From assembly GCA_028874365.1 (NCBI GenBank), contig JAPPJZ010000078.1, positions 1 to 64,000 on the forward strand: a DNA stretch of 64,000 nucleotides. Direction: 5' to 3'. This document shows, piece by piece, positions 1 through 64,000 of this stretch. How positions within the stretch are numbered: the first letter of the stretch is position 1; the number at the start of each line of letters is the position of its first letter. Below the pieces are notes generated by a model. That model worked only from the letters and a program-made list of their open reading frames with translations. It had not been told where the DNA came from and ran no database searches. Position numbers and translations under genes: made by a program. The stretch comes from Chloroflexota bacterium. Its GTDB lineage: Bacteria; Chloroflexota; Dehalococcoidia; Bin125.

Positions 1-51
1 TTCCTGCTCTTTCTCGGCATTGCCCAGGCAGCGATCAGCCTGCTCGTTTAG
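1..51 (+). CDS. C-terminal end of a truncated membrane protein (partial)
   Basis: The first 16 codons are open from the window edge and end in TAG at 49-51. They encode a strongly hydrophobic stretch (FLLFLGIAQAAISLLV), which looks like the last membrane helix of a protein whose body lies outside the window. Its stop overlaps the stop of the convergent VOC gene by a couple of bases. The frame could be chance; there is too little sequence to name a family. Confidence 0.35.
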   Translation, partial: FLLFLGIAQAAISLLV

Positions 52-815
52 ACCAACCGGAAACGAACACCGCAGAGCATTATGACGGATTCGTCTTCTG
101 AGACCTCAAGATCGTGATGCCGTGCGGTCGACACCACATGGCCGCGATCGATCGTCGCCACGTCGAGGCCGCCCAGGCCTTCACCGCGACCATCGGTTGC
201 CTCGACGAAGCGCAGCGTCGCATCGTCCAGCGCGACGGTCGCGTGGCCGTCGCCATCTGAGCCGACCGGAATCTCCAACACTTCCGACCACCGAGCTGCC
301 ATCACCGATGGGTTGTCGCTCTGCAACTCCGCCGCCGTCATCGCGGTGATCACGTGCTCTCGCTTGGCCGGCAGCCAGTGATCGCCGGCGGGACTCCAGG
401 GACCGTCGAGCTGGTCGTCGCCGGTGTTCCAGCGCAACTCCGCGATCGCACCGGGGACATCCTTGGGGTGGAGTTGAATCCCATCGGTCTGATCGTTGCC
501 GGAGTCCGTGATCAGACGGATGCCCAGGTCGCCGACGTGCTCGCGTCTCGCGGCAATGTCTCCGCATTGCATGATGACCATGTAGCCACCATCGCCGCCG
601 CGCCGTCGCAAGTAACGCCCACCGGCAGTACCGGGCGTCATGGGCGAGACGACTTCGAGGAACGCGTTGCCGATCGGCATGAGGAAGTTGTGCAGGCCGA
701 AGCGGCCCACGCCGGGATCGCGGTGACAGACCTCCAGCCCGAAGACGCCCCGCAGGTGCGACTCGATCATGTCCAGATCTTCTGCGACGAGGCAGATCTG
801 CCGCATCCGCAACAT
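48..815 (-). CDS. VOC-superfamily (glyoxalase-like) protein
   Basis: A 255-residue protein. The N-terminus (MRQICLVAEDLDMIESHL, about residues 4-21) is the typical first strand and helix of a vicinal-oxygen-chelate module, followed by GVFGLEV and by FLEVVSPM, the strand that usually carries a metal-ligand Glu. A second, weaker module spans about residues 130-255, so the protein resembles two-module VOC proteins in which one half is degenerate. An AGAGAGG-like ribosome binding site about 7 bases upstream supports the ATG at 815. The crotonase gene lies directly upstream on the same strand, so the two may be co-transcribed in acyl-CoA or aromatic catabolism. The substrate cannot be told from sequence. 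Confidence 0.75.
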   Translation of the reverse strand: MLRMRQICLVAEDLDMIESHLRGVFGLEVCHRDPGVGRFGLHNFLMPIGNAFLEVVSPMTPGTAGGRYLRRRGGDGGYMVIMQCGDIAARREHVGDLGIRLITDSGNDQTDGIQLHPKDVPGAIAELRWNTGDDQLDGPWSPAGDHWLPAKREHVITAMTAAELQSDNPSVMAARWSEVLEIPVGSDGDGHATVALDDATLRFVEATDGRGEGLGGLDVATIDRGHVVSTARHHDLEVSEDESVIMLCGVRFRLV

Positions 816-858
816 GGCGCACCTCTCTCAGACTGTCGGCCCATGCGGGCCGTTCAAC

Positions 859-1644
859 TCACCTGCCCTTGAATACGGGACGCCGCTTCTCGACGAACGC
901 CCGTCGTGCCTCGATCGAGTCTTCGCTCTCGCCGACACGTCGCATCCGGTCCGCCTCACGCCGAACGGCTTCGGAGAGAGGAATCGTGAACGCGTCGTTG
1001 AGGTTGTTCTTGATCTGCGCGATCGCGCCAGGATGCGAGTCACGCAACTGGGCCGCGACCTGCAGGACGTTGGGCATCAGCTCCTCAGGGTCGTGGACGC
1101 CGTTGGCTAGACCCAACGAGAGCGCCTCTTCTGGATGCACCCTGTCGGGCAGCAGGTACATCTCGCGCGCTTTGCCCATGCCGACCAAGCGCGGCAGCGT
1201 CCAGGTGCCGCCGAAGTCGCCGGAGAATCCGACCTTCAGGAACGCTGTGTAGAGATACGCCGTCGTCGACATGTAGCGCAGGTCGCAAGCCAGCGTGATT
1301 GAGCAGCCCGCTCCGGCCGCGCCACCATTGATCGCGGCGATGGTCGGCTTGGGCATCTGGTGCAGCAGGATCGACGTGCGTTCTGAGTGGGTCAGGCTGT
1401 AGATGCTCTGCTCGAGGTTGCGGATGTCTCCGCGGCCGGTGTCCTTGAGGTCGCCTCCGGCGCAGAACAATCGCCCGGCGCCGGTGAGGACCACGACGCG
1501 GACATCGTTGTCAGCGGCGGCCTGCTCGCAGGCCAGCGGGAGTTCCGTCAGCATCGTCCCATTGAGCGCGTTCAGCGACTCCGGTCGATTCAGCGTGATC
1601 GTGCAAATGCCGTCCTCGATGTCGTACAGAAGCGTCTCGTACAT
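859..1644 (-). CDS. Enoyl-CoA hydratase/isomerase family protein (crotonase fold)
   Basis: A 261-residue cytosolic protein of standard crotonase length. Oxyanion-hole segments are visible as CAGGD (61-65) and NGGAAGAG (106-113), followed by the family motif ending in ACDLR. At the active-site position after the third core helix the sequence reads GFSGDFGGTW, with Asp143 where classical hydratases carry Glu. That pattern is common in isomerase-like or divergent EchA/PaaG proteins, so hydratase activity should not be assumed. It lies 43 bases upstream of the VOC gene on the same strand. Likely role: acyl-CoA isomerisation or hydration in fatty-acid or aromatic degradation. Confidence 0.85.
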   Translation of the reverse strand: MYETLLYDIEDGICTITLNRPESLNALNGTMLTELPLACEQAAADNDVRVVVLTGAGRLFCAGGDLKDTGRGDIRNLEQSIYSLTHSERTSILLHQMPKPTIAAINGGAAGAGCSITLACDLRYMSTTAYLYTAFLKVGFSGDFGGTWTLPRLVGMGKAREMYLLPDRVHPEEALSLGLANGVHDPEELMPNVLQVAAQLRDSHPGAIAQIKNNLNDAFTIPLSEAVRREADRMRRVGESEDSIEARRAFVEKRRPVFKGR

Positions 1645-1795
1645 GGAGCGCCCTCAACTCTGCTGATTCATCGTCCCGTGCGGTCAGTCTACTCACCGCC
1701 GGTGTCCGATCAGCTTCGCCAGCCATGTGCCGCCGGCACCGACTGAGTTGCATAACCGGGATTGGCTAACAGGTGTCTGACCTAAACTGACGTTC

Positions 1796-2488
1796 ATGCT
1801 CACGATCACCGCCGCTCTGCCCTGGGAAGCGAAGGCCGCGCGCGCCGGTCAGGCCATCGCCGGTCGCGGCCGCGTGCGGATCATCACGTCCGGCGTCGGA
1901 CCGCAACGCGCCCGAGACGCGGCCGAGGAGGCGGTCGAGCGTTCGCCGTCCCAGGTGATCAGCATCGGCGTTGCGGGAGGTCTGACCAACAACTTGCGCC
2001 GGCCCTCGATCACGCTGCCGACCAACACCATCCGCCAGACGGACGGCGCCGTCTTCCAGGCCGATGACCAGCTTCGCAAGCAGGCGATCCGGCTGCTGAA
2101 CAAGGCCGACATTTACTGGCAATCGGTGACCAGCATTACGACTCCCGAGATCCTGTTCACCAAGCCCGAGAAGCGCGCCGCCGCCGACTCGGGCGCGGAG
2201 ATCGTGCAGATGGAGGACTCAGAATGGGCCGAGGTCTGCGCTGAAGCCGACGTTCCGTTCGCTTCAGTGCGGGTCGTGATGGACGCGCTTGACGACGACA
2301 TCCCCAACGAGGTCGTGCAGTGGCGCGGCAAGCCCTCGCCGTTCGATATCGCTCTCGGTGCGATTCGACGGCCCAGCCTGCTGCCCGAGTTGCTCTCGCT
2401 GGGCATCCAGCGAGAGTCCGCAATTCGGGAGCTGGAACGTGCGATGACGCTGATCATCCCGGCGCTCGTTGACCAGGGCAGCGAATAG
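1796..2488 (+). CDS. HpnG-like nucleoside phosphorylase (putative adenosylhopane nucleosidase)
   Basis: A 230-residue protein of the PNP/UDP phosphorylase superfamily. It starts with the short strand and AALPWEAKAA typical of HpnG-type proteins, has the glycine-rich VISIGVAGGLTNN (about 53-66), and a QMEDSEWAEV segment matching the ribose-binding MES/MED region of nucleosidases. HpnG removes adenine from adenosylhopane during extended hopanoid synthesis. The next gene, 18 bases on, is an HpnA-type epimerase, which strengthens the assignment. No clear Shine-Dalgarno precedes the ATG, but TAAACT ends 7 bases before it, so the message may be leaderless. Alternative: MTA/SAH-nucleosidase-like enzyme. 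No squalene-hopene cyclase is in view. Confidence 0.65.
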   Translation: MLTITAALPWEAKAARAGQAIAGRGRVRIITSGVGPQRARDAAEEAVERSPSQVISIGVAGGLTNNLRRPSITLPTNTIRQTDGAVFQADDQLRKQAIRLLNKADIYWQSVTSITTPEILFTKPEKRAAADSGAEIVQMEDSEWAEVCAEADVPFASVRVVMDALDDDIPNEVVQWRGKPSPFDIALGAIRRPSLLPELLSLGIQRESAIRELERAMTLIIPALVDQGSE

Positions 2489-2506
2489 CTTCGCTGGGGC
2501 ATTCAT

Positions 2507-3508
2507 GTGAAACGCGCGCTCGTCACCGGAGCCAACGGCTTCATCGGCGCGCACGTAGTTCGAGCCGCGCTGGAGGCCGGGGTCGAAGTCCGCGCGCTGG
2601 TCCGACAGGGCAGTGACCAACGCGGTCTTGACGGCCTGCCGGTCGAAACTGTCTACGGAGATCTCACGGATCCGGCATCGCTGGTCGCGGCGGTCACTGG
2701 CGTCGACACGCTGTTCAACGTTGCTGCTCGCTACGACTTGAGTCGCCGGGCTCGAGGTGATGCATATCGCGCGAACGTTGACGGCACACGAGCGTTGATG
2801 TTGGCCGCGCTTCAGGCGCAGGTCAACCGAGTCGTGCATACTTCGTCAGTCGCCGCGATCGGCCCACCGTCCGATCCTTCACGTCCCGCCGATGAGACAC
2901 AGTGGGCCAATATCGGACACGCCCCGGGTCCATACGAGGAGACCAAAATCCTGAGCGAACGACTCGTTCACGAACTGGTCGAGTCAGAATCGCTGCCGGC
3001 GGTCTGCGTGCTGCCGACCGCGCCAATCGGTCCGTTGGACCTCAAGCCCACCCCGACCGGCCGCCTGATCCGCGACGCGGCGAACGGCTCCATGCCCGCC
3101 TACATCCGCTCGGCGGGTCTGAACATCGTGCACGTCTCCGATGTGGCGGAGGGCCACGTCCGGGCGGCTGTGACGGGTCGGATCGGCGAGCGGTACATCC
3201 TCGGCCATATGGATGGCAATCTGACGTTACGCGAGATCATCGAACGGGCGGCGGCGTGTGGCGGCTCGTCACCGCCGAGGATGGCGATCCCATCGACGAT
3301 CGCCTTCGCGGCTGCCGTGATCGACGAATTTCTCGTCAGTGCTTTGACCGGACAGCAGCCTCGCGCGACCATTGCAGGTGTCAGGCTCGCGCGCCGACGG
3401 CAGTACTTCGATTGCCGCAACGCCGTCGAGGCACTGCAGATGCCACAGACCGATCTGGACGCCGCATTCAGCGACGCGGTGGCGTGGTTTCAGAGGGAGG
3501 ATCGATGA
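2507..3508 (+). CDS. hpnA: Hopanoid-associated sugar epimerase HpnA (extended SDR)
   Basis: A 333-residue NAD(P)-dependent extended SDR. The nucleotide-binding GANGFIG is at 8-14 and the catalytic pair is Tyr143/Lys147 in GPYEETK. Beyond generic epimerase features it shows segments I associate with HpnA: VRQGSDQRGL, TLFNVAARYDL, KPTPTGRLI, GLNIVHVSDVAEGH and GERYILG. HpnA acts in hopanoid side-chain biosynthesis, though its exact step is not fully settled. It follows the HpnG-like gene, and its TGA overlaps the ATG of the next SDR (ATGA), so translation is probably coupled. Confidence is high for the family and moderate for the hopanoid role, because the cyclase genes are not in this window. 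Confidence 0.75.
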   Translation: MKRALVTGANGFIGAHVVRAALEAGVEVRALVRQGSDQRGLDGLPVETVYGDLTDPASLVAAVTGVDTLFNVAARYDLSRRARGDAYRANVDGTRALMLAALQAQVNRVVHTSSVAAIGPPSDPSRPADETQWANIGHAPGPYEETKILSERLVHELVESESLPAVCVLPTAPIGPLDLKPTPTGRLIRDAANGSMPAYIRSAGLNIVHVSDVAEGHVRAAVTGRIGERYILGHMDGNLTLREIIERAAACGGSSPPRMAIPSTIAFAAAVIDEFLVSALTGQQPRATIAGVRLARRRQYFDCRNAVEALQMPQTDLDAAFSDAVAWFQREDR

Positions 3509-4371
3509 GTACTCAATCAACTCCGCCGGTCGTTCTGATCACTGGAGCCAACAGCGGCATCGGCAAGGCCGCTGCGACCGAGCTGGCCCGTCGCGGCTGG
3601 CAAGTGTTCGCGGCTTCCCGATCGGTCGAGCGAGGACAGGCGGCGGTCTCTCAGATCCAGAAGGACAGCGGGTCGATCGCCGTCGAACTTTTCGAAATGG
3701 ATCTTGCCTCGTTCGCCTCCGTGCGAAGAGCCGTCGATGAACTGCTGGAGCGCACCGAGCGGCTCGACGTTCTGGTCAACAACGCCGGCCTCACACTCAA
3801 TGACCGAACGCTGACCGTCGACGGCCATGAGACGATGATGCAGACGAATCACCTTTCACCCGTGTTGCTCACCTCGTTGCTGCTGCCGACGCTACTCCGG
3901 TCTGACGATGCGCGCGTCGTCAACGTGAGCTCGCGTGTCTACGAGCGGATCGATGCGATGCCGCTGGATGACCTCAACTTCGAGCACTACTGGGGCGGGA
4001 TCCGGCCATATTGCGCGACCAAGCTAGCCAACATCCTCTTCACCAACGAACTTCATCGACGCACCCATGACCGCGGGTTGGCGACCTTTTCGGTCCACCC
4101 CGGTGTCGTGGCCACCAACTTCGCTCAGAACTTTCCCGCTCCCCTTCGGGCGGGCCTCAAGCTCCTGCGGCCATTGCTGCGCAATCCCGAGCAGGGCGCC
4201 GCGCCGGTGGTCGAGCTGGTCACCGAGTCGGCGCGTCGCTCAGACGCCGGCGAATACTTCGACCGTCACACCCGCACGCAGCAGCAACCACAGGCGAGCG
4301 ACCGTCAGGCGGCCGAACGCCTCTGGGAGCTGACCAACGAGATCACCGGAGCGGAGTGGCCGGCCTCATGA
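3505..4371 (+). CDS. Short-chain dehydrogenase/reductase (retinol-dehydrogenase-like)
   Basis: A 288-residue classical SDR. The cofactor motif TGANSGIG is at 13-20, NNAG at 92-95, the catalytic Ser around 142-143, and Tyr169/Lys173 in PYCATK. The pattern, with long helices after the active site and an HPGVVATNF segment, is most like the RDH11-14/WWOX-type SDR subgroup. The ATG at 3505 overlaps the hpnA stop, which fixes the start; longer in-frame extensions run backwards through hpnA and are spurious. The substrate is unknown; context suggests a lipid or isoprenoid alcohol/ketone. Confidence 0.85.
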   Translation: MSTQSTPPVVLITGANSGIGKAAATELARRGWQVFAASRSVERGQAAVSQIQKDSGSIAVELFEMDLASFASVRRAVDELLERTERLDVLVNNAGLTLNDRTLTVDGHETMMQTNHLSPVLLTSLLLPTLLRSDDARVVNVSSRVYERIDAMPLDDLNFEHYWGGIRPYCATKLANILFTNELHRRTHDRGLATFSVHPGVVATNFAQNFPAPLRAGLKLLRPLLRNPEQGAAPVVELVTESARRSDAGEYFDRHTRTQQQPQASDRQAAERLWELTNEITGAEWPAS

Positions 4372-4865
4372 CGATCTCCAGCCGTGAAGAGCTAATCGCA
4401 GCGCTGCAACAGGACAGCGAAGAGTTCCAGGAGGCGGTCGCGCAACTTCCCACAGAGGCATTCGAGCGGGGAGTCTACGAGCAGGGCTGGAACGCGCGTC
4501 AACTGCTTGCCCATATCGCCGCGATCGAGTGGACGTATCCCCGGCTGATCGAGCGAGCCGAGCAGCGAGCATCTGGAGAAGATGTCCCCCAGGGCGGCGG
4601 TGCCGGATTCGATATGGATGCCTACAACGCCAGGCAGGTCGCGCGTCGGGACGACCAACCGGTCGAACAACTGCTGACTGAGTTTCGGAGGAACCGGGCC
4701 GAGACGATCGACGCGATCCGTGCCGCCGACGAGGAACTACTCAAGCAACCGACGCGCTCCGCGGGAGGCGTCGAGGGGACCCTTCTCGATGTCCTCGAAG
4801 GCGTGGCGGTGGGACACGTGCGAGAGCACGTGGATGATCTGCTCAGAGGTGCGAGGTCGGAGTAA
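4368..4865 (+). CDS. DinB/maleylpyruvate-isomerase-fold protein
   Basis: A 165-residue all-helical protein. WNARQLLAHIAAIEW (about 42-56) and GHVREHVDDLL near the C-terminus match the spaced His pattern of DinB/MDMPI-N four-helix bundles, a fold found in metal- and thiol-dependent S-transferases. The ATG at 4368 overlaps the TGA of the upstream SDR, so it is the last gene of a coupled three-gene unit; the GTG at 4356 is an unlikely alternative. Some relatives use mycothiol or bacillithiol, which makes the glycosyltransferase/PIG-L pair at 53.5-55.6 kb interesting, but no thiol dependence can be read here. Confidence 0.65.
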   Translation: MTISSREELIAALQQDSEEFQEAVAQLPTEAFERGVYEQGWNARQLLAHIAAIEWTYPRLIERAEQRASGEDVPQGGGAGFDMDAYNARQVARRDDQPVEQLLTEFRRNRAETIDAIRAADEELLKQPTRSAGGVEGTLLDVLEGVAVGHVREHVDDLLRGARSE

Positions 4866-4894
4866 CGATCCTCGAGCTATCCCGGATCGCAGAA

Positions 4895-4914
4895 GCGGCC
4901 TCCTGAGAGGCCGC
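4895..4914. terminator. Hairpin between convergent genes
   Basis: A perfect 8-bp inverted repeat (GCGGCCTC / GAGGCCGC, loop CTGA) lies in the 78-base gap between the convergent DinB-like gene and the acyl-CoA dehydrogenase. It is followed by a short T-rich run (CTCTGTTT). Its position fits a bidirectional terminator; the weak T-tract lowers certainty. Confidence 0.6.
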
Positions 4915-4943
4915 CTCTGTTTCGCCCTGGCTGGGATCGGGGT

Positions 4944-6122
4944 CTACTGACGCGGTAGCTGTAGACCTCTTGTGGCGATGATGTTGCGCTGGATCTCGGA
5001 CGTGCCGGCTGCGATCGTGCTTGGGACGCTCGACATGTAGGAGCGGCCAATGCGGGCGGCCAGGGGGGCGTCCGGATCGTCGGGGTCGATTCGCTGGCTG
5101 TGCAGGCCCATCATGTTGACGCCGAAGCGGGCGACTCGCTGGCCGAGCTCGGAACCGAACATCTTCGACATTGATGCTTCGTGGTTGGGGACCAGTTCTT
5201 GCGATTGCATCCAGACCACCCGGTACGAGATTAGCTTGGCAATCTCAGACTCGATCATCAGGTTGGCAAGGCCGTTGCGGATGCCCGGATCGTCGATCAG
5301 CTTGGCGCCGCCGCGTCGACCGGGCTTCTCGGCCGCATACTCGGACATCAACTCGACGCTCTTTCGCGAGGTCGCCGACCAGGCCACGCCGGAGCGCTCG
5401 AAGTCGAGCAGCGTCGCCGCGACATACCAGCCGCGGTTGTACTCGCCCATCATGTTCGCCGCCGGCACGCGCACGTCAGTGAAGTAGACCTCGTTGAAGC
5501 TGTGCTCATCGAGCATGTTGATCAGCGGTCGGACTTCGATGCCCGGCGTGTTCATGTCGAGCAGGAAGTAGGAGATGCCGCGGTGCTTGGGCGCTTCGGT
5601 GTCGGTGCGCGTGAGCACGTGGATCCAGTCGGCGTGCTGCGCGCCCGAGGTCCAGATCTTCTGGCCGTTGATCACGAAGTCGTCGCCGTCGCGGACAGCG
5701 CGGGTCTGCAGCCCGGCGAGGTCCGAGCCGTTGCCGGGCTCGGAGAAGCCCTGCGCCCAGTAGGACTCCGCGTTGGCGATTCGCGGCAGGTGCTCCTGGC
5801 GCTGTTCCTCGGTGCCGTGCAACATCAGACAGGGGCCGACCATCGAGATTCCCTGTCCGCCCGAACCGGGCGCGTCGCGATAGGCCGCTTCTTCGCGGTA
5901 GATCATCTGCTGGATGTGGCTCGCGCCGCGCCCGCCATACTCCTCCGGCCAGGCCATGGTCAGCCAGCCCTTGGACGCTGCACGCTTCTCAAAGGCGCGT
6001 TCGGCCTCAAACCCGGCGTCGGGGTTGTCGTCCGAGGCGGACGCCGGCACCCAGTTGCTGCCGATGAAGTCCACCACCTCGCTGCGGAATGCGTTGTCAG
6101 CTTCGGTGAATTGATAGTCCAT
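4944..6122 (-). CDS. Acyl-CoA dehydrogenase family flavoprotein
   Basis: A 392-residue FAD-dependent dehydrogenase of typical ACAD length. Visible landmarks are the N-terminal helical domain with MAWPEEYGGRGA, the FAD/substrate strand GFSEPGNGSDLAG, the middle beta domain with KIWTSGA, and the C-terminal AAGTSEIQRNIIA near the FAD site. It oxidises an acyl-CoA to the 2-enoyl-CoA, passing electrons to ETF. The start at 6122 (MDYQFTEADN) was preferred because upstream residues are low-complexity read-through. It is divergent from the geranylgeranyl-reductase gene at 6212. The acyl chain specificity cannot be judged; the family is often expanded in SAR202-like genomes. Confidence 0.9.
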   Translation of the reverse strand: MDYQFTEADNAFRSEVVDFIGSNWVPASASDDNPDAGFEAERAFEKRAASKGWLTMAWPEEYGGRGASHIQQMIYREEAAYRDAPGSGGQGISMVGPCLMLHGTEEQRQEHLPRIANAESYWAQGFSEPGNGSDLAGLQTRAVRDGDDFVINGQKIWTSGAQHADWIHVLTRTDTEAPKHRGISYFLLDMNTPGIEVRPLINMLDEHSFNEVYFTDVRVPAANMMGEYNRGWYVAATLLDFERSGVAWSATSRKSVELMSEYAAEKPGRRGGAKLIDDPGIRNGLANLMIESEIAKLISYRVVWMQSQELVPNHEASMSKMFGSELGQRVARFGVNMMGLHSQRIDPDDPDAPLAARIGRSYMSSVPSTIAAGTSEIQRNIIATRGLQLPRQ

Positions 6123-6211
6123 GCTTGGCTCCTCGGGTCTCTGCACGCCATCCCGCGACCCAATCGCAGGCGCAAAAAGTATAGCCAACCCTCCCGATAC
6201 GCTGATCAACC

Positions 6212-7372
6212 ATGACCATGACGGGTTCGCGGATTTGGGATGCGCTGGTAGTCGGCGCCGGCCCCGCCGGCGCACGAGCTGCGCAGCAACTGAGCGCTGC
6301 CGGGGCCTCAACACTGCTGGTTGAGAAGCACTCGCTGCCGCGGTACAAGGCCTGCGGTGGCGGTGTTCCGGCCCGGACGCTTCGACTGCTTGACGACCTC
6401 GAGATCTCCGCGGTCAGCGAGGGCTTCGTCGACACGATCGATGTCTCGCGATTCGGCCGGCACCAGTTTCGCAAGGCATCCAAGCGGCCGCTCGCCTGGA
6501 TGGTGATGCGCGATCGCTTTGACCAGTTCCTGACCGATCTTGCAGCCGAAGCGGGCGCGTCAGTGGAACACTCAACGCCCGTTCAATCAGTCGTTGAGAC
6601 GGACGCCTGCTACGAAATCGAGACGCCGACTGGAGTGGTTCGAGCGCGGCACATCCTGGCCGCAGACGGCGCGATCGGTCCGACGGCTCGCTGGCTGGGC
6701 ATTGCGTCGGCCCCGACCCGCAGCGCCGCCTATGAGGTCGAAGTGGCTGCGCCACGAGATGCCTTGGACCACTGGCATCAGGCCGCCAACGTCGATATCG
6801 GATACCGACCATGGGGCTACGGCTGGGTGTTCCCCAAGGCTGGCAAGCTCTCGGTGGGCGTCGTGACTGCGCCCAGCCAGGGCCGCTCGATTCGCAAGCA
6901 GACCGACCGCTACCTTTCGCGCCTCGGACTCGGCGAGGCCGAGGTGATCAAGATGCAAGGGCACCCGATTCGCTATAGGCGCTCGGTAGGCGAGCCGGTG
7001 GCCAAGGGCCGCGCGCTGTTGCTCGGGGATGCGGCGGGACTGGCCGACGAGTTCACCGCCGAGGGCATCGCTTACGCCGTCCACTCCGCGAACCTCGCCG
7101 CCGACGCCGTGCTGAATGGCGACGAACCAGCGGCCCTCTACACACGAGCCATAAACCACAGGATCCAGCCCGAACTCGACGCCGCCCGAACCATCTCGCG
7201 CCTCTACTACTGGTGCGTTGTGACCTGGCCCTGGCTAGCGCTGACTGCGTCGAAACACATCAACTACCTCTGGCGAGCCTTCTTCCGAGTTATGCGCGGC
7301 GAGTCGACGTACGCGGAGGAGCTGTCCAGAGTCCTCCTGATCCCCTCTCCCCGCGGGAGAGGGATCGGGTGA
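6212..7372 (+). CDS. Geranylgeranyl reductase family FAD-dependent oxidoreductase
   Basis: A 386-residue flavoprotein of the GGR/menaquinone-reductase group. The Rossmann motif GAGPAGARAA is at 15-24, the family signature PRYKACGGGVP at 43-53, and the second FAD motif GDAAGLADEFTAEGI at about 272-286. Members reduce isoprenoid double bonds of lipid or quinone side chains. The last residues, LIPSPRGRGIG, are encoded by a dispersed hairpin repeat that has invaded the 3' end, so the natural C-terminus was probably different. TACGCT ends 8 bases before the ATG and there is no Shine-Dalgarno, suggesting a leaderless message. Confidence 0.85.
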   Translation: MTMTGSRIWDALVVGAGPAGARAAQQLSAAGASTLLVEKHSLPRYKACGGGVPARTLRLLDDLEISAVSEGFVDTIDVSRFGRHQFRKASKRPLAWMVMRDRFDQFLTDLAAEAGASVEHSTPVQSVVETDACYEIETPTGVVRARHILAADGAIGPTARWLGIASAPTRSAAYEVEVAAPRDALDHWHQAANVDIGYRPWGYGWVFPKAGKLSVGVVTAPSQGRSIRKQTDRYLSRLGLGEAEVIKMQGHPIRYRRSVGEPVAKGRALLLGDAAGLADEFTAEGIAYAVHSANLAADAVLNGDEPAALYTRAINHRIQPELDAARTISRLYYWCVVTWPWLALTASKHINYLWRAFFRVMRGESTYAEELSRVLLIPSPRGRGIG

Positions 7373-7377
7373 GGGCC
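7337..7377 (+). repeat. Dispersed hairpin repeat, family A, copy 1
   Basis: An imperfect palindrome (CCCCTCTCC, short loop, GGGAGAGGG, then a GGGTGAGGGCC tail) that matches sequences at 16980-17020 and, inverted, at 17065-17103. It overlaps the last codons of the geranylgeranyl-reductase gene and ends at the ATG of the next small gene. Confidence 0.75.
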
Positions 7378-7674
7378 ATGCCGTGGCTAGTTCTAGATAC
7401 GCTCGGGGTTGATTCCGCAGCCTTCATCGGAGGTCTGTTCCTCATCTTCGTCGCGCCGTCGATCATCGGTGCCATAGCCGGAACGTGGATCCTGTGGGGC
7501 AAGCAGCGAAGCCTCTTCCTCGGGCTTCTGTTGGGCTTCGCCATCGGCGCCGGGGGCACGGCGGTCGGATGGGGCCTCGTGGTCTTGAGCGACAACCTGG
7601 CTCCGTACTTCGTCGGACTGACCCTAGCGATCGCCGCACTCTGTGCCGTCGCGAAGTATCTGCCCGGACGCTAA
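7378..7674 (+). CDS. Small multi-pass membrane protein, unknown function
   Basis: A 98-residue protein with three likely membrane segments: about residues 14-36 (FIGGLFLIFVAPSIIGAIAG), 45-67 (LFLGLLLGFAIGAGGTAVGW) and 75-92. A short basic loop (GKQRS) separates the first two. The start at ATG 7378 was chosen because it directly follows the repeat that closes the upstream gene, and GGTGAGGG could serve as the ribosome binding site. I do not recognise a family. Confidence 0.55.
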   Translation: MPWLVLDTLGVDSAAFIGGLFLIFVAPSIIGAIAGTWILWGKQRSLFLGLLLGFAIGAGGTAVGWGLVVLSDNLAPYFVGLTLAIAALCAVAKYLPGR

Positions 7675-7788
7675 CTGCATCCTTGGCAGAGGGATGCCGT
7701 ACTCGCTGGACTCTCACGGTTCGTATCAGCCCCAACACGCAAGTGAGAGACTCTAAAGAACAACGCCGTTGACATCGGGAGCAGCTGC

Positions 7789-8001
7789 ATGGAGATCCTG
7801 GACCTGAACTGGTTTCGGCTCGTCTTGGACGGACCATCTCAGCGCTTCTATCTGTGGATGTTCTCCTTACCGGTCTTGGGCATACCGATTCTCGTCGGAA
7901 CGGTCGCCGCTGTACTTATGGACAGAATGCGCGTTCGAACATGCGCTTTGACCATTGCGGCAGTACTCGTACTGTGGTTTGTCACGCTTTACCTTCTCTA
8001 G
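7789..8001 (+). CDS. Small two-helix membrane protein, unknown function
   Basis: A 70-residue ORF with two hydrophobic segments (about 22-45 and 51-69) joined by a positively charged DRMRVR loop, which would orient the loop inwards. Its stop is 5 bases before the start of endonuclease III, so the two could be co-transcribed. A GGGAGC element lies about 9 bases before the ATG. No recognised family; it could be a lineage-specific protein or, less likely, a chance ORF. Confidence 0.45.
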   Translation: MEILDLNWFRLVLDGPSQRFYLWMFSLPVLGIPILVGTVAAVLMDRMRVRTCALTIAAVLVLWFVTLYLL

Positions 8002-8006
8002 TGGCC

Positions 8007-8696
8007 ATGCCCCGCCGGCGACGAACCCCAAAGCCTCTGCGGCCAACCGCGATTATCAGCCGATTGATTCGGGAGGCTCCGCTGACGCCGTGGCGGGCGA
8101 CGAATGATCCGGTCACGGAGCTGGTGCTGACGCTGCTGTCGCAGAACACGTCGGATACCAACTCGGGTCGGGCGTTTCAGCAATTGCTGAAGCGCTATCC
8201 CGACTGGGATGCGGTCCTCGAAGCGCCGGTTGAGGAGTTGGAGGAGACGATCCGACCGGGCGGGCTGGCCAGAACCAAGGCTCCGAGGATGCAGGCGCTG
8301 CTGGGGATGCTGCGCGAGCGGTTGGGACCGGGTTGGGACGCCTCGCGGCTGGAAGCCATGCCGATCGACGAGGCCAAGACCTGGCTGACCGAGCTTCCCG
8401 GCGTGGGGCCCAAGACGGCTGCTTGCGTGCTGCTCTTCTCGCTTGGTCGACCAGCTCTGCCGGTCGATACGCACGTCCACCGCGTCGCTCAGCGTCTTGG
8501 CCTGATTGGCTCGAAGGTCGCGGCGGTGCCGGCCCACGACATGCTTGAGGCGCTGCTCCCACCCGGCAAGTACTACGACTTCCATGTCACGCTGATCCGT
8601 CATGGCCGGCGTGTGTGCCACAAGCAGCGCCCGAAGTGCGCCGATTGCGTGCTGCTCGACCGTTGCCCGGGCGCCGACGACTTCATCTACGACTGA
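8007..8696 (+). CDS. nth: Endonuclease III (DNA glycosylase/AP lyase)
   Basis: A 229-residue base-excision repair enzyme that removes oxidised pyrimidines and cleaves the abasic site. The helix-hairpin-helix reads LPGVGPKTA with catalytic Lys136, and the catalytic Asp154 sits in PVDTHVHR, exactly 18 residues later as in the E. coli enzyme. The 4Fe-4S loop is intact: Cys204-x6-Cys211-x2-Cys214-x5-Cys220. The ATG at 8007 gives a short basic N-terminus (MPRRRRTPK); longer readings run back through the small membrane gene. Confidence 0.95.
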   Translation: MPRRRRTPKPLRPTAIISRLIREAPLTPWRATNDPVTELVLTLLSQNTSDTNSGRAFQQLLKRYPDWDAVLEAPVEELEETIRPGGLARTKAPRMQALLGMLRERLGPGWDASRLEAMPIDEAKTWLTELPGVGPKTAACVLLFSLGRPALPVDTHVHRVAQRLGLIGSKVAAVPAHDMLEALLPPGKYYDFHVTLIRHGRRVCHKQRPKCADCVLLDRCPGADDFIYD

Positions 8697-8748
8697 CTCG
8701 CAAAGATGTAGCCTCACGTAGTTTCAACCACGACGAAGGAGACGAACG

Positions 8749-10275
8749 ATGAGCGCCAGCGCACAAACCACTGCCGGAACGATCGAAGGATCCGAAGAGA
8801 ACGGACTCTGTGTCTTTAGAGGCGTTCCATTCGCCGCGCCGCCGGTTGGCGAGCTTCGCTTCAAAGCGCCGCAACCCGTCGAACCGTGGGACGGGGTGCG
8901 CGATGCCAAGTCGTTCGGTCCGATCTCGCTTCAGGCGCCCAACGAGATGCTGGAGGCACTGCTGCCGCCATCCGATCCGCCGCAGCCGCAGAGCGAGGAC
9001 TGCCTCTATCTCAACGTCTGGACACCCGGCCTGGACGGCGCACGGCCGGTCATGGTCTGGATCCATGGCGGCGCGTTCACGATCGGCTCGGGCAGCGAGG
9101 ACTACTACGACGGCGCCAACCTCGCCTCGCGCGGCGACGTTGTGATCGTGACAATCAACTACCGGCTCGGCGCGTTGGGCTTCCTCAACCTGCCCTCCCT
9201 TGGCCAAACCAACTTCGGCATGCGCGATCAGGTCGCGGCGCTCAAGTGGGTGCAGGAGAACATCGCCAGCTTCGGTGGCGATCCTGGCAACGTGACCATC
9301 TTCGGCGAGTCGGCGGGCGGGATGAGTGTCGCCTCGCTGATGGCCTCGCCTGAAGCGGCGGGCCTCTTTCAGAAGGCGATCCCGCAGAGCGGCGCCGGCC
9401 ACAATGCGCTCAGCGTCGAGGAGACCAACGGCACTGCCTTCAAGTTCTGCGCGGCGCTCGGCGTGGATCCGGACGATGTCGATGCGTTGATGGCCGCCGA
9501 CCCGGCCGATATCCTCGCCGCTTCGGTCGCGGTTGACCCGATCGCCAGCGCCGAATCCACTTCCGATATGGCCGACGCCGGCGCTTCGGCGACGCCGCAG
9601 ATGCCGTTCCAGCCGGTGATCGACGGAGCGTTTCTCTCGCAGCTGCCGATCGACCACATTCGCGGCGGCTCCGCGGATGGAGTCGCAACGCTGGTTGGCT
9701 CGCTGGACGAGGAGCTCAAGCTGCTCGCCGCGGCCGGACCTGCCGAGCCGATGACGGAAGAGGCGGCGACCGCGATGTTCGGGATGATGCACCCGGAACC
9801 GGAGTCGGCCTATGGCACGTATCGTGCGGCCCGGCGCGAGCGCGGCGAGAACGACTCGCCCGACGAGATCTTCGTGGCCGCGATCGGCGACATCATGCTG
9901 CGCGTTCCCGGTCTGCGGCTCGCCGACGCGCAGACCTCTCGCGCGCCTACGTACGCCTACCTGTTCGACTGGAAGTCGCCGGGCATGAACGGCGCGCTGG
10001 GCTCCTGTCATGCGCTTGAACTGCCCTTCGTCTTCGGCACGCACGACGCCGCGCCGGAGTTCTGCGGAAGCGGACCTGTCGCCGACGCGTTCTCGGAGCT
10101 GACGATGGACACCTGGCTCAACTTCGCCAAGACCGGCAACCCCGCCGGCGATGGTGTCGACGCACCCACCTGGGACGCTGGCGCCAAGCCGATCCAGGTG
10201 CTCGGCGACAATCCGAGGGTCGAGCACGACTGGCGCGGGCCCGAAGTCGGCGTCTGGGACGAAGTCGTTTCCTAG
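8749..10275 (+). CDS. Type B carboxylesterase
   Basis: A 508-residue alpha/beta hydrolase of the cholinesterase-like type B family. It has the oxyanion-hole HGGAF, the nucleophile Ser188 in GESAGG, a likely acid in the DEELKL segment near residue 322, and His421 in SCHALELPF. Length is typical. No signal peptide is seen (MSASAQTTAGTIEGSEENG), so it is probably cytosolic. AAGGAG precedes the ATG. It is followed 13 bases later by an SMP-30 lactonase gene, suggesting a short catabolic operon for esters or lactones. The substrate is unknown. Confidence 0.9.
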   Translation: MSASAQTTAGTIEGSEENGLCVFRGVPFAAPPVGELRFKAPQPVEPWDGVRDAKSFGPISLQAPNEMLEALLPPSDPPQPQSEDCLYLNVWTPGLDGARPVMVWIHGGAFTIGSGSEDYYDGANLASRGDVVIVTINYRLGALGFLNLPSLGQTNFGMRDQVAALKWVQENIASFGGDPGNVTIFGESAGGMSVASLMASPEAAGLFQKAIPQSGAGHNALSVEETNGTAFKFCAALGVDPDDVDALMAADPADILAASVAVDPIASAESTSDMADAGASATPQMPFQPVIDGAFLSQLPIDHIRGGSADGVATLVGSLDEELKLLAAAGPAEPMTEEAATAMFGMMHPEPESAYGTYRAARRERGENDSPDEIFVAAIGDIMLRVPGLRLADAQTSRAPTYAYLFDWKSPGMNGALGSCHALELPFVFGTHDAAPEFCGSGPVADAFSELTMDTWLNFAKTGNPAGDGVDAPTWDAGAKPIQVLGDNPRVEHDWRGPEVGVWDEVVS

Positions 10276-10288
10276 AGAGAACAGAACC

Positions 10289-11251
10289 ATGCCACTCACC
10301 CCTATCCGCAACGACCAACTGCGCAAGGTCGGCGTCGGCGTTCAGCGACCGGAGGATGTCGTCGTCTCGCGCGACGGCCGCGTCTGGATGTCCGATCAGG
10401 CCTCGGCGGCGGCCGAGGCCTTGCCCGACGGCACGCTCAACCGCGTCGGCAACGCCGGCGGCGCGCCCAACGGCAACAACATGGACACCGAGGGTCGGAT
10501 CATCATCGCCAACGTCGGCGGCCTTGAGGGCCAGGGCTCGGACGACTCCGGCGTCGGACCGGTGCAACGCCTCGATGTCGACACGGGCGAGATCGAAGTG
10601 CTCGCCGACCAGATCGACGGCATCCCGCTGGTTGCTTCCAACTACCCCCACGTCGACTCGCAGGGGCGGATCTGGGTCACGCACTCGACTTCACGCTCGG
10701 GCGGCCTAGCTCTCGCCGGCGACCCGGACGGATTCCTGTTCCGCATCGAGACCGACGGCTCGTTGACCATGCTGGCCACGGAGATCGAGTTCGCCAACGG
10801 GATCACACTCGATCCACGCGAGGAGAACGCCTACGTCTGCTCGACGACCGGTTGTCATGTACTGCGCTATCCGATCGATGAAGACGGCTCGCTCGGCGAA
10901 CCAGAGGTGTACGGACCGCAGCTCGGCGAGAAGGTCGCCGACCTGGAGGCGATGCGCCCGCTGACCGCGCAGCAGCGCGGCGAACTCGGCCTGACCGACG
11001 GCTGCGGATTCGACCAGGAGGGCAACCTCTGGGTGACGCTGCCGATGTCGAACAAGGTCGTTGCGATCACGCCGCAGTTCGAGGTCGTGACGATGATCGA
11101 GGATCTCGAGGGCGAGATCATGCAGTTCCCGACCAACGTCAGTTGGGGCGGCGACGACATGTGCGATCTCTACATCGGCTCGATCCGCAGCGACTACGTC
11201 GTCCATGCGCGCTCGCCGATCCCGGGCGAGCCCCTGGTTCATCAGCGCTAG
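10289..11251 (+). CDS. SMP-30/gluconolactonase-family beta-propeller, copy 1
   Basis: A 320-residue protein of the SMP-30/LRE family, six-bladed propellers that hydrolyse lactones with one divalent metal. Candidate metal ligands are Glu22 in RPEDVVV, Asn170 in ANGITLDP and the late Asn in PTNVSWGG. Repeated blade strands such as GRVWMSDQ, GRIWVTHS and GNLWVTLP are visible. It directly follows the carboxylesterase. The next gene is a near-identical paralogue, so this pair arose by recent tandem duplication. Alternative substrates are sugar lactones or organophosphate-like esters. Confidence 0.85.
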   Translation: MPLTPIRNDQLRKVGVGVQRPEDVVVSRDGRVWMSDQASAAAEALPDGTLNRVGNAGGAPNGNNMDTEGRIIIANVGGLEGQGSDDSGVGPVQRLDVDTGEIEVLADQIDGIPLVASNYPHVDSQGRIWVTHSTSRSGGLALAGDPDGFLFRIETDGSLTMLATEIEFANGITLDPREENAYVCSTTGCHVLRYPIDEDGSLGEPEVYGPQLGEKVADLEAMRPLTAQQRGELGLTDGCGFDQEGNLWVTLPMSNKVVAITPQFEVVTMIEDLEGEIMQFPTNVSWGGDDMCDLYIGSIRSDYVVHARSPIPGEPLVHQR

Positions 11252-11349
11252 GTCCTGCTCCCGGGGCCACTTGCTTCGGGCAACCCGAGGTCTGCCGCCA
11301 AGCTGCGCCCTACCCTGCGCAGAGAGTTCGCGAACTAGAAGATCAGGAC

Positions 11350-12303
11350 ATGCCACTCACTCCAATCCGCAAAGACCAGCTCAGCAAGGTCGGCGTCGGC
11401 GTCCAACGACCGGAGGATGTCGTCGTCTCGCGCGACGGCCGGGTCTGGATGGCGGACCAGGCCTCGGCTGCGGCCGAGGCGCTGCCCGACGGCTCACTCA
11501 ACCGCGTCGGCAACGCCGGCGGCTTGCCCAACGGCAACAACATGGACGCCGAGGGCCGGATCATCATCGCCAACGTCGGCGGACTCGAGGGCGATGGCGG
11601 CTCCGGTCCCGTCCAGCGCCTCGATGTCGACACCGGCGAGATCGAGGTCCTGGCCGACGAGATTGACGGCATCCCGCTGATGTTGTCCAACTATCCGCAC
11701 GTCGATTCCCAGGGTCGCATCTGGGTGACGCACTCGACCTCGCGATCCGGAGACGAGGCGTTGGCGGCCGGCGATGACGACGGCTTTCTCTTCCGGATCG
11801 AGACCGACGGCTCGCTGACGATGCTCGCGACCGAGGTCGAGTTTCCGAACGGGATCACGCTCGACCCTCGCGAGGAGAACGCCTACGTTTGCTCGACGAC
11901 CGGCTGCCACGTGCTCCGCTTCCCGATCCACGCCGACGGCACGCTCGGCGAGTCCGAGGTCTACGGTCCGCAACTGGGCAAGTCGGTCGACCTGGCCGCC
12001 GCCATGCAGTTGGTCTCGCCCGAGCAGCGCCGCGACCTCGGTTTGACCGACGGCTGCGGCTTTGACCAGGAGGGCAACCTCTGGGTGACGCTGCTGATGT
12101 CGAACAGGGTGGTTGCAATCACGCCGCAGTTCGAGGTCGTGACGATGATCGAGGACCTTGAGGGAGAGATCATGCAGACGCCGACCAACGTGAGTTGGGG
12201 CGGCGAGGACATGTGCGACCTCTACATCGGTTCGATCGTCACCGACTACGTCGTCCATGCCCGCTCACCGATTCCTGGCGAGCGCCTGATCCACCAGCGC
12301 TAG
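11350..12303 (+). CDS. SMP-30/gluconolactonase-family beta-propeller, copy 2
   Basis: A 317-residue paralogue of the preceding gene, similar over its whole length: both start MPLTPIR, keep Glu22 in RPEDVVV and end in HQR. Differences cluster in a few loops. Copy 2 lacks a few residues after GGLEG and reads ALAAGDDD where copy 1 reads LALAGDP. It also has a different helix after KSVDL, so some specificity shift is possible. It is separated from copy 1 by 98 bases and followed 4 bases later by a small membrane protein gene. Confidence 0.85.
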   Translation: MPLTPIRKDQLSKVGVGVQRPEDVVVSRDGRVWMADQASAAAEALPDGSLNRVGNAGGLPNGNNMDAEGRIIIANVGGLEGDGGSGPVQRLDVDTGEIEVLADEIDGIPLMLSNYPHVDSQGRIWVTHSTSRSGDEALAAGDDDGFLFRIETDGSLTMLATEVEFPNGITLDPREENAYVCSTTGCHVLRFPIHADGTLGESEVYGPQLGKSVDLAAAMQLVSPEQRRDLGLTDGCGFDQEGNLWVTLLMSNRVVAITPQFEVVTMIEDLEGEIMQTPTNVSWGGEDMCDLYIGSIVTDYVVHARSPIPGERLIHQR

Positions 12304-12307
12304 CGGC

Positions 12308-12664
12308 ATGTCCGGACTGCGCCGTCGCCTCTGGCCGCGCGATCGGTTGGCGATCGCGCTGTTGCTTTACGCGATCTGGATTCCTCTGATCGTTGTTGCG
12401 ATCAACTACGTCGATGATTCGACAGGGTCGAACGCGGCGGTCGAAGTGTCGTCGGAGGGGGACGGGCCAGCCGACTTTGCCGAGACGGTCGGTTGGACCT
12501 GGGGCGTGCTCTGGATTGGCTACGCGGCGCTGGCGGCCTGGCTGGCGCGGATCAAGGGCCGCGATCCCGTGCGCTGGGGGCTGGCCAGCCTGCTGACCTT
12601 CGTTGCCCTGTTTCCGTTCCTGGCGGTCGCTCCCGAACGGGGGCGCGACGAGGCCGGGGGTTGA
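12308..12664 (+). CDS. Small membrane protein, unknown function
   Basis: A 118-residue protein with a basic N-terminus (MSGLRRRLWPRDR) and three hydrophobic segments, at about 14-34, 62-82 and 92-108. An acidic external-looking loop (VDDSTGSNAAVEVSSEGDG) lies between the first two. It starts 4 bases after the second SMP-30 gene, so co-transcription is likely. No family recognised. Confidence 0.55.
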   Translation: MSGLRRRLWPRDRLAIALLLYAIWIPLIVVAINYVDDSTGSNAAVEVSSEGDGPADFAETVGWTWGVLWIGYAALAAWLARIKGRDPVRWGLASLLTFVALFPFLAVAPERGRDEAGG

Positions 12665-12716
12665 TGTCTCCCCGTCAGGAAAAAAACGCGCGGGAAAAAA
12701 GAGACGAGGTTGGGGA

Positions 12717-13043
12717 TTACAAGGGGTCGTGGTCTTCGTCGGGTCGTTGTTCGTCCTGTGGGAGGCCCCCCTCTGTCTCGACGAGACATCTCCCCCCGCC
12801 TGACGGCGGGGGGAGAAGGGAAAGAGAGGCGGAGTCGTGGAGGTCTCGGAGTTTGTGGCGGGCGACGTCGTAGGGGTCGGTGGCGAGATACATCTCGTAG
12901 TTGGCGCGGGCACGGTCGTTGGGGGCGTGGAGTTCCCGGACGAGGGTGTTGAGGGCTTTGAGCCGGAGGTAGCCGGGTCCGTTGCCGAAGGCGCGCCGGC
13001 AGATTCGGTCGATCCTGGCTCGGAAGTGGTAGGGGTTGGGCAT
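12717..13043 (-). CDS. Small unknown protein bracketed by hairpin repeats
   Basis: A 108-residue ORF beginning MPNPYHFRARIDRICRRAFG. AAGGAG is placed 9 bases before the ATG, a strong ribosome binding site. The first 73 residues are basic and helical-looking and end in a cluster with YEMYLATDPYDVARHKLRDL. From about residue 74 onward the frame runs through hairpin repeat copy 1, giving a proline/glycine-rich tail that is probably not functional. A second direct repeat copy lies upstream. I recognise no family and see no HUH or transposase motif. Confidence 0.5.
   Translation of the reverse strand: MPNPYHFRARIDRICRRAFGNGPGYLRLKALNTLVRELHAPNDRARANYEMYLATDPYDVARHKLRDLHDSASLSLLPPPSGGGRCLVETEGGLPQDEQRPDEDHDPL
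12766..12820. repeat. Double-hairpin repeat, family B, copy 1
   Basis: A 55-base element beginning CCCCCCTCTGTC with two hairpins: GTCTCG/CGAGAC, then CCCCCCGCC/GGCGGGGGG around a TGAC loop. It matches 13134-13189 almost base for base except in the first hairpin, where both arms changed together. It overlaps the 3' part of the small minus-strand ORF. Confidence 0.85.
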
Positions 13044-13067
13044 GGTGGGAGGCTCCTTGGGTCGTAG

Positions 13068-13081
13068 GTGTACGTATGTTC
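13068..13081. promoter_or_regulatory. Half-conserved copy of the palindrome found upstream of the radical SAM gene
   Basis: The sequence GTGTACGTATGTTC shares the 10-mer ACGTATGTTC with the palindrome at 17257-17266, but its other arm (GTGTAC) is degenerate. On the minus strand it lies between a TACAAT box and the ribosome binding site of the small ORF, where a repressor could act. A single degenerate match may be chance. Confidence 0.25.
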
Positions 13082-13133
13082 TGATTGTATCGAGGTTTGG
13101 TCGGAGTGGAGATTCCCTCTGGTGTGTGGGATG

Positions 13134-13189
13134 CCCCCCTCTGTCACTTCGTGACATCTCCCCCCGCCTGACGGCGGGGGGAGAAAGGG
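13134..13189. repeat. Double-hairpin repeat, family B, copy 2
   Basis: Direct repeat of the element at 12766-12820, with the first hairpin reading GTCAC-TTC-GTGAC instead of GTCTCG-A-CGAGAC. Both arms differ in a pairing-preserving way, while the second hairpin and flanks are unchanged. It lies upstream of the small minus-strand ORF. Confidence 0.85.
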
Positions 13190-13436
13190 AATGGCCCTCA
13201 GCCCAGCACTCTCGCTCGGGAAGAGAGGGCCGGAGGGGACGGGGAGGTCTTGCAGGGGGGCGGGGATGGGCTTCGCTGTTGGACTGGCAGGGTGGAGAAT
13301 GGTTGTGATCGCTGCCTGATGCGATGAATGTGTGTGGCAACCAGGTTGGACATGACGAAGTGTGTGAGGTGGCCAGCGTGGTGAGCATTCATGTCACGCG
13401 TCCTGGTCGATATCGGTCGTTCGGGGCGGCTGGCAG

Positions 13437-15137
13437 GTGCGGGTAGCGAGATCGCCAGCGGGGCGGCCGTTGCGATCGTCTCTGCGGCTGCGGCCCCCGG
13501 GGTACGGGCTGGACGATCTGCGCGGCGACCTGATCGGCGGACTGCTCGCCGGGATCACGTCGATCCCCTTCGCTATGGGATTCGGGATCCTTTCCGGTCT
13601 GGGGCCGGTCGCCGGGATGTACGGCTCGATCGGACTGGCGCTGAGCTCCGCGATCGTCGGCGGCGGACGAGGCCTCCTCACTGCTCCGGCTCTCGCCGTC
13701 TCGATGATTCTCGCGCAGTACAGCGACTCGGCCATGGAGGCGGTGGCGATCGGCGTATTGGCGGGCGTGATGCAGATGGTGTTCGCCGCGCTGGGTCTCG
13801 CGCGCTTCATCGCCTATCTGCCTCACTCGGTGTTGACCGGCTTCTTCTCCGGGCTCGGCGTTCTGTTGTTGGTCAGTCAGCTCGGGCACGCCATCGGGAT
13901 CGAGCTGACCGCTTCGGGCGTGGTTCCAGTGATCGACGAGGTGATCGGGCAAATCGGCAACCGAAACGGGGACGCCGTCGCGCTGACACTCATCGGCCTC
14001 GCCATCGCGCTCATCTGGCGGGGCAGGATCGCGTCGAAGCTCCCCAGCGCACTGATCATCCTCGTTCTCGGCACCGTGCTGGGAGCGCTCTGGTTTGACG
14101 CGGCGCCGCCGGTGCAGTCATTGACGATCGAACCACCGGGACTCGAACTCAGCGGTCTTTCCCCTGCTCTCTTCGTCGAGATCATCGAGCCCGCGATCCT
14201 GGTCGCGTTGCTCAACTCACTCGTGGCGCTCACCGGGGCAATCAAATGTGATCTGGTCAGTGGCTCGGATCACCAGCCGAACCGGTTCACGTTCGGATTG
14301 GGATTCGGTACGGTCGCCGTCTCGTCGCTCGGAGGTCTGCCGGGCGGGATCGGGCCGGCCAGCTTCGTCTACACCTACAACGGCGGACGCACCGCCGTTG
14401 GGTGCGTGACCGTGCTTCTTGTCCTGTTCGCCGCCGTGACCGTGCTTGAGAGTGCGATCCGGCAGATCCCGCTTCCAGTCATCGCGTTCATCATGATCGT
14501 CACGTCCTGGCAGATGGTGGACTGGCGCTTCCTCCGCTGCATTACGCGGATGGAGAAGTCGTACGCGTTCAGCATGGTCGCGACGATGCTCTGCACGGTG
14601 TTTGTCAGCTTCGTTGACGCGGTGCTGGTGGGCGCGATTCTGACGCTGATGCTCAACTCGCGTCGGGATGAAGGGCGTGAACTCGACGGGCTGATCTCCG
14701 TTCCACTGCTCGACGTGGTGCTGTTCCGCGGGTCGGAAATCTCGGGGAAAGACCCGTTTGACGCGCACTGCGGTCTGATCGTGCTTCCGGAGCGGGTCAC
14801 CGCGGCGTCGGCGAGACAGCTCAAGCTGTCGCTTCGGCCCGACCTCGAAGGCCATCGGATCGTCATTTTGGATGCTTCGCGCACCAGAGTGATTGACGAC
14901 TCCGGCTCGACGATGATTGCCGAGCTACTCCGCGTCGGACAACAGGGTGGGCAGCTGGTTGTGATCGTGGCGTCGCTGGCGCCGAACGTGGGTCGGATGC
15001 TTCGAGCCCTGATCGAGCTGAACGAAACGCCGGAGACACACTTCGCGGCCAGCACTGAAGCCGCCTACGAGATCGCGCGGACAGAACTGCTCGCGATCGA
15101 CCGGTTCGTCGGCCCGGAGCCTGCGCGCGAGCGGTAG
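13437..15137 (+). CDS. SulP-family anion transporter with C-terminal STAS domain
   Basis: A 566-residue integral membrane protein of the SulP/SLC26 family (sulfate, bicarbonate or related anions). The transmembrane domain starts at about residue 25 with the family-typical DLIGGLLAGITSIPFAMGFGI and continues with PHSVLTGFFSGLGVLL. A STAS domain follows from about residue 450 (GLIVLPERVTAASARQL through DDSGSTMIAELL). The GTG at 13437 is the best in-frame start, but the exact N-terminus is uncertain because of the basic stretch RVARSPAGRPLRSSLR. The transported anion cannot be told. Confidence 0.9.
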   Translation: MRVARSPAGRPLRSSLRLRPPGYGLDDLRGDLIGGLLAGITSIPFAMGFGILSGLGPVAGMYGSIGLALSSAIVGGGRGLLTAPALAVSMILAQYSDSAMEAVAIGVLAGVMQMVFAALGLARFIAYLPHSVLTGFFSGLGVLLLVSQLGHAIGIELTASGVVPVIDEVIGQIGNRNGDAVALTLIGLAIALIWRGRIASKLPSALIILVLGTVLGALWFDAAPPVQSLTIEPPGLELSGLSPALFVEIIEPAILVALLNSLVALTGAIKCDLVSGSDHQPNRFTFGLGFGTVAVSSLGGLPGGIGPASFVYTYNGGRTAVGCVTVLLVLFAAVTVLESAIRQIPLPVIAFIMIVTSWQMVDWRFLRCITRMEKSYAFSMVATMLCTVFVSFVDAVLVGAILTLMLNSRRDEGRELDGLISVPLLDVVLFRGSEISGKDPFDAHCGLIVLPERVTAASARQLKLSLRPDLEGHRIVILDASRTRVIDDSGSTMIAELLRVGQQGGQLVVIVASLAPNVGRMLRALIELNETPETHFAASTEAAYEIARTELLAIDRFVGPEPARER

Positions 15138-15242
15138 CGGCGGCTGTGCGATCTGGCATACTGTGCGCATCGCGACCCACCACCGAGGAGGGTCGGCCCA
15201 CGGCATGCGCGAACGCGCAAGAACTGAACTGAAGGAACAGGC

Positions 15243-16952
15243 ATGCATGATCTCGTGATTCGCAACGGACTCGTTGTTGACGGCACCGGCTCTCCGGCGC
15301 TGCAGGCCGATGTAGCGATTGACGACGGCGTCGTCGCCGCGATCGGCGAAGTGAACGACCTGGGGCGCGAGGAAATCGACGCCGCGGGTCTGCTGGTTAC
15401 GCCGGGGTTCGTCGACATCCACACGCACTTCGACGGCCAGATTACGTGGGACCCGCTGTTGACACCGTCCTTCTGGCACGGCGTGACGACGGTGGTGTTT
15501 GGGAACTGCGGGGTCGGCTTTGCGCCGGCAGCGCCCAACCGGCGCGACTGGCTGATTGGCCTGATGGAGGGGGTGGAGGACATCCCGGGCTCGGCTCTGG
15601 CAGAGGGGATGCAGTGGGGTTGGGAGTCGTTCCCGGAGTACCTCGACTTCCTCGATACGCTGCCCAAGGCGATTGACATCGGCACGCAGGTCCCGCACGG
15701 CGCGGTGCGCGCGTACGTGATGGGCGACCGCGGCGCACGCAACGAGGACGCGAACCCCGAGGACATCCAGGAGATGGCCGCGATCGTCAAGGAAGGCCTG
15801 AAGGCGGGGGCGCTCGGGTTCACGACTTCGCGGACGCTGGCGCACCGAGCCATCGACGGCGAACCGGTACCCGGCACGTTCGCAGCGGAGGACGAACTGT
15901 TCGGCATCGGCCAGGCGCTCAAGGAACTGGGCACGGGCATCTATGAGGTCGCGCCGGCCGGAGTGACCGGCGACGACGCCAACGCGCCCGAGCTGGAGAT
16001 CGCGTGGATGCGCAAGCTCTCGGCGGAGATTGAGCGACCGGTCAGCTTCGCGATGGTGCAGTACGACAACGAGCCGGAAGCCTGGCGTGAGGCGCTGGAT
16101 CGCTCGCTGGAGGCGCTGGAGGACGGGGCGGAGCTCTACCCGCAGGTCGCGGCTCGCGGGATCTCGATCCTGTTGACGCTGCGTGGTCGGCACCCGTTCA
16201 TCCACTCGGCCAGCTATCGCGAGCTGGATGGGCTCGACTGGGCGGAGCGGGCCGAGGCGATGCGCGATCCGCAGCGCAAGGAGAAGATTCTGAGTGAGGT
16301 CGAGGCGCCCGACGCGGCGCTCGGCTTCGTGATGTGGAACAAGCTCTATCCGATGACGGACCCGCCCAACTACGAGCCGACCGCCGACGAGTCGGTCGCG
16401 GCGCGCTCGGAGGCGGCCGGTCAGACGGCGCTTGAGTTCGCCTATGACTTCCTCAGCGAAGGAGACGGCGAGAACGTGCTGTTCGCGCCGCTGTTCAACT
16501 ACGCGCACAACAACCTCGACGCGACGCGCGAGATGATGATGCACCCGCGCGTGGCGATGGGACTGTCGGACGGCGGCGCGCACTGCGGTGTGATCTGCGA
16601 CGCGTCGATGCCGACGTTCATGCTCACCCACTGGTCGCGAGACCGCAGCCGGGGCGAGAAGCTGCCGCTGGAGTGGGTGGTCAAGCGGATGACCAACGAC
16701 ACGGCGGAGCTGTACGGTCTCGGCGATCGCGGCACGCTCGAGGTGGGCAAGAAGGGCGACGTCAACGTCATCGACTACGAGGCGCTGCAGCTCGAGCCGC
16801 CACAGGCGGTTCACGACCTGCCGACCGAGGCGATGCGGCTGATCCAGAAGTCGCGAGGCTACGTGGCGACGATCGTGAGCGGCGAAGTGATCAGCCGGCA
16901 CGGCGAAGAGACGGGGGCGCGGCCCGGTCAGTTGATCCGGGGCGCTCGCTAG
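15243..16952 (+). CDS. N-acyl-D-amino-acid deacylase-type amidohydrolase
   Basis: A 569-residue member of the D-aminoacylase branch of the amidohydrolase superfamily. It begins with the small beta-sandwich (MHDLVIRNGLVVDGTG). The metal-binding HTHFDG has His60 and His62, GNCGVGF follows near residue 88 with the Cys that replaces a bridging ligand in this branch, and SDGGAHC near 445 carries the catalytic Asp. A further beta-sandwich closes the C-terminus (ADR/LEVGKKGDVNVID). GAAGGA precedes the ATG. It hydrolyses an N-acyl amino acid or related amide or cyclic amide; the family is frequently expanded in SAR202-like and soil lineages. Confidence 0.88.
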   Translation: MHDLVIRNGLVVDGTGSPALQADVAIDDGVVAAIGEVNDLGREEIDAAGLLVTPGFVDIHTHFDGQITWDPLLTPSFWHGVTTVVFGNCGVGFAPAAPNRRDWLIGLMEGVEDIPGSALAEGMQWGWESFPEYLDFLDTLPKAIDIGTQVPHGAVRAYVMGDRGARNEDANPEDIQEMAAIVKEGLKAGALGFTTSRTLAHRAIDGEPVPGTFAAEDELFGIGQALKELGTGIYEVAPAGVTGDDANAPELEIAWMRKLSAEIERPVSFAMVQYDNEPEAWREALDRSLEALEDGAELYPQVAARGISILLTLRGRHPFIHSASYRELDGLDWAERAEAMRDPQRKEKILSEVEAPDAALGFVMWNKLYPMTDPPNYEPTADESVAARSEAAGQTALEFAYDFLSEGDGENVLFAPLFNYAHNNLDATREMMMHPRVAMGLSDGGAHCGVICDASMPTFMLTHWSRDRSRGEKLPLEWVVKRMTNDTAELYGLGDRGTLEVGKKGDVNVIDYEALQLEPPQAVHDLPTEAMRLIQKSRGYVATIVSGEVISRHGEETGARPGQLIRGAR

Positions 16953-16979
16953 CTTCAGCGCTTGGCGTGCCGTCGCCTT

Positions 16980-17020
16980 CTGATCCCCTCTCCCTGAGGG
17001 AGCGGGTTAGGGTGAGGGCC
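16980..17020 (+). repeat. Dispersed hairpin repeat, family A, copy 2
   Basis: Same orientation and organisation as 7337-7377: CTGATCCCCTCTCCC, loop, GGGAGCGGG, then GGGTGAGGGCC. It begins 27 bases after the amidohydrolase stop and faces an inverted copy 45 bases downstream. Confidence 0.75.
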
Positions 17021-17064
17021 GCCGTCCGGGCAACGCGCGCACGCCGCCAGGCAGGGGACCCCGG

Positions 17065-17103
17065 GGACCCTCACCCCGGCCCTCTCCCAGAGGGAGAGGG
17101 AGA
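17065..17103 (-). repeat. Dispersed hairpin repeat, family A, copy 3 (inverted)
   Basis: On the minus strand this reads CTCCCTCTCCCTCTGGGAGA then GGGCC and GGGGTGAGGGTCC, matching copies 1 and 2. With copy 2 it forms an inverted pair of about 124 bases that could fold into a long composite hairpin. Confidence 0.75.
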
Positions 17104-17190
17104 ATGGGTTCGTCGCTGGTTTCCAGTGTGAAAGGAAACGCCCGGCGTCGGCAGGGGCTGCGCTGCAGGGTCCCGCCTACGCGTCAAGTG

Positions 17191-17212
17191 CGGCCCCGCC
17201 TTCGCGGGGCCG
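17191..17212. repeat. GC-rich hairpin
   Basis: A perfect 9-bp inverted repeat (CGGCCCCGC / GCGGGGCCG) with a CTTC loop. It sits about 55 bases upstream of the promoter. It has no T-tract, so it is more likely part of a repeat element than a terminator. Confidence 0.6.
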
Positions 17213-17252
17213 ACTCTGCGTGGCGGCTGGTGGATGTTCCAGAGAGCCGGTT

Positions 17253-17266
17253 GAACACGTATGTTC
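17253..17266. promoter_or_regulatory. Palindromic operator-like site abutting a promoter
   Basis: GAACACGTATGTTC has perfect 5-bp outer arms (GAACA/TGTTC) around CGTA. Gram-positive LexA boxes have GAAC and GTTC arms with a 4-base spacer; here the spacer between those arms is 6. It abuts the -35 box of the following promoter, the usual place for a repressor. The regulator is unknown. Confidence 0.45.
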
Positions 17267-17295
17267 TTGACTGGGATATAGCACATGTGTACTCT
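17267..17295 (+). promoter_or_regulatory. Sigma70-type promoter of the radical SAM gene
   Basis: TTGACT (17267-17272) and TACTCT (17290-17295) are separated by exactly 17 bases. The -10 box ends 6 bases before the ATG at 17302, so transcription should start at or next to the initiation codon. No Shine-Dalgarno is present, consistent with a leaderless transcript. Confidence 0.65.
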
Positions 17296-17301
17296 GTTGG
17301 C

Positions 17302-18141
17302 ATGTTGCAGCTATCCCTCTTCGACCCGAATCCCACGCCTGCCCGACCTCGGACGCAGGGCACAGCCGATGTGATCTACGCCGATGCGTCGGCCGTTCTT
17401 GCTCGGCCGACGGGGCGGCTTGCCGACCTGGATTTTGTGATTAACCCGTACCAGGGCTGCACGTTTGCCTGCACGTACTGTTACGCGGCCTTCTTTGTGG
17501 CGGAGGAGGAGCAGCGTGAGCGCTGGGGGCAGTGGGTTCGGGTGAAGACGAATGCGATCGCCAAGTTGCGCAACTCTCGGCAGAACCTGCACGGCCGGAC
17601 CGTGCTGATGAGCAGTGCGACCGACCCGTATCAGCCGATCGAAGCGAAACTGGAACTGACTCGGTCATTGCTGCCGATCCTCGCTCAGCGTCGAGCGCAC
17701 CTGGCCGTGCTCACGCGCAGCCCGCTGGTGACGCGCGACATCGACCTGTTCGAGAGCTTCGAGCACTTCAATGCCACGATGAGCATCACGACGGACTCGG
17801 ATGAGGTGCGGAAACGGTTCGAACCGCAATGCGCGAGCATCGATCGCCGTTTCGAGGCGCTGCAGCAACTCGCGGATGCCGGGTTCCGGACGCGGATCAA
17901 CGTCTCGCCGCTGCTTCCACTGCACGATGCTCGGTCGTTTGCCGAGCGGATCCTTGAGACCGGGGTGGCGCGCGTGCATATCAACACGTTTCACGAGACA
18001 TCGGGCCCGTTTGCCTCAGGTACGCGTCAGCCGGCGCTGGCGATCGCGAGGGAGATGGGTTGGACGGAGGAGCGGCGCGAGCGGGTGTTGGCGGAACTGC
18101 GCGGCTATCTGAACGAAGGAGGCCGGAGGCTGGCTGCTTGA
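17302..18141 (+). CDS. SPL-like radical SAM protein (Rv2578c-type) with N-terminal clamp-binding-like motif
   Basis: A 279-residue radical SAM protein. The 4Fe-4S ligands are Cys53-x3-Cys57-x2-Cys60 in GCTFACTYCYA, after the family-typical VINPYQGC; DPYQPIE and TRSPLVTRDID further on are also characteristic of the spore-photoproduct-lyase-like Rv2578c group. Residues 3-7 are QLSLF, a textbook match to the bacterial beta-clamp-binding pentapeptide, and they lie in an extended, proline-rich N-terminus (NPTPARPRT) suited to docking. The palindrome and promoter upstream suggest regulated, leaderless expression. The family's reaction is not established; DNA repair is a reasonable inference. The C-terminus (LNEGGRRLAA) looks complete. 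Confidence 0.82.
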   Translation: MLQLSLFDPNPTPARPRTQGTADVIYADASAVLARPTGRLADLDFVINPYQGCTFACTYCYAAFFVAEEEQRERWGQWVRVKTNAIAKLRNSRQNLHGRTVLMSSATDPYQPIEAKLELTRSLLPILAQRRAHLAVLTRSPLVTRDIDLFESFEHFNATMSITTDSDEVRKRFEPQCASIDRRFEALQQLADAGFRTRINVSPLLPLHDARSFAERILETGVARVHINTFHETSGPFASGTRQPALAIAREMGWTEERRERVLAELRGYLNEGGRRLAA

Positions 18142-18151
18142 CAATCGGGCG

Positions 18152-19288
18152 CTAGAGGCTCCCGTAGACCGCATCGATCATTGGCTTCCAGCGCGGATCT
18201 GCACCGAGGCCGGCCGACATCTGGTTCATTACGTAGCCGAAGCCGATCTGGGCGTCGGGGTCGGCGAAGCCGAGTGAACCGCCTGCGCCCGAGTGTCCGA
18301 AGGTCCTCGGATTCGGGCCCCACTCGTAGCGGCCGCCCGCGGTGCTGAGGATGAAGCCCAGGGAGCGCCTGACGAGGAATCCGAGGACCATGTCCTCCCG
18401 GGCGGCGTGCTCGGTGGAAGCGCAGGCTTCGATCGCTTCGCTCGATAGCAACTCACCACCACCTTGCGCGAGCGCCGAATAGATCGCGGCCAGCGAGCGC
18501 CCGTTGCCGTGGCCGTTGGCGGCCGGCAGTTCCGCCGCTCGCCACTCTCGGGAGTTGACCGTGCCTGCGAGTCGGGGCGCGGCCAGGCCGAGCGCGCGGG
18601 TCGCCAGGTTGTCCTGGCTGCTGACGCCAATCGGGGCTGCGCCGGGAGCGGGGAGGAGATCAGCGGTGCGCGGATCCTCGGTTTCGGGCAGGCCGATGAA
18701 GAAGTCGACGTTGAGCGGTCGGGCGATCTCGTCGCGGACGAACTCGCCGCAGGTGCGGCCGTCGATGCGGCGGATGATCTCGCCGACCAGCCAGCCGTAG
18801 GTGATCGCGTGGTAGCCCATGGCTTGGCCCGGAGTCCACATTGGCGCCTGGCGTTCGAGCGCGCCGATCATGTGGTTCCAGTCGAGCACGGCGCCGTCGG
18901 GCAGTTCCTCGTCCACGCCGGCGAGGCCTGCCTCATGGGTGAGCAGGTGACGGACCTTGATTTCGGTCTTGCCGGACTGGCCGAACTCGGGCCAATAGTC
19001 GATGACGGGGCGCTCGACATCGAGCTGGCCTCGGTCGACGAGCATCGCTGCGGCGGCGGCCGCGATGCCCTTGGTCGAGGAGTAGACGTTGGCGATCGTG
19101 TCTCGCCGCCACGGACGCGAGCGTTCGGCGTCGGCGTGACCGCCCCAGAGATCGACGACGGTTTCGCCAGCGACGATCACGCAGAGCGACGCGCCGACCT
19201 CGTCGTGATCGGTCCAGTTGGCCTCAAACGCGTCGCGAACCGCGCCGAAGCGCGGTTCGCAGGTGCCTTGCAGCTCGACGCTGGTCAT
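18152..19288 (-). CDS. Serine hydrolase of the class C beta-lactamase/EstB family
   Basis: A 378-residue protein with the penicillin-binding fold. The nucleophile motif SxxK is Ser70-Ser-Thr-Lys73. The second motif appears as YHAITYG in place of YxN, and the third as FGHSGAGG, with HSG replacing KTG. This combination is typical of EstB-like esterases rather than true beta-lactamases. No signal peptide is visible, which supports an intracellular esterase role. It is convergent with the radical SAM gene (10-base gap) and lies 4 bases after the luciferase-like gene on the same strand, so those two are probably an operon. Confidence 0.85.
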   Translation of the reverse strand: MTSVELQGTCEPRFGAVRDAFEANWTDHDEVGASLCVIVAGETVVDLWGGHADAERSRPWRRDTIANVYSSTKGIAAAAAAMLVDRGQLDVERPVIDYWPEFGQSGKTEIKVRHLLTHEAGLAGVDEELPDGAVLDWNHMIGALERQAPMWTPGQAMGYHAITYGWLVGEIIRRIDGRTCGEFVRDEIARPLNVDFFIGLPETEDPRTADLLPAPGAAPIGVSSQDNLATRALGLAAPRLAGTVNSREWRAAELPAANGHGNGRSLAAIYSALAQGGGELLSSEAIEACASTEHAAREDMVLGFLVRRSLGFILSTAGGRYEWGPNPRTFGHSGAGGSLGFADPDAQIGFGYVMNQMSAGLGADPRWKPMIDAVYGSL

Positions 19289-19292
19289 TGAG

Positions 19293-20465
19293 CTAGTCGG
19301 CCGGGACCGGCTCGCCGGCGGTGCGGCCCGAAAGCTCCTCGGGCATCGTGCCTTCCAGGTCGTGGATGGCGGGCAGCACGTCGGAGGCGAAGAGGCGCAT
19401 GCTGCGCTCAGCGGTCTCGGCGGGCATGCCGCCCGAGATGCGGAAGTTCATGATCAGCTCTTCCGCAGCGGTGACCTGCTGGATGTGCTTGAGCTTCTCG
19501 ATGACCTGCTCGGGCGTGCCCCAGGCCTGCGGCATCGCAGCAAACTGGGCGCGCTGCTCGGGGGTGGTCTTTTCGTTCGTCTTGCCGAACTCGGCGTAGT
19601 ACTTGTAGCCCTTGGTCTGAGCGAAGCGGGCGGACTCGGAGAAGTGGTAGTGGCGCTCGACGCTCTCCTGGAACTTGCCGGTGTGCTCGAGCATGACCGA
19701 CCAGGCTTCCTCTTCGGTGTCGAAGCAGGCGACGTTGGCGACCACGGTGGGCTGCTTCGGCTCCCAGCCTTGCGAGACGCGAATCTCGTTGAAGCGCTTG
19801 ACGTCGGCCTGGTACTCGTCCCACTTCTTCGAGTTGGTGAAGAGCATGCCGAGGCCGGCATTCGCGGCGATCTCGAGCGTTTCCGGGGAGATCCAGGCGA
19901 CGCGCATCGAATCGAGAAGCGCCTGCGGGTTGCGCGGGCGGGGACGGATGGTGGTCTCGGGAATGGTGTAGAAATCGCCCTCGTGAGAGAAGAATTCCTG
20001 GGTGAGGCCCTTGCGCACGACCTCGAGCGATTCCATGAAGCGGTCGCGAGACTCGCCCATCGGGGAGCGGAAGGCGTCGAACTCACGCTTGGCCGCGCCA
20101 CGGCCGAGGCCGAGGGTGAGTTTGCGGCCCTGGAGCATGTTGTCGAGCACGGTGATCTGCTCGGTGATCGCGACCGGGTCGTACCAGGGCAGGACGATGA
20201 CCATCGTGCCGAAGTCGATTCGCTCGGTTTTGCCGGCGAAGTAGGTCAGGTTCTGCATCGCGCCCGAGGTCATGATGTAGGGCGAGAAGTGGTGGTCGAT
20301 ACACCAGTAGGAGTCGAAGCCCAGTGGTTCAACGAGTCCGCCGAGGTGGATTTCTTCCTCGTAGACCTGCTGGTCGCTGACCTGCGGCTTGTCCGAGACG
20401 GCTTGAGCCTCGAATCGGTCCCAGTCGTTGTAGTTCTGGTAATTGAAGTGAACGCCGACCTTCAT
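19293..20465 (-). CDS. Luciferase-like (LLM class) flavin-dependent oxidoreductase
   Basis: A 390-residue TIM-barrel flavoprotein of the bacterial-luciferase-like monooxygenase family. Characteristic segments are the N-terminal strand MKVGVHFNYQN, the WCIDHHF segment with paired His, GTMVIVLPWYDPVAITEQI, the phosphate-loop-like GLGRGAAKREFDAF and the late AWGTPEQVIEKL. It probably uses reduced flavin and oxygen to oxygenate or desulfurise an organic substrate. This family is strongly expanded in SAR202-like Chloroflexota, which supports the lineage guess. The beta-lactamase-fold esterase follows closely, suggesting a joint catabolic role. Confidence 0.88.
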   Translation of the reverse strand: MKVGVHFNYQNYNDWDRFEAQAVSDKPQVSDQQVYEEEIHLGGLVEPLGFDSYWCIDHHFSPYIMTSGAMQNLTYFAGKTERIDFGTMVIVLPWYDPVAITEQITVLDNMLQGRKLTLGLGRGAAKREFDAFRSPMGESRDRFMESLEVVRKGLTQEFFSHEGDFYTIPETTIRPRPRNPQALLDSMRVAWISPETLEIAANAGLGMLFTNSKKWDEYQADVKRFNEIRVSQGWEPKQPTVVANVACFDTEEEAWSVMLEHTGKFQESVERHYHFSESARFAQTKGYKYYAEFGKTNEKTTPEQRAQFAAMPQAWGTPEQVIEKLKHIQQVTAAEELIMNFRISGGMPAETAERSMRLFASDVLPAIHDLEGTMPEELSGRTAGEPVPAD

Positions 20466-20509
20466 GTAAATCGCCTCTCGTGGTGGTGTAACCCGCGCAG
20501 GATACGCGA

Positions 20510-20550
20510 AACGGGCCGACAGCGCTGTTGATTGCGCGGTCGGACCCGTT
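20510..20550 (-). terminator. Probable terminator after trxA
   Basis: A long interrupted hairpin: AACGGG/CCCGTT, CCGAC/GTCGG and GCGC/GCGC arms around a TGTTGATT loop, with two small bulges. It lies 38 bases downstream of the trxA stop on the minus strand and is followed there by TTTCGCG. The T-run is short but the stem is strong. Confidence 0.65.
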
Positions 20551-20587
20551 CGGGTGAGTGCTTGAGTGGATCGGGGCTAGTCGCGGA

Positions 20588-20914
20588 TCAGGCGAGGACT
20601 TCGTCGAGTCTCTTGGCGAGGTCGCTCTTGGGGCGGAAGCCGACGATCTGGCCGGCGACTTCGCCGTCCTTGAAGACCAGCAGGGTGGGGATGCTGCGGA
20701 TCCCATACTCGGTGGCGACGCCCGGGTTCTCGTCGGTGTTCAGCTTGTAGAACGCGACGCGGCCGTCGTATTCGTCAGAGAGTTCGTCGACGATCGGCGC
20801 GACCATGCGGCAGGGACCGCACCAAGGCGCCCAGAAGTCCACGAGCACGGGCAGGTCGTTGTCCTTGACGTCTGCCTGGAAGCTGCCGTCCGTCACTTCC
20901 TGGGGCTTTGCCAT
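20588..20914 (-). CDS. trxA: Thioredoxin
   Basis: A 108-residue cytosolic thioredoxin of standard length. The redox pair is Cys32/Cys35 in FWAPWCGPC, and the cis-proline loop reads RSIPTLLVF. It reduces protein disulfides using electrons from thioredoxin reductase, which is not in this window. GGAGGAC upstream of the ATG is a strong ribosome binding site. It follows plsX with an 81-base gap on the same strand and is closed by a hairpin terminator. Confidence 0.97.
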   Translation of the reverse strand: MAKPQEVTDGSFQADVKDNDLPVLVDFWAPWCGPCRMVAPIVDELSDEYDGRVAFYKLNTDENPGVATEYGIRSIPTLLVFKDGEVAGQIVGFRPKSDLAKRLDEVLA

Positions 20915-20995
20915 CTCTGTCCTCCAAGCGATGTATCAATGTGTCCGGCTGGAACCAGTCAAATGTATCGCATCGCGTCGCGCTCAGGTCCAGCT

Positions 20996-22099
20996 TCAGC
21001 GCCTCTCGTAGCGCCAAGTGTCACTCACCTGACCGTCGCTGCGTTCGGGCGGCGACTGATCGAAATCGTCATCCACCGGAGCGGTCCCGGCGACCGCGTC
21101 GCGAATGGCATCGACGACCCCCGATTCGACCACGCTGCGGGCCGACTTGATCCCGCTCGCCACCGCTTCGGCGTTGGCGCGGCCGTGGCCAACCAGCACC
21201 GCTCCATCGATCCCGAACAATGGCGCGGAACCGACCTTGGCGTAGTCCCAATGCGCTCGCAGTCCCTGGAATGCGCCGCGCATGAGCCAGGCGCCGGCCA
21301 TGTGCAGCATGCTCGACTGGATGCTGCGTTTGAGTTCGCCAAAGAGTTGCTCCGCCACGCCCTCGGTCAGCTTCACGGCGACGTTCCCGGTGAAGCCATC
21401 GGAGACGATCACGTCGGCCGCGCCGGCCACCATCTGGTTCGCCTCGATGTTGCCGACGAAGTTTGGTTCCTGGCGCTCAAGGAGGCGGTAGGTCTCCTGG
21501 TGCAGGCTGGTGCCCTTGAGCTCTTCTTCGCCGACGTTCAAGAGGCCCACGCTTGGATTGCGATGGCGTAGGACACGCTCGACATAGGCGCGGCCCATGG
21601 TCGCGAACTGGCAGAGGTACTGGGGCCGGGCTTCGACGTTGGCGCCAACGTCGAGCAGCAGCGATGTCGTCCCGCGACCGTTTCGGAAGAGGGCGCCCAG
21701 CGCCGGCCGCGCGACGCCCGGCACCCTGCCGAGCGAGAAGAGCGAACCGGCCATCACGGCTCCGGTATTGCCGAACGACAGAAAGGCGTCGGCCTCGCCG
21801 TCGGCGAGCAGGCCGAGTCCCACCATGATCGACGAGTCGCGCATTCGCCGGACCGCGGTCGGCGGCGCGTCCATGGCGATCGCTTCGGACGCCTCGTGAA
21901 TCCTGAGATTGCGTTGGGCGGCGGGCAGCAGGCTGCGAATCTCCCGGCTGCGTCCAACCAGGATGATGTCGACGTCGCGCTCTCGAGCGGCGCTCAGCGC
22001 GCCGCGCACGATGGTGGCGGGCGCATTGTCTCCACCCATCGCATCGAGGGCGACAGTGATCGGTCGCGGGCTGGTTCCTCGCTGCGCCGATCGCTGCAT
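20996..22099 (-). CDS. plsX: Phosphate acyltransferase PlsX
   Basis: A 367-residue enzyme that makes acyl-phosphate from acyl-ACP for phosphatidic acid synthesis. It opens with ITVALDAMGGDNAP, followed by SFGNTGAVMAGSLFSLGRVPGV and the late IVSDGFTGNVAVKLTEG and APLFGIDGAVLVGHG, all strong PlsX landmarks. The ATG at 22099 was chosen over a TTG at 22159 because it has GGAG 8 bases upstream and avoids overlap with the lipoprotein gene. The C-terminal 30 residues are polar and probably disordered. PlsY, its partner, is not in the window. Confidence 0.93.
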   Translation of the reverse strand: MQRSAQRGTSPRPITVALDAMGGDNAPATIVRGALSAARERDVDIILVGRSREIRSLLPAAQRNLRIHEASEAIAMDAPPTAVRRMRDSSIMVGLGLLADGEADAFLSFGNTGAVMAGSLFSLGRVPGVARPALGALFRNGRGTTSLLLDVGANVEARPQYLCQFATMGRAYVERVLRHRNPSVGLLNVGEEELKGTSLHQETYRLLERQEPNFVGNIEANQMVAGAADVIVSDGFTGNVAVKLTEGVAEQLFGELKRSIQSSMLHMAGAWLMRGAFQGLRAHWDYAKVGSAPLFGIDGAVLVGHGRANAEAVASGIKSARSVVESGVVDAIRDAVAGTAPVDDDFDQSPPERSDGQVSDTWRYERR

Positions 22100-22112
22100 C
22101 AACGTCGCTCCG

Positions 22113-23375
22113 CTATTCCGCGTCCTCGGCACCGTCAGTCGTGCAACGGAAGCTCTCAATCAACGGTAATGCTACGGATTCCGGATCGTCCGGGTCGAGG
22201 ACGTGGAGCACGAACTCGCGACCACTGTCCCTGCAGTACCAGGCGAATGACCGGATCTTCATTGTGCCTTCGCCGAACTGTGTTTCGGTCTCGCCGGTCC
22301 GTGCCGGCGTGCCATCCACGTCGGCGGCATCGCGGAAGCCGGAGACGTTTTCGATGCCGAGCGCGTCTCGCAACGACTGCGAAATGGCCGTGTCGCCGTC
22401 GTAGAAGGCTTCGCCCAACAGTTGCCAAGTGAGTACGGCCTTGAGCGCGTTCGTCGTCTGCAGGACGAAGATTCCCGCTTCGTCGCTGGGCGGGGCGTTC
22501 GTCGGTTGACCGAATTCCTGAGCGAAGTCGGCGGTGTCGTACGCGATCGTGAAGTCGAATCGCTCGTAGCGTCCGGGACGGCCTTCGATCTCGAGCGGCA
22601 GGATGAACGACTCCATTGCTCGTTCGAGCGCGAAGAGCACGCCGTCATAGTCCTCCATGACCGAGCCGGCGCGCAGCACGATGGCCAGTTCGTCCACGCG
22701 AATCAGCATCGCGTGCCAGCGCACGTGGAACCCACCGGTCGCACGACGGTCTTCTTCCCATCCGAAGCGCTCGGCCGGTTCACCGGTGATCGTGGAAGTC
22801 TCTTCGAACTCGGTGAATTCCACGTTGTCGCCGAGCGCGAGGGCTGACCTGAGGAATTCTGCGGACTCGGATCCGTCGTCCTCATAGACCTCAATGCTGA
22901 TCAGCGCGCGTCCCGTCTCGGAGCGGAACATCACGCGGTCGATGCCGGTCGAGCTGGCATCGCAGAACGGCGAACAGATCAACTCGAGCGAGTAGCCATA
23001 GGTCGGGCTGGCGTAGCGTCGCACGACGTCTTCGGAGGTCTCGAGCGGGGCTGCGTCCTGTTCAGCCTGAGCTTGATCGTCGGCCTGGTCGGACTGGTCC
23101 TCGGCTTGCTCGTCCTGGCCAGACTGCTGGTCGGACCGGCTCTCGGATGTTGCCTCCTGCTGGTCGTCCTGAACCTGCTCTTCGCGCTGGGAACGCTGCC
23201 TCTGCTCTTGGTCTTCCTCCTGCGAGTCGGCGGCCGCCTGCTGTTGTTGATCGGTGCCTGACGGGCGGAAGTATTCGTTGGACTGGACGTGCTCGTTTGG
23301 ATTTGATCCGCAGGCCACGACGAGGCTCGCGAACAGCAGGACGGCGAAGCCGAAGACGACCTTGCAGACGTTCAT
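22113..23375 (-). CDS. Lipoprotein with Gln/Glu/Asp-rich linker
   Basis: A 420-residue predicted lipoprotein. The signal sequence ends in a lipobox (LVVAC) with the acylated Cys near residue 22. Residues about 40-110 form an extremely polar low-complexity linker of Gln, Glu, Asp, Ser and Arg. The rest (from about YASPTYGYSLEL) looks like two similar beta-rich modules resembling PsbP/Mog1-like folds, with recurring FDFTIAYD/YGYSLEL strands. Its ATG overlaps the stop of the upstream methyltransferase gene, and plsX follows 13 bases later. Function unknown; it is probably anchored outside the membrane on a flexible stalk. Confidence 0.7.
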   Translation of the reverse strand: MNVCKVVFGFAVLLFASLVVACGSNPNEHVQSNEYFRPSGTDQQQQAAADSQEEDQEQRQRSQREEQVQDDQQEATSESRSDQQSGQDEQAEDQSDQADDQAQAEQDAAPLETSEDVVRRYASPTYGYSLELICSPFCDASSTGIDRVMFRSETGRALISIEVYEDDGSESAEFLRSALALGDNVEFTEFEETSTITGEPAERFGWEEDRRATGGFHVRWHAMLIRVDELAIVLRAGSVMEDYDGVLFALERAMESFILPLEIEGRPGRYERFDFTIAYDTADFAQEFGQPTNAPPSDEAGIFVLQTTNALKAVLTWQLLGEAFYDGDTAISQSLRDALGIENVSGFRDAADVDGTPARTGETETQFGEGTMKIRSFAWYCRDSGREFVLHVLDPDDPESVALPLIESFRCTTDGAEDAE

Positions 23376-24196
23376 CCGGCCGCCTCCGCCAGGACGATCA
23401 GGCGATCGCCATCGCCGACCTCGTCGAGCTGCCACGATCCGAACCACTGGGTCGGTGTCAGACCTGACTCAAACAGCAGTCCAGCCATCTCACCGGCCGT
23501 CAGGTTGATGCGCAAGGGGAACCGCGCGAGCGAGCGGCGCAGCAGTCCGGACTCGTTCACCGCGTCGTACTGGTAGGTGATCCAGGCGATCGCGAGCGCG
23601 CGGTCCAGTGGGCTGCCGCTGGCGCGATCAAGCGCCAGCTCCTGGGCGGCGCTCTTGGTGACCAGCTCGCCGGTCGGTGCCTCGCGTAGCCACTCCAACT
23701 GCATGGGGGAGGGGGTCGGATCCAGATCGTCGGGACGGGGGGCGGTCCAGTCGATCAGCAGGCGGCCGTTGTCGGCGAGGTGTCTTCGCGCGGATTGGAG
23801 GGCGGCCAACTGATCCGAGCGTCGAAGGAGATGCTGGAAGGTCGATAGACCGAAGCACACAAGGTCGAACGCGCCACCGATCGAGAGGCAACGCATATCG
23901 GCGCGGACCACGTGGACGCCCGCCTCACGCATGCGTGCTTGTCCGGCTGCCAGCATCCCGTCCGATGAATCGATCGCGGTCACCCGGCAGCCGGCCTCCG
24001 CCAGCGGGACGGCGATTCGACCGCTGCCTGCGCCCAGTTCGAGGACCCGTTCTGCCGGAGCAGCGAGTTCGAGCAACATCTCCACGTCGTCGGTCAGCGG
24101 ACCGAAATCAAGGTCGTACCACGGGGCAATAGCGCGCAGCGCACGCTCCTGGTCCGCGTCCGTCCAGTTCAGGGGATCGTCCAAAGCGGACTCCAC
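23372..24196 (-). CDS. Class I SAM-dependent methyltransferase
   Basis: A 274-residue protein with the Rossmann-like methyltransferase core. Motif I is VLELGAGSGRIAVPLAE (about 51-67), the acidic end of strand 2 is VTAIDSSDGML, motif III is VHVVRADMRCL and motif IV is FDLVCFGLSTFQHL. No substrate-specific domain is evident. It resembles UbiE/Methyltransf_25-type enzymes acting on small molecules. The stop overlaps the start of the lipoprotein gene (ATGA). Confidence 0.88.
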   Translation of the reverse strand: MESALDDPLNWTDADQERALRAIAPWYDLDFGPLTDDVEMLLELAAPAERVLELGAGSGRIAVPLAEAGCRVTAIDSSDGMLAAGQARMREAGVHVVRADMRCLSIGGAFDLVCFGLSTFQHLLRRSDQLAALQSARRHLADNGRLLIDWTAPRPDDLDPTPSPMQLEWLREAPTGELVTKSAAQELALDRASGSPLDRALAIAWITYQYDAVNESGLLRRSLARFPLRINLTAGEMAGLLFESGLTPTQWFGSWQLDEVGDGDRLIVLAEAAG

Positions 24197-24313
24197 TCGG
24201 CCTCAGCACCGCTTCGGCTCAGACTACCAGCGAATCGAGGATGCACGGGGATGCAGGGAGGCGTAGGGCGTTGAAGGGCGACCCATGACACAGGTCACTT
24301 GTACGCTAGACCC

Positions 24314-24844
24314 ATGACCGACACGCCGACCGCGGGAGACCTGGTGGCGCAGTACATCCGCGCCGTACCGGACTTCCCGGAGCCGGGAATTCTGTTTCGC
24401 GATATCACGCCGTTGCTCGCCGAACCTAGCGCGTTTGCGCAGGCGTTGGACTGGGTGACCGAGCATTGCCGAGATGCCGACGCGATCGTCGGGATCGAGT
24501 CGCGTGGGTTCATCATCGGCGCGCCAATCGCACAGCGTCTGAACCTGCCGTTCGTCCCAATCCGCAAGGCGGGCAAGCTGCCGGCCGACACGATCTCGCG
24601 CTCCTATGACCTTGAGTACGGGTCCGCGACGATCGAGATGCATTCGGACGCGATCGTCGCCGGCTCGCGTATCGCCCTGGTCGACGATCTGCTCGCGACC
24701 GGCGGCACCGCCGAGGCAGCGATTCAGCTCATCGCTCATGCGGAGGCAGAAATCGCCAAGGTTGCCTTCCTGATCGAACTCGAAGCGCTAAACGGGCGCG
24801 ACCGGCTGGAGCCGCACTCCGTCGAGTCGATGCTCGTTTACTGA
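24314..24844 (+). CDS. apt: Adenine phosphoribosyltransferase
   Basis: A 176-residue type I phosphoribosyltransferase that converts adenine and PRPP to AMP. The PRPP-binding motif is ALVDDLLATGGTAEAA (121-136). The APRT-specific segments IRAVPDFPEPGILFRDITPLL (around 15-35) and VGIESRGFIIGAPIA are intact. It is the first gene of a run ending in metK and recovers the adenine made by the MTA phosphorylase next door. TACGCT ends 6 bases before the ATG with no Shine-Dalgarno, so the message may be leaderless. Confidence 0.96.
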   Translation: MTDTPTAGDLVAQYIRAVPDFPEPGILFRDITPLLAEPSAFAQALDWVTEHCRDADAIVGIESRGFIIGAPIAQRLNLPFVPIRKAGKLPADTISRSYDLEYGSATIEMHSDAIVAGSRIALVDDLLATGGTAEAAIQLIAHAEAEIAKVAFLIELEALNGRDRLEPHSVESMLVY

Positions 24845-24863
24845 GCTCAGCGAGGCTTGCGAC

Positions 24864-25742
24864 ATGCCCAGCGAACACCCAACCGCTCTCCTGGCCGTGA
24901 TCGGCGGATCGGGCTTCTACAAGATGCCGGGGCTGGAAGAGGTCGAGCGCTGGCAACCCGAGACTCCGTTTGGACCGACCTCCGACGAGATCATGATTGG
25001 TTCGCTGCACGGCAAGCGGGTTGCGTTCCTACCGCGGCACGGCGTTGGCCATCGCCTGATGCCGCACGAGATCCCCGTCCGCGCCAACATCTGGGCGCTG
25101 AAGGCGCTGGGCGTTCAGGGCATCCTCGCCGTCTCGGCGGTCGGCTCGCTCAGACAGGAGATTGTCCCCGGCCACATGGTGGTGCCGGATCAGATCATCG
25201 ATCGCACCCGGGGCGGTCGGCCGACGACCTTCTTCGGCGACGGGCTCGTTGTGCACGTCGGCTTCGCCGATCCGTTCTGTGCCGACCTCAGCGCGCGACT
25301 CGTCGAGAGCGCGGGCCGCGTGGGTCAGACGGTGCACGCGGGCGGCGCGTACATCGCGATGGAGGGTCCGCTGTTCAGCACGCGGGCGGAGTCACACATG
25401 TATCGCTCGTGGGACGCGTCGATCATCGGCATGACGGCCGTTCCCGAAGCGAAACTCGCCCGCGAGGCCGAGATCGCTTACGCGATGCTCGCGACGGCCA
25501 CGGACTATGACGTCTGGCACGAGTCCGAAGCCGACGTCAGCGCCGCCGCCGTGGCGGAGATCGTCGCTCAGAATGTCCAGTCGGCTCAGCGGATCGTCGC
25601 CGATGTCGCGCTCAATCTGCCCGCCGACTGGACATCGACGGCGGCGGGCGCGCTGTTCGGCGCGATCATGACCGACTCTCGGCGAGTCCCGGAGGAGATC
25701 CGGGAGCGCTACGCGCGGCTGATCGAGGGCCGATTGTCGTGA
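24864..25742 (+). CDS. mtnP: S-methyl-5'-thioadenosine phosphorylase
   Basis: A 292-residue trimeric-type purine nucleoside phosphorylase family enzyme, cleaving methylthioadenosine to adenine and methylthioribose-1-phosphate. Landmarks are IGGSGFY, the phosphate-binding RHGVGHRLMPHEIPVRAN, MEGPLFSTRAES, and IIGMTAVPEAKLAREAEI. It also has ATDYDVW, matching the Asp-Tyr-Asp segment that selects 6-amino purines. The pathway after methylthioribose-1-phosphate is not in this window. The stop overlaps the GTG start of the kinase gene (GTGA). Confidence 0.93.
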   Translation: MPSEHPTALLAVIGGSGFYKMPGLEEVERWQPETPFGPTSDEIMIGSLHGKRVAFLPRHGVGHRLMPHEIPVRANIWALKALGVQGILAVSAVGSLRQEIVPGHMVVPDQIIDRTRGGRPTTFFGDGLVVHVGFADPFCADLSARLVESAGRVGQTVHAGGAYIAMEGPLFSTRAESHMYRSWDASIIGMTAVPEAKLAREAEIAYAMLATATDYDVWHESEADVSAAAVAEIVAQNVQSAQRIVADVALNLPADWTSTAAGALFGAIMTDSRRVPEEIRERYARLIEGRLS

Positions 25743-26677
25743 CGGTCGACCTGGCTGTGGTGGGGGCGATCGCGCTCGATGAGATTCACAGCCAGGCGGG
25801 AGACATTGAAGAGCTGCTCGGCGGATCGGCCGTCTATGCGAGCCTGGCCGCGTCGCTGTTGGCCCAGGCTGCTCCGATCTCCGTGATCGGAGACGACTTT
25901 GACGTGGCGCTACTGGAACCGCTGGTTGAGCGTGGCGTTCAACTCGACGGTGTGGTCCAGGCGCAAGGGCCCAACTTCCGCTGGGGCTGCCGCTACTCGG
26001 CCGATGGCGATTTTCGCGAGACGCTGTACACCCGCGCCGGTGTCTACGACACGCATCCGATCGTCGTGGCTGAGCCGATTCGGGACGCCCGATTCGTCTT
26101 GCTGACCGCCGGCAACCCCGAGCAGAACCGGCGCGCTCTCGAGCAGATGGCGGCGCCGGAACTGGTGGTCATCGACACGATCGAGCGCGAGGTGGCCGAG
26201 CGCCGTGATGAGTTCCGCGAGCAGGTCCGGGAGGCGGACCTGGTTTCGATCAACACGCTCGAGGCCGCGCTCCTGATTCAGTGGAGTGGTGATCACCACG
26301 ACCCTGAGTTGCCGTTGGCTGCCTGGCGCGAAATCCGCGGCCTGGGACCGTCGATCTTCATCCTCAAGCAGGCGTCACGAGGGGTAGAGATTTTCGAGCG
26401 AGGCCGGCGTACGAAGATCGGCGCGGCACCGAATGTACGGGCCACGGATCCGACCGGCGCCGGGGACACGTTCGCCGGTGCGCTGCTGAGCGCATTGGCG
26501 TGCGGTCGGGACCTGATTGAGGCTGCGGTGTGGGGTTGCGCGTGCGCGTCGTTTGCGATTGAGGCATTCGGAATCAACGGCCTCCTGCGATCCACGCCCG
26601 ATCTGGTCCGGGAACGAGTCCCCCAGATAACAATCGAGGAACTGGGGCTGTCGACGCGGCTCCCGCGGAGCCGTTAA
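25739..26677 (+). CDS. PfkB-family sugar/nucleoside kinase (candidate adenosine kinase)
   Basis: A 312-residue ribokinase-fold kinase. The signature DPTGAGDTFAGALL (about 238-251) carries the catalytic Asp and anion hole, and the N-terminal GGSAVYASLAASLL supplies the substrate-binding glycines. It starts at GTG 25739, overlapping mtnP by 4 bases. In this operon adenosine from AhcY and adenine from MtnP both need return to AMP. Apt handles adenine, so this kinase is a good candidate to handle adenosine. That is inference from context; ribose or methylthioribose are alternatives. Confidence 0.8.
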   Translation: MTVDLAVVGAIALDEIHSQAGDIEELLGGSAVYASLAASLLAQAAPISVIGDDFDVALLEPLVERGVQLDGVVQAQGPNFRWGCRYSADGDFRETLYTRAGVYDTHPIVVAEPIRDARFVLLTAGNPEQNRRALEQMAAPELVVIDTIEREVAERRDEFREQVREADLVSINTLEAALLIQWSGDHHDPELPLAAWREIRGLGPSIFILKQASRGVEIFERGRRTKIGAAPNVRATDPTGAGDTFAGALLSALACGRDLIEAAVWGCACASFAIEAFGINGLLRSTPDLVRERVPQITIEELGLSTRLPRSR

Positions 26678-26687
26678 CGTTGCCGCC

Positions 26688-30075
<3,388 letters not shown>

Positions 30076-30103
30076 CGATTGCGACCCGGATAGTTGAACG
30101 AGA

Positions 30104-30120
30104 CCCCGAACGGGTCGGGG
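30104..30120. terminator. Hairpin between metK and rpsI
   Basis: CCCCGA / TCGGGG arms with an ACGGG loop lie in the 70-base gap between the convergent metK and rpsI genes, followed by GGCTGTTTCGAC. It probably terminates one or both transcripts; the T-tract is weak. Confidence 0.5.
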
Positions 30121-30145
30121 GGCTGTTTCGACAAGGGTCAGGCGA

Positions 30146-30547
30146 CTAACGCTTCGTGTACTGCGGCGCCTTGCGAGCTCGCTTGAGACCCGGCTTCTTG
30201 CGTTCCTTGGCCCGGGGATCTCGGGTCAGCATGCCGGCCTGGCGCAGCGGTCGACGCAGCGATTCATCGCTGGCCAGCAGCGCCCGGGCGATGCCGAGGC
30301 GAATTGCCCCCGCCCAACCATTGACGCCACCACCAGTGCAGCGAACAACCGCCGAGAAACTGTTTTGCGTGCCGGTGTGTCGCAGCGGCTCCTCGATCAA
30401 GCGGCGCTGCTCGGGCCGCGTGAACAGTGCATCGGCGTTCTTGCCGTTGATCGTGATCTGGCCGTTGCCGGGGTAGAGCCTGACGCGCGCAATTGAGGTC
30501 TTGCGGCGGCCGAGACCGTAGTAGTAGTGGCCTGCTGTGGTGGTCAT
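30146..30547 (-). CDS. rpsI: 30S ribosomal protein S9
   Basis: A 133-residue S9. The GLGRRKTSIARVRLYPG start is diagnostic, and the C-terminal tail ends in basic ARKAPQYTKR, which reaches the decoding centre and contacts P-site tRNA. It lies 3 bases after rplM, the usual L13-S9 pair, and ends the long ribosomal block on the minus strand. Confidence 0.97.
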   Translation of the reverse strand: MTTTAGHYYYGLGRRKTSIARVRLYPGNGQITINGKNADALFTRPEQRRLIEEPLRHTGTQNSFSAVVRCTGGGVNGWAGAIRLGIARALLASDESLRRPLRQAGMLTRDPRAKERKKPGLKRARKAPQYTKR

Positions 30548-30550
30548 CGG

Positions 30551-30988
30551 TTACTCCGCTCCTTCAGCGGCGACAGCCGCAACCTGGCCTGCGTGGGGAT
30601 GGTCAGGACCGGCGTAGACGCGGAGGTGTCGATACTGCGTGCGTCCGAGTCGATTCTTGGGCAGCATCCCGCGGACCGCGTGCTCGATCACACGCTCGGG
30701 ACGTTTCGCGAGCATCGCCTTGAGCGAGGTCTCCTTGAGCCCGCCCAGGTAACCCGAGTGCCGATAGTAGATCTTCTGCTCAAGCTTGCGTCCGGTGACG
30801 GCGACCTTACTCGCGTTGACGACGATTACGTAGTCGCCGACATCTTGCGATGGATGGAACGCCGGCTTGTGCTTGCCCCGCAGCAGCGTCGCGATCTGCG
30901 TCGCCACGCGTCCCAGCGGGCGATCGGCGGCGTCGATGACGTGCCACGCCTTCGGGACCTGATGCGAACCCAGAACGGTTGTCGACAT
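30551..30988 (-). CDS. rplM: 50S ribosomal protein L13
   Basis: A 145-residue L13, an early-assembly large-subunit protein. [37 protein letters not shown] and the later [17 protein letters not shown] are family blocks. The start is 3 bases beyond the truA stop and the gene precedes rpsI by 3 bases. Confidence 0.97.
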
Positions 30989-30991
30989 GCT

Positions 30992-31804
30992 TCACACTCC
31001 CTCACGATCGCGATGGCAGGATGGTTGGTTGACTGATTGATCGAACAGCGGCGGCGCGTACTCGACTTCGGCCAGGGTGAGGCCACAGGCCGGCGCCGTG
31101 GGCCCCATCGAGCCTGGCACGGCACGATCGAGCGCTTGTCGGAACTCGTCGAGGCTGCATCGAGCGGTTGCCAGCTCGACGACGGCGCCGACCATGCGCC
31201 GCACCTGGTGATGCAGGAAGGAGTCGGCGCGGAAACGAAATGCCAGCGTGTCGCCGTCGGCCTGCACTGCTGCCTCGCGCAGCGTGCGTAAGGTCGCACG
31301 ATCGTCCGTCGGTGGCGTGAACGGCGCGAAATCGCGGTGGCCGACCAATGCCTCGAGCGCCCTTTGCGCTGCCTCGAGGCAAAATGGACCTGGCACGATC
31401 CAGGTCCGAGCCTGCCACAGCGGTTGACGCTGATCGGCCAGCCGAACCCGGTAGACGTAGGTGCGCGAACGCGCGTCGCGTCGCGGATCGAAGTCGTCCG
31501 CGACCCGCGCTGCGGCTTGCACCGCGACGCTGGACGGCAGGAAATGATTGAGGCCGCGCACCCAGCGTTGAGCCGGCATCTGCTCGGCCGATTTCTCGCT
31601 GACGAACGAGGCGGTCTGACCCAGCGCGTGGACGCCGGCGTCGGTTCGCCCGGCGAGCGTCACCGGAAGCGTTACGCCGGTGAGTTCGGTGAGCGCCGAT
31701 TGCAACGCACCTTGCACCGTTGGTTGGTTCGGTTGCCACTGCGACCCCGCGAACTCCGTGCCGTCGTACTGCAGTAAGAGCGCCCAACGTTGGCTCATTG
31801 CCAT
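30992..31804 (-). CDS. truA: tRNA pseudouridine(38-40) synthase
   Basis: A 270-residue pseudouridine synthase that modifies the anticodon stem of tRNAs. The catalytic Asp55 sits in LAGRTDAGVHALGQ. The family blocks YDGTEFAGSQWQPNQPTVQGAL, SRTYVYRV and DSFLHHQVRRMVG are present. The start may be the ATG at 31804 or two codons later. It lies between rplQ and rplM, a placement widely conserved in bacteria. The C-terminal dozen residues are poorly conserved. Confidence 0.95.
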   Translation of the reverse strand: MAMSQRWALLLQYDGTEFAGSQWQPNQPTVQGALQSALTELTGVTLPVTLAGRTDAGVHALGQTASFVSEKSAEQMPAQRWVRGLNHFLPSSVAVQAAARVADDFDPRRDARSRTYVYRVRLADQRQPLWQARTWIVPGPFCLEAAQRALEALVGHRDFAPFTPPTDDRATLRTLREAAVQADGDTLAFRFRADSFLHHQVRRMVGAVVELATARCSLDEFRQALDRAVPGSMGPTAPACGLTLAEVEYAPPLFDQSVNQPSCHRDREGV

Positions 31805-31827
31805 GGTTCGCCGTCATGCTTCCGCAA

Positions 31828-32238
31828 CTACTCTTCCGCTGCCTCTTCGTCCGCTTCTTCGTCCTCGGCGAGTTCGGGAGCGGCTCGCTCGACGAGTTCG
31901 ATGTGCGCCATCAACGCGCCGTCGCCGCGACGGGGACCCAGCTTGATGATGCGGGTGTAACCGCCGCTGCGCTCGGAGAAGCGCGGAGCGATGTCATCGA
32001 ACAGCGTGCGCAGCACCTTACGGTCTGTCAGGACCGCTCCCGCCTGCCGGCGGGCGTGCAGATCGCCGCGCTTGCCCAGGGTGATCATGCGCTCGGCAAC
32101 CGGGCGGATCGTCTTGGCTTTAGCTTCGGTCGTCACGATCGCTTCGTGACGAAGCAAGTCGGTGACCTGGTTACGAACCAGCGCTGCACGATGGGACCGG
32201 CTGCGGCTCAGTCCGCGTCCGCTCTTTCGATGCCGCAT
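31828..32238 (-). CDS. rplQ: 50S ribosomal protein L17 with acidic tail
   Basis: A 136-residue L17. The core begins [20 protein letters not shown] and continues through [26 protein letters not shown]. It ends near residue 119 with LVERAAPE, after which an acidic tail ([14 protein letters not shown]) follows. Acidic tails recur in several proteins of this block. Confidence 0.96.
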
Positions 32239-32285
32239 CGTCCACTCCTCGGATTGGGTCGCGCTGAACGCGGGACCGCTGGCTT

Positions 32286-33461
32286 CTAGCGTTCCTCTTC
32301 GATGCCGCTGCCGGCCTCGCGCAGAGCCTCGAGCAAGGCGGCCCCGAGCGAGCCGGTGATTTCGGGATCTTCCTCGCCACCGCCGACTGCTTCCGAGTCT
32401 GCGGCCGGCGCGGAGCTCAATGAGGGTACGGGCGCGGCTTCTTCGGGCGCCGGCGGCAAGGTCGTGAGGACCTCTTCGCTGGCAGGAGCGAAGACGCCGT
32501 CTCGGGCGCGGCGGACACGGGGGTCGTCCTCGTCGATCAGATTCAGCTCCAGCAGCTTGTCAATCAGTTCGATGTATGACTTTTCGCCGAAGTTGCGCAA
32601 GGTGAGCAGTTCGTCGTCGCTTTTCTCGAGAATCTGACCGACGAGCATCAATCCGCTGCGCTTGAGGCAGTTGTGCGCGCGCACGGAGAGTTGCAGCTCT
32701 TCGATTGGCATGTCGTACTGTTCGGCGGTCACGCCGACTCGCGCGTGGGCCGGCAGTTGCCGTGCGGCGACGGGTTGGCCCATCGTCTCGAACAGTTCAA
32801 GCTCGGTTCGCAACGAGCGGGCGGCAGCCTGGACGGCATCGACGCCGGAAATGGTGCCGTCGGTCCAGACCTCGATCAGCAGCTGTTCGTAATCGCTGCC
32901 GCGACCGCCGGAGGCGGGCAAGACCTCGTAGGACACCTTGCGCACCGGGGTGAAGACTGCATCGAGCGGAATCACGCCGAGCAGTTGCTCGCCATTCTTG
33001 TTCTGTTCCGAGGGTCGGAAGCCGAATCCGGTCTCGACGTCCATGACGACGTCGAGCCTGCCCGCTTCGCCGTCCAGTGTCGCGAGGTACAGTTCGGGAT
33101 TGACGATCTTGTAGTCGCCCGGTACCTGGATGTCACCGGCGGTGATTTGTCCCGATCCAGTTATGTTGAGGTGCATTTCGGCCGGTCGGTCGGCGATCGC
33201 GTGAATACGGATCTCGCGCAGGTTGAGCAAGAACTCGGTCGTGTCCTCTTTCATTTCCGGAATCGTCGAGAACTCGTGCTGGACCTGGTCGATCCGCACG
33301 GTGGTAATCGCCGCGCCGCGGATCCCGCTGAGCAACACACGGCGGAGCGCGTTGCCCTCGGTATGCGCGAACCCTCGGGTGAGCGGCTCGACCGCGATGC
33401 GGACGTAGTCGTCGCGTTCTTCCTCGATCGAGAGTTTGGGAGTTTCGGTAGCCAGGATCAC
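32286..33461 (-). CDS. rpoA: RNA polymerase alpha subunit with extended C-terminal tail
   Basis: A 391-residue alpha subunit, about 60-70 residues longer than usual. The N-terminal dimerisation domain covers about 1-235 ([21 protein letters not shown]). The C-terminal DNA- and activator-binding domain spans about 252-318, including [14 protein letters not shown] and [15 protein letters not shown]. Residues 319-391 are an Ala/Pro/Glu-rich linker that ends in a probable amphipathic helix ([13 protein letters not shown], 371-383). The tail is unlike anything needed for the core function. The gene lies between rpsD and rplQ as usual. Confidence 0.97.
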
Positions 33462-33507
33462 GTTGTCGCGTCCCTCCCTGGGACTGTGGGGGTGTGGCTC
33501 GCCGGAC

Positions 33508-34134
33508 TTACCGCGAGTAGTACTCGACGATGGCGTTCTCGTCGACTCGCATGTCTAGGTCTTCACGGGCGGGTACGGCAGTGAGTTCACCTTCCAGTTG
33601 AATCGGATCGATGCGCAGCCAGCCGGGGACTTCGCGTGAGCCCTGCCAGGTGCGTGCGTTTTCATAGAACTTGGTCTTGCGGCCACGATCGGTCCAGCCG
33701 ACGGTGTCGCCGATGCGCATCTCGATTGAGGGGATGTCGGCCTTCTTGCCATTCAGGGTGATGTGACCGTGACGCACGAGCTGGCGCGCCTGCGCGCGCG
33801 ATTCGGCGATGCCGAGGCGGTAGACGACGTTGTCGAATCGGAGCTCGAGCATCTGCAGCAGGTTCTCGCCGGTCGCACCGGGCCGGCGGTTTGCTTCGGC
33901 GAACATGCGACGGAACTGGCGCTCGAGCACGCCATAGGTCTTGCGAACCTTCTGCTTCTCTTTGACCTGCTCGCCGTAGTCGGAGATCTTGCGGCGGCGC
34001 GGAGATCGCTGGCCGGGCGGTTGGTTGCGGCGTTCGATGGCGCACTTGGGGCCTACGCAACGTTCGCCCTTGAGCATCAGCTTCTCGCCGGCGCGACGGC
34101 AGATGCGGCAGACGGGTCCGGTGTATCGAGCCAT
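33508..34134 (-). CDS. rpsD: 30S ribosomal protein S4 (zinc-binding type)
   Basis: A 208-residue S4, a primary 16S rRNA binder. It has four cysteines at the N-terminus (Cys9, Cys12, Cys26, Cys31), the zinc-containing type of S4. The S4 RNA-binding domain follows (LELRFDNVVYRLGIAESRAQARQLVRHGHI), and the protein ends with DENAIVEYYSR. In some bacteria S4 represses its own operon; no obvious leader structure was identified here. Confidence 0.97.
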   Translation of the reverse strand: MARYTGPVCRICRRAGEKLMLKGERCVGPKCAIERRNQPPGQRSPRRRKISDYGEQVKEKQKVRKTYGVLERQFRRMFAEANRRPGATGENLLQMLELRFDNVVYRLGIAESRAQARQLVRHGHITLNGKKADIPSIEMRIGDTVGWTDRGRKTKFYENARTWQGSREVPGWLRIDPIQLEGELTAVPAREDLDMRVDENAIVEYYSR

Positions 34135-34185
34135 TGGCGGTTCTCTCTGTCGGTCGCGGGAGCGTGAGGGGTGGTTGTGAACGTC

Positions 34186-34587
34186 CTAAACGCGGCGTCG
34201 CTTGCGCGGCCGGCAGCCGTTGTGGGGAATAGGAGTGACATCTCGGATCGAGAGGAGGGTCAGGCCCTGGGCCTGCAGGGCACGGACGGCCGACTCGCGG
34301 CCCTGGCCAGGGCCTTTGACGTAGACATCGACCTGTCGCATGCCGTGGCTCATCGCCTTCTGCGCGGCGTCTTCGGCGGCGATCTGGGCGGCGAAGGGGG
34401 TGCCCTTTCGGGAACCGCGGGTCGCCGCGGTGCTGCCGGCCGAGGCCCAGGCGACCGGATTGCCGGCGAGATCGGTCATCGTGATGATCGTGTTGTTGTA
34501 GGTCGACTGGATGTAGGCACGACCGTGCGGCACGTTCTTGCGCTCGCGACGGCGTCGGGCTCGCTCTCGCCGTTGATTGCTACTCAT
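34186..34587 (-). CDS. rpsK: 30S ribosomal protein S11
   Basis: A 133-residue S11 with a basic N-terminal extension ([17 protein letters not shown]). The core has [15 protein letters not shown], the glycine-rich [18 protein letters not shown] and the closing [17 protein letters not shown]. It shapes the platform of the small subunit next to S18 and S7. Confidence 0.97.
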
Positions 34588-34634
34588 CCCATTCCCCTCA
34601 TGTCTGACCTCTGTATCTGACCTTCGTCGCTGAG

Positions 34635-35015
34635 TTATCGCTTGACGGCTCGTCGGCGACCGGCGACCGTCTTCTTGGTGCCGCGCCTGGTGCGAGCGTT
34701 GGTGCGGGTCCGCTGACCGTGCATGGGCAGGTTGCGTCGATGCCGTTGGCCGCGGTAGCAGTTGATATCGATCAGGCGTTGGATGTTGCCGCGCACCACT
34801 CGACGCAGGTCGCCTTCGACGAGGTAGTCGCGATCGACGACCTCGCGGATGCGACCCAGCTCGGTGTCGGAAAGATCACGGATGCGCTGTTCGGGGTCGA
34901 TGTTCGCCTTGTCGACGATCTCCTGGGCGCGCGTGGCGCCGATCCCGTAGATGTATCGCAGGGCGTAGGGCGCCTTCTTGTTGTCGGGAACATCAACACC
35001 CGAGATTCTTGCCAT
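34635..35015 (-). CDS. rpsM: 30S ribosomal protein S13
   Basis: A 126-residue S13 that bridges to L5 and contacts P-site t[23 protein letters not shown] and [10 protein letters not shown] open the protein, and the basic tail [20 protein letters not shown] closes it. The upstream neighbour is infA with only a 62-base gap, so there is no room for the L36 gene that usually lies between them. Confidence 0.97.
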
Positions 35016-35077
35016 CCGTCGGTTCCTCTCGCCTCGGGTTGGATACCGGCCCCGAGGTGCGGCTTTTGCCGTTTGCG

Positions 35078-35362
35078 TTAGCTCTTGAATCGATAGACGA
35101 CGCGACCGCGGGTCAGGTCGTACTCGGACAGTTCCACCAGCACGCGGTCGCCGCGGAGGACGCGGATGTGATGCTGTCGCATCTTGCCCGCCAGGTGAGC
35201 CAGGACCTCGTGCCCGTTCGGCAGTTCGACCCTGAAGGTGGCATTGGGCAGCAGTTCTTTGACTACGCCCTCGACTTCGATCTTGTCCTGCTTGGGAGGA
35301 GGCGAGGGCGCCGGCGTCCGCCGGTCTCGCCGCCCACCGCCGCTGTTTCGATTTCTCGCCAC
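35078..35362 (-). CDS. infA: Translation initiation factor IF-1 with N-terminal extension
   Basis: A 94-residue IF-1. The S1-like OB fold occupies about residues 27-94, from [20 protein letters not shown] through [19 protein letters not shown], and carries the usual A-site binding surface. Residues 1-26 form a basic and proline-rich extension ([20 protein letters not shown]) that is absent from typical 72-residue IF-1 proteins. A start nearer the domain would need a non-ATG codon. Confidence 0.94.
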
Positions 35363-35399
35363 CTAACCCCCGTTGTCTGCGCGCCTGTCGATTGCTGGT

Positions 35400-36173
35400 T
35401 CAGGCTCGAGTCAGAATGTCCGCCGGTCCGTCTTCACGGAGTGCGACGGTGTGTTCGAAATGAGCCGAGAGGCTGCCGTCGGCTGTGACGACGGTCCAGC
35501 CGTCGTCCAATACGGCGGTGGCCGGATCGCCGACCGTCGCCATCGGCTCGAGCGCGACGACCATGCCGCGACGCATGGTCATGCCGGAACCGGGACGACC
35601 ATAGTTGGGCATGCTTGGTGGTTCGTGCATGTCACGTCCCACGCCATGCCCGACGTAGCCGCGGACGACTCCGTAACCTGCTGATTCTATCACTTCCTGG
35701 ATCGCTGCGCCGATATCCCCTTTACGCACGCCAATTCGCGCCGCGTCGATTCCTGCGTCAAGCGACTCCCTGGTCACGTCGAGCAGGCGACGCGCCGCGG
35801 GAGAGATCGTGCCCACAGCGAACGTCCTGGCCGAATCTCCGACCCAACCATCGATGGTGGCACCGAGGTCGATCGAGATGATGTCGCCGTCCTCCAACTG
35901 ACGCTGCGTCGCGAAACCGTGCACGATTTCTTCATTGACCGAAGCGCAGATCGTGTGCGGGAACCCCTGGTAGCCGAGGAAGGTCGGGATTACATCGAGG
36001 CGCTCGAACTTGTCGATCACGTACTGATCCAGCTCCGACAACCGACGCCCAGGCTTGACCATCTCCCGCAGCTCGTCCAGCGTCTCGCCGACTATGCGTC
36101 CGGCCGGACGCATCTGCTCTATTTCCTCCGGCGTTTTGAGGATCACCTGGCGCGGTTGTCGGCTGGTCGTCAT
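35400..36173 (-). CDS. map: Methionine aminopeptidase type I
   Basis: A 257-residue metallopeptidase that removes the initiator methionine. The substrate His lies in GFPHTICASVNEEIVHG. Metal ligands are the Asp in GDIISIDLGATIDGWVGDSARTF (two Asp residues), the His in GYVGHGVGRDMHEPP and a late Glu in VALEPM. The start MTTSRQPRQVILKTPEEIEQM is normal for the family. It sits between adk and infA, the standard arrangement. Confidence 0.96.
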   Translation of the reverse strand: MTTSRQPRQVILKTPEEIEQMRPAGRIVGETLDELREMVKPGRRLSELDQYVIDKFERLDVIPTFLGYQGFPHTICASVNEEIVHGFATQRQLEDGDIISIDLGATIDGWVGDSARTFAVGTISPAARRLLDVTRESLDAGIDAARIGVRKGDIGAAIQEVIESAGYGVVRGYVGHGVGRDMHEPPSMPNYGRPGSGMTMRRGMVVALEPMATVGDPATAVLDDGWTVVTADGSLSAHFEHTVALREDGPADILTRA

Positions 36174-36187
36174 TTCGTGGTCCGACT

Positions 36188-36838
36188 CTAGTTGCTGGAT
36201 TCCTGGAGCGCTGAGAGCAAATCGACGCCGACTGCCTCGGGTGATTGCTCGCCGTTCACCGTTTTGAGTTTGCCGGCCTGTGTGTAGTACGCGACCAGCG
36301 GCTCGGTCTGGTCAGCGTAGACCTGCAGTCGGTTGGCGATCGCTTCGGGTTTGTCGTCGTCACGCTGGATCATCTTGACCGTGCCACAGCAAGGTCTGTT
36401 GGCATCGGGCGGATTGAAGATCTCGTGGAACACGCTGCCGCAGGTAGCGCAGCTCACTCGGCCGCCGAGCCGACGTGTGATCTCTTCATTCGACACGTCG
36501 ATCAGCACCGTCACCGCGATCTCATTGCCCTGTTCCTTCAGCGCGATATCCAACGCCTTGGCCTGCTCGACCGTGCGCGGGAATCCATCGAACAAGCAAC
36601 CGACATTCGCGTCGTCGCGACCGATCCGCTCCAGCAGCATCCGGATGGTCACGTCGTCGGGGACGAGTTCACCTTTGTCCATGTAGGTCTTGGCGAGATT
36701 GCCCAGCTCGGTGCCGTTGCGCAGGTTCTCACGGAACATGTCGCCGGTGGAGAGGTGGAGCAAGCCGGTCCGTTCGGCCGTCTGCACCGCCTGGGTGCCC
36801 TTGCCGGCTCCCGGCGGGCCGAGCAGGATCACGTACAT
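36188..36838 (-). CDS. adk: Adenylate kinase with zinc-type lid
   Basis: A 216-residue nucleotide kinase interconverting AMP, ADP and ATP. The P-loop is LGPPGAGKGTQ (6-16) and the AMP lid has STGDMFRE. The lid domain retains Cys130, Cys133 and Cys150 of the zinc-type enzymes. The usual fourth ligand position (153) is Thr, and Cys151 is the only nearby candidate. The ATG at 36838 was chosen because GAGGGT lies 7 bases upstream and gives the family-typical MYVILLGPPG start; an ATG 24 bases earlier is the alternative. Confidence 0.96.
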   Translation of the reverse strand: MYVILLGPPGAGKGTQAVQTAERTGLLHLSTGDMFRENLRNGTELGNLAKTYMDKGELVPDDVTIRMLLERIGRDDANVGCLFDGFPRTVEQAKALDIALKEQGNEIAVTVLIDVSNEEITRRLGGRVSCATCGSVFHEIFNPPDANRPCCGTVKMIQRDDDKPEAIANRLQVYADQTEPLVAYYTQAGKLKTVNGEQSPEAVGVDLLSALQESSN

Positions 36839-36864
36839 GGTCTGACCCTCGGTATCTGACATGG

Positions 36865-38613
36865 CTAGCGAATGAACCCTTCGTAATTGCGCATCAAGAG
36901 CTGTGCTTCAATCTGACGCATCGTATCGAGCGCGACTCCGACCACGATCAGCAAGCCGGTTGAGGAAATCGTGAGTGCCGTCGAGTCGGGGATGAATTCC
37001 GTCGCGAGGAACGGCACCACCGCGACAAAGCCGAGGAACAGCGCTCCCGCCCAGGTGATCCTCGCCAGCACCCGATTGATGTAGTCCTGAGTCGGCCGGC
37101 CGGGGCGAATACCCGGGATGAACCCTCCCTGTTTCTGCAAGTTCTCGGCCAGGTTTTGCTGTTGGAAGGTCACAAAGGTGTAGAAGAACGTGAACCCGAC
37201 CACCAGCACGAACGACAGCGCCCAATACGCGGGTCGACCCGGCGATAGATTCAACTGGACCCAATCCGCCGCTCGAATGATCCAGCCCGGACGTTCGCCC
37301 AGCGTTTGACCTTCGGCGATATCGGGCGTCAACGGGTTGTCGACGGGATCTTCGTGCGTTTTGATCTCGGAGACGGCGATGAAGTTGCCGGCCCGGTCGG
37401 CCAAACGGATCGGGTCTTCGGAAATCTCATTGGCATCGATGCGCCACGCGTATAGGGTCTCGCCCGAGACCGGGTCGGCGGTGGTCTCGACCTGGGTCAG
37501 GACATTGGAATCGGAGTTGGAGTTGACGCGGTCAAGCACGTCCTGGAACGTGTCTTCTCCGCGGTTCCACTCGATGATGCCCTCGTTGACGACGAACTCG
37601 CCCGACGCGTCGAGGTCAGGGAACAGCGTAGCCAGGGGCTCGTCCACATCCTCGCGCGTGAAGGGCACTTCAACCGCCACCTGGGTCTGCGCTTCTTCGC
37701 CGGCCGCTCCGGTGATCCAACCGGCCAGCACCGAGGGGAAGATGATGATCGAGAAGGCGAAAATCAGCGGGATCATGCCCGCGGAGTTGACCCGCAAGGG
37801 AATGTATGACTGACCGCTCTGGCGGTACATCCTCCCGCCTCTGAAGACCGATCGGGCATATTGAACGGGAATCCTCCGCTGCGCCTCCTGGAAGAACACG
37901 ATCAGGGCTACCAACGCGATTGCAATCGCGATCACGACCGCAATGCCGGACCAGCCGATGTCGGACAGGCGCACCGAGTTGAACAGCGTCGGGAAACTGG
38001 CGACGATGCCGGCGAAGATGATGAGCGAGATGCCGTTGCCGACGCCCTTCTCGGTGATCAGCTCACCCAGCCAAATCAAGAACATCGTGCCGGCGGTCAT
38101 GGTGGCCAGCGCGGAGATCGTGGGCAGCCACTCGTCGGCGCCGAAGCCGATCCCGGTGATTGCCCGAGCGTTCTCCAGGAGGAGCAACTGACCGTAGCCC
38201 TGGACCAATGCCATTGGCACAGCGAGCCAGTAGGTGTAGAGCTGAATCTTGTTGCGTCCCGACTCACCCTCCTGCGCCAGCGCCTGCAGCTTGGGAATCA
38301 TCGGCTGCATCAGGTTCATGACGATCGAGGCGGTGATGTATGGGTAGACGCCCAGGGCCACGATCGACAGGTTGTCGAGCCCGCCGCCGGAGAAGAGGTT
38401 GAGGAAGCCGAGAACGGGGTTGTTGTCGAGCGCGTTCTCGAGCTGAGTCTTGTTAATGTCGGGAATCGGGACGTGCGCCACCAGCCGGAAGATGACCAGC
38501 ATGGAGAGCGTAAACGCGAGCTTTTGGCGGACGTCCGGCTGTCGCCAGGCGTCGACCAACGCCTGCAGCAGCTTAGGCCTCGTCGGCCCCCCTGCTGTCT
38601 GCGTTCTCTGCAT
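36865..38613 (-). CDS. secY: Preprotein translocase subunit SecY with large loop insertion
   Basis: A SecY of 582 residues from the ATG at 38613 (the usual length is about 420-440). The ten-helix core is recognisable: AHVPIPDINKTQL plug region, GVYPYITASIVMNLM, ITEKGVGNGISLIIF, PLRVNSAGMIPLIFAFSII and GGFIPGIRPGRPT. Between helix 7 and helix 8 about 140 residues are inserted (roughly GAAGEEAQ to LGERPG; complement 37288-37710). The insert is acidic and soluble-looking, and the topology places it outside the cytoplasm. The start overlaps the rplO stop by about 40 bases and may lie further downstream at a non-ATG codon. Confidence 0.93.
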   Translation of the reverse strand: MQRTQTAGGPTRPKLLQALVDAWRQPDVRQKLAFTLSMLVIFRLVAHVPIPDINKTQLENALDNNPVLGFLNLFSGGGLDNLSIVALGVYPYITASIVMNLMQPMIPKLQALAQEGESGRNKIQLYTYWLAVPMALVQGYGQLLLLENARAITGIGFGADEWLPTISALATMTAGTMFLIWLGELITEKGVGNGISLIIFAGIVASFPTLFNSVRLSDIGWSGIAVVIAIAIALVALIVFFQEAQRRIPVQYARSVFRGGRMYRQSGQSYIPLRVNSAGMIPLIFAFSIIIFPSVLAGWITGAAGEEAQTQVAVEVPFTREDVDEPLATLFPDLDASGEFVVNEGIIEWNRGEDTFQDVLDRVNSNSDSNVLTQVETTADPVSGETLYAWRIDANEISEDPIRLADRAGNFIAVSEIKTHEDPVDNPLTPDIAEGQTLGERPGWIIRAADWVQLNLSPGRPAYWALSFVLVVGFTFFYTFVTFQQQNLAENLQKQGGFIPGIRPGRPTQDYINRVLARITWAGALFLGFVAVVPFLATEFIPDSTALTISSTGLLIVVGVALDTMRQIEAQLLMRNYEGFIR

Positions 38614-39064
38614 TGATGACCTCGACGCTGCCGCCCGCGGCAACGATCTTCGCTTCGGCGGCCGGAGAGATTCGCTCGACGCGCAGATGCAGTGCGCTGG
38701 CGAGTTCGCCGCCGGCCAGCACTTTGAACCGTTGGCTCGCGCGCCGCAGCAGACCCGCAGCTACGAGCGCGTCTGCATCGACCGTATCACCGTCGGCGAA
38801 TCGGCGTTCCAGATCGACCACGTTGATCGGCTGCGCGTCCACACGGAAAGGCGCCTTGAAGCCCTTGCGCCTCGGCAGCGTGCGCATGATCGACATGGCG
38901 CCGCCCTCAAAGACCGAGTTGTAGTCGCGACCGGAACGGGAGAGCTGGCCCTTGAGCCCGCGTCCGGAGTAGGTGCCTTTGCCCGACGCGTTACCCCGGC
39001 CGACGCGCTTTCGGCGTTTGCGTGAGCCGGGCGGCGGGCTCAGATCGTTCAAGCGCAGGACCAT
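38573..39064 (-). CDS. rplO: 50S ribosomal protein L15
   Basis: A 163-residue L15. LNDLSPPPGSRKRRKRVGRG and GKGTYSGRGLKGQLSRSG are the basic glycine-rich N-terminal part that threads into 23S rRNA, followed by a globular C-terminal domain. The last dozen residues (NAENADSRGADEA) are acidic. The ATG overlaps the rpmD stop by one base and the gene overlaps the secY start. Confidence 0.96.
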   Translation of the reverse strand: MVLRLNDLSPPPGSRKRRKRVGRGNASGKGTYSGRGLKGQLSRSGRDYNSVFEGGAMSIMRTLPRRKGFKAPFRVDAQPINVVDLERRFADGDTVDADALVAAGLLRRASQRFKVLAGGELASALHLRVERISPAAEAKIVAAGGSVEVINAENADSRGADEA

Positions 39065-39252
39065 TAGGCGTCCTCGATTTCAGTCACTGTGACGAGGTGG
39101 GAGACCTTGTTGATCATCCCGCGCACGTCCGGTGTGTCGTCTTTGATCGTGCTCTGGCCCAGCTTGCGCAGGCCGAGCGAGCGGATCGTATGGCCCTGGT
39201 CGGAGCGATATCCGATGGCCGATTTGCTGTAGGTGATCTTGAGCTGAGACAT
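39064..39252 (-). CDS. rpmD: 50S ribosomal protein L30
   Basis: A 62-residue bacterial-type L30. SQLKITYSKSAIGYRSDQGHTIRSLGLRKL is the conserved strand-helix start with the Gly-Leu-rich turn, and VRGMINKVSHLVTVTEIED closes the fold. It lies between rpsE and rplO as usual. Confidence 0.95.
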   Translation of the reverse strand: MSQLKITYSKSAIGYRSDQGHTIRSLGLRKLGQSTIKDDTPDVRGMINKVSHLVTVTEIEDA

Positions 39253-39258
39253 GCGCCG

Positions 39259-39882
39259 CTACTCGCTCGTTCCGACCGTGGCGAGTTCCGCTTCCGCCTC
39301 GGTGGCAGCGTCGGCTTCAGCATCGGCGGGGGCAGCCGCGGGCTCGTCGGGAATCCGACCTGCCAGGCGCAGTCGTTCTCGTCGCACCTGTACGGGGTCG
39401 CGCAGCTCCATCAATGCGCGGCGAGTCGCCTGGACGACGTTGACCACGTTGTTGGAACCGAGCGACTTGGTAAGGACGTTGCGCAGGCCGACCGCTTCCA
39501 ACACGGCACGCGCACCGCCGCCGGCGATCACGCCGGTTCCAGGAGCAGCGGGCTTGAGCAACACCTGCGACGCGCAGAATCGGGCCGTGATTGGGTGCGG
39601 GATCGTGCCGTTGCGAATTGGGACGGTGATCATCTCGCGTCGAGCGATCGTTGAGCCCTTGCGAATCGCGTCGGGCACTTCGTTGGCGCGGCCGATGCCG
39701 ATACCGACGCGGCCGTTGCCGTCGCCGACGACCACCACGGACGTGAATGAAAATCGTCGTCCACCCTTGACCACCTTGGCCACGCGGGAGACCGAGACGA
39801 CCTTTTCGATGATGTCGTCCTGCGGTTCATCGCGATCGCGGCGGCGGCCCCGCCCTCGTCCGCCGTCTCGTTGCTGCACCAT
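39259..39882 (-). CDS. rpsE: 30S ribosomal protein S5 with acidic tail
   Basis: A 207-residue S5 that helps decoding fidelity. It has the double-stranded-RNA-binding-like N-domain ([35 protein letters not shown]) and the C-domain ([20 protein letters not shown]). After residue about 180 an Ala/Asp/Glu-rich tail of some 26 residues follows ([15 protein letters not shown]), longer than in common model S5 proteins. Confidence 0.97.
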
Positions 39883-39912
39883 GCTTCGCTCCTGCTCCCG
39901 ATGGCCGCGCTG

Positions 39913-40299
39913 CTAGAACACGAGCCCGCCTTCGCGCGCGGCCTCGGCCAGCGCGCGAACGCGTCCGTGGTATTGATATCCAGCGCGGTCGAAGACCACG
40001 GCCGAGATGCCGGCTTCCCGCGCGACCTGTGCGAGCCGCCGGCCGACCGCTCGCGCGCTCGCCTGTTTGCCCGACCCGTCGTCCTCGGTCGTCGCAGCGG
40101 CGTTCGAGCCCAGATCGGAGGCGCTGGCCAGGGTGACGCCGGCATCGTCGTCGATAATCTGACCGTAGATGTGCCGGGCCGAGCGGTAGACGCAGAGTCG
40201 CGGACGGCGCGCCGTGCCGTGCACCCGTTTGCGGACACGCAGATGCCGACGCTGACGCGCGGCCCGCGTGGTGCGCCGCTTGCGGCGAATCGTCGTCAT
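39913..40299 (-). CDS. rplR: 50S ribosomal protein L18
   Basis: A 128-residue L18 that binds 5S rRNA. The basic start ([18 protein letters not shown]) leads into [20 protein letters not shown] and ends with [26 protein letters not shown], the family closing signature. The ATG at 40299 was selected; a much longer in-frame reading upstream overlaps rplF and is spurious. Confidence 0.96.
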
Positions 40300-40345
40300 C
40301 TCATCTTCTCCAGATCGACATGCGCTCGCATTCCAGGCCGATGGC

Positions 40346-40882
40346 CTAGGCGATGGCGCTCTTGCCCTGCTTACGGCGGACCCACTCGCCTCGGTAGCGA
40401 ATGCCCTTGCCCTTGTAGGGTTCGGGCGGGCGGACAGCACGAATCTCGGCTGCTTGTTGACCGACCACCTGCTTGTTCGCTCCGTGCACGTGAACGAGTT
40501 GGCCCTCGACGGCGAACTCAATTCCATCGGGCGGATCCTTGCGCACCAGGTGCGAGTAGCCGACGCGCAGGACCAGGGTGTTGCCGTCCATCTCGGCGCG
40601 GTAACCCGTGCCCTGGATCTCCAGTGTTTTCGACCAGCCCTCCGAGACGCCCGTCACCATGTTCTGAATCAAGGCGCGTGCCAGTCCGTGCTGGGATCGG
40701 TGGACACGGCGATCACTGGGACGCGTGACCACGACCTCACCTTCGCCCAAGGCGATATGCAGGTCGGGGTGAATGTGCTGATCGAGCTCACCGCGCGGTC
40801 CCTTGACCGAGACATGGCCCTGCTCGATCGTGACATCGACCCCGGACGGCACCGGCACGGGCAGACGACCGACTCGACTCAT
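40346..40882 (-). CDS. rplF: 50S ribosomal protein L6
   Basis: A 178-residue L6 near the factor-binding site. [18 protein letters not shown] is the canonical start, followed by [10 protein letters not shown]. The C-terminal domain contains [26 protein letters not shown], the conserved 23S rRNA contact. Two similar domains are visible, as is standard. Confidence 0.97.
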
Positions 40883-40913
40883 CGTCCCGCTCCGATCGTG
40901 TTGTTGTGATTCG

Positions 40914-41318
40914 CTACCAGACGAAGCACAGCACTTCTCCGCCTACGTTTTCGCGTCGCGCTTGCGCGCCGGTCATTACACCGCGAGGTGTTGTGAGGAT
41001 CGCGACGCCGAGGCCGCCGTAGGGTCGCGGTATCTCGCGCTTCTGCACGTAGACGCGCAGACCAGGACGTGAGACCCGCTTGAGACCGGTGACGACGGAC
41101 GCGCCTTCCTCGTCGTAGAGCAGCTCAACATCGAGGTCGCGGCCGGCGCGGCCGGCGCGGTCCTTGACTTGATAGGAACGAATGAAGCCTTCCTCGGCCA
41201 GTACGTTGGCGATCGAAATTTTCATGTTCGACGCGGGGATTTCGACGCGGGGATGTCCCGCGTGAATCGCGTTGCGAATGCGCGTCAGCATGTCGGCGAC
41301 GGGGTCAGTCACTGGCAT
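40914..41318 (-). CDS. rpsH: 30S ribosomal protein S8
   Basis: A 134-residue S8. It opens with DPVADMLTRIRNAIHAGH and ends with the GVMTGAQARRENVGGEVLCFVW block that binds 16S rRNA helix 21. The gene upstream is rplE with a 72-base gap; the S14 gene that usually lies between them is missing. Confidence 0.97.
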   Translation of the reverse strand: MPVTDPVADMLTRIRNAIHAGHPRVEIPASNMKISIANVLAEEGFIRSYQVKDRAGRAGRDLDVELLYDEEGASVVTGLKRVSRPGLRVYVQKREIPRPYGGLGVAILTTPRGVMTGAQARRENVGGEVLCFVW

Positions 41319-41390
41319 TGCGAATCCTGCCTGCTAGCACCGTTCCTGCTGTTCATGTCGTTTCTCACCGGGTCCGTTCACTGGTTGCGT

Positions 41391-41969
41391 TCACTGGTTT
41401 CGTTCGAAGGGAAACCCGAGCAGTTCCAGCAACCGTCTGCCTTCCGCGTCGGTCCGAGCGGTTGTGATGATGTTGACCTGCAGTCCACGCACCTTGTCGA
41501 CGCTGCCGTAGTCGATCTCCGGGTAGACGATCTGCTCGCGAATCCCCAACGAATAGTTGCCGCGGCCGTCGAACGCCGTTCGGGAGACGCCCTGGAAGTC
41601 GCGGATCCGCGGCAGCGCGGCGTTGATCGTGCGGTCGAGGAACTCCCACATCCGCGCGCCGCGCAGGGTGCAGGACACGCCGACATTGTTGCCTTCGCGC
41701 AGCTTGAAGTTTGCGATTGACTTCTTCGCCTTGTTGACGACCGGCTTTTGCCCGCAGATGGTGGTCATGTCGGAGACGCAGTTTTCAAGGATCGCCGCGC
41801 CGCCGGGTCCGAGCGACTCGCCGACGCCGGAGTTGACCACGACTTTCACGACTCGCGGCACCTGCATCACGTTGGCGTAGTTGAACTCCTCAAACAGTCG
41901 TGGTGCGATCTCGTCGTTGAAACGCTGCTTCAGGCGCGGCGCCTGGGTCGTTGAACCGTTGGTTGTCAT
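41391..41969 (-). CDS. rplE: 50S ribosomal protein L5
   Basis: A 192-residue L5 of the central protuberance. Conserved stretches are VMQVPRVVKVVVNSGVGE, KSIANFKLREGNNVGVSCTLRG and QIVYPEIDYGSVDKVRGLQV. The C-terminus GFPFERNQ is normal. The stop codon lies within a 13-base tandem duplication described in the findings. Confidence 0.97.
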   Translation of the reverse strand: MTTNGSTTQAPRLKQRFNDEIAPRLFEEFNYANVMQVPRVVKVVVNSGVGESLGPGGAAILENCVSDMTTICGQKPVVNKAKKSIANFKLREGNNVGVSCTLRGARMWEFLDRTINAALPRIRDFQGVSRTAFDGRGNYSLGIREQIVYPEIDYGSVDKVRGLQVNIITTARTDAEGRRLLELLGFPFERNQ

Positions 41970-42283
41970 CAGTCAATATCCCCATCACACCTGCGGCAGA
42001 CCCGTGTCTTGACACCGTCGGCGCGCTCGCGGAATCCGACGCGCGACGGTCGGTCGCAGATCGGGCAGACGACGGCGACTTTGGACTCGTGCAGCGGCGC
42101 CTCGCGCTCGATGATGCCGGCCGGGGCGCCCATCTGAGTGGGCTGCATGTGGCGTTTGACCATGTTGATGCCAGTCACGATCACGCGGTTCTTCCTCGGC
42201 AGTACCTGCCGCACCTGGCCACGCCGGCCGCGGTCCTTGCCGACACGAATCTCCACGAGGTCGTCGCGTTGCACTCGACGCAT
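41969..42283 (-). CDS. rplX: 50S ribosomal protein L24 with cysteine motif
   Basis: A 104-residue L24. The KOW motif region reads DLVEIRVGKDRGRRGQVRQVL, followed by GINMVKRHMQPT. The C-terminal extension carries two CxxC pairs (Cys73/Cys76 and Cys96/Cys99), which should bind zinc. The ATG overlaps the rplE start region by one base. Confidence 0.96.
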   Translation of the reverse strand: MRRVQRDDLVEIRVGKDRGRRGQVRQVLPRKNRVIVTGINMVKRHMQPTQMGAPAGIIEREAPLHESKVAVVCPICDRPSRVGFRERADGVKTRVCRRCDGDID

Positions 42284-42655
42284 CTAGACCACCTCCGGAG
42301 CCAGCGACACGATGCGCATGAAGTCGCGCTCGCGCAGCTCGCGCGCGACCGGTCCGAGGATGCGGGTGCCGGTCGGATTCTGTCCGTCAGCGGCCAGGAT
42401 CACGGCCGCGTTGTCGTCGAAGCGGATGTAGGATCCGTCGACCCGGCGATACTGCTTGGCGACGCGAACGATGACCGCTCGCACTACCTGTCCGGCGCGG
42501 ATCTCGCGGCCCGGATCGGCCTGCTTGACCGTCGCCACGATGGTGTCGCCGACGGACGCGTAGCGGCGCTTCGTCCCGCCCAGAACACGGATGCACTTGA
42601 TCACCCGGGCGCCCGAGTTGTCGGCGACGCGCAGCGAGGATTCCTGCTGGATCAC
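42284..42655 (-). CDS. rplN: 50S ribosomal protein L14
   Basis: A 123-residue L14. [20 protein letters not shown] is diagnostic, and the later RVVIRTKKxxxR-like block appears as [20 protein letters not shown], with FDDNAAVIL following. It binds the 23S rRNA at the subunit interface. Its ATG overlaps the rpsQ stop. Confidence 0.97.
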
Positions 42656-42972
42656 TCCGAGTCCTCACCATCCGTGGCCGCCTCGTCGAGCGACGGGGCG
42701 CCAATTTCCTGCGGTTGAATGTCGGCCACCTCGCGCCGCTCGAGGATCTCGACGACCCGCCAGGACTTGCGCTTCGAGAGCGGACGGCACTCCTCGATGA
42801 CGACCGAGTCGCCGATCTTGCAGTCGTTGCCCTCGTCGTGGACCAAGTAGCGCTTGCGACGGCGCATGATCTTCTTGTAGAGCGGGTGGCGCACGGTGCG
42901 CTCGACTCGGACCGACACCGTCTTGTGACGTGCATCGGCGACGGCGACCCCTACACGTCGTTTGCGTGCCAT
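42652..42972 (-). CDS. rpsQ: 30S ribosomal protein S17
   Basis: A 106-residue S17. The OB-fold core runs from [20 protein letters not shown] through [33 protein letters not shown]. The last 24 residues (from about [12 protein letters not shown] to TDGEDSE) extend the protein with acidic residues. Confidence 0.96.
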
Positions 42973-42975
42973 CGG

Positions 42976-43305
42976 CTACTCTTCCTCGCTCGCCGAGCCG
43001 TCTTCGGGCTCGACATTGTTGTCTGCATCGTTGTAATCGACATCGTCCGCTTCATCGACGGTGTCGGCTACGCGAACCAGGGGCTCGATCGGCGTACCGG
43101 CCGCCTCGGCCAACTGTCGCTCGCGCAGGATGGTGCGCAACCGCGCGACCTGCCGCCTGGCCTGGCGCATCGCCATCGGATTCTGCAACTGCCGCGTGCC
43201 GATCTGGAACTGCAGATTGAAGACCTCGCGGTAGGCCTCGTTGATTGCGTCGCCCAGTTCGGCGTCGGTCATTGACCGGGCTTCGTCGGCCAGAGGATTC
43301 GGCAT
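42976..43305 (-). CDS. rpmC: 50S ribosomal protein L29 with long acidic tail
   Basis: A 109-residue protein whose first 65 residues are L29: a two-helix hairpin with [40 protein letters not shown] and [19 protein letters not shown]. From about residue 72 a 38-residue acidic tail follows ([20 protein letters not shown]), roughly half the usual protein length again. The ATG at 43305 follows the rplP stop by 2 bases; the ATG at 43272 (MTDAELGD) is a possible alternative start. Confidence 0.93.
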
Positions 43306-43307
43306 GC

Positions 43308-43727
43308 CTACACCACCTCGGCTTCGCGAACGACGACGCGCGTGCGGACCGGCAGCTTGTGGCTGGCGCGACGCAGTGCCTCGCGAGCGTCGGCCTCGGG
43401 CACGCCCGCGAGTTCGAACAGCACACGGCCGGGCTTGACCACGGCGACCCACTTCTCGGGTGCGCCCTTGCCCTTGCCCATTCTGGTCTCGGCCGGCTTC
43501 TGCGTCACCGACTTGTCGGGGAACACGCGAATCCAGACCTTGCCGCCGCGCTTGACGTAGTGCGTGATCGCGCGGCGCGCCGCTTCGATCTGTCGGCCGT
43601 CGACCCAGGCCGCCTCGAGCGACTGCAATCCGATCTCGCCGAAGGCCACGGAGTTGCCGGACTGCGCCATGCCGCGGCGTCGGCCGCGGTGATGCTTGCG
43701 CCATTTGACTCGTCTGGGCTGAAGCAT
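43308..43727 (-). CDS. rplP: 50S ribosomal protein L16
   Basis: A 139-residue L16. [19 protein letters not shown] is the conserved start, and [22 protein letters not shown] and [18 protein letters not shown] are the core. It binds near the A-site tRNA. The ATG overlaps the rpsC stop by one base. Confidence 0.97.
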
Positions 43728-44437
43728 CAGCGGCCTCCCCGTCCGCCGGCGACCGGAGGCTCAATCGCCTGGGCCGGTCCGCCGGGCGCTTCGGTCTCAG
43801 CTTCGAAGGGCAGAATCTCGCCCTTGTAGATCCAGACCTTGACGCCGATTCGACCGAAGACCGTCTTCGCTTCGGCGAAGCCGTAATCGATGTCGGCACG
43901 CAGGGTGTGCAACGGCACGCGACCGGACATTTCTTGGGCCTTGCGCGACATCTCGGCGCCGCCCAAGCGACCCGAGATGATGATCTTTGCTCCCTCGGCT
44001 CCGCGCTGCATGGTTCGCTGGACCGCTTGCTTGATCGCGCGGCGGAAGGCAATTCGCCGTTCCATCTGCTCGGCGACGTTGCGGGCGACGAGTTGGGCAT
44101 CGAGCTCGGGTACCCGGATCTCGGCCACATCCACGCGCAGACGAATCGGCCGCGCGATCAAGGCCTCTAGATCGCGGCGCAACTCCTCCACGTTCTGCCC
44201 GCCGCGCCCGATGACGATGCCCGGCTTGGCGGTGTGCAGTTTGACGCCAAGCTGGTTGGCGTTGCGTTCAATGTCGACGCGAGAGATCATCGCCTCGTTC
44301 AAGCGATCGTCAATGAAATCACGGATCTTGCGGTCTTCAGCCAGCAACTCGGCGTACTGCTTGTCGGAGTACCACTGCGAGCGCCACTCGTAGATTGTGC
44401 CGATGCGGAAGCTGGTCGGGTGAACTTTCTGACCCAT
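43727..44437 (-). CDS. rpsC: 30S ribosomal protein S3
   Basis: A 236-residue S3. [21 protein letters not shown] begins the protein, the KH domain contains [20 protein letters not shown], and the C-domain has [25 protein letters not shown] short glycine-rich tail follows the core. It lines the mRNA entry tunnel. Confidence 0.97.
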
Positions 44438-44460
44438 GTGGTTATCCGTCCTCTGCGTCC

Positions 44461-44802
44461 CTATTGGTCGATGCCGTCGGACACGACGACGGTGATGTGC
44501 GCGGTGCGCTTGAGAATGCGGCCCACCCGACCGCGCGCCTTCGCCCGGAAGCGGCGGAGGGTGCGGCCGTCGCCGGCGTGAATCTCTTTGATGTGCAGGT
44601 CGCGGGCGTCGAGTCCGTAGTTGTTCTCGGCGTTAGCGACGGCCGAATCGAGCACCTTGGCTACATCGCGGGCGATCGGCTTCGGCGTGAAGCGAAGCTG
44701 CAGCCGCGCATCTTCAACCGGCATTCCTCGCAAACCCTGCATCACGAGCCTCACCTTGCGCGGTGAGGTACGGACGAACTTGGCGCTGGCCTGGACTTGC
44801 AT
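44461..44802 (-). CDS. rplV: 50S ribosomal protein L22
   Basis: A 113-residue L22. [21 protein letters not shown] is diagnostic, and the C-terminal loop ([28 protein letters not shown]) extends into the nascent peptide exit tunnel. The start overlaps the rpsS stop by one base. Confidence 0.97.
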
Positions 44803-45086
44803 CAGTGCACCCGTGTTCCGCGATCGGAGCGTCCGATGTGGCCGCGGAAGGTACGCGTGGGCGCGAACTCACCCAGTTTGTGACCGACCATGTTCTCGGT
44901 CACGAAGACCGGCACATGACGCCGACCGTCGTGCACCGCGATCGTCAGTCCGACCATTTCCGGCACGATTGTCGAAGGCCGCGCCCAGGTCTGGATCACC
45001 GTGCGCGCGCCCGACGCACGGACGCGCTGCACCTTCTGCATCAGTTTGTGGTCCACGTACGGACCCTTTTTCGTGGATCGAGACAT
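44802..45086 (-). CDS. rpsS: 30S ribosomal protein S19
   Basis: A 94-residue S19. [18 protein letters not shown] and [20 protein letters not shown] are characteristic, as is [15 protein letters not shown] near the C-terminus. It contacts S13 in the head of the small subunit. Confidence 0.97.
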
Positions 45087-45110
45087 CGCGCAAACCCTCT
45101 GATCTCTGCC

Positions 45111-45947
45111 TTAGCGCCGTCGGCCGCGACGGCGAACGATGTACTTGTCGGATTGCTTCTTGCCCCGCGTACGGCGACCAAGCGTGTACCAGCCCCAAGG
45201 TGACTTCGGTCCGGGAAGACCGATGGGTGCTTTGCCCTCGCCGCCGCCGTGTGGGTGGTCAACGGGGTTCATCACCGAGCCGCGCACTTGCGGTCGGCGA
45301 CCGCGGTGCCGGTTTCGACCAGCCTTGCCGAGCTTGATGTTCGAGTGCTCGACATTGCCGACCTGGCCGATGGTTGCATAGCAGACCGAACGCACGCGCC
45401 GCATCTCGCCGGAGGGCAAGCGCAGCAGCGCGTAGTCGCCTTCCTTGGCCATGATTTGCGCCGAGGCGCCGGCCGAGCGCACCATCTGCGCCCCGCGGCC
45501 CTCAGTCAGTTCGACGTTGTGCACCTGGGTGCCGTTGGGGATCGCTGCCATCGGGAGGGCATTGCCGACGCGGATCGGTGCCTCGGGCCCCGACATGACG
45601 CGGTCGTCCACCTGCAACCCGCTGGGAGCGATGATGTAGCGCTTTTCTCCGTCGGTGTAGAAGATCAGCGCGATTCGCGCGGTGCGGTTGGGGTCGTATT
45701 CGATCGCTGCCACGCGGCCCTCGATACCGATACGGTCGCGGCGCTTCCAGTCGATAATCCGGTAGCGGCGCTTGTGACCGCCGCCGCGGTGGCGGACGGT
45801 GATCCGGCCTTTGTTGTTGCGGCCCGACTTCTTCTTCAGCGGAGCGAGCAGGCTCTTCTCGGGCTTCTTCTTGGTGATCTCCTCGAACGTGTGACCGGAG
45901 GAGTTGCGGCGTCCCGGGGAGGTTGGCTTGTAGTTCTTGATCGGCAC
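45111..45947 (-). CDS. rplB: 50S ribosomal protein L2
   Basis: A 278-residue L2, a near-peptidyl-transferase-centre protein. [42 protein letters not shown] and the highly conserved [19 protein letters not shown] are present. The GTG start at 45947 gives a normal length; the longer open frame upstream overlaps rplW and is spurious. Confidence 0.97.
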
Positions 45948-45948
45948 G

Positions 45949-46248
45949 TCAGACCCCCTCGAACAGGCGGATCTCGTAGCCCTCGGCCAACGTGATGATC
46001 GCCTTCTTCCAGTCGCGCTCGCGACCGGGCCGTCCGCGACCGATGCGCCGCGTCGACCCGCGCACATTGATCACGTTCACCTTGCGCACCTGCACCGAGA
46101 ATGCGATCTCGATCGCCTCGCGAATCTGCAGCTTGTTTGCGCGCGGGTCAACTTCGAACACGTACTTGCCCTGCTCGGCCAGTTCGGTGGATTTTTCGGT
46201 AATGATGGGTTGGCGCACGACGGCGAACGGGTGAATGTCCTTAGGCAT
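45949..46248 (-). CDS. rplW: 50S ribosomal protein L23
   Basis: A 99-residue L23 at the exit tunnel, where SRP and trigger factor dock. [20 protein letters not shown] and [20 protein letters not shown] are conserved. The ATG at 46248 overlaps the rplD stop by a few bases and gives normal length; an upstream start is less likely. Confidence 0.96.
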
Positions 46249-46900
46249 CACCGTCCTCCTCACCGCGCTGATCGACCTCAACCGCCCACAACGCCTCGCA
46301 GCGACGCACGGCCGCTTCGGTCATGATCAGCTGGTCGTGTGTCAGGATCAGGTAACTGCTCAGCGTCTGCGCCGGCATCGCCTGGACGTTGGGAAGGTTG
46401 CGCGTGCCGAGTACCAGGTCTTCGTCGACTCCGTCTGAGACCAGGAGGGCCTTGCGCTCCACGCCGAGCGCGGCGCAGAGTTTCGACATGACCGAGGCCT
46501 TCGGCTCGAATTCGACATCAGGCGCCGCCACGATCACACCGCCCTCGGAGGCGCGCTGCGAAAGCATCGAGCGGATCGCGAGGCGACGCATCCGTTTCGG
46601 AAGCCGCTTGCGGTAGGAGCGTGGGTGCGGACCGTGGGCGACCGCGCCGCCGATCCGCGTTGGGGAGGAGGGCGTCCCCATGCGAGCACGACCGCCACCC
46701 TTCTGGCGCCCGGTCTTCTTTGACGCCTGGCGGACAGCGGAACGATCGAGCGTCGAGGCGTTGCCCTGCCGCGCATTCGCGCGTTGTGCCGTCACGGCCT
46801 GATGTACGACCGCGAGGTTGGGCTCAATTCCGAAGACCGAGTCGTCGGCGTCGATCTCGCCGGCCGAGTTGCCCTGGGCGTCGATCAGCGGGAGTTTCAT
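46241..46900 (-). CDS. rplD: 50S ribosomal protein L4
   Basis: A 219-residue L4. The tunnel loop reads RSAVRQASKKTGRQKGGGRARMG with GGAVAHGPHPRSYRKRLPKRM, and the globular domain ends in the LILTHDQLIMTEAAV region. The last residues are acidic (RGEEDGDA). It overlaps rplC by 4 bases. Confidence 0.97.
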   Translation of the reverse strand: MKLPLIDAQGNSAGEIDADDSVFGIEPNLAVVHQAVTAQRANARQGNASTLDRSAVRQASKKTGRQKGGGRARMGTPSSPTRIGGAVAHGPHPRSYRKRLPKRMRRLAIRSMLSQRASEGGVIVAAPDVEFEPKASVMSKLCAALGVERKALLVSDGVDEDLVLGTRNLPNVQAMPAQTLSSYLILTHDQLIMTEAAVRRCEALWAVEVDQRGEEDGDA

Positions 46901-47547
46901 CGCTTACCGCCTCGCCGCTTGGTCTGTCGGATCCGAACGAGACCGTTGGTCGCGCCCGGCACCGATCCCTTGACGAAGACCAGATGCCGATCCGCGTTGA
47001 TATCCACCACCTCGAGATTCATTGATGTGGTCGTTTTGCCGCCCATCCGGCCCGCCATCCGAGTGCCCTTGAGCACGCGACCGGGGGTCGTCCCTGCTCC
47101 GACCGAACCGGGCGCGCGGTGCCGGTCGCTCTGACCATGGGTCCGGGGGCCTCCACGGAAGCCGTGTCGCTTGACCGTTCCGGCGAAGCCCTTGCCCTTG
47201 GAGATGCCCTGGATGTCCACACGGTCGCCGGTCGAGAACACCTCGGTCGCATTGACCACTGTGCCCACTTCGAGGTCGGCCAACTCGTCGGCTTCCGCCG
47301 GGAAGACCGCGAGGTGCTTGAGCGGACCGTTGTTGCCGGTATGTCCGAGCTCGGCCTTGTTGATCCGCCAGGCGGGTGCCTCGCCGTAGCCGACCTGGAC
47401 CGCGGAGTAGCCGTCGCGAGATTCGGTCATGATCTGCGTAACGGGACAAGGGCCAACCTCAAGCACCGTGCAGCCGACGACCGCTCCGGCCTCGTCAATC
47501 ACCTGGACCATGCCCAACTTCTTACCGAGGAGTCCGGGTATCGCCAT
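46897..47547 (-). CDS. rplC: 50S ribosomal protein L3
   Basis: A 216-residue L3. GLLGKKLGMVQVIDEAGAVV opens the protein, and the conserved central extension has GKGFAGTVKRHGFRGGPRTHGQSDRHRAPGSVG, which reaches towards the peptidyl transferase centre. It starts 3 bases after rpsJ. Confidence 0.97.
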   Translation of the reverse strand: MAIPGLLGKKLGMVQVIDEAGAVVGCTVLEVGPCPVTQIMTESRDGYSAVQVGYGEAPAWRINKAELGHTGNNGPLKHLAVFPAEADELADLEVGTVVNATEVFSTGDRVDIQGISKGKGFAGTVKRHGFRGGPRTHGQSDRHRAPGSVGAGTTPGRVLKGTRMAGRMGGKTTTSMNLEVVDINADRHLVFVKGSVPGATNGLVRIRQTKRRGGKR

Positions 47548-47549
47548 GA

Positions 47550-47858
47550 TTAGAGCTTGATTTCGACGTCGACACCCGACGACAGTTGCAGCCGCATTAG
47601 GGAATCGACGGTTCGGCCCGTGGGTTCAATGATGTCGATGATCCGCTTGTGGGTGCGGATTTCGAACTGCTCGCGTCCGTCCTTGTGGACGAACGGGGAG
47701 CGAATCACCGTGTACTTGCGAATTTCGGTCGGCAGTGGAATCGGCCCGGCGACACCAGCGCCGGTTTTCTCGGCGGTGTCGAGAATTTGCGCAGCCGACT
47801 CATCAAGAACGCGATGGTCGTACGCCTTCAATCGGATGCGTATCTTCTGCCGAGCCAT
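47550..47858 (-). CDS. rpsJ: 30S ribosomal protein S10
   Basis: A 102-residue S10, also the NusE antitermination factor. [41 protein letters not shown] and [20 protein letters not shown] are the family core. It follows tuf by 39 bases and opens the S10-type operon. Confidence 0.97.
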
Positions 47859-47897
47859 ATTGCCGTCTCTCTGCCCTACGAAGCCTCTGGTTCGGCG

Positions 47898-49100
47898 CTA
47901 TTCAACGATCGACGTGACCGCGCCGGCGCCGACCGTGCGGCCACCCTCGCGAATCGCAAAACGCAGACCCTCCTCCAGCGCAATCGGAGAAATCAAGCGC
48001 ACGTTCATCTGCACGTTGTCCCCGGGCATCGCCATCTCCACGCCTGCCGGCAAGCCAATCTCGCCGGTCACGTCCGTCGTGCGAATGTAGAACTGCGGTC
48101 GGTAACCCGGGAAAAACGGACTGTGCCGCCCGCCCTCCTCCTTACTCAGGATGTAGACCTCCGCCTCGAACGCCGTGTGCGGCGTGATCGAACCCGGCGC
48201 CGCCAGCACCTGACCGCGCGCAATCTCCTCGCGGTCGATGCCGCGCAAGAGACAACCCACGTTGTCCCCCGCTTCGCCGGTAGTCAGCGTCTTCTTGAAC
48301 ATCTCCACACCCGTCACCACAGTCGAGCGGGTGTCCTTGATCCCCACGATCTCGATCTCCTCGCCACTATTCACCACCCCCCGCTCGATCCGACCCGTCG
48401 CCACCGTGCCCCGGCCCTTGATCCCGAACACGTCCTCAATCGGCATCAGGAACGGTTGCTCCACCGGCCGCGCCGGCGTCGGCACGTACTCGTCCACCGC
48501 CTCCATGAGCTCACGAATCGACTCGTACTCCGGCGCCTCGATGTCCGTCGAGTCCGATTCCAGCGCATGCAGCGCGGCGCCGCGAATCACCGGACAGTCG
48601 TCCCCGTCGAAACCCTGATCGGTGAGGAGCTCGCGCACCTCCAACTCGACCAGGTCGAGCAGTTCCTCGTCGTCCAACTGGTCGACCTTGTTCAGGTAGA
48701 CCACCATCCGCGGCACGCCCACCTGGCGGGCCAGCAAAATGTGCTCCCTGGTCTGCGGCATCGGACCATCGGGAGCGGCCACCACCAGAATCGCCCCGTC
48801 CATCTGCGCCGCCCCGGTGATCATGTTCTTGATGTAGTCTGCGTGCCCCGGCGCGTCGATGTGCGCGTAATGCCGCTGTTCCGTCTCGTACTCCACGTGC
48901 GCAATCGCAATCGTGATCCCCCGCGCTCGCTCCTCCGGCGCCTTGTCAATCGAGTCGAAACTCGAAAACGACACGTTCTCGTTCGACATCGCCAAGACCT
49001 TCGTGATCGCCGCCGTCAGCGTCGTCTTGCCGTGATCCACGTGTCCAATCGTGCCCACGTTCACGTGCGGCTTGGTTCGCTCGTATACCTGTCGCGCCAT
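47898..49100 (-). CDS. tuf: Elongation factor Tu
   Basis: A 400-residue EF-Tu that delivers aminoacyl-tRNA to the ribosome. GTPase motifs are GHVDHGKTT (19-27), [14 protein letters not shown] (switch I), DAPGH (82-86) and NKVD (137-140). The DCPGH motif of many bacteria reads DAPGH here. The second and third domains follow normally ([15 protein letters not shown]). It is the only tuf gene in view and lies between fusA and rpsJ. Confidence 0.98.
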
Positions 49101-49162
49101 CTTCGGTTCTCCTGCCTGTCGTGCTTTCGATTTCGCTGTCTGTGTGGATGACTGCCGAACGG

Positions 49163-51217
49163 CTAGCGGGCTTCCGCCAGCACGCTCTGGGGGACTTCCT
49201 CGTAGTGGTCGAACTCGATGCTTGCGGTTGCCCGACCCTGGGTCATCGAGCGCAGCGCCGTTGTGTATCCGAACAGGTTGGCGAGCGGCATCTGCGCCTG
49301 GATGATCTGGGCCGCGCCACGTTCCTCCGTACCGACGACTGAACCGCGGCGGCTCGAGAGGTCGCCCGCGACCTCGCCGAAGTACTCCGGCGGCGTGGAA
49401 ATCTCCACGCGCATCATCGGTTCGAGCTGTACCGGGGCCGCCTTGCGCAGTGCTTCGCGGAAGCCGATCGAGGCAGCCGTGGCGAACGCCATCTCGCTCG
49501 AGTCCACCTGGTGGTAGGACCCGTCCGTCAACGCCACCTTGACGTCAACGACCGGGAATCCGCCAACCACCCCGGAGCGCATCGCATCCTCAACGCCCTT
49601 GCGCACCGAGCTGATGTACTGCTGAGGCACGACGCCACCGGCGGTCTCGTCCTCGAACTCGAACCCCTGACCGGGGTCGTTGGGTTCGACGCGCAGCGTT
49701 ACGTGACCGTACTGCCCGCGACCGCCGGTCTGGCGAACGAAGCGGCCTTCCGCCTCGGAGCTGCGGCGAATGGTCTCGCGATACGACACCTGCGGTCGAC
49801 CGACATTGCACAGCACATTGAACTCGCGCCGCAGTCGGTCGGCGATCACTTCGAGGTGCAGCTCGCCCATCCCGGAGATCACGGTCTGAGCGGTCTCGTC
49901 GTTGTACTCGACCTTGAAGGTCGGGTCTTCCTCAGCCAACTTGCGTAGCGACGCGCCGAGGCGATCCTGGTCGTCGGCGCTCTTGGCTTCGATGGCGATC
50001 GAGACGACCGGCTCGGGGAAGGAAATCTGGTCCAGGAGCACCGGCGCGTTGCGGTCGCAGAGCGTGTCGCCGGTGAAGGTCTGTTTCGGGCCGACGAACG
50101 CGGCGATGTCGCCGGCGGTCACGTGATCGATGTCCTCGCGCGAATCCGCGTGGACCCGCAGCAGCCGGCCGACACGCTCGGTCTCGTCGCGAGACGAGTT
50201 GTAGACGCCATCGCCGGCCTTCAGTGTGCCCGCGTAGATGCGCACGTATGCAATCCGGCCGACGTAGGGGTCGGTCACGATCTTGAAGGCGAGCGCCGTG
50301 AGCGGTTCGTCGCGATCGGCGCGCCGGATCTCGGGTCCGTTGTGGCCGACGCCCTCGACCGGCGGTACCTCGTCCGGCGCCGGCAGGTAATCCACGATGC
50401 CATCCAGCAGCCGCTGGACGCCGACGTTCTTCAGCGCCGAACCGCAGAAGACCGGCGTGAACGCGTTCGTGATCGTGCCGCGCCTCACGGCCTTGACGAT
50501 CTCGTCGACGGAGAGTTCGTGGCCCTCGATGTAGGAGATCATCACCTGTTCGTCGAACTCGGCGATTCTCTCGATCATCGTCTCGCGCCAACGCCCAGCG
50601 TCGGCGACATAGTCGTCGGGAATGTCACCCTCAGTCGGCGGCGCGTCGCGATCGGAGCTGAAGAACCAGGCGCGTTCGCGAATCAGATCGATCACGCCTC
50701 GGAACTGGTCCTCGGAGCCGATCGGAATCTGCAGCGGCACCGGCATCATGCCCAGCCGGTCGCGAATCATCTCCATCGTGCGCCAGTAGTCGGCGCCGAT
50801 CCGGTCCATCTTGTTGACGAAGCAGATGCGCGGGACGCCGTAGCGATCGGCCTGCCGCCAGACCGTCTCCGACTGCGGCTCGACGCCGGCGACGGCATCG
50901 AACACTACCACGCCGCCATCCAACACTCGCAGCGAGCGCTCCACTTCGACGGTGAAGTCAACGTGACCGGGCGTGTCGATGATGTTGATCCGGTGGTCAC
51001 TCCACTCGCAAGATGTCGCCGCGGCCATGATCGTGATGCCGCGCTCGCGCTCCTGCTCCATGAAGTCCATGACCGCGGTGCCCTCGTGCACCTCGCCGAT
51101 CTTGTAGGTGCGACCGGTGAAGTAGAGGATCCGTTCGGTCACGGTGGTCTTGCCGGCATCAATATGAGCAATGACGCCGATATTCCTGAGCGACGAGATG
51201 GGCGGGTCAGCGGGCAT
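49163..51217 (-). CDS. fusA: Elongation factor G
   Basis: A 684-residue translocation GTPase. The P-loop is AHIDAGKTT (17-25), with [35 protein letters not shown] and NKMDR following. The tip of domain IV contains the conserved region before and after [16 protein letters not shown]. Length and order (rpsL-rpsG-fusA-tuf) are standard for the str operon. Confidence 0.98.
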
Positions 51218-51351
51218 GTTGAAAGTGTCCTCTGGTCAGCTCTCTGGTCGTTCTTTCGGGTCTCTGCTTCGCGCAACGTTGAGCAACGGCAACTCGGGGC
51301 CAGGGATCTGCTCTCGTTGGGCGTTCCTTCAAATTCTCGTTCGGCGTCGCG

Positions 51352-51822
51352 CTACCAGCGGTAGTGAGCGAACGCGCGGTTTGCCTCTGCCATCCGGTGG
51401 GTTTCTTCACGACGCCGCACTGCGGCGCCGCTGTTGCTGTATGCGTCGAGCAGCTCGTCGGCCAGGGAGAGGTGAGCCGGCCGACCCTTGCGTCCCTGCG
51501 CCGCGGTTACCAACCAACGAATGCCGAGCGAGGTGCGACGGTCGTGGCGAATCTCGACCGGCACCTGGTAGGTCGCGCCGCCGACGCGCCGCGGCCGAAC
51601 TTCCATCTCAGGCGTGATGTTGTTCAGCGCCTGGTCGAAGACTTCGAGCGGATCCTGACGCACGCGCTCTTCGAGGATGTCCAGGGCGCGGTAGACAATG
51701 CGCTCGGCGGTACCCTTCTTGCCGTTGCGCATCAAGCGGTTGATCACCATCTGCACCCGCTGCGATCCGTAGACCGCGTCGGGGCGGATTTCGTGTCGAT
51801 CGGGCCGTCGTCGTCGCGGCAC
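51352..51822 (-). CDS. rpsG: 30S ribosomal protein S7
   Basis: A 156-residue S7, a primary binder of the 16S rRNA 3' domain. YGSQRVQMVINRLMRNGKKGTAERI, ALNNITPEMEVRPRRVGGATYQVPVE and ANRAFAHYRW at the end are classic. It is 76 bases downstream of rpsL. Confidence 0.98.
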   Translation of the reverse strand: MPRRRRPDRHEIRPDAVYGSQRVQMVINRLMRNGKKGTAERIVYRALDILEERVRQDPLEVFDQALNNITPEMEVRPRRVGGATYQVPVEIRHDRRTSLGIRWLVTAAQGRKGRPAHLSLADELLDAYSNSGAAVRRREETHRMAEANRAFAHYRW

Positions 51823-51898
51823 GTTGTCTCATCCATCTCTAACGCGAGCGCGTCTCGGCCGCTGCCGAGGAGGCTCGCCACACTAAAACGACCACCCG

Positions 51899-52336
51899 CT
51901 AGTGGGTGGCCGCTGTTGCGAGTCCTGCCGTCTTGCGAGTTCCGTACTTGGACCGACCCCGCTTTCGATCGGCGACGCCAAGCGCATCGAGCGCTCCGCG
52001 TACGACCTGATAACGAACGCCGGGCAAATCGCGGACACGTCCGCCACGAACCAGCACGATCGAGTGCTCCTGCAGCGTGTGACCCTCACCAGGGATATAG
52101 GCGGTGACTTCGATCCCGTTGGTCAGTCGCACGCGGCAGACCTTGCGCAAGGCCGAGTTCGGCTTCTTCGGCGTGACCGTGCGCACCGCCGTGCAGACGC
52201 CGCGCTTCTGCGGCGAACCGCTGTCCTGGGTCGTGCGGCTGGTCAGCGCGTTGTAGCGGAAGCGCAAGGCAGGAGCCTTCGCCTTCTTGCGGGACTTCTT
52301 GCGTCCCTTGCGGGCCAGCTGGTTGATCGTCGGCAC
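51899..52336 (-). CDS. rpsL: 30S ribosomal protein S12
   Basis: A 145-residue S12 counted from a GTG that yields the universal [17 protein letters not shown] start. An in-frame ATG at 52384 would add 16 polar residues and is the alternative start. [17 protein letters not shown] and [27 protein letters not shown] contain the decoding-centre Lys and Asp. The usual rpoBC genes do not precede it here; the convergent-side neighbour is the ccsB gene on the same strand. Confidence 0.95.
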
Positions 52337-52592
52337 GCGGTTGCTCGTTCCTTGCTTGCTCTTGCTTCGAGCCGATGCGCTCACGGGTGCATCGGCACGA
52401 ATACAGGGTCAAAGCCGCTGGTTGATCGGGCCGGCGGTGCGCCGGCGGTCATCAACCTCAGGTCGGCCTCGACCCTTCCCACGCCAAGCCGCCTCCGCGG
52501 CAGGCGCGTGAAGCTCAACGATATCCCAACTCTAGCCAACCCTGCAAGAATCGCAGCACACCAGCTACCGGATCGCGTCTGTTGTCTGGCTG

Positions 52593-53510
52593 TCAGACCC
52601 CGGCGTAGGAGTGCAGACCGGAGATCCAGAGGTTGACGCCCAGATACGTGAACATCACGGCGAAGAAGCCCAACACGACGATCCAGGCACTCCGCGCTCC
52701 GCGCAGTTGGCGCAGTCCGCGACCGTGGATGTAGACCGCAAAGATCAGCCAGGTCACCAGAGCGGCGGTCTCCTTCGGATCCCAGCCCCAGTAGCGTCCC
52801 CATGCGTCGTTGGCCCAGAACGCGCCCAGCGCGACCCCGGCCGCCAGCAGGGGAAACCCGACCAGCACTGCCCGATAGGTCAACTCGTCGCAACGCTCGG
52901 CCGAGGGCAACCAGTCGTAACGGCCGCCCAGAACGGCGACCCGCGCCGGAAATCCCTGTACCAGGTGCATCACGGCGCCACCGAACGCGACCGCCAGCAC
53001 CGCATACGAGAGGATCATCAGCGCCACATGAATCGTCAACAGCGTTGGACTCTGCAGCGCCGGGACCAGAACTTCCTGCCCGCCGCTGGGGAATGCCAGC
53101 GCCGATCCGTACAGCCCGCAAGCGACCGGAAGCACGAACGATCCGGCCAGTCGCGTACCGGCTCGCAACTCGAAGACGCCATAGAGCAGCACGATGGCCA
53201 CGCCGAACGACATTGAGAACTCAAACAGGTTGCTGTACGGCGCGTGATTCAGTGCGATCGAGCGCATTACCAATCCAGCGATGCCCAGCGCCGCCGCCGT
53301 CCACACGCTCAGCGTGGCGATCCCGCCCAGCGTCGGCGAGCGAAGCGGCTCAGGTTCCGGGGCCGGCAGCGATGGCTCGGTGACTGTGACTCGCCGCGAC
53401 GCCCAGGCGAAACGGAATCGCGGCTGCAATGCGTACAGCACCGACGCCAGCGCGGCGCAGCCAGCGGCGACAAAGCTCGCCCAAAGCAAGAACAGCGCGC
53501 CCTCAGCCAT
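52593..53510 (-). CDS. ccsB: Cytochrome c biogenesis protein CcsB/ResC (CcsA-type)
   Basis: A 305-residue membrane protein of the heme-handling CcsA/CcsB family for system II cytochrome c maturation. It has about eight hydrophobic segments and the tryptophan-rich WGRYWGWDPKE (WWD) motif, flanked by conserved His residues (HVALMILSY and HGRGLRQ). The ATG at 53510 overlaps the stop of the PIG-L gene by 8 bases; the basic upstream residues are not part of the protein. Its ResB partner is not in this window. Confidence 0.88.
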   Translation of the reverse strand: MAEGALFLLWASFVAAGCAALASVLYALQPRFRFAWASRRVTVTEPSLPAPEPEPLRSPTLGGIATLSVWTAAALGIAGLVMRSIALNHAPYSNLFEFSMSFGVAIVLLYGVFELRAGTRLAGSFVLPVACGLYGSALAFPSGGQEVLVPALQSPTLLTIHVALMILSYAVLAVAFGGAVMHLVQGFPARVAVLGGRYDWLPSAERCDELTYRAVLVGFPLLAAGVALGAFWANDAWGRYWGWDPKETAALVTWLIFAVYIHGRGLRQLRGARSAWIVVLGFFAVMFTYLGVNLWISGLHSYAGV

Positions 53511-54300
53511 CGCTGCCTTCCGAGTTCTCCGAGGCCTCCGCGTTCGCCTTCGCCTCAGCCTTGAGCGCATCCGATCGACGTGGGGCTCGCGCTTCGCCGA
53601 ACGTCAATCGTCGGAATCCCTCCGACCACGGAATTCGGCCCGCTCGAGCAGCTTGCTGCGAACGGTTTCGCATTCTTTTGGCCATCTCCTCGCGATTGGG
53701 CGCCTGGACCTGCGAGGCATGGCGCAGCAGGGCATCGATTCGACGATCGAGTTGGTCCGACACGTCGACGAAGTAGTTCGGTTCATTGCTTCCGGCCAGC
53801 AGGACCGTGTTGACCCGCACCGGTTCGACGCCCGTCGCAACTTGCTCGGCGTAGGAGTTTGCGTTACGAGAGAGCGGAAAGACCGCATCCAGGGCCGCGA
53901 TACCGACGGTGCGGTGATCACGATGATTGAATCCGCGATATCCGTCCCAAGTGATCATCAGCTCTGGCCGGACCTCACGCAGTACGCGCACCATCTGCCC
54001 GCGAAACTCTGAGCCGTCCTCCACGTGGCCATCGGGGACACGCAGGAAGATGCAACGCCTAATGCCCAGCTCTGAGGCTGCCGCTTCCTGCTCCGCCTCG
54101 CGCAGGGCACCAAGATCGGCCGGCCCCAGCATCGGATCCTTGGTACCCTTGTCTCCGCTCGTGACGAGACAGAACGTTACTTCCCAGCCGTCATCCGACA
54201 ACTGCGCCACGGTCCCGCCGCAGGTGAACTCGATATCGTCCGGATGCGCCATCACCACCAGCGCGCGGCGCGCCTCCGCAGGAGCCTCGGCGTCCGGCAT
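53503..54300 (-). CDS. PIG-L family N-deacetylase (MshB/BshB-like)
   Basis: A 265-residue zinc-dependent deacetylase of the LmbE/PIG-L family. The metal motif AHPDD is at 18-22 and a second His cluster appears as GFNHRDHRT further on. Family members de-N-acetylate GlcNAc conjugates, including MshB and BshB in mycothiol and bacillithiol synthesis. The gene follows an MshA-like GT4 gene on the same strand, the order expected for such a pathway, but substrates are unknown. GGGAG precedes the ATG. The last 30 residues are a low-complexity tail. Confidence 0.87.
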   Translation of the reverse strand: MPDAEAPAEARRALVVMAHPDDIEFTCGGTVAQLSDDGWEVTFCLVTSGDKGTKDPMLGPADLGALREAEQEAAASELGIRRCIFLRVPDGHVEDGSEFRGQMVRVLREVRPELMITWDGYRGFNHRDHRTVGIAALDAVFPLSRNANSYAEQVATGVEPVRVNTVLLAGSNEPNYFVDVSDQLDRRIDALLRHASQVQAPNREEMAKRMRNRSQQAARAGRIPWSEGFRRLTFGEARAPRRSDALKAEAKANAEASENSEGSDG

Positions 54301-54335
54301 ATCGGCTCCCAACTGCTTCGATGGGGCGTGGTGAT

Positions 54336-55634
54336 CTAGCTCGCCGCCACCAACAGGGACTCCACCGAGTCCGGGCAACAGGAATCGCGCTGCGAGCCGG
54401 CCACCTCGGACTCGTTCAGCAGGTCCTGGTACACATCGAGAATACTGCGGGCCACGCTGTTCCAGGAGAACACGGCCATCTCGGCCGCAGCGGCGGCGCC
54501 CATCCGGCCTCGTAGCGCTTCGTCGGAGAGCAGACACTCAATCGCGGATGCGAAGTGTTCGGGACGCCGATCATTCGCCAGCAGGCCGGTCTTGCCGTGC
54601 GTGATCGTGGTCGCCAGCCCGCCGACCCTGGTCGCCACCGGCGGCGTGCCCGACGCCATCGCCTCCACCGCCACCAGACCGAACGACTCGTAGGCCGACG
54701 GCACTGCGCAGACCGCGGCCGCGCGGTACAGGTCAGGCAGTTGCTCCCTGTCGACGGCGTTCACGAATCGCACGCGGTCGGCGACACCGCACGCGTCGGC
54801 GAGGCCGCGCAGCCGCGCACGCTCGCCGTTGTCTCGCTCGTCGCCGCCAGCGATCCAGAGCAGCGCGTTCGGCTGTGCCTGGATGAGTGGCAGCGCCTGG
54901 ATCAGTAGATCGGCGCCCTTGGCCTCTTCCAGCCGGCCCACGAACAGGATGCCGGGCCCCTCGTCAACGCCGAGCTCGGGGAAGGCGGTCGCCACCCGGC
55001 AGCGAGATTCCTCCAAACCTGACGGGTGGAAGCGCGACAGGTCGATCCCGCACGGGACGACCCGAACACGCGACGCGTCCGCTTCGTACTGTCCGATCAG
55101 GAATGCCCGCTCGTGGGATGTCGCGCCGATGATCACGTCGGAGCAAGCGACCACCTGTCGCTCGCCCGCGAGGCGGAAGGGCGGCTCGGGCTGCTGGAAC
55201 ATCTGCTTGACCGCACCCAGGGTGTGGAACATCACTGCGTGCGGACATTGCCAGCGGCGCGAGAGCTCGATGCCACTGAGTCCGGCTACCCAATAATGGG
55301 AGTGGACGAGGTCGTAATCGTCGCGTCCGGCCGTAATCCGGGCCACGCCATCGGTGAACTCGGAGACGTGCGCGGCTACCTCAATCGGCGGCAGCACTAC
55401 CGGTGGGCCGGCATCGACCTGGAACAGCCGCGCACCAGGCGCGAACTCCTCGACGTACGGCGCGTCCGGCTGGTCGCGCCGTGTGAAGATGTCGACTTCC
55501 CAGCCCAGGTCAACGAGTTGGCGCGACAGCTCGGCCACGTAGACGTTCATGCCGCCGGCCTTGGTCGTTCCCGCCTTCGCCAGCGGGGAGGTGTGCGTCG
55601 ACATCACGGCCAGACGCCGTCGAGATCGCCTCAT
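54336..55634 (-). CDS. GT4 glycosyltransferase (MshA/BshA/sucrose-synthase-like)
   Basis: A 432-residue GT-B fold glycosyltransferase. The N-terminus has MSTHTSPLAKAGTTKAGGMN, like the MshA-type nucleotide-sugar transferases, and SHYWVAGLSG. The C-terminal domain has FVGRLEEAKGADLLIQALP and the E-x7-E acid pair in YESFGLVAVEAM. Its start overlaps the acyltransferase stop by 4 bases. MshA-type enzymes make GlcNAc-inositol-phosphate and BshA makes GlcNAc-malate; which acceptor is used here cannot be told. Confidence 0.85.
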   Translation of the reverse strand: MRRSRRRLAVMSTHTSPLAKAGTTKAGGMNVYVAELSRQLVDLGWEVDIFTRRDQPDAPYVEEFAPGARLFQVDAGPPVVLPPIEVAAHVSEFTDGVARITAGRDDYDLVHSHYWVAGLSGIELSRRWQCPHAVMFHTLGAVKQMFQQPEPPFRLAGERQVVACSDVIIGATSHERAFLIGQYEADASRVRVVPCGIDLSRFHPSGLEESRCRVATAFPELGVDEGPGILFVGRLEEAKGADLLIQALPLIQAQPNALLWIAGGDERDNGERARLRGLADACGVADRVRFVNAVDREQLPDLYRAAAVCAVPSAYESFGLVAVEAMASGTPPVATRVGGLATTITHGKTGLLANDRRPEHFASAIECLLSDEALRGRMGAAAAAEMAVFSWNSVARSILDVYQDLLNESEVAGSQRDSCCPDSVESLLVAAS

Positions 55635-56626
55635 CTCGCGACCTCCCTGGTGAGCTGGACGCGGCGAACGACCGCGTCGCGGCCGCCCAACTCGTACTTG
55701 TACGGCTCATCACCACGCAAGAAGTTCACGCTCGACATCCCCCGCTCAACCGCATCGCGGATGCACAGCACCTTCGAGGCCAATCCAGCCGACAGGTCAC
55801 GGAATTTGGGACTGTAGCCACTGTTGTATAGCAGCAGTTGATTCTGCGCGACGAAGCACAACACCATCGCCGCGGCCTCGCCGGAGACCGACATAACATA
55901 CAGCCGCAACCAACCCGCTTCTGACAGCGATGCGCTCAAACGCTCGAAGAACGAGCGCATCTCGTCCGTCAGGAACACGGCCTTGTCGCCGCGCGAGTCC
56001 GCCATCATCGACATGAACTCCGGCATCCAGGCCCCCACTTCTTGCGGGGTCTCGACCGATTCGAATTTCACCGCCCCGCGAAGCTGGCGCAGTGGTCGAA
56101 GCTTGCGCCGTACCTCGCGCCGATCGCGCGGGCGCAGTGTCGACAGATATGCTTCCCAGCCGTCGCCCACCTCGACCGTCGGACAAACAGCTTCCTGCTC
56201 AACGTCAACCCGCCAGCCGCGCTCCGACGCGATCGCGAACAGGTTTGCCCAGTTCGAACCGGGTTCGATGCCGCGGAACTCCGCCGTCTGAGCATCGGAC
56301 GCCTCAAGGCGATCCAGCACAGCAGAGGCGAGCGCCCGTTCCTTCCCGGCCTGCGCCACGGGTCCAAGGTAGTCCGACACTTCGTGGTCGCCGGCGAACG
56401 TCCAATGCGTCTCACAGCGCCTGAGCGGGGCCAGGCCGACCAACTCGCCGGTGCCGTTCTCCAGCCCCACCAGCTCCAGTTCGCCGCAGGCGGATTCGCC
56501 GAAAACCGACCACCACGCCTCGCCGAACTCCGGCGTGGAGAACGGCGTCGCCGGGACCGCGCGGCAGAGCGCACTCCAGCGATCGCGCAGATCGGCGTAC
56601 TGCCCGCTGACGACAGCCAAACTCAC
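55631..56626 (-). CDS. CelD/FemAB-like acyltransferase (GNAT_6 type)
   Basis: A 331-residue protein of the BioF2/CelD-like GNAT group. It has [15 protein letters not shown] near the start, a central [20 protein letters not shown] helical region and the [35 protein letters not shown] block that ends these proteins. GTG 56626 overlaps the folE stop (GTGA) and its stop overlaps the GT4 start (ATGA). The family transfers acyl or aminoacyl groups in envelope or glycan synthesis. Its place beside GT4 and PIG-L genes suggests it works on the same product. Confidence 0.8.
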
Positions 56627-57198
56627 AGTCGCTGCGTCCCGACCAGCGAGAGGAATTCTGCTCGCGTCTCTTCCTGCTCGAGGAAACTGCCGCGCATCGC
56701 CGATGTCAGCATGCGTGAGCCGGGTTTCTTGATTCCCCGCATCTGCATGCAAAGATGCTCTGCTTCGACGGCGACCGCAGCGCCCTGCGGCTGAATCGTA
56801 TCCATCAGCACGTCGGCAATCTGAGCGGTCAGGCGTTCCTGCAACTGCGGCCGTCGAGCCATTGCATCGACGAGCCGGGCCAGCTTCGAGAGTCCAACGA
56901 CCCGGCCATTGGGCACGTAGCCCACATGAGCGATCCCATGGAACGGCATCAGGTGATGCTCGCACATCGAGAAGAACGGCACGTCACGGAGGATGACCAT
57001 CTCGTCGTGGCCTTCTTCGAAGCCCACTGACAGCAGCGCCGGGATATCAATGTCGGGACCGCCGAGCGTCTCCTCGTACGCCGCGACCACCCGCCGAGGT
57101 GTGTCGCGCAGACCTTCGCGATCGGGATCCTCGCCCAGCGCCAGCAGCAGATCGCGGACGGCGGCCTCTGCTTTTTCGCGATTGACTCGACCACTCAC
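56623..57198 (-). CDS. folE: GTP cyclohydrolase I
   Basis: A 191-residue type IA enzyme that opens the pterin pathway by converting GTP to dihydroneopterin triphosphate. The zinc ligands Cys79, His82 (CEHH) and Cys150 (EAEHLC) are present, with the typical [25 protein letters not shown] block. It overlaps thrC upstream by 4 bases and the acyltransferase downstream by 4 bases. Confidence 0.97.
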
Positions 57199-58286
57199 CG
57201 CAGCCCCTCCTCGATCGCCGCCGCCGCTTCCTCGAAGTTCGAACCGATCTCCACCACGTCAGCGCGAATCGACTCCACCGCCCGCTCAGGGTCCTTCAAG
57301 CCGTGTCCAGTAATCGTGCAGACCACGCGTTGGCCGGCCAGCGAACCGTCTCCGTGGCGGGCGATTAACCCCGCCACCGAGGCCGCCGAGGCAGGTTCGC
57401 AGAAGATCCCCTCCGCACTCGCAAGGGTCCGATACGCGTCGAGGATCTGTTCGTCGGTCGTGGCGATGATCGAACCACCGGACTCGTCTCGCGCCTCGAT
57501 GGCGCCATCCCACGAAGCCGGCGCGCCGATCCTGATCGCCGTCGCGATCGTCTCGGGCCGTGCCACCGGCCGTCCATGCACCAGAGGCGCCGCGCCCGCC
57601 GCCTGAACGCCAAGCATGACCGGTCGTCGCGACGCTCGCTCGGCGTGGAAGAACTGGCAGTAGCCATGCCAGTAGGCCGTGATGTTGCCGGCGTTGCCGA
57701 CCGGTATGCAGTGCAAATCCGGCGCATCGCCCAGGGAGTCGACGATCTCCATCGCCGCAGTTTTCTGACCTTCGATCCGGTACGGATTGACCGAGTTGAC
57801 GAGCGCCAGCGGCAGCCGAGCGGTCAGCTCTTGCGCGAGACGCAACGCATCATCGAAGTTGCCGTCGACCGCAAGCACACGGGCGCCGTGGGCAGCCGCC
57901 TGGGCAAGTTTGCCCTGCGCAATCCGACCCTCGGGAACCAGCACGAAGGCACGCAACCCACAGCGCGAGGCATAGGCCGCTGCCGAAGCGCTCGTGTTGC
58001 CCGTCGATGCACAGAGCACCGCGGTCGCCCCTTGCTCTACCGCCTTGGCCACTGCCACCGCCATGCCCCGATCCTTGAATGAACCGGTCGGATTGCAGAG
58101 CTCGAGTTTCAGCCAGACTTCGTCGGCGCCGGTCGCGCGTTCAAGACTCTCGGCCCGCACCAGAGGGGTGCTGCCCTCGCCCAACGTGACGCAGGGCGTC
58201 GATTCGGTCACCGGCAGCCACTCGGCATAGCGCTCGAGCACGCCGCCGCCGGCCCACGCGCCGGTCCTGACCGTGCTGCTAGCCAT
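57195..58286 (-). CDS. thrC: Threonine synthase
   Basis: A 363-residue PLP-dependent enzyme making threonine from phosphohomoserine. The PLP lysine is Lys71 in TGSFKDRGM, with [14 protein letters not shown] before it, the cofactor loop region [15 protein letters not shown], and [13 protein letters not shown]. It is the short bacterial type. hom lies two genes upstream on the same strand; homoserine kinase is not in this window. Confidence 0.95.
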
Positions 58287-59301
58287 CGTTGCGAACTCGC
58301 AGGTACGATTTCAACTCTCGAATTTCCTGCTCTAGTTCCTCAATCTGTCTCCGTCGGACCTGTTCCTGCAGGGCCACGAAGCGTTCCTGTTCTTGTGCGG
58401 TGAGCGCCGATACCCCCTCGATCCGGTCGCCCAGCGACGCGACGGCGCGTTCACGGCGCGCATCGCGGGCACGCAGCTGCTCGCTCATCCGCTCAACGTT
58501 GCCGATCCGCTCCTCCAACGCCTCCGACCCTCGTTGCACTGACGCGACGATCGCTCGCGACGCATCCAGCGCCTGCAACGATTCCTCGATCCGGCCGCGC
58601 AACGCATCGACGTTGTTCTTCAACTCGTCCCATTGCTCGGCGGTCTCCTGGACGCGACGGAGGCTCTGATACGAGAGCTCCAACCGCTCCGTCACCCCGT
58701 GCAGCTGACGCTCAAGTGCGTCGATCCGACCTTCCAGCGCACTGCTCTCGCCTGAGGCTCGGCGCAGCCCGTCGGCATTCGCCGAGATCCGCGCGCCGAG
58801 AGCGACCTGACTGTTTTCGATCTGCGACAACCGATGCGTCAGTTCGCCGCCCTCGGTGTTGACCCGACGAATCGCCTCATCGAAGACGCTCAGACGCTCG
58901 CGCAGGTCGTTCAGGGACTTTTCGCTCGCCTGTAGTCGGCGCTGCGCGTCGTTAGCCGTCTCTCGCTGAACATCGAGATCCTGGCGCACCTGTCGAATCG
59001 ACGTCTCCGCGAGCTCTCGGCTCTCGTCCAGTTCGCTGCCGAAGCGCCCGAGTCGCTCGCGCAGCGCTTGTACCTCTTCCAATTGCCTCAGCGATGCCCC
59101 AACCTCGGTCGCCAGCGTCAGCGCCCGACCTTCGAGCTCACGCAAGCGTTGATCCAGGCCGCTCAGCTCTCGGTCGTCGCGCACATGCGATTGCGACAAC
59201 TCAGCGGTCTGACTGCGCAGGCTCGCGATCGATTCTTCCATTCGCAGCCAGCGAGTATCGGCGCCTTCTACCGGATCAGTCGTTGTCACAGCCATCCTCA
59301 A
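58279..59301 (-). CDS. Coiled-coil protein, unknown function
   Basis: A 340-residue, almost entirely helical protein with heptad-like runs of Leu, Glu, Arg, Gln and Ser and no hydrophobic segment. Examples are [35 protein letters not shown] and [20 protein letters not shown]. There is no recognised domain. It lies between hom and thrC, overlapping hom by about 26 bases and thrC by 8, so translation is coupled to threonine genes. The start at 59301 is uncertain; ATG 59295 or GTG 59289 would remove part of the overlap. Confidence 0.7.
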
Positions 59302-60583
59302 TCCGAAGCCGCACGCCCAGCTCGATCACCGAATCCGAGAGCTCCAACCCGTCCAACACCCGTTGCAACGCGCCATCGCTGCAGGCATGAGTCGTCACGA
59401 TCAGGTCCGCTGACTGACTCCGCTGGGGATGCGGGGTCTGCAGCACGGACGCGATGCTCACGCCCTCGGCCGCAAACACTGCTCCCAATTCTGCCAGTAC
59501 GCCCGCGCGATCGGGAACCTCGAGCCGGAGATATGTCCGCACCCAGATATCCGAGAGCGGAACGAGTTGAGGCGACGGGTCGATCGGCCGCAGCCGTCGA
59601 GGCGCCTGTCCCGACGCGAGCCGACTGCCGACATCGAGAATGTCGGCCACCACGGCGCTCGATGTCGCGCCGGCGCCTGCGCCCGGACCCTCGAGCACGA
59701 CCGAACCAATCAGGTCTCCCGAGACCGACACTGCGTTGAGCACGCCTTCGACCGCCGCCATCGGATCGGAGGCGGGCACCAACGTCGGATGCACCCGGAG
59801 ATCGAGTCCGTCAGCGGTCTGCCGAGCCGTCGCCAGCATGCGAATGGCATAGCCCAGGTCGCGGGCGTGGACAAAATCGCGTGCCTCGAGCGAGCGGATT
59901 CCCTCGCAGTACACGTCGTCCGGTCCGACTTGTGAATGAAACGCTAACGACGCCAGGATCGCCAGCTTGTAGGCCGCGTCGATGCCGTCCACGTCGTTCG
60001 TCGGGTCGGCCTCGGCGTAGCCCAGGCGTTGCGCCTCGGACAGCGCTTCTGCGTAGCCTTTGCCCTCTTGCGACATCTCCGTAATCATGTAGTTGGTTGT
60101 GCCGTTGATGATCGCTCTCACCGACGACACATCATTGGCCTGCAGATCTCGCTGCAGCACCCCGATGATCGGGATCCCGCCTCCGACACTCGCCTCGTAC
60201 CGGAGTTCGACTCCGCGCTCTTCCGCCAGCGCCAGCAGCGCCGGGCCCCGTTTTGCCATCACTTCCTTGTTGGCGGTCACTACCGACTTTCCGGCCGATA
60301 GCGCCGCCTCGATACAGTCCACCGCTGGCGTCTCACCGCCCATCAACTCCACCACGACATCGATGTCTTCATTTCCAACGACGGCGAACGGGTCATCGGA
60401 TAGCGAGAGTCCCCCCGCCGCCAGATCGGCACGCGCGGCCACGTTGCGAACCGCGGCCGCGCGGACCTTCAATCTGCGGCCGCAGCGTGCTTCGTACGCG
60501 CGGGCATTGCCCTGAAGGGCCTCGAGGACGCCGCGTCCGACGACCCCGAGTCCGAGCAGTCCAATCCCCAACGACTTCTCCAT
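59276..60583 (-). CDS. hom: Homoserine dehydrogenase with ACT domain
   Basis: A 435-residue NAD(P)-dependent enzyme reducing aspartate semialdehyde. The cofactor motif is GLLGLGVVGRGVLEAL (about 8-23), the substrate region has TANKEVMAKRGPALL, EASVGGGIPIIGVLQ and DPTNDVDGIDAAYKLAIL. A C-terminal ACT domain (from about residue 350, YLRLEVPDRAGVLAEL) suggests feedback regulation by an amino acid. The ATG at 60583 overlaps the rpsR stop by one base. Confidence 0.96.
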   Translation of the reverse strand: MEKSLGIGLLGLGVVGRGVLEALQGNARAYEARCGRRLKVRAAAVRNVAARADLAAGGLSLSDDPFAVVGNEDIDVVVELMGGETPAVDCIEAALSAGKSVVTANKEVMAKRGPALLALAEERGVELRYEASVGGGIPIIGVLQRDLQANDVSSVRAIINGTTNYMITEMSQEGKGYAEALSEAQRLGYAEADPTNDVDGIDAAYKLAILASLAFHSQVGPDDVYCEGIRSLEARDFVHARDLGYAIRMLATARQTADGLDLRVHPTLVPASDPMAAVEGVLNAVSVSGDLIGSVVLEGPGAGAGATSSAVVADILDVGSRLASGQAPRRLRPIDPSPQLVPLSDIWVRTYLRLEVPDRAGVLAELGAVFAAEGVSIASVLQTPHPQRSQSADLIVTTHACSDGALQRVLDGLELSDSVIELGVRLRIEDGCDND

Positions 60584-61266
60584 CAGGCGTCGGACTCCTC
60601 GCTCGCAGGGGCGGCTTCGTCGTCCGAGGCCGGCGCATCGCTGGGAGCGGCCTCGTCCTGAACGGCCTCGACTTGCGGTGCCGCTTCGGCCTGCGGTGCA
60701 GCTTCCACTTGCGAAGCAGGTTCCACCTGCGGGGCAGGCTCGACCGGCGGTGCGGCTTCGATCTGCGGTACAGCCTCGACCTGGGTTGCGGCCTCAGCCT
60801 GCGGAGCGACTTCGTTTGGCGGCGTATCCACCTCGGCACCGCCCTCGGCCGGAGCCTCCGGCGGAGCGTCGTCCAGTTCCGCCCGCATCGCCCGCTGAGC
60901 CATTCTCGTCACCATGCGGAAGCGCGATGTCTGGCGCATGTGCTCGGCCGTGTAGGGCAGGAGCGCTACCTGACGCGCACGTTTGATCTCTCGCGCGACC
61001 TTGCGTTGGTCCTTGGCTGTGAGTCCCGTCTTGCGCCGAGGCTCAATCCGACCGCGGTCGGAAATCAGCTTCTTCAGGCGGTCGACATCCTTGTAGTCGA
61101 TTGTGGCGACCTCCTGCGGCGTAAAGATCGGCGCGCGACGACGACGCCCACGACGGCGCGTGCGTTCGATCATCTGCGGCAGGCGCTCGCTCGACTCAGG
61201 CGCCGGCGTAATCCGCGGCGCGGACTCCGGCGCCGGCTCAATGCTCGGTTCGGATTCAGTCGTCAT
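60583..61266 (-). CDS. rpsR: 30S ribosomal protein S18 with hexapeptide-repeat C-terminal tail
   Basis: A 227-residue protein, roughly three times the usual S18 length. Residues about 43-120 are a complete S18 core: the [34 protein letters not shown] segment and [15 protein letters not shown] 40-residue N-terminal extension precedes it. The last ~105 residues (from about 123) are a disordered Ala/Pro/Glu tail. It contains nine hexads of the type EAAPQV (residues 152-205), then a Ser/Asp/Glu-rich end. The ssb and rpsF genes lie upstream in the usual S6-SSB-S18 order; L9 is not adjacent. Confidence 0.93.
60652..60813 (-). repeat. Tandem 18-base repeat encoding the S18 hexapeptides
   Basis: Nine imperfect 18-base units encode [48 protein letters not shown] and EAVQDE in order. 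The nucleotide copies are diverged but in phase, so the array has probably expanded by slippage and been kept in frame. Confidence 0.85.
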
Positions 61267-61321
61267 CGATCAATCTCCACGATGTTGTTCGTCACGCGCC
61301 AACCAGGCGCGCAGAATCTGC

Positions 61322-61744
61322 TTACTCAAACGGCAAATCGCCCGCGTCGGGGCCGCCGCCAAACTCACTGGGGCCATCGTCCCAATCTCCGCCGCCACCC
61401 CCGCCGCCGCCACCTCGGCTGCCAAGCATCACCATCTCGTTGGCAACGACCTCGGTGGTGTAGCGCGTGTTGCCATCGCGATCTTCCCACTGCCTGGTCT
61501 CGAGTCGACCTTCTATGTAGACCTGTCGCCCTTTTTGGAGGTACTGACCGGCAATCTCCGCCAGTCGTCGCCAACAGACCACGCGAAACCACTCGGTCTG
61601 TTCCCGCTGCTCGCCGTCGCGCGTTGTGTATCTGCGGCTGGCGGCCACTCGAAAGTTCGCCACCGCGTCCCCGTTAGCCGTGAAACGCATCTCCGGGTCT
61701 GCCCCGAGATTGCCGATGATCATGACCTTGTTCAGACTTGCCAT
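61322..61744 (-). CDS. ssb: Single-stranded DNA-binding protein
   Basis: A 140-residue SSB. The OB-fold spans about 1-108 ([40 protein letters not shown]). A glycine-rich linker follows ([15 protein letters not shown]), then an acidic C-terminal tip ending in AGDLPFE, in which the usual ...DxPF partner-binding end is followed by one extra Glu. It lies between rpsF and rpsR. Confidence 0.96.
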
Positions 61745-61782
61745 TGTTCTCCCTCGCCACCTCGTGGTCGCTGAACCGCAGG

Positions 61783-62076
61783 CTAACGATCGCGCCGCAC
61801 AATCAGATGGCGCAGGACCTGCTCGTCGATCAGCAACGACTGCTCCAGGTCATCGCGACGCGCCTCAGTGTCGCCCTCGAAGTGGGCAATCAGATAGTGG
61901 CCCTCGAACGACTGCTTGATCGGATAGGCCAGCCGCCGCCGACCCCAGTCGATCACCTCCGTCACGTCGTTGCCGTGCTCGGTCAGCGTGCCGCGCAGGT
62001 GCGCCATTCGCTCTTCCACCTGCTCACCCACGATGTCCGGGTGCAGCACCACCATGATCTCGTATTCCGTACCCAC
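61783..62076 (-). CDS. rpsF: 30S ribosomal protein S6
   Basis: A 97-residue S6. It begins [22 protein letters not shown] and continues with [23 protein letters not shown], the strand surface that pairs with S18. The gene is 38 bases upstream of ssb. Confidence 0.96.
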
Positions 62077-62117
62077 GTATCGATCCTCCGTTCGCGCCGA
62101 CTCGCCGTCGGCTGGAA

Positions 62118-63389
62118 CTAGTTCGTCACACTCTGAATGCCGGGAATCGGGAAGCCCGACGCCAGCTCCTGCACCTCCGCGCGGACGCGGGCGTGCTCAG
62201 TTTCGTCGTCAATGTGGTCGAGGACCCGACCGATCAGGCTCGCGACTCGGGACATCTCATCCTCGCACATCCCCCGAGTCGTGAGGGCCGGCGTACCGAT
62301 GCGAATGCCCGACGTCACTGTCGGCCGACGGGTGTCGTAGGGGATCGTGTTCTTGTTCACCGTGATCCCGGCCGAGTCCAGCGCCGTCTCGGCCGCTTTG
62401 CCGGTCAGACCCTTGCTGCCCACGTCAAGCAGCACCAGGTGATTGTCGGTGCCGCCGGAGACGAGCCGCCAACCCTCGGATTGCAGTCCCTCCGCGAGCG
62501 CCTTCGCGTTAGCCACGATCTGTGCCGCATAGGCTGCGAACTCGGGGGTCGCCGCCTCTTTCAGCGCGACCGCCTTGGCCGCGATCGTGTGCATGTGCGG
62601 CCCGCCCGAGGTGCCCGGGAAGATCGCCCGATCGATCGGCCGCGCCATTTCGGCGTTGGTCAGGATCAGTGCCGAACGCGGGCCGCGCAACGTCTTGTGC
62701 GTCGTCGTCGTGATCACCGGTGCGTACGGCACCGGCGACGCGTGTACCCCGCCCGCGACCAGCCCGGCCACGTGAGCCATATCGACGACCAGCACTGCTT
62801 CGACCGACTCCGCGATCTCGGCCGCGCGGGCGAAGTCGTAGACCCGCGGATAGGCAGTCGCGCCGACGACGATCACCTTTGGCCGGTGCTCGCGCGCTTG
62901 CGCCGCCATTGCGTCGTAGTCGATCCGCTCGCTCTCCCGGTCGACTCCGTAGGAGACGAACTCGAACCAGCGACCGGAGATGTTAACCGGCAGACCGTGG
63001 GTTAGATGGCCGCCGTGATTGAGTTCCAGGCCCATCGCCGTGTCGCCGGGCGACAGCAACGCGAAGTACGCCGCGATGTTCGCCTGCGTGCCGGAGTGCG
63101 CCTGTACGTTGGCGTGATCCGCGCCGAACAGCGACTTCGCCCGCTCGATCGCGAGCTCCTCGACAATATCGACAAACTCACAGCCGCCGTAGTAGCGCTT
63201 GCCCGGATAGCCCTCGGCGTACTTGTTGGTCAGGACGGAACCCATCGCCGCCAGTACGGCTTCGGACGGATAGTTCTCTGACGCGATCAGTTCGAGACCG
63301 TCGTGTTGTCTGCCCGCTTCGCGCTCGATGGCGGCAGCGATCTCCGCATCCACCGAATCCAGGGCAGCCCCAGCCAACGTCAACGCCAT
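62118..63389 (-). CDS. glyA: Serine hydroxymethyltransferase
   Basis: A 423-residue PLP enzyme interconverting serine and glycine with tetrahydrofolate. [47 protein letters not shown] and the PLP lysine in [14 protein letters not shown] are clear. It ends normally ([11 protein letters not shown]). It sits upstream of rpsF on the same strand, supplying one-carbon units that the folE product pathway also uses. Confidence 0.97.
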
Positions 63390-63504
63390 CTCACACCCAT
63401 TCGCGTTCTGGAGACCCGAGCGAGTCGGGCCGCCACCGGGTCATACGCCCGGCAGCACACGAACCACAGTCGATCTCAGCTTACACGCGGTCAAGAACGC
63501 CGAG

Positions 63505-64000
63505 TCAACCAGACAACTCTCGCTCCAGCTCCCGACGCGACCAGGCGGCATCGATCCCCGCCAACATGCCGCCGCTGACCAGCGAATGACCGCCCATCAT
63601 CACCGCAGAGTCCTGGAGCATCGAGACCAATCCCCGCAATCGTTCATCCGCGATCGGGTCCGAGCGGCCCAGGTCCGCCCAGAATCGGTCGCAGCGCGAG
63701 ACATCCCAGCCAAGATGAGACAGAAACGGCCGGGTGTCCCAGAGCATTGCGTCGCCCAGACCTTCCAGCGCCAACAAGAACCCGTCCTGTCCAGCCCACT
63801 CATAAAGCTCGCCCAGCAGGGACCGAGCCGGACGCCGACGGGATCGCAACCCGCGCTCTTCCGACAACACCCTGATCCGGCAGGAGGTATCGCGATCCAC
63901 TGCGGCCCAATCCGAGCCGCTCACGCGCCCGGCAACCATGAGCTCGTCATCGTGCCGCGTCATAACGTCCCAGACCCGAAACGCCAACTGCACCGGCTCA
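63505..64000 (-). CDS. Unknown protein, 5' end possibly outside the window
   Basis: An open frame of 162 residues from a GTG at 63993 that remains open to the window edge (EPVQLAF...), so the true start may lie beyond 64000. Features are mixed helices with many Trp, Arg and Asp (DELMVAGRVSGSDW, RPARSLLGELYEWAGQDGF, WDTRPFLSHLGWDVSRCDRFW). There is no membrane segment and no recognised motif. The region 63390-63504 between it and glyA holds no gene. Confidence 0.5.
   Translation of the reverse strand, partial: EPVQLAFRVWDVMTRHDDELMVAGRVSGSDWAAVDRDTSCRIRVLSEERGLRSRRRPARSLLGELYEWAGQDGFLLALEGLGDAMLWDTRPFLSHLGWDVSRCDRFWADLGRSDPIADERLRGLVSMLQDSAVMMGGHSLVSGGMLAGIDAAWSRRELERELSG

Follow-up and report, generated by a model that had tools for sequence, protein, structure and literature searches.

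The SPL-like radical SAM gene described here, from the 64,000-nucleotide stretch of Chloroflexota DNA that was analysed (the window), probably encodes a LexA-repressed, clamp-tethered enzyme that acts on DNA at damaged replication forks. This reading is given a probability of roughly 0.6. Its clamp and SOS parts alone, with the substrate left aside, are held with clearly greater confidence, and least certain are the nature of the substrate as a DNA lesion and the kind of lesion. The gene would belong to the LexA regulon of the organism. In the absence of damage, LexA on a box overlapping the -10 element would block the leaderless promoter, perhaps also from a second box before the -35 element. 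Upon DNA damage, LexA would be cleaved and the radical SAM enzyme, with its SPL-like barrel, would be made. Its disordered N-terminal QLSLF would then dock on the sliding clamp DnaN, in the pocket that binds peptides. This docking would bring the enzyme to forks that are stalled or engaged in translesion synthesis, and there its 5'-deoxyadenosyl radical would act on damaged DNA. The initial annotation had proposed a damage-inducible, replication-coupled enzyme. Both properties gain strong comparative support, but the operator had been named in the wrong register. The features concerned are listed in Table 1.

Table 1. Features of the SPL-like locus in the window
Feature	Position	Strand	Basis
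Palindrome GAACACGTATGTTC	17253..17266		
Second LexA-like box ACAC-GTAT-GTTC, inside the palindrome, just upstream of the -35	17255..17266	+	matrix 9.7
Promoter, leaderless layout: -35 TTGACT (17267-17272), 17-nt spacer, -10 TACTCT (17290-17295), six bases, ATG (17302)	17267..17295	+	sequence; recurs in most orthologues
LexA-type box GCAC-ATGT-GTAC over spacer and -10, candidate conserved operator	17281..17292	+	matrix 9.6
SPL-like radical SAM gene, 279 aa plus stop	17302..18141	+	ORF/translation, PF04055, AF2 model
QLSLF, codons 3-7, N-terminal beta-clamp-binding-type pentapeptide in disordered tail	17308..17322	+	
Cys53-x3-Cys57-x2-Cys60, [4Fe-4S]/SAM site; Cys60 between Tyr59 and Tyr61	17458..17481	+	

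The radical SAM protein and its predicted fold

The gene lies in a genome of 3.12 Mb in 82 contigs, and its neighbouring genes are not repair genes. The product scores 53.5 bits against the Pfam radical SAM domain PF04055 (cut-off 29.5), and this score above the gathering threshold, together with the CxxxCxxC motif, places it in the radical SAM superfamily. The cluster cysteines Cys53, Cys57 and Cys60 are invariant in 108 of 108 relatives, and Tyr59 and Tyr61 are kept in 97% and 92% of them, respectively. Lys82, the DPYQPxE core, Arg183 and Pro203 are also near-invariant. The AlphaFold2 model of the protein has a mean pLDDT of 88.5; residues 1-10, with a mean of 46, are modelled as disordered. 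Foldseek searches with this model returned SPL structures first (E 2e-9; next 1.5e-5), and VIA-align gave SPL a Z of 18.3 over 252 residues, the next family having a Z of 15.2. By both methods, the modelled fold is closest to that of SPL. The SPL-like radical SAM domain with its three cysteines, which had been recognized in the initial annotation, is confirmed by sequence, Pfam and fold match.

The catalytic fourth cysteine of SPL is Cys140/141, according to the literature and to mutant structures. Beyond the cluster, no cysteine is conserved in more than 27% of the 108 aligned relatives, and Cys177 is the sole non-cluster cysteine of the window protein. Since no fourth cysteine is conserved across the relatives, the SPL catalytic cysteine has no conserved counterpart, which means that the substrate may be neither spore photoproduct nor even DNA. 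An enzyme with a real clamp tag and real SOS control could therefore modify a protein or an RNA at the fork, such as a polymerase, the clamp loader or tRNA. Among the radical SAM barrels that reach fairly high Z values are enzymes that modify proteins or RNA, such as PFL-AE, RlmN and MiaB, which also fits such a role. However, SPL stands out clearly as the closest structure, with a match that spans almost all of the model, and clamp tags and LexA control typify enzymes acting on DNA. Modification of a protein or RNA is considered unlikely. Action on DNA at damaged forks is the preferred reading, and the window protein may repair lesions there.

A LexA-type box over the -10 element

The -35 and -10 elements and their leaderless layout, as originally proposed, were upheld by the promoter footprint, in which the spacing to the ATG is conserved and the -10 stands 6-7 nt before it in most orthologues. 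The palindrome abutting the -35 had been read as a damage-response operator that should recur upstream of SOS genes. This expectation failed, as GAACA-N4-TGTTC has a single site, the one in this promoter, in the whole 3.12 Mb genome. Among 13 sibling promoters, the palindrome is kept, and partly so, in one (L005). As a regulon operator, it is ruled out on both grounds. The palindrome is present and contains the LexA-like box listed in Table 1, itself partly conserved in L005 only. Its register is wrong, with six bases between its GAAC and GTTC, and its site is the less conserved one. According to the footprint, the conserved element of the 14 orthologue promoters is not the palindrome but AGAACATRTGTAC over the spacer and -10. 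This box has four bases between its half-sites, lies 26 bp downstream and overlaps the -10.

The SOS box of the genus is G[A/T/C]AC-N4-GTTC, as taken from its lexA, recA and imuB promoters. It occurs as G[A/T]AC-N4-GTTC upstream of lexA in 13 of 14 readable genomes and as GCAC-N4-GTTC upstream of recA in all 15 genomes. The imuB-like promoter of the window's genome carries GAACTCCCGTTC. A symmetric matrix was built solely from 29 lexA and recA boxes. Applied to the 14 SPL-like promoters, it gave a mean best score of 8.9, against -1.8 for shuffled sequences, and in 13 of them its best site lay 23-26 nt upstream of the ATG. The fourteenth is that of the window, where two sites score alike (9.7 and 9.6). 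In four of the promoters (L007, L011, L013 and L015), the box is weak and scores no higher than shuffled sequences, and in the window it is imperfect, with GCAC and GTAC half-sites. By the lexA/recA matrix, the window promoter carries the box of its lineage at the conserved position, as a LexA regulon operator should. A bare count of exact GAAC-N4-GTTC sites was rejected as a definition of the regulon because the 37 genomic sites, compared with 26 in the control, are mostly intragenic; the lexA and recA footprints do define it.

The conserved 12-mer could also be the site of a repressor other than LexA. The near-perfect GAACATATGTAC is also present before many small genes of HTH type in this genus and could mark another regulon, and the lexA and recA sites have GTTC as their right half, whereas the SPL-like promoters mostly have GTAC. 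The overlap of the right half-site with the -10 would account for its TAC instead of TTC. In addition, the site is chosen in 13 of the 14 promoters by a matrix that contains no boxes other than those of lexA and recA, and exact LexA boxes stand at relatives in other phyla (see below). Control by another repressor is considered distinctly unlikely, and repression by LexA is retained as the probable mode of control.

Similar boxes were found elsewhere. An GAACATACGTAC box lies at 13070-13081 on the minus strand, just upstream of a small unassigned ORF starting at about 13043 on the same strand. In this genus, boxes close to GAACATACGTAC stand before small HTH-type genes and before genes for proteins of about 106 amino acids, with several copies in each genome. 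Exact GAACATNTGTWC sites number 27 in 15 genus genomes against 2 in the control, many of them before small unassigned genes, a count that also fits a repressor other than LexA. From their sequence context, these boxes may possibly be SOS-linked or form a separate regulon of mobile-like genes. An GAACATGTGTAC box stands 37 nt upstream of a ComM/YifB-like gene (L163, G004:C28:406899).

The terminal clamp-type motif

The N-terminal QLSLF of the window protein, which starts M-L-QLSLF, had been noted at the outset as a clamp-binding pentapeptide to be sought in homologues. The tag occupies residues 3-7 and was found in all 15 genus and family orthologues, as QLSLF, QMSLF, QLALF or QLSLL. All 15 N-termini have the form (M)(L)Q[LM][SA]L[FL]DxNP. 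The motif codons drift synonymously among the orthologues while the residues are kept, and the linker after the motif is variable, which indicates that selection acts on the peptide. The protein thus has what marks a beta-clamp client, a conserved QL[SD]LF-type motif in an accessible segment (15/15 orthologues, disordered tail). DnaN is present in the same genome, where the motif reads QLSFF in DinB and QLVLF in the ImuB-like protein. From sequence, the QLSLF tip is predicted to dock on DnaN, as the tags of DinB and ImuB presumably do. The hexapeptide QLSLPL of Hda was shown by experiment to be a clamp ligand (PMC3836487).

The tag was also counted in the wider family. In 108 members, most of which had been gathered with peptide patterns excluding the tag, the pentapeptide class occurs in 19 N-tails (15 of them those of the orthologues) and 19 C-tails, with shuffled means of 0.46 and 0.7, respectively, and in none of the 108 protein bodies. 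The C-tagged proteins include PA0069-like ones of Proteobacteria, Verrucomicrobiota, Balneolota and others. In a tree built without the tails, a starred branch separates the N-tagged from the C-tagged proteins. A search of Chloroflexota found the C-type in 96 of 301 genomes. Of 30 further Chloroflexota C-type proteins, obtained with a query that was itself C-terminally tagged and with scores taken over the whole protein, 21 have a penta- or hexapeptide in their last 40 residues (0.39 by shuffling) and none has one in its body; the hexapeptide pattern was added only after these tails had been inspected, and the pentapeptide alone is found in 4 of the 30. Most of the other tails are near-matches, such as QLALTNL and QLPLWEG. 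Among N-type relatives, the tag is degraded in L035-L037 and L039 and absent from L019, L020 and L043. L208, from another family of the same class, has the N-terminus MTGEQLDLF and a perfect box, GAACGGACGTTC, just upstream. A paralogue in the same genome, 49% identical and SPL-like (L128, G000:C11:17332-18160), directly follows a CaiB-like reading frame and has neither clamp tag nor LexA box.

Because distant relatives in other phyla are tagged at the opposite end, the pairing seen in this gene appears to be genuine and not a product of chance. A motif of five residues is short, and the terminal QLSLF could be a conserved tail with another role, in folding, with another partner or as translation start context, whose match to clamp motifs is a coincidence. 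Only a slim chance is given to this possibility, since a separate branch carries the same motif class at the other end of the protein and no protein body contains it, synonymous codon variation speaks against a role at the nucleotide level, and clamp clients of the same genome use the same motif class. The clamp-tethered reading is preferred. Among the five archaeal loci, the C-terminus QLSLKAFL of L077 resembles a PCNA-binding PIP box and the other four have no such end; a PIP box in archaeal relatives is not claimed.

Related families and LexA boxes in other lineages

The window protein belongs to none of the named families compared, as its NCBIfam scores are far below their cut-offs: 124.2 bits of 360 for NF033668 (PA0069 family), 113 of 410 for TIGR04470 (radical SAM mobile pair protein B), 91.9 of 430 for NF038135 (Rv2578c family) and 26.4 of 400 for the SPL model TIGR04070. 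The second SPL model, PF20903, is also unmatched (16.1 of 27). NF038135 and TIGR04470 proteins share a related radical SAM core with it. SPL (structures 4fhc-4fhg) shares the CxxxCxxC flanked by tyrosines and is the best fold match; in contrast, the window protein is only about 15% identical, is shorter, lacks the conserved catalytic cysteine and carries a clamp tag and an SOS box. An ordinary SPL-type photoproduct lyase without fork coupling, although it would account for the SPL fold and for both tyrosines beside the third cluster cysteine, is very improbable in view of the low SPL model scores, the lack of a conserved fourth cysteine and the conserved clamp tag.

The PA0069 proteins resemble the window protein in their SPL-like core with DPYQPxE, terminal clamp-type motif and upstream LexA box. 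Their motif is C-terminal, whereas that of the window protein is N-terminal, and starred branches separate the two. The ImuB/DnaE2 SOS mutasome and DinB of the same genome carry the same kind of clamp tag, and the regulon of ImuB is of the same type as that of the window gene; they are polymerases or polymerase-like, whereas the window protein is a radical enzyme. The ImuB-like gene (L249, G000:C21:48910-49302) has a LexA box in its promoter and encodes QLVLF near its C-terminus. The reading frame after it looks like the beginning of a polymerase of the DnaE2 type, and by sequence the two constitute an SOS mutasome in this lineage.

In other lineages, GTTC-N7-GTTC was found upstream of all five alphaproteobacterial relatives (0.09 expected), CTGT-N8-ACAG upstream of two of four beta/gamma relatives (0.006 expected) and GAAC-N4-GTTC upstream of 12 of 30 Chloroflexota C-type loci (0.16 expected). 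These are the LexA motifs of the respective classes; the proteobacterial counts come from few loci. The box of L105 is less certain, as it lies inside a terminator-like hairpin. Across the family, tag and box are associated (23/49 vs 8/77, Fisher p 5e-6, kinship ignored), and a tree-aware test of tag against box had few informative pairs. Control of splB homologues by LexA was predicted for alpha- and betaproteobacteria (PMC3323433), and SplB-like proteins have been tied to SOS gene neighbourhoods (PMC3765255). The PA0069-family proteins are probably the splB homologues of the former prediction. No description of clamp binding or tethering of SPL-like radical SAM enzymes was found in the literature searched, the coverage of which was incomplete. 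As far as that literature goes, the clamp tag at either protein end is new, as are, from sequence, the apparent occurrence of LexA-type control in Chloroflexota as well, the N-tagged branch among them, and the apparent coupling of tag and LexA-type control in one gene.

SPL-like radical SAM proteins occur in many bacteria that do not form spores and tend to be called photolyases by similarity. The conserved tag and SOS control point to the replication fork as their workplace. It can be proposed, tentatively and at slightly less than even odds, that across bacteria they make up one general class of radical repair enzymes, induced by the SOS response and tethered to the clamp. Members of this class would have been recruited to the replication machinery on more than one occasion, through gain of a tag at one or the other terminus, and the lesion that they process at stalled forks would not be spore photoproduct. 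The tag offers a direct biochemical handle on their function, through peptide-clamp assays and tag-dead mutants. On a Dadabacteria contig (L104, 2689-3370), an SRAP (YedK-like) reading frame comes after a C-type gene.
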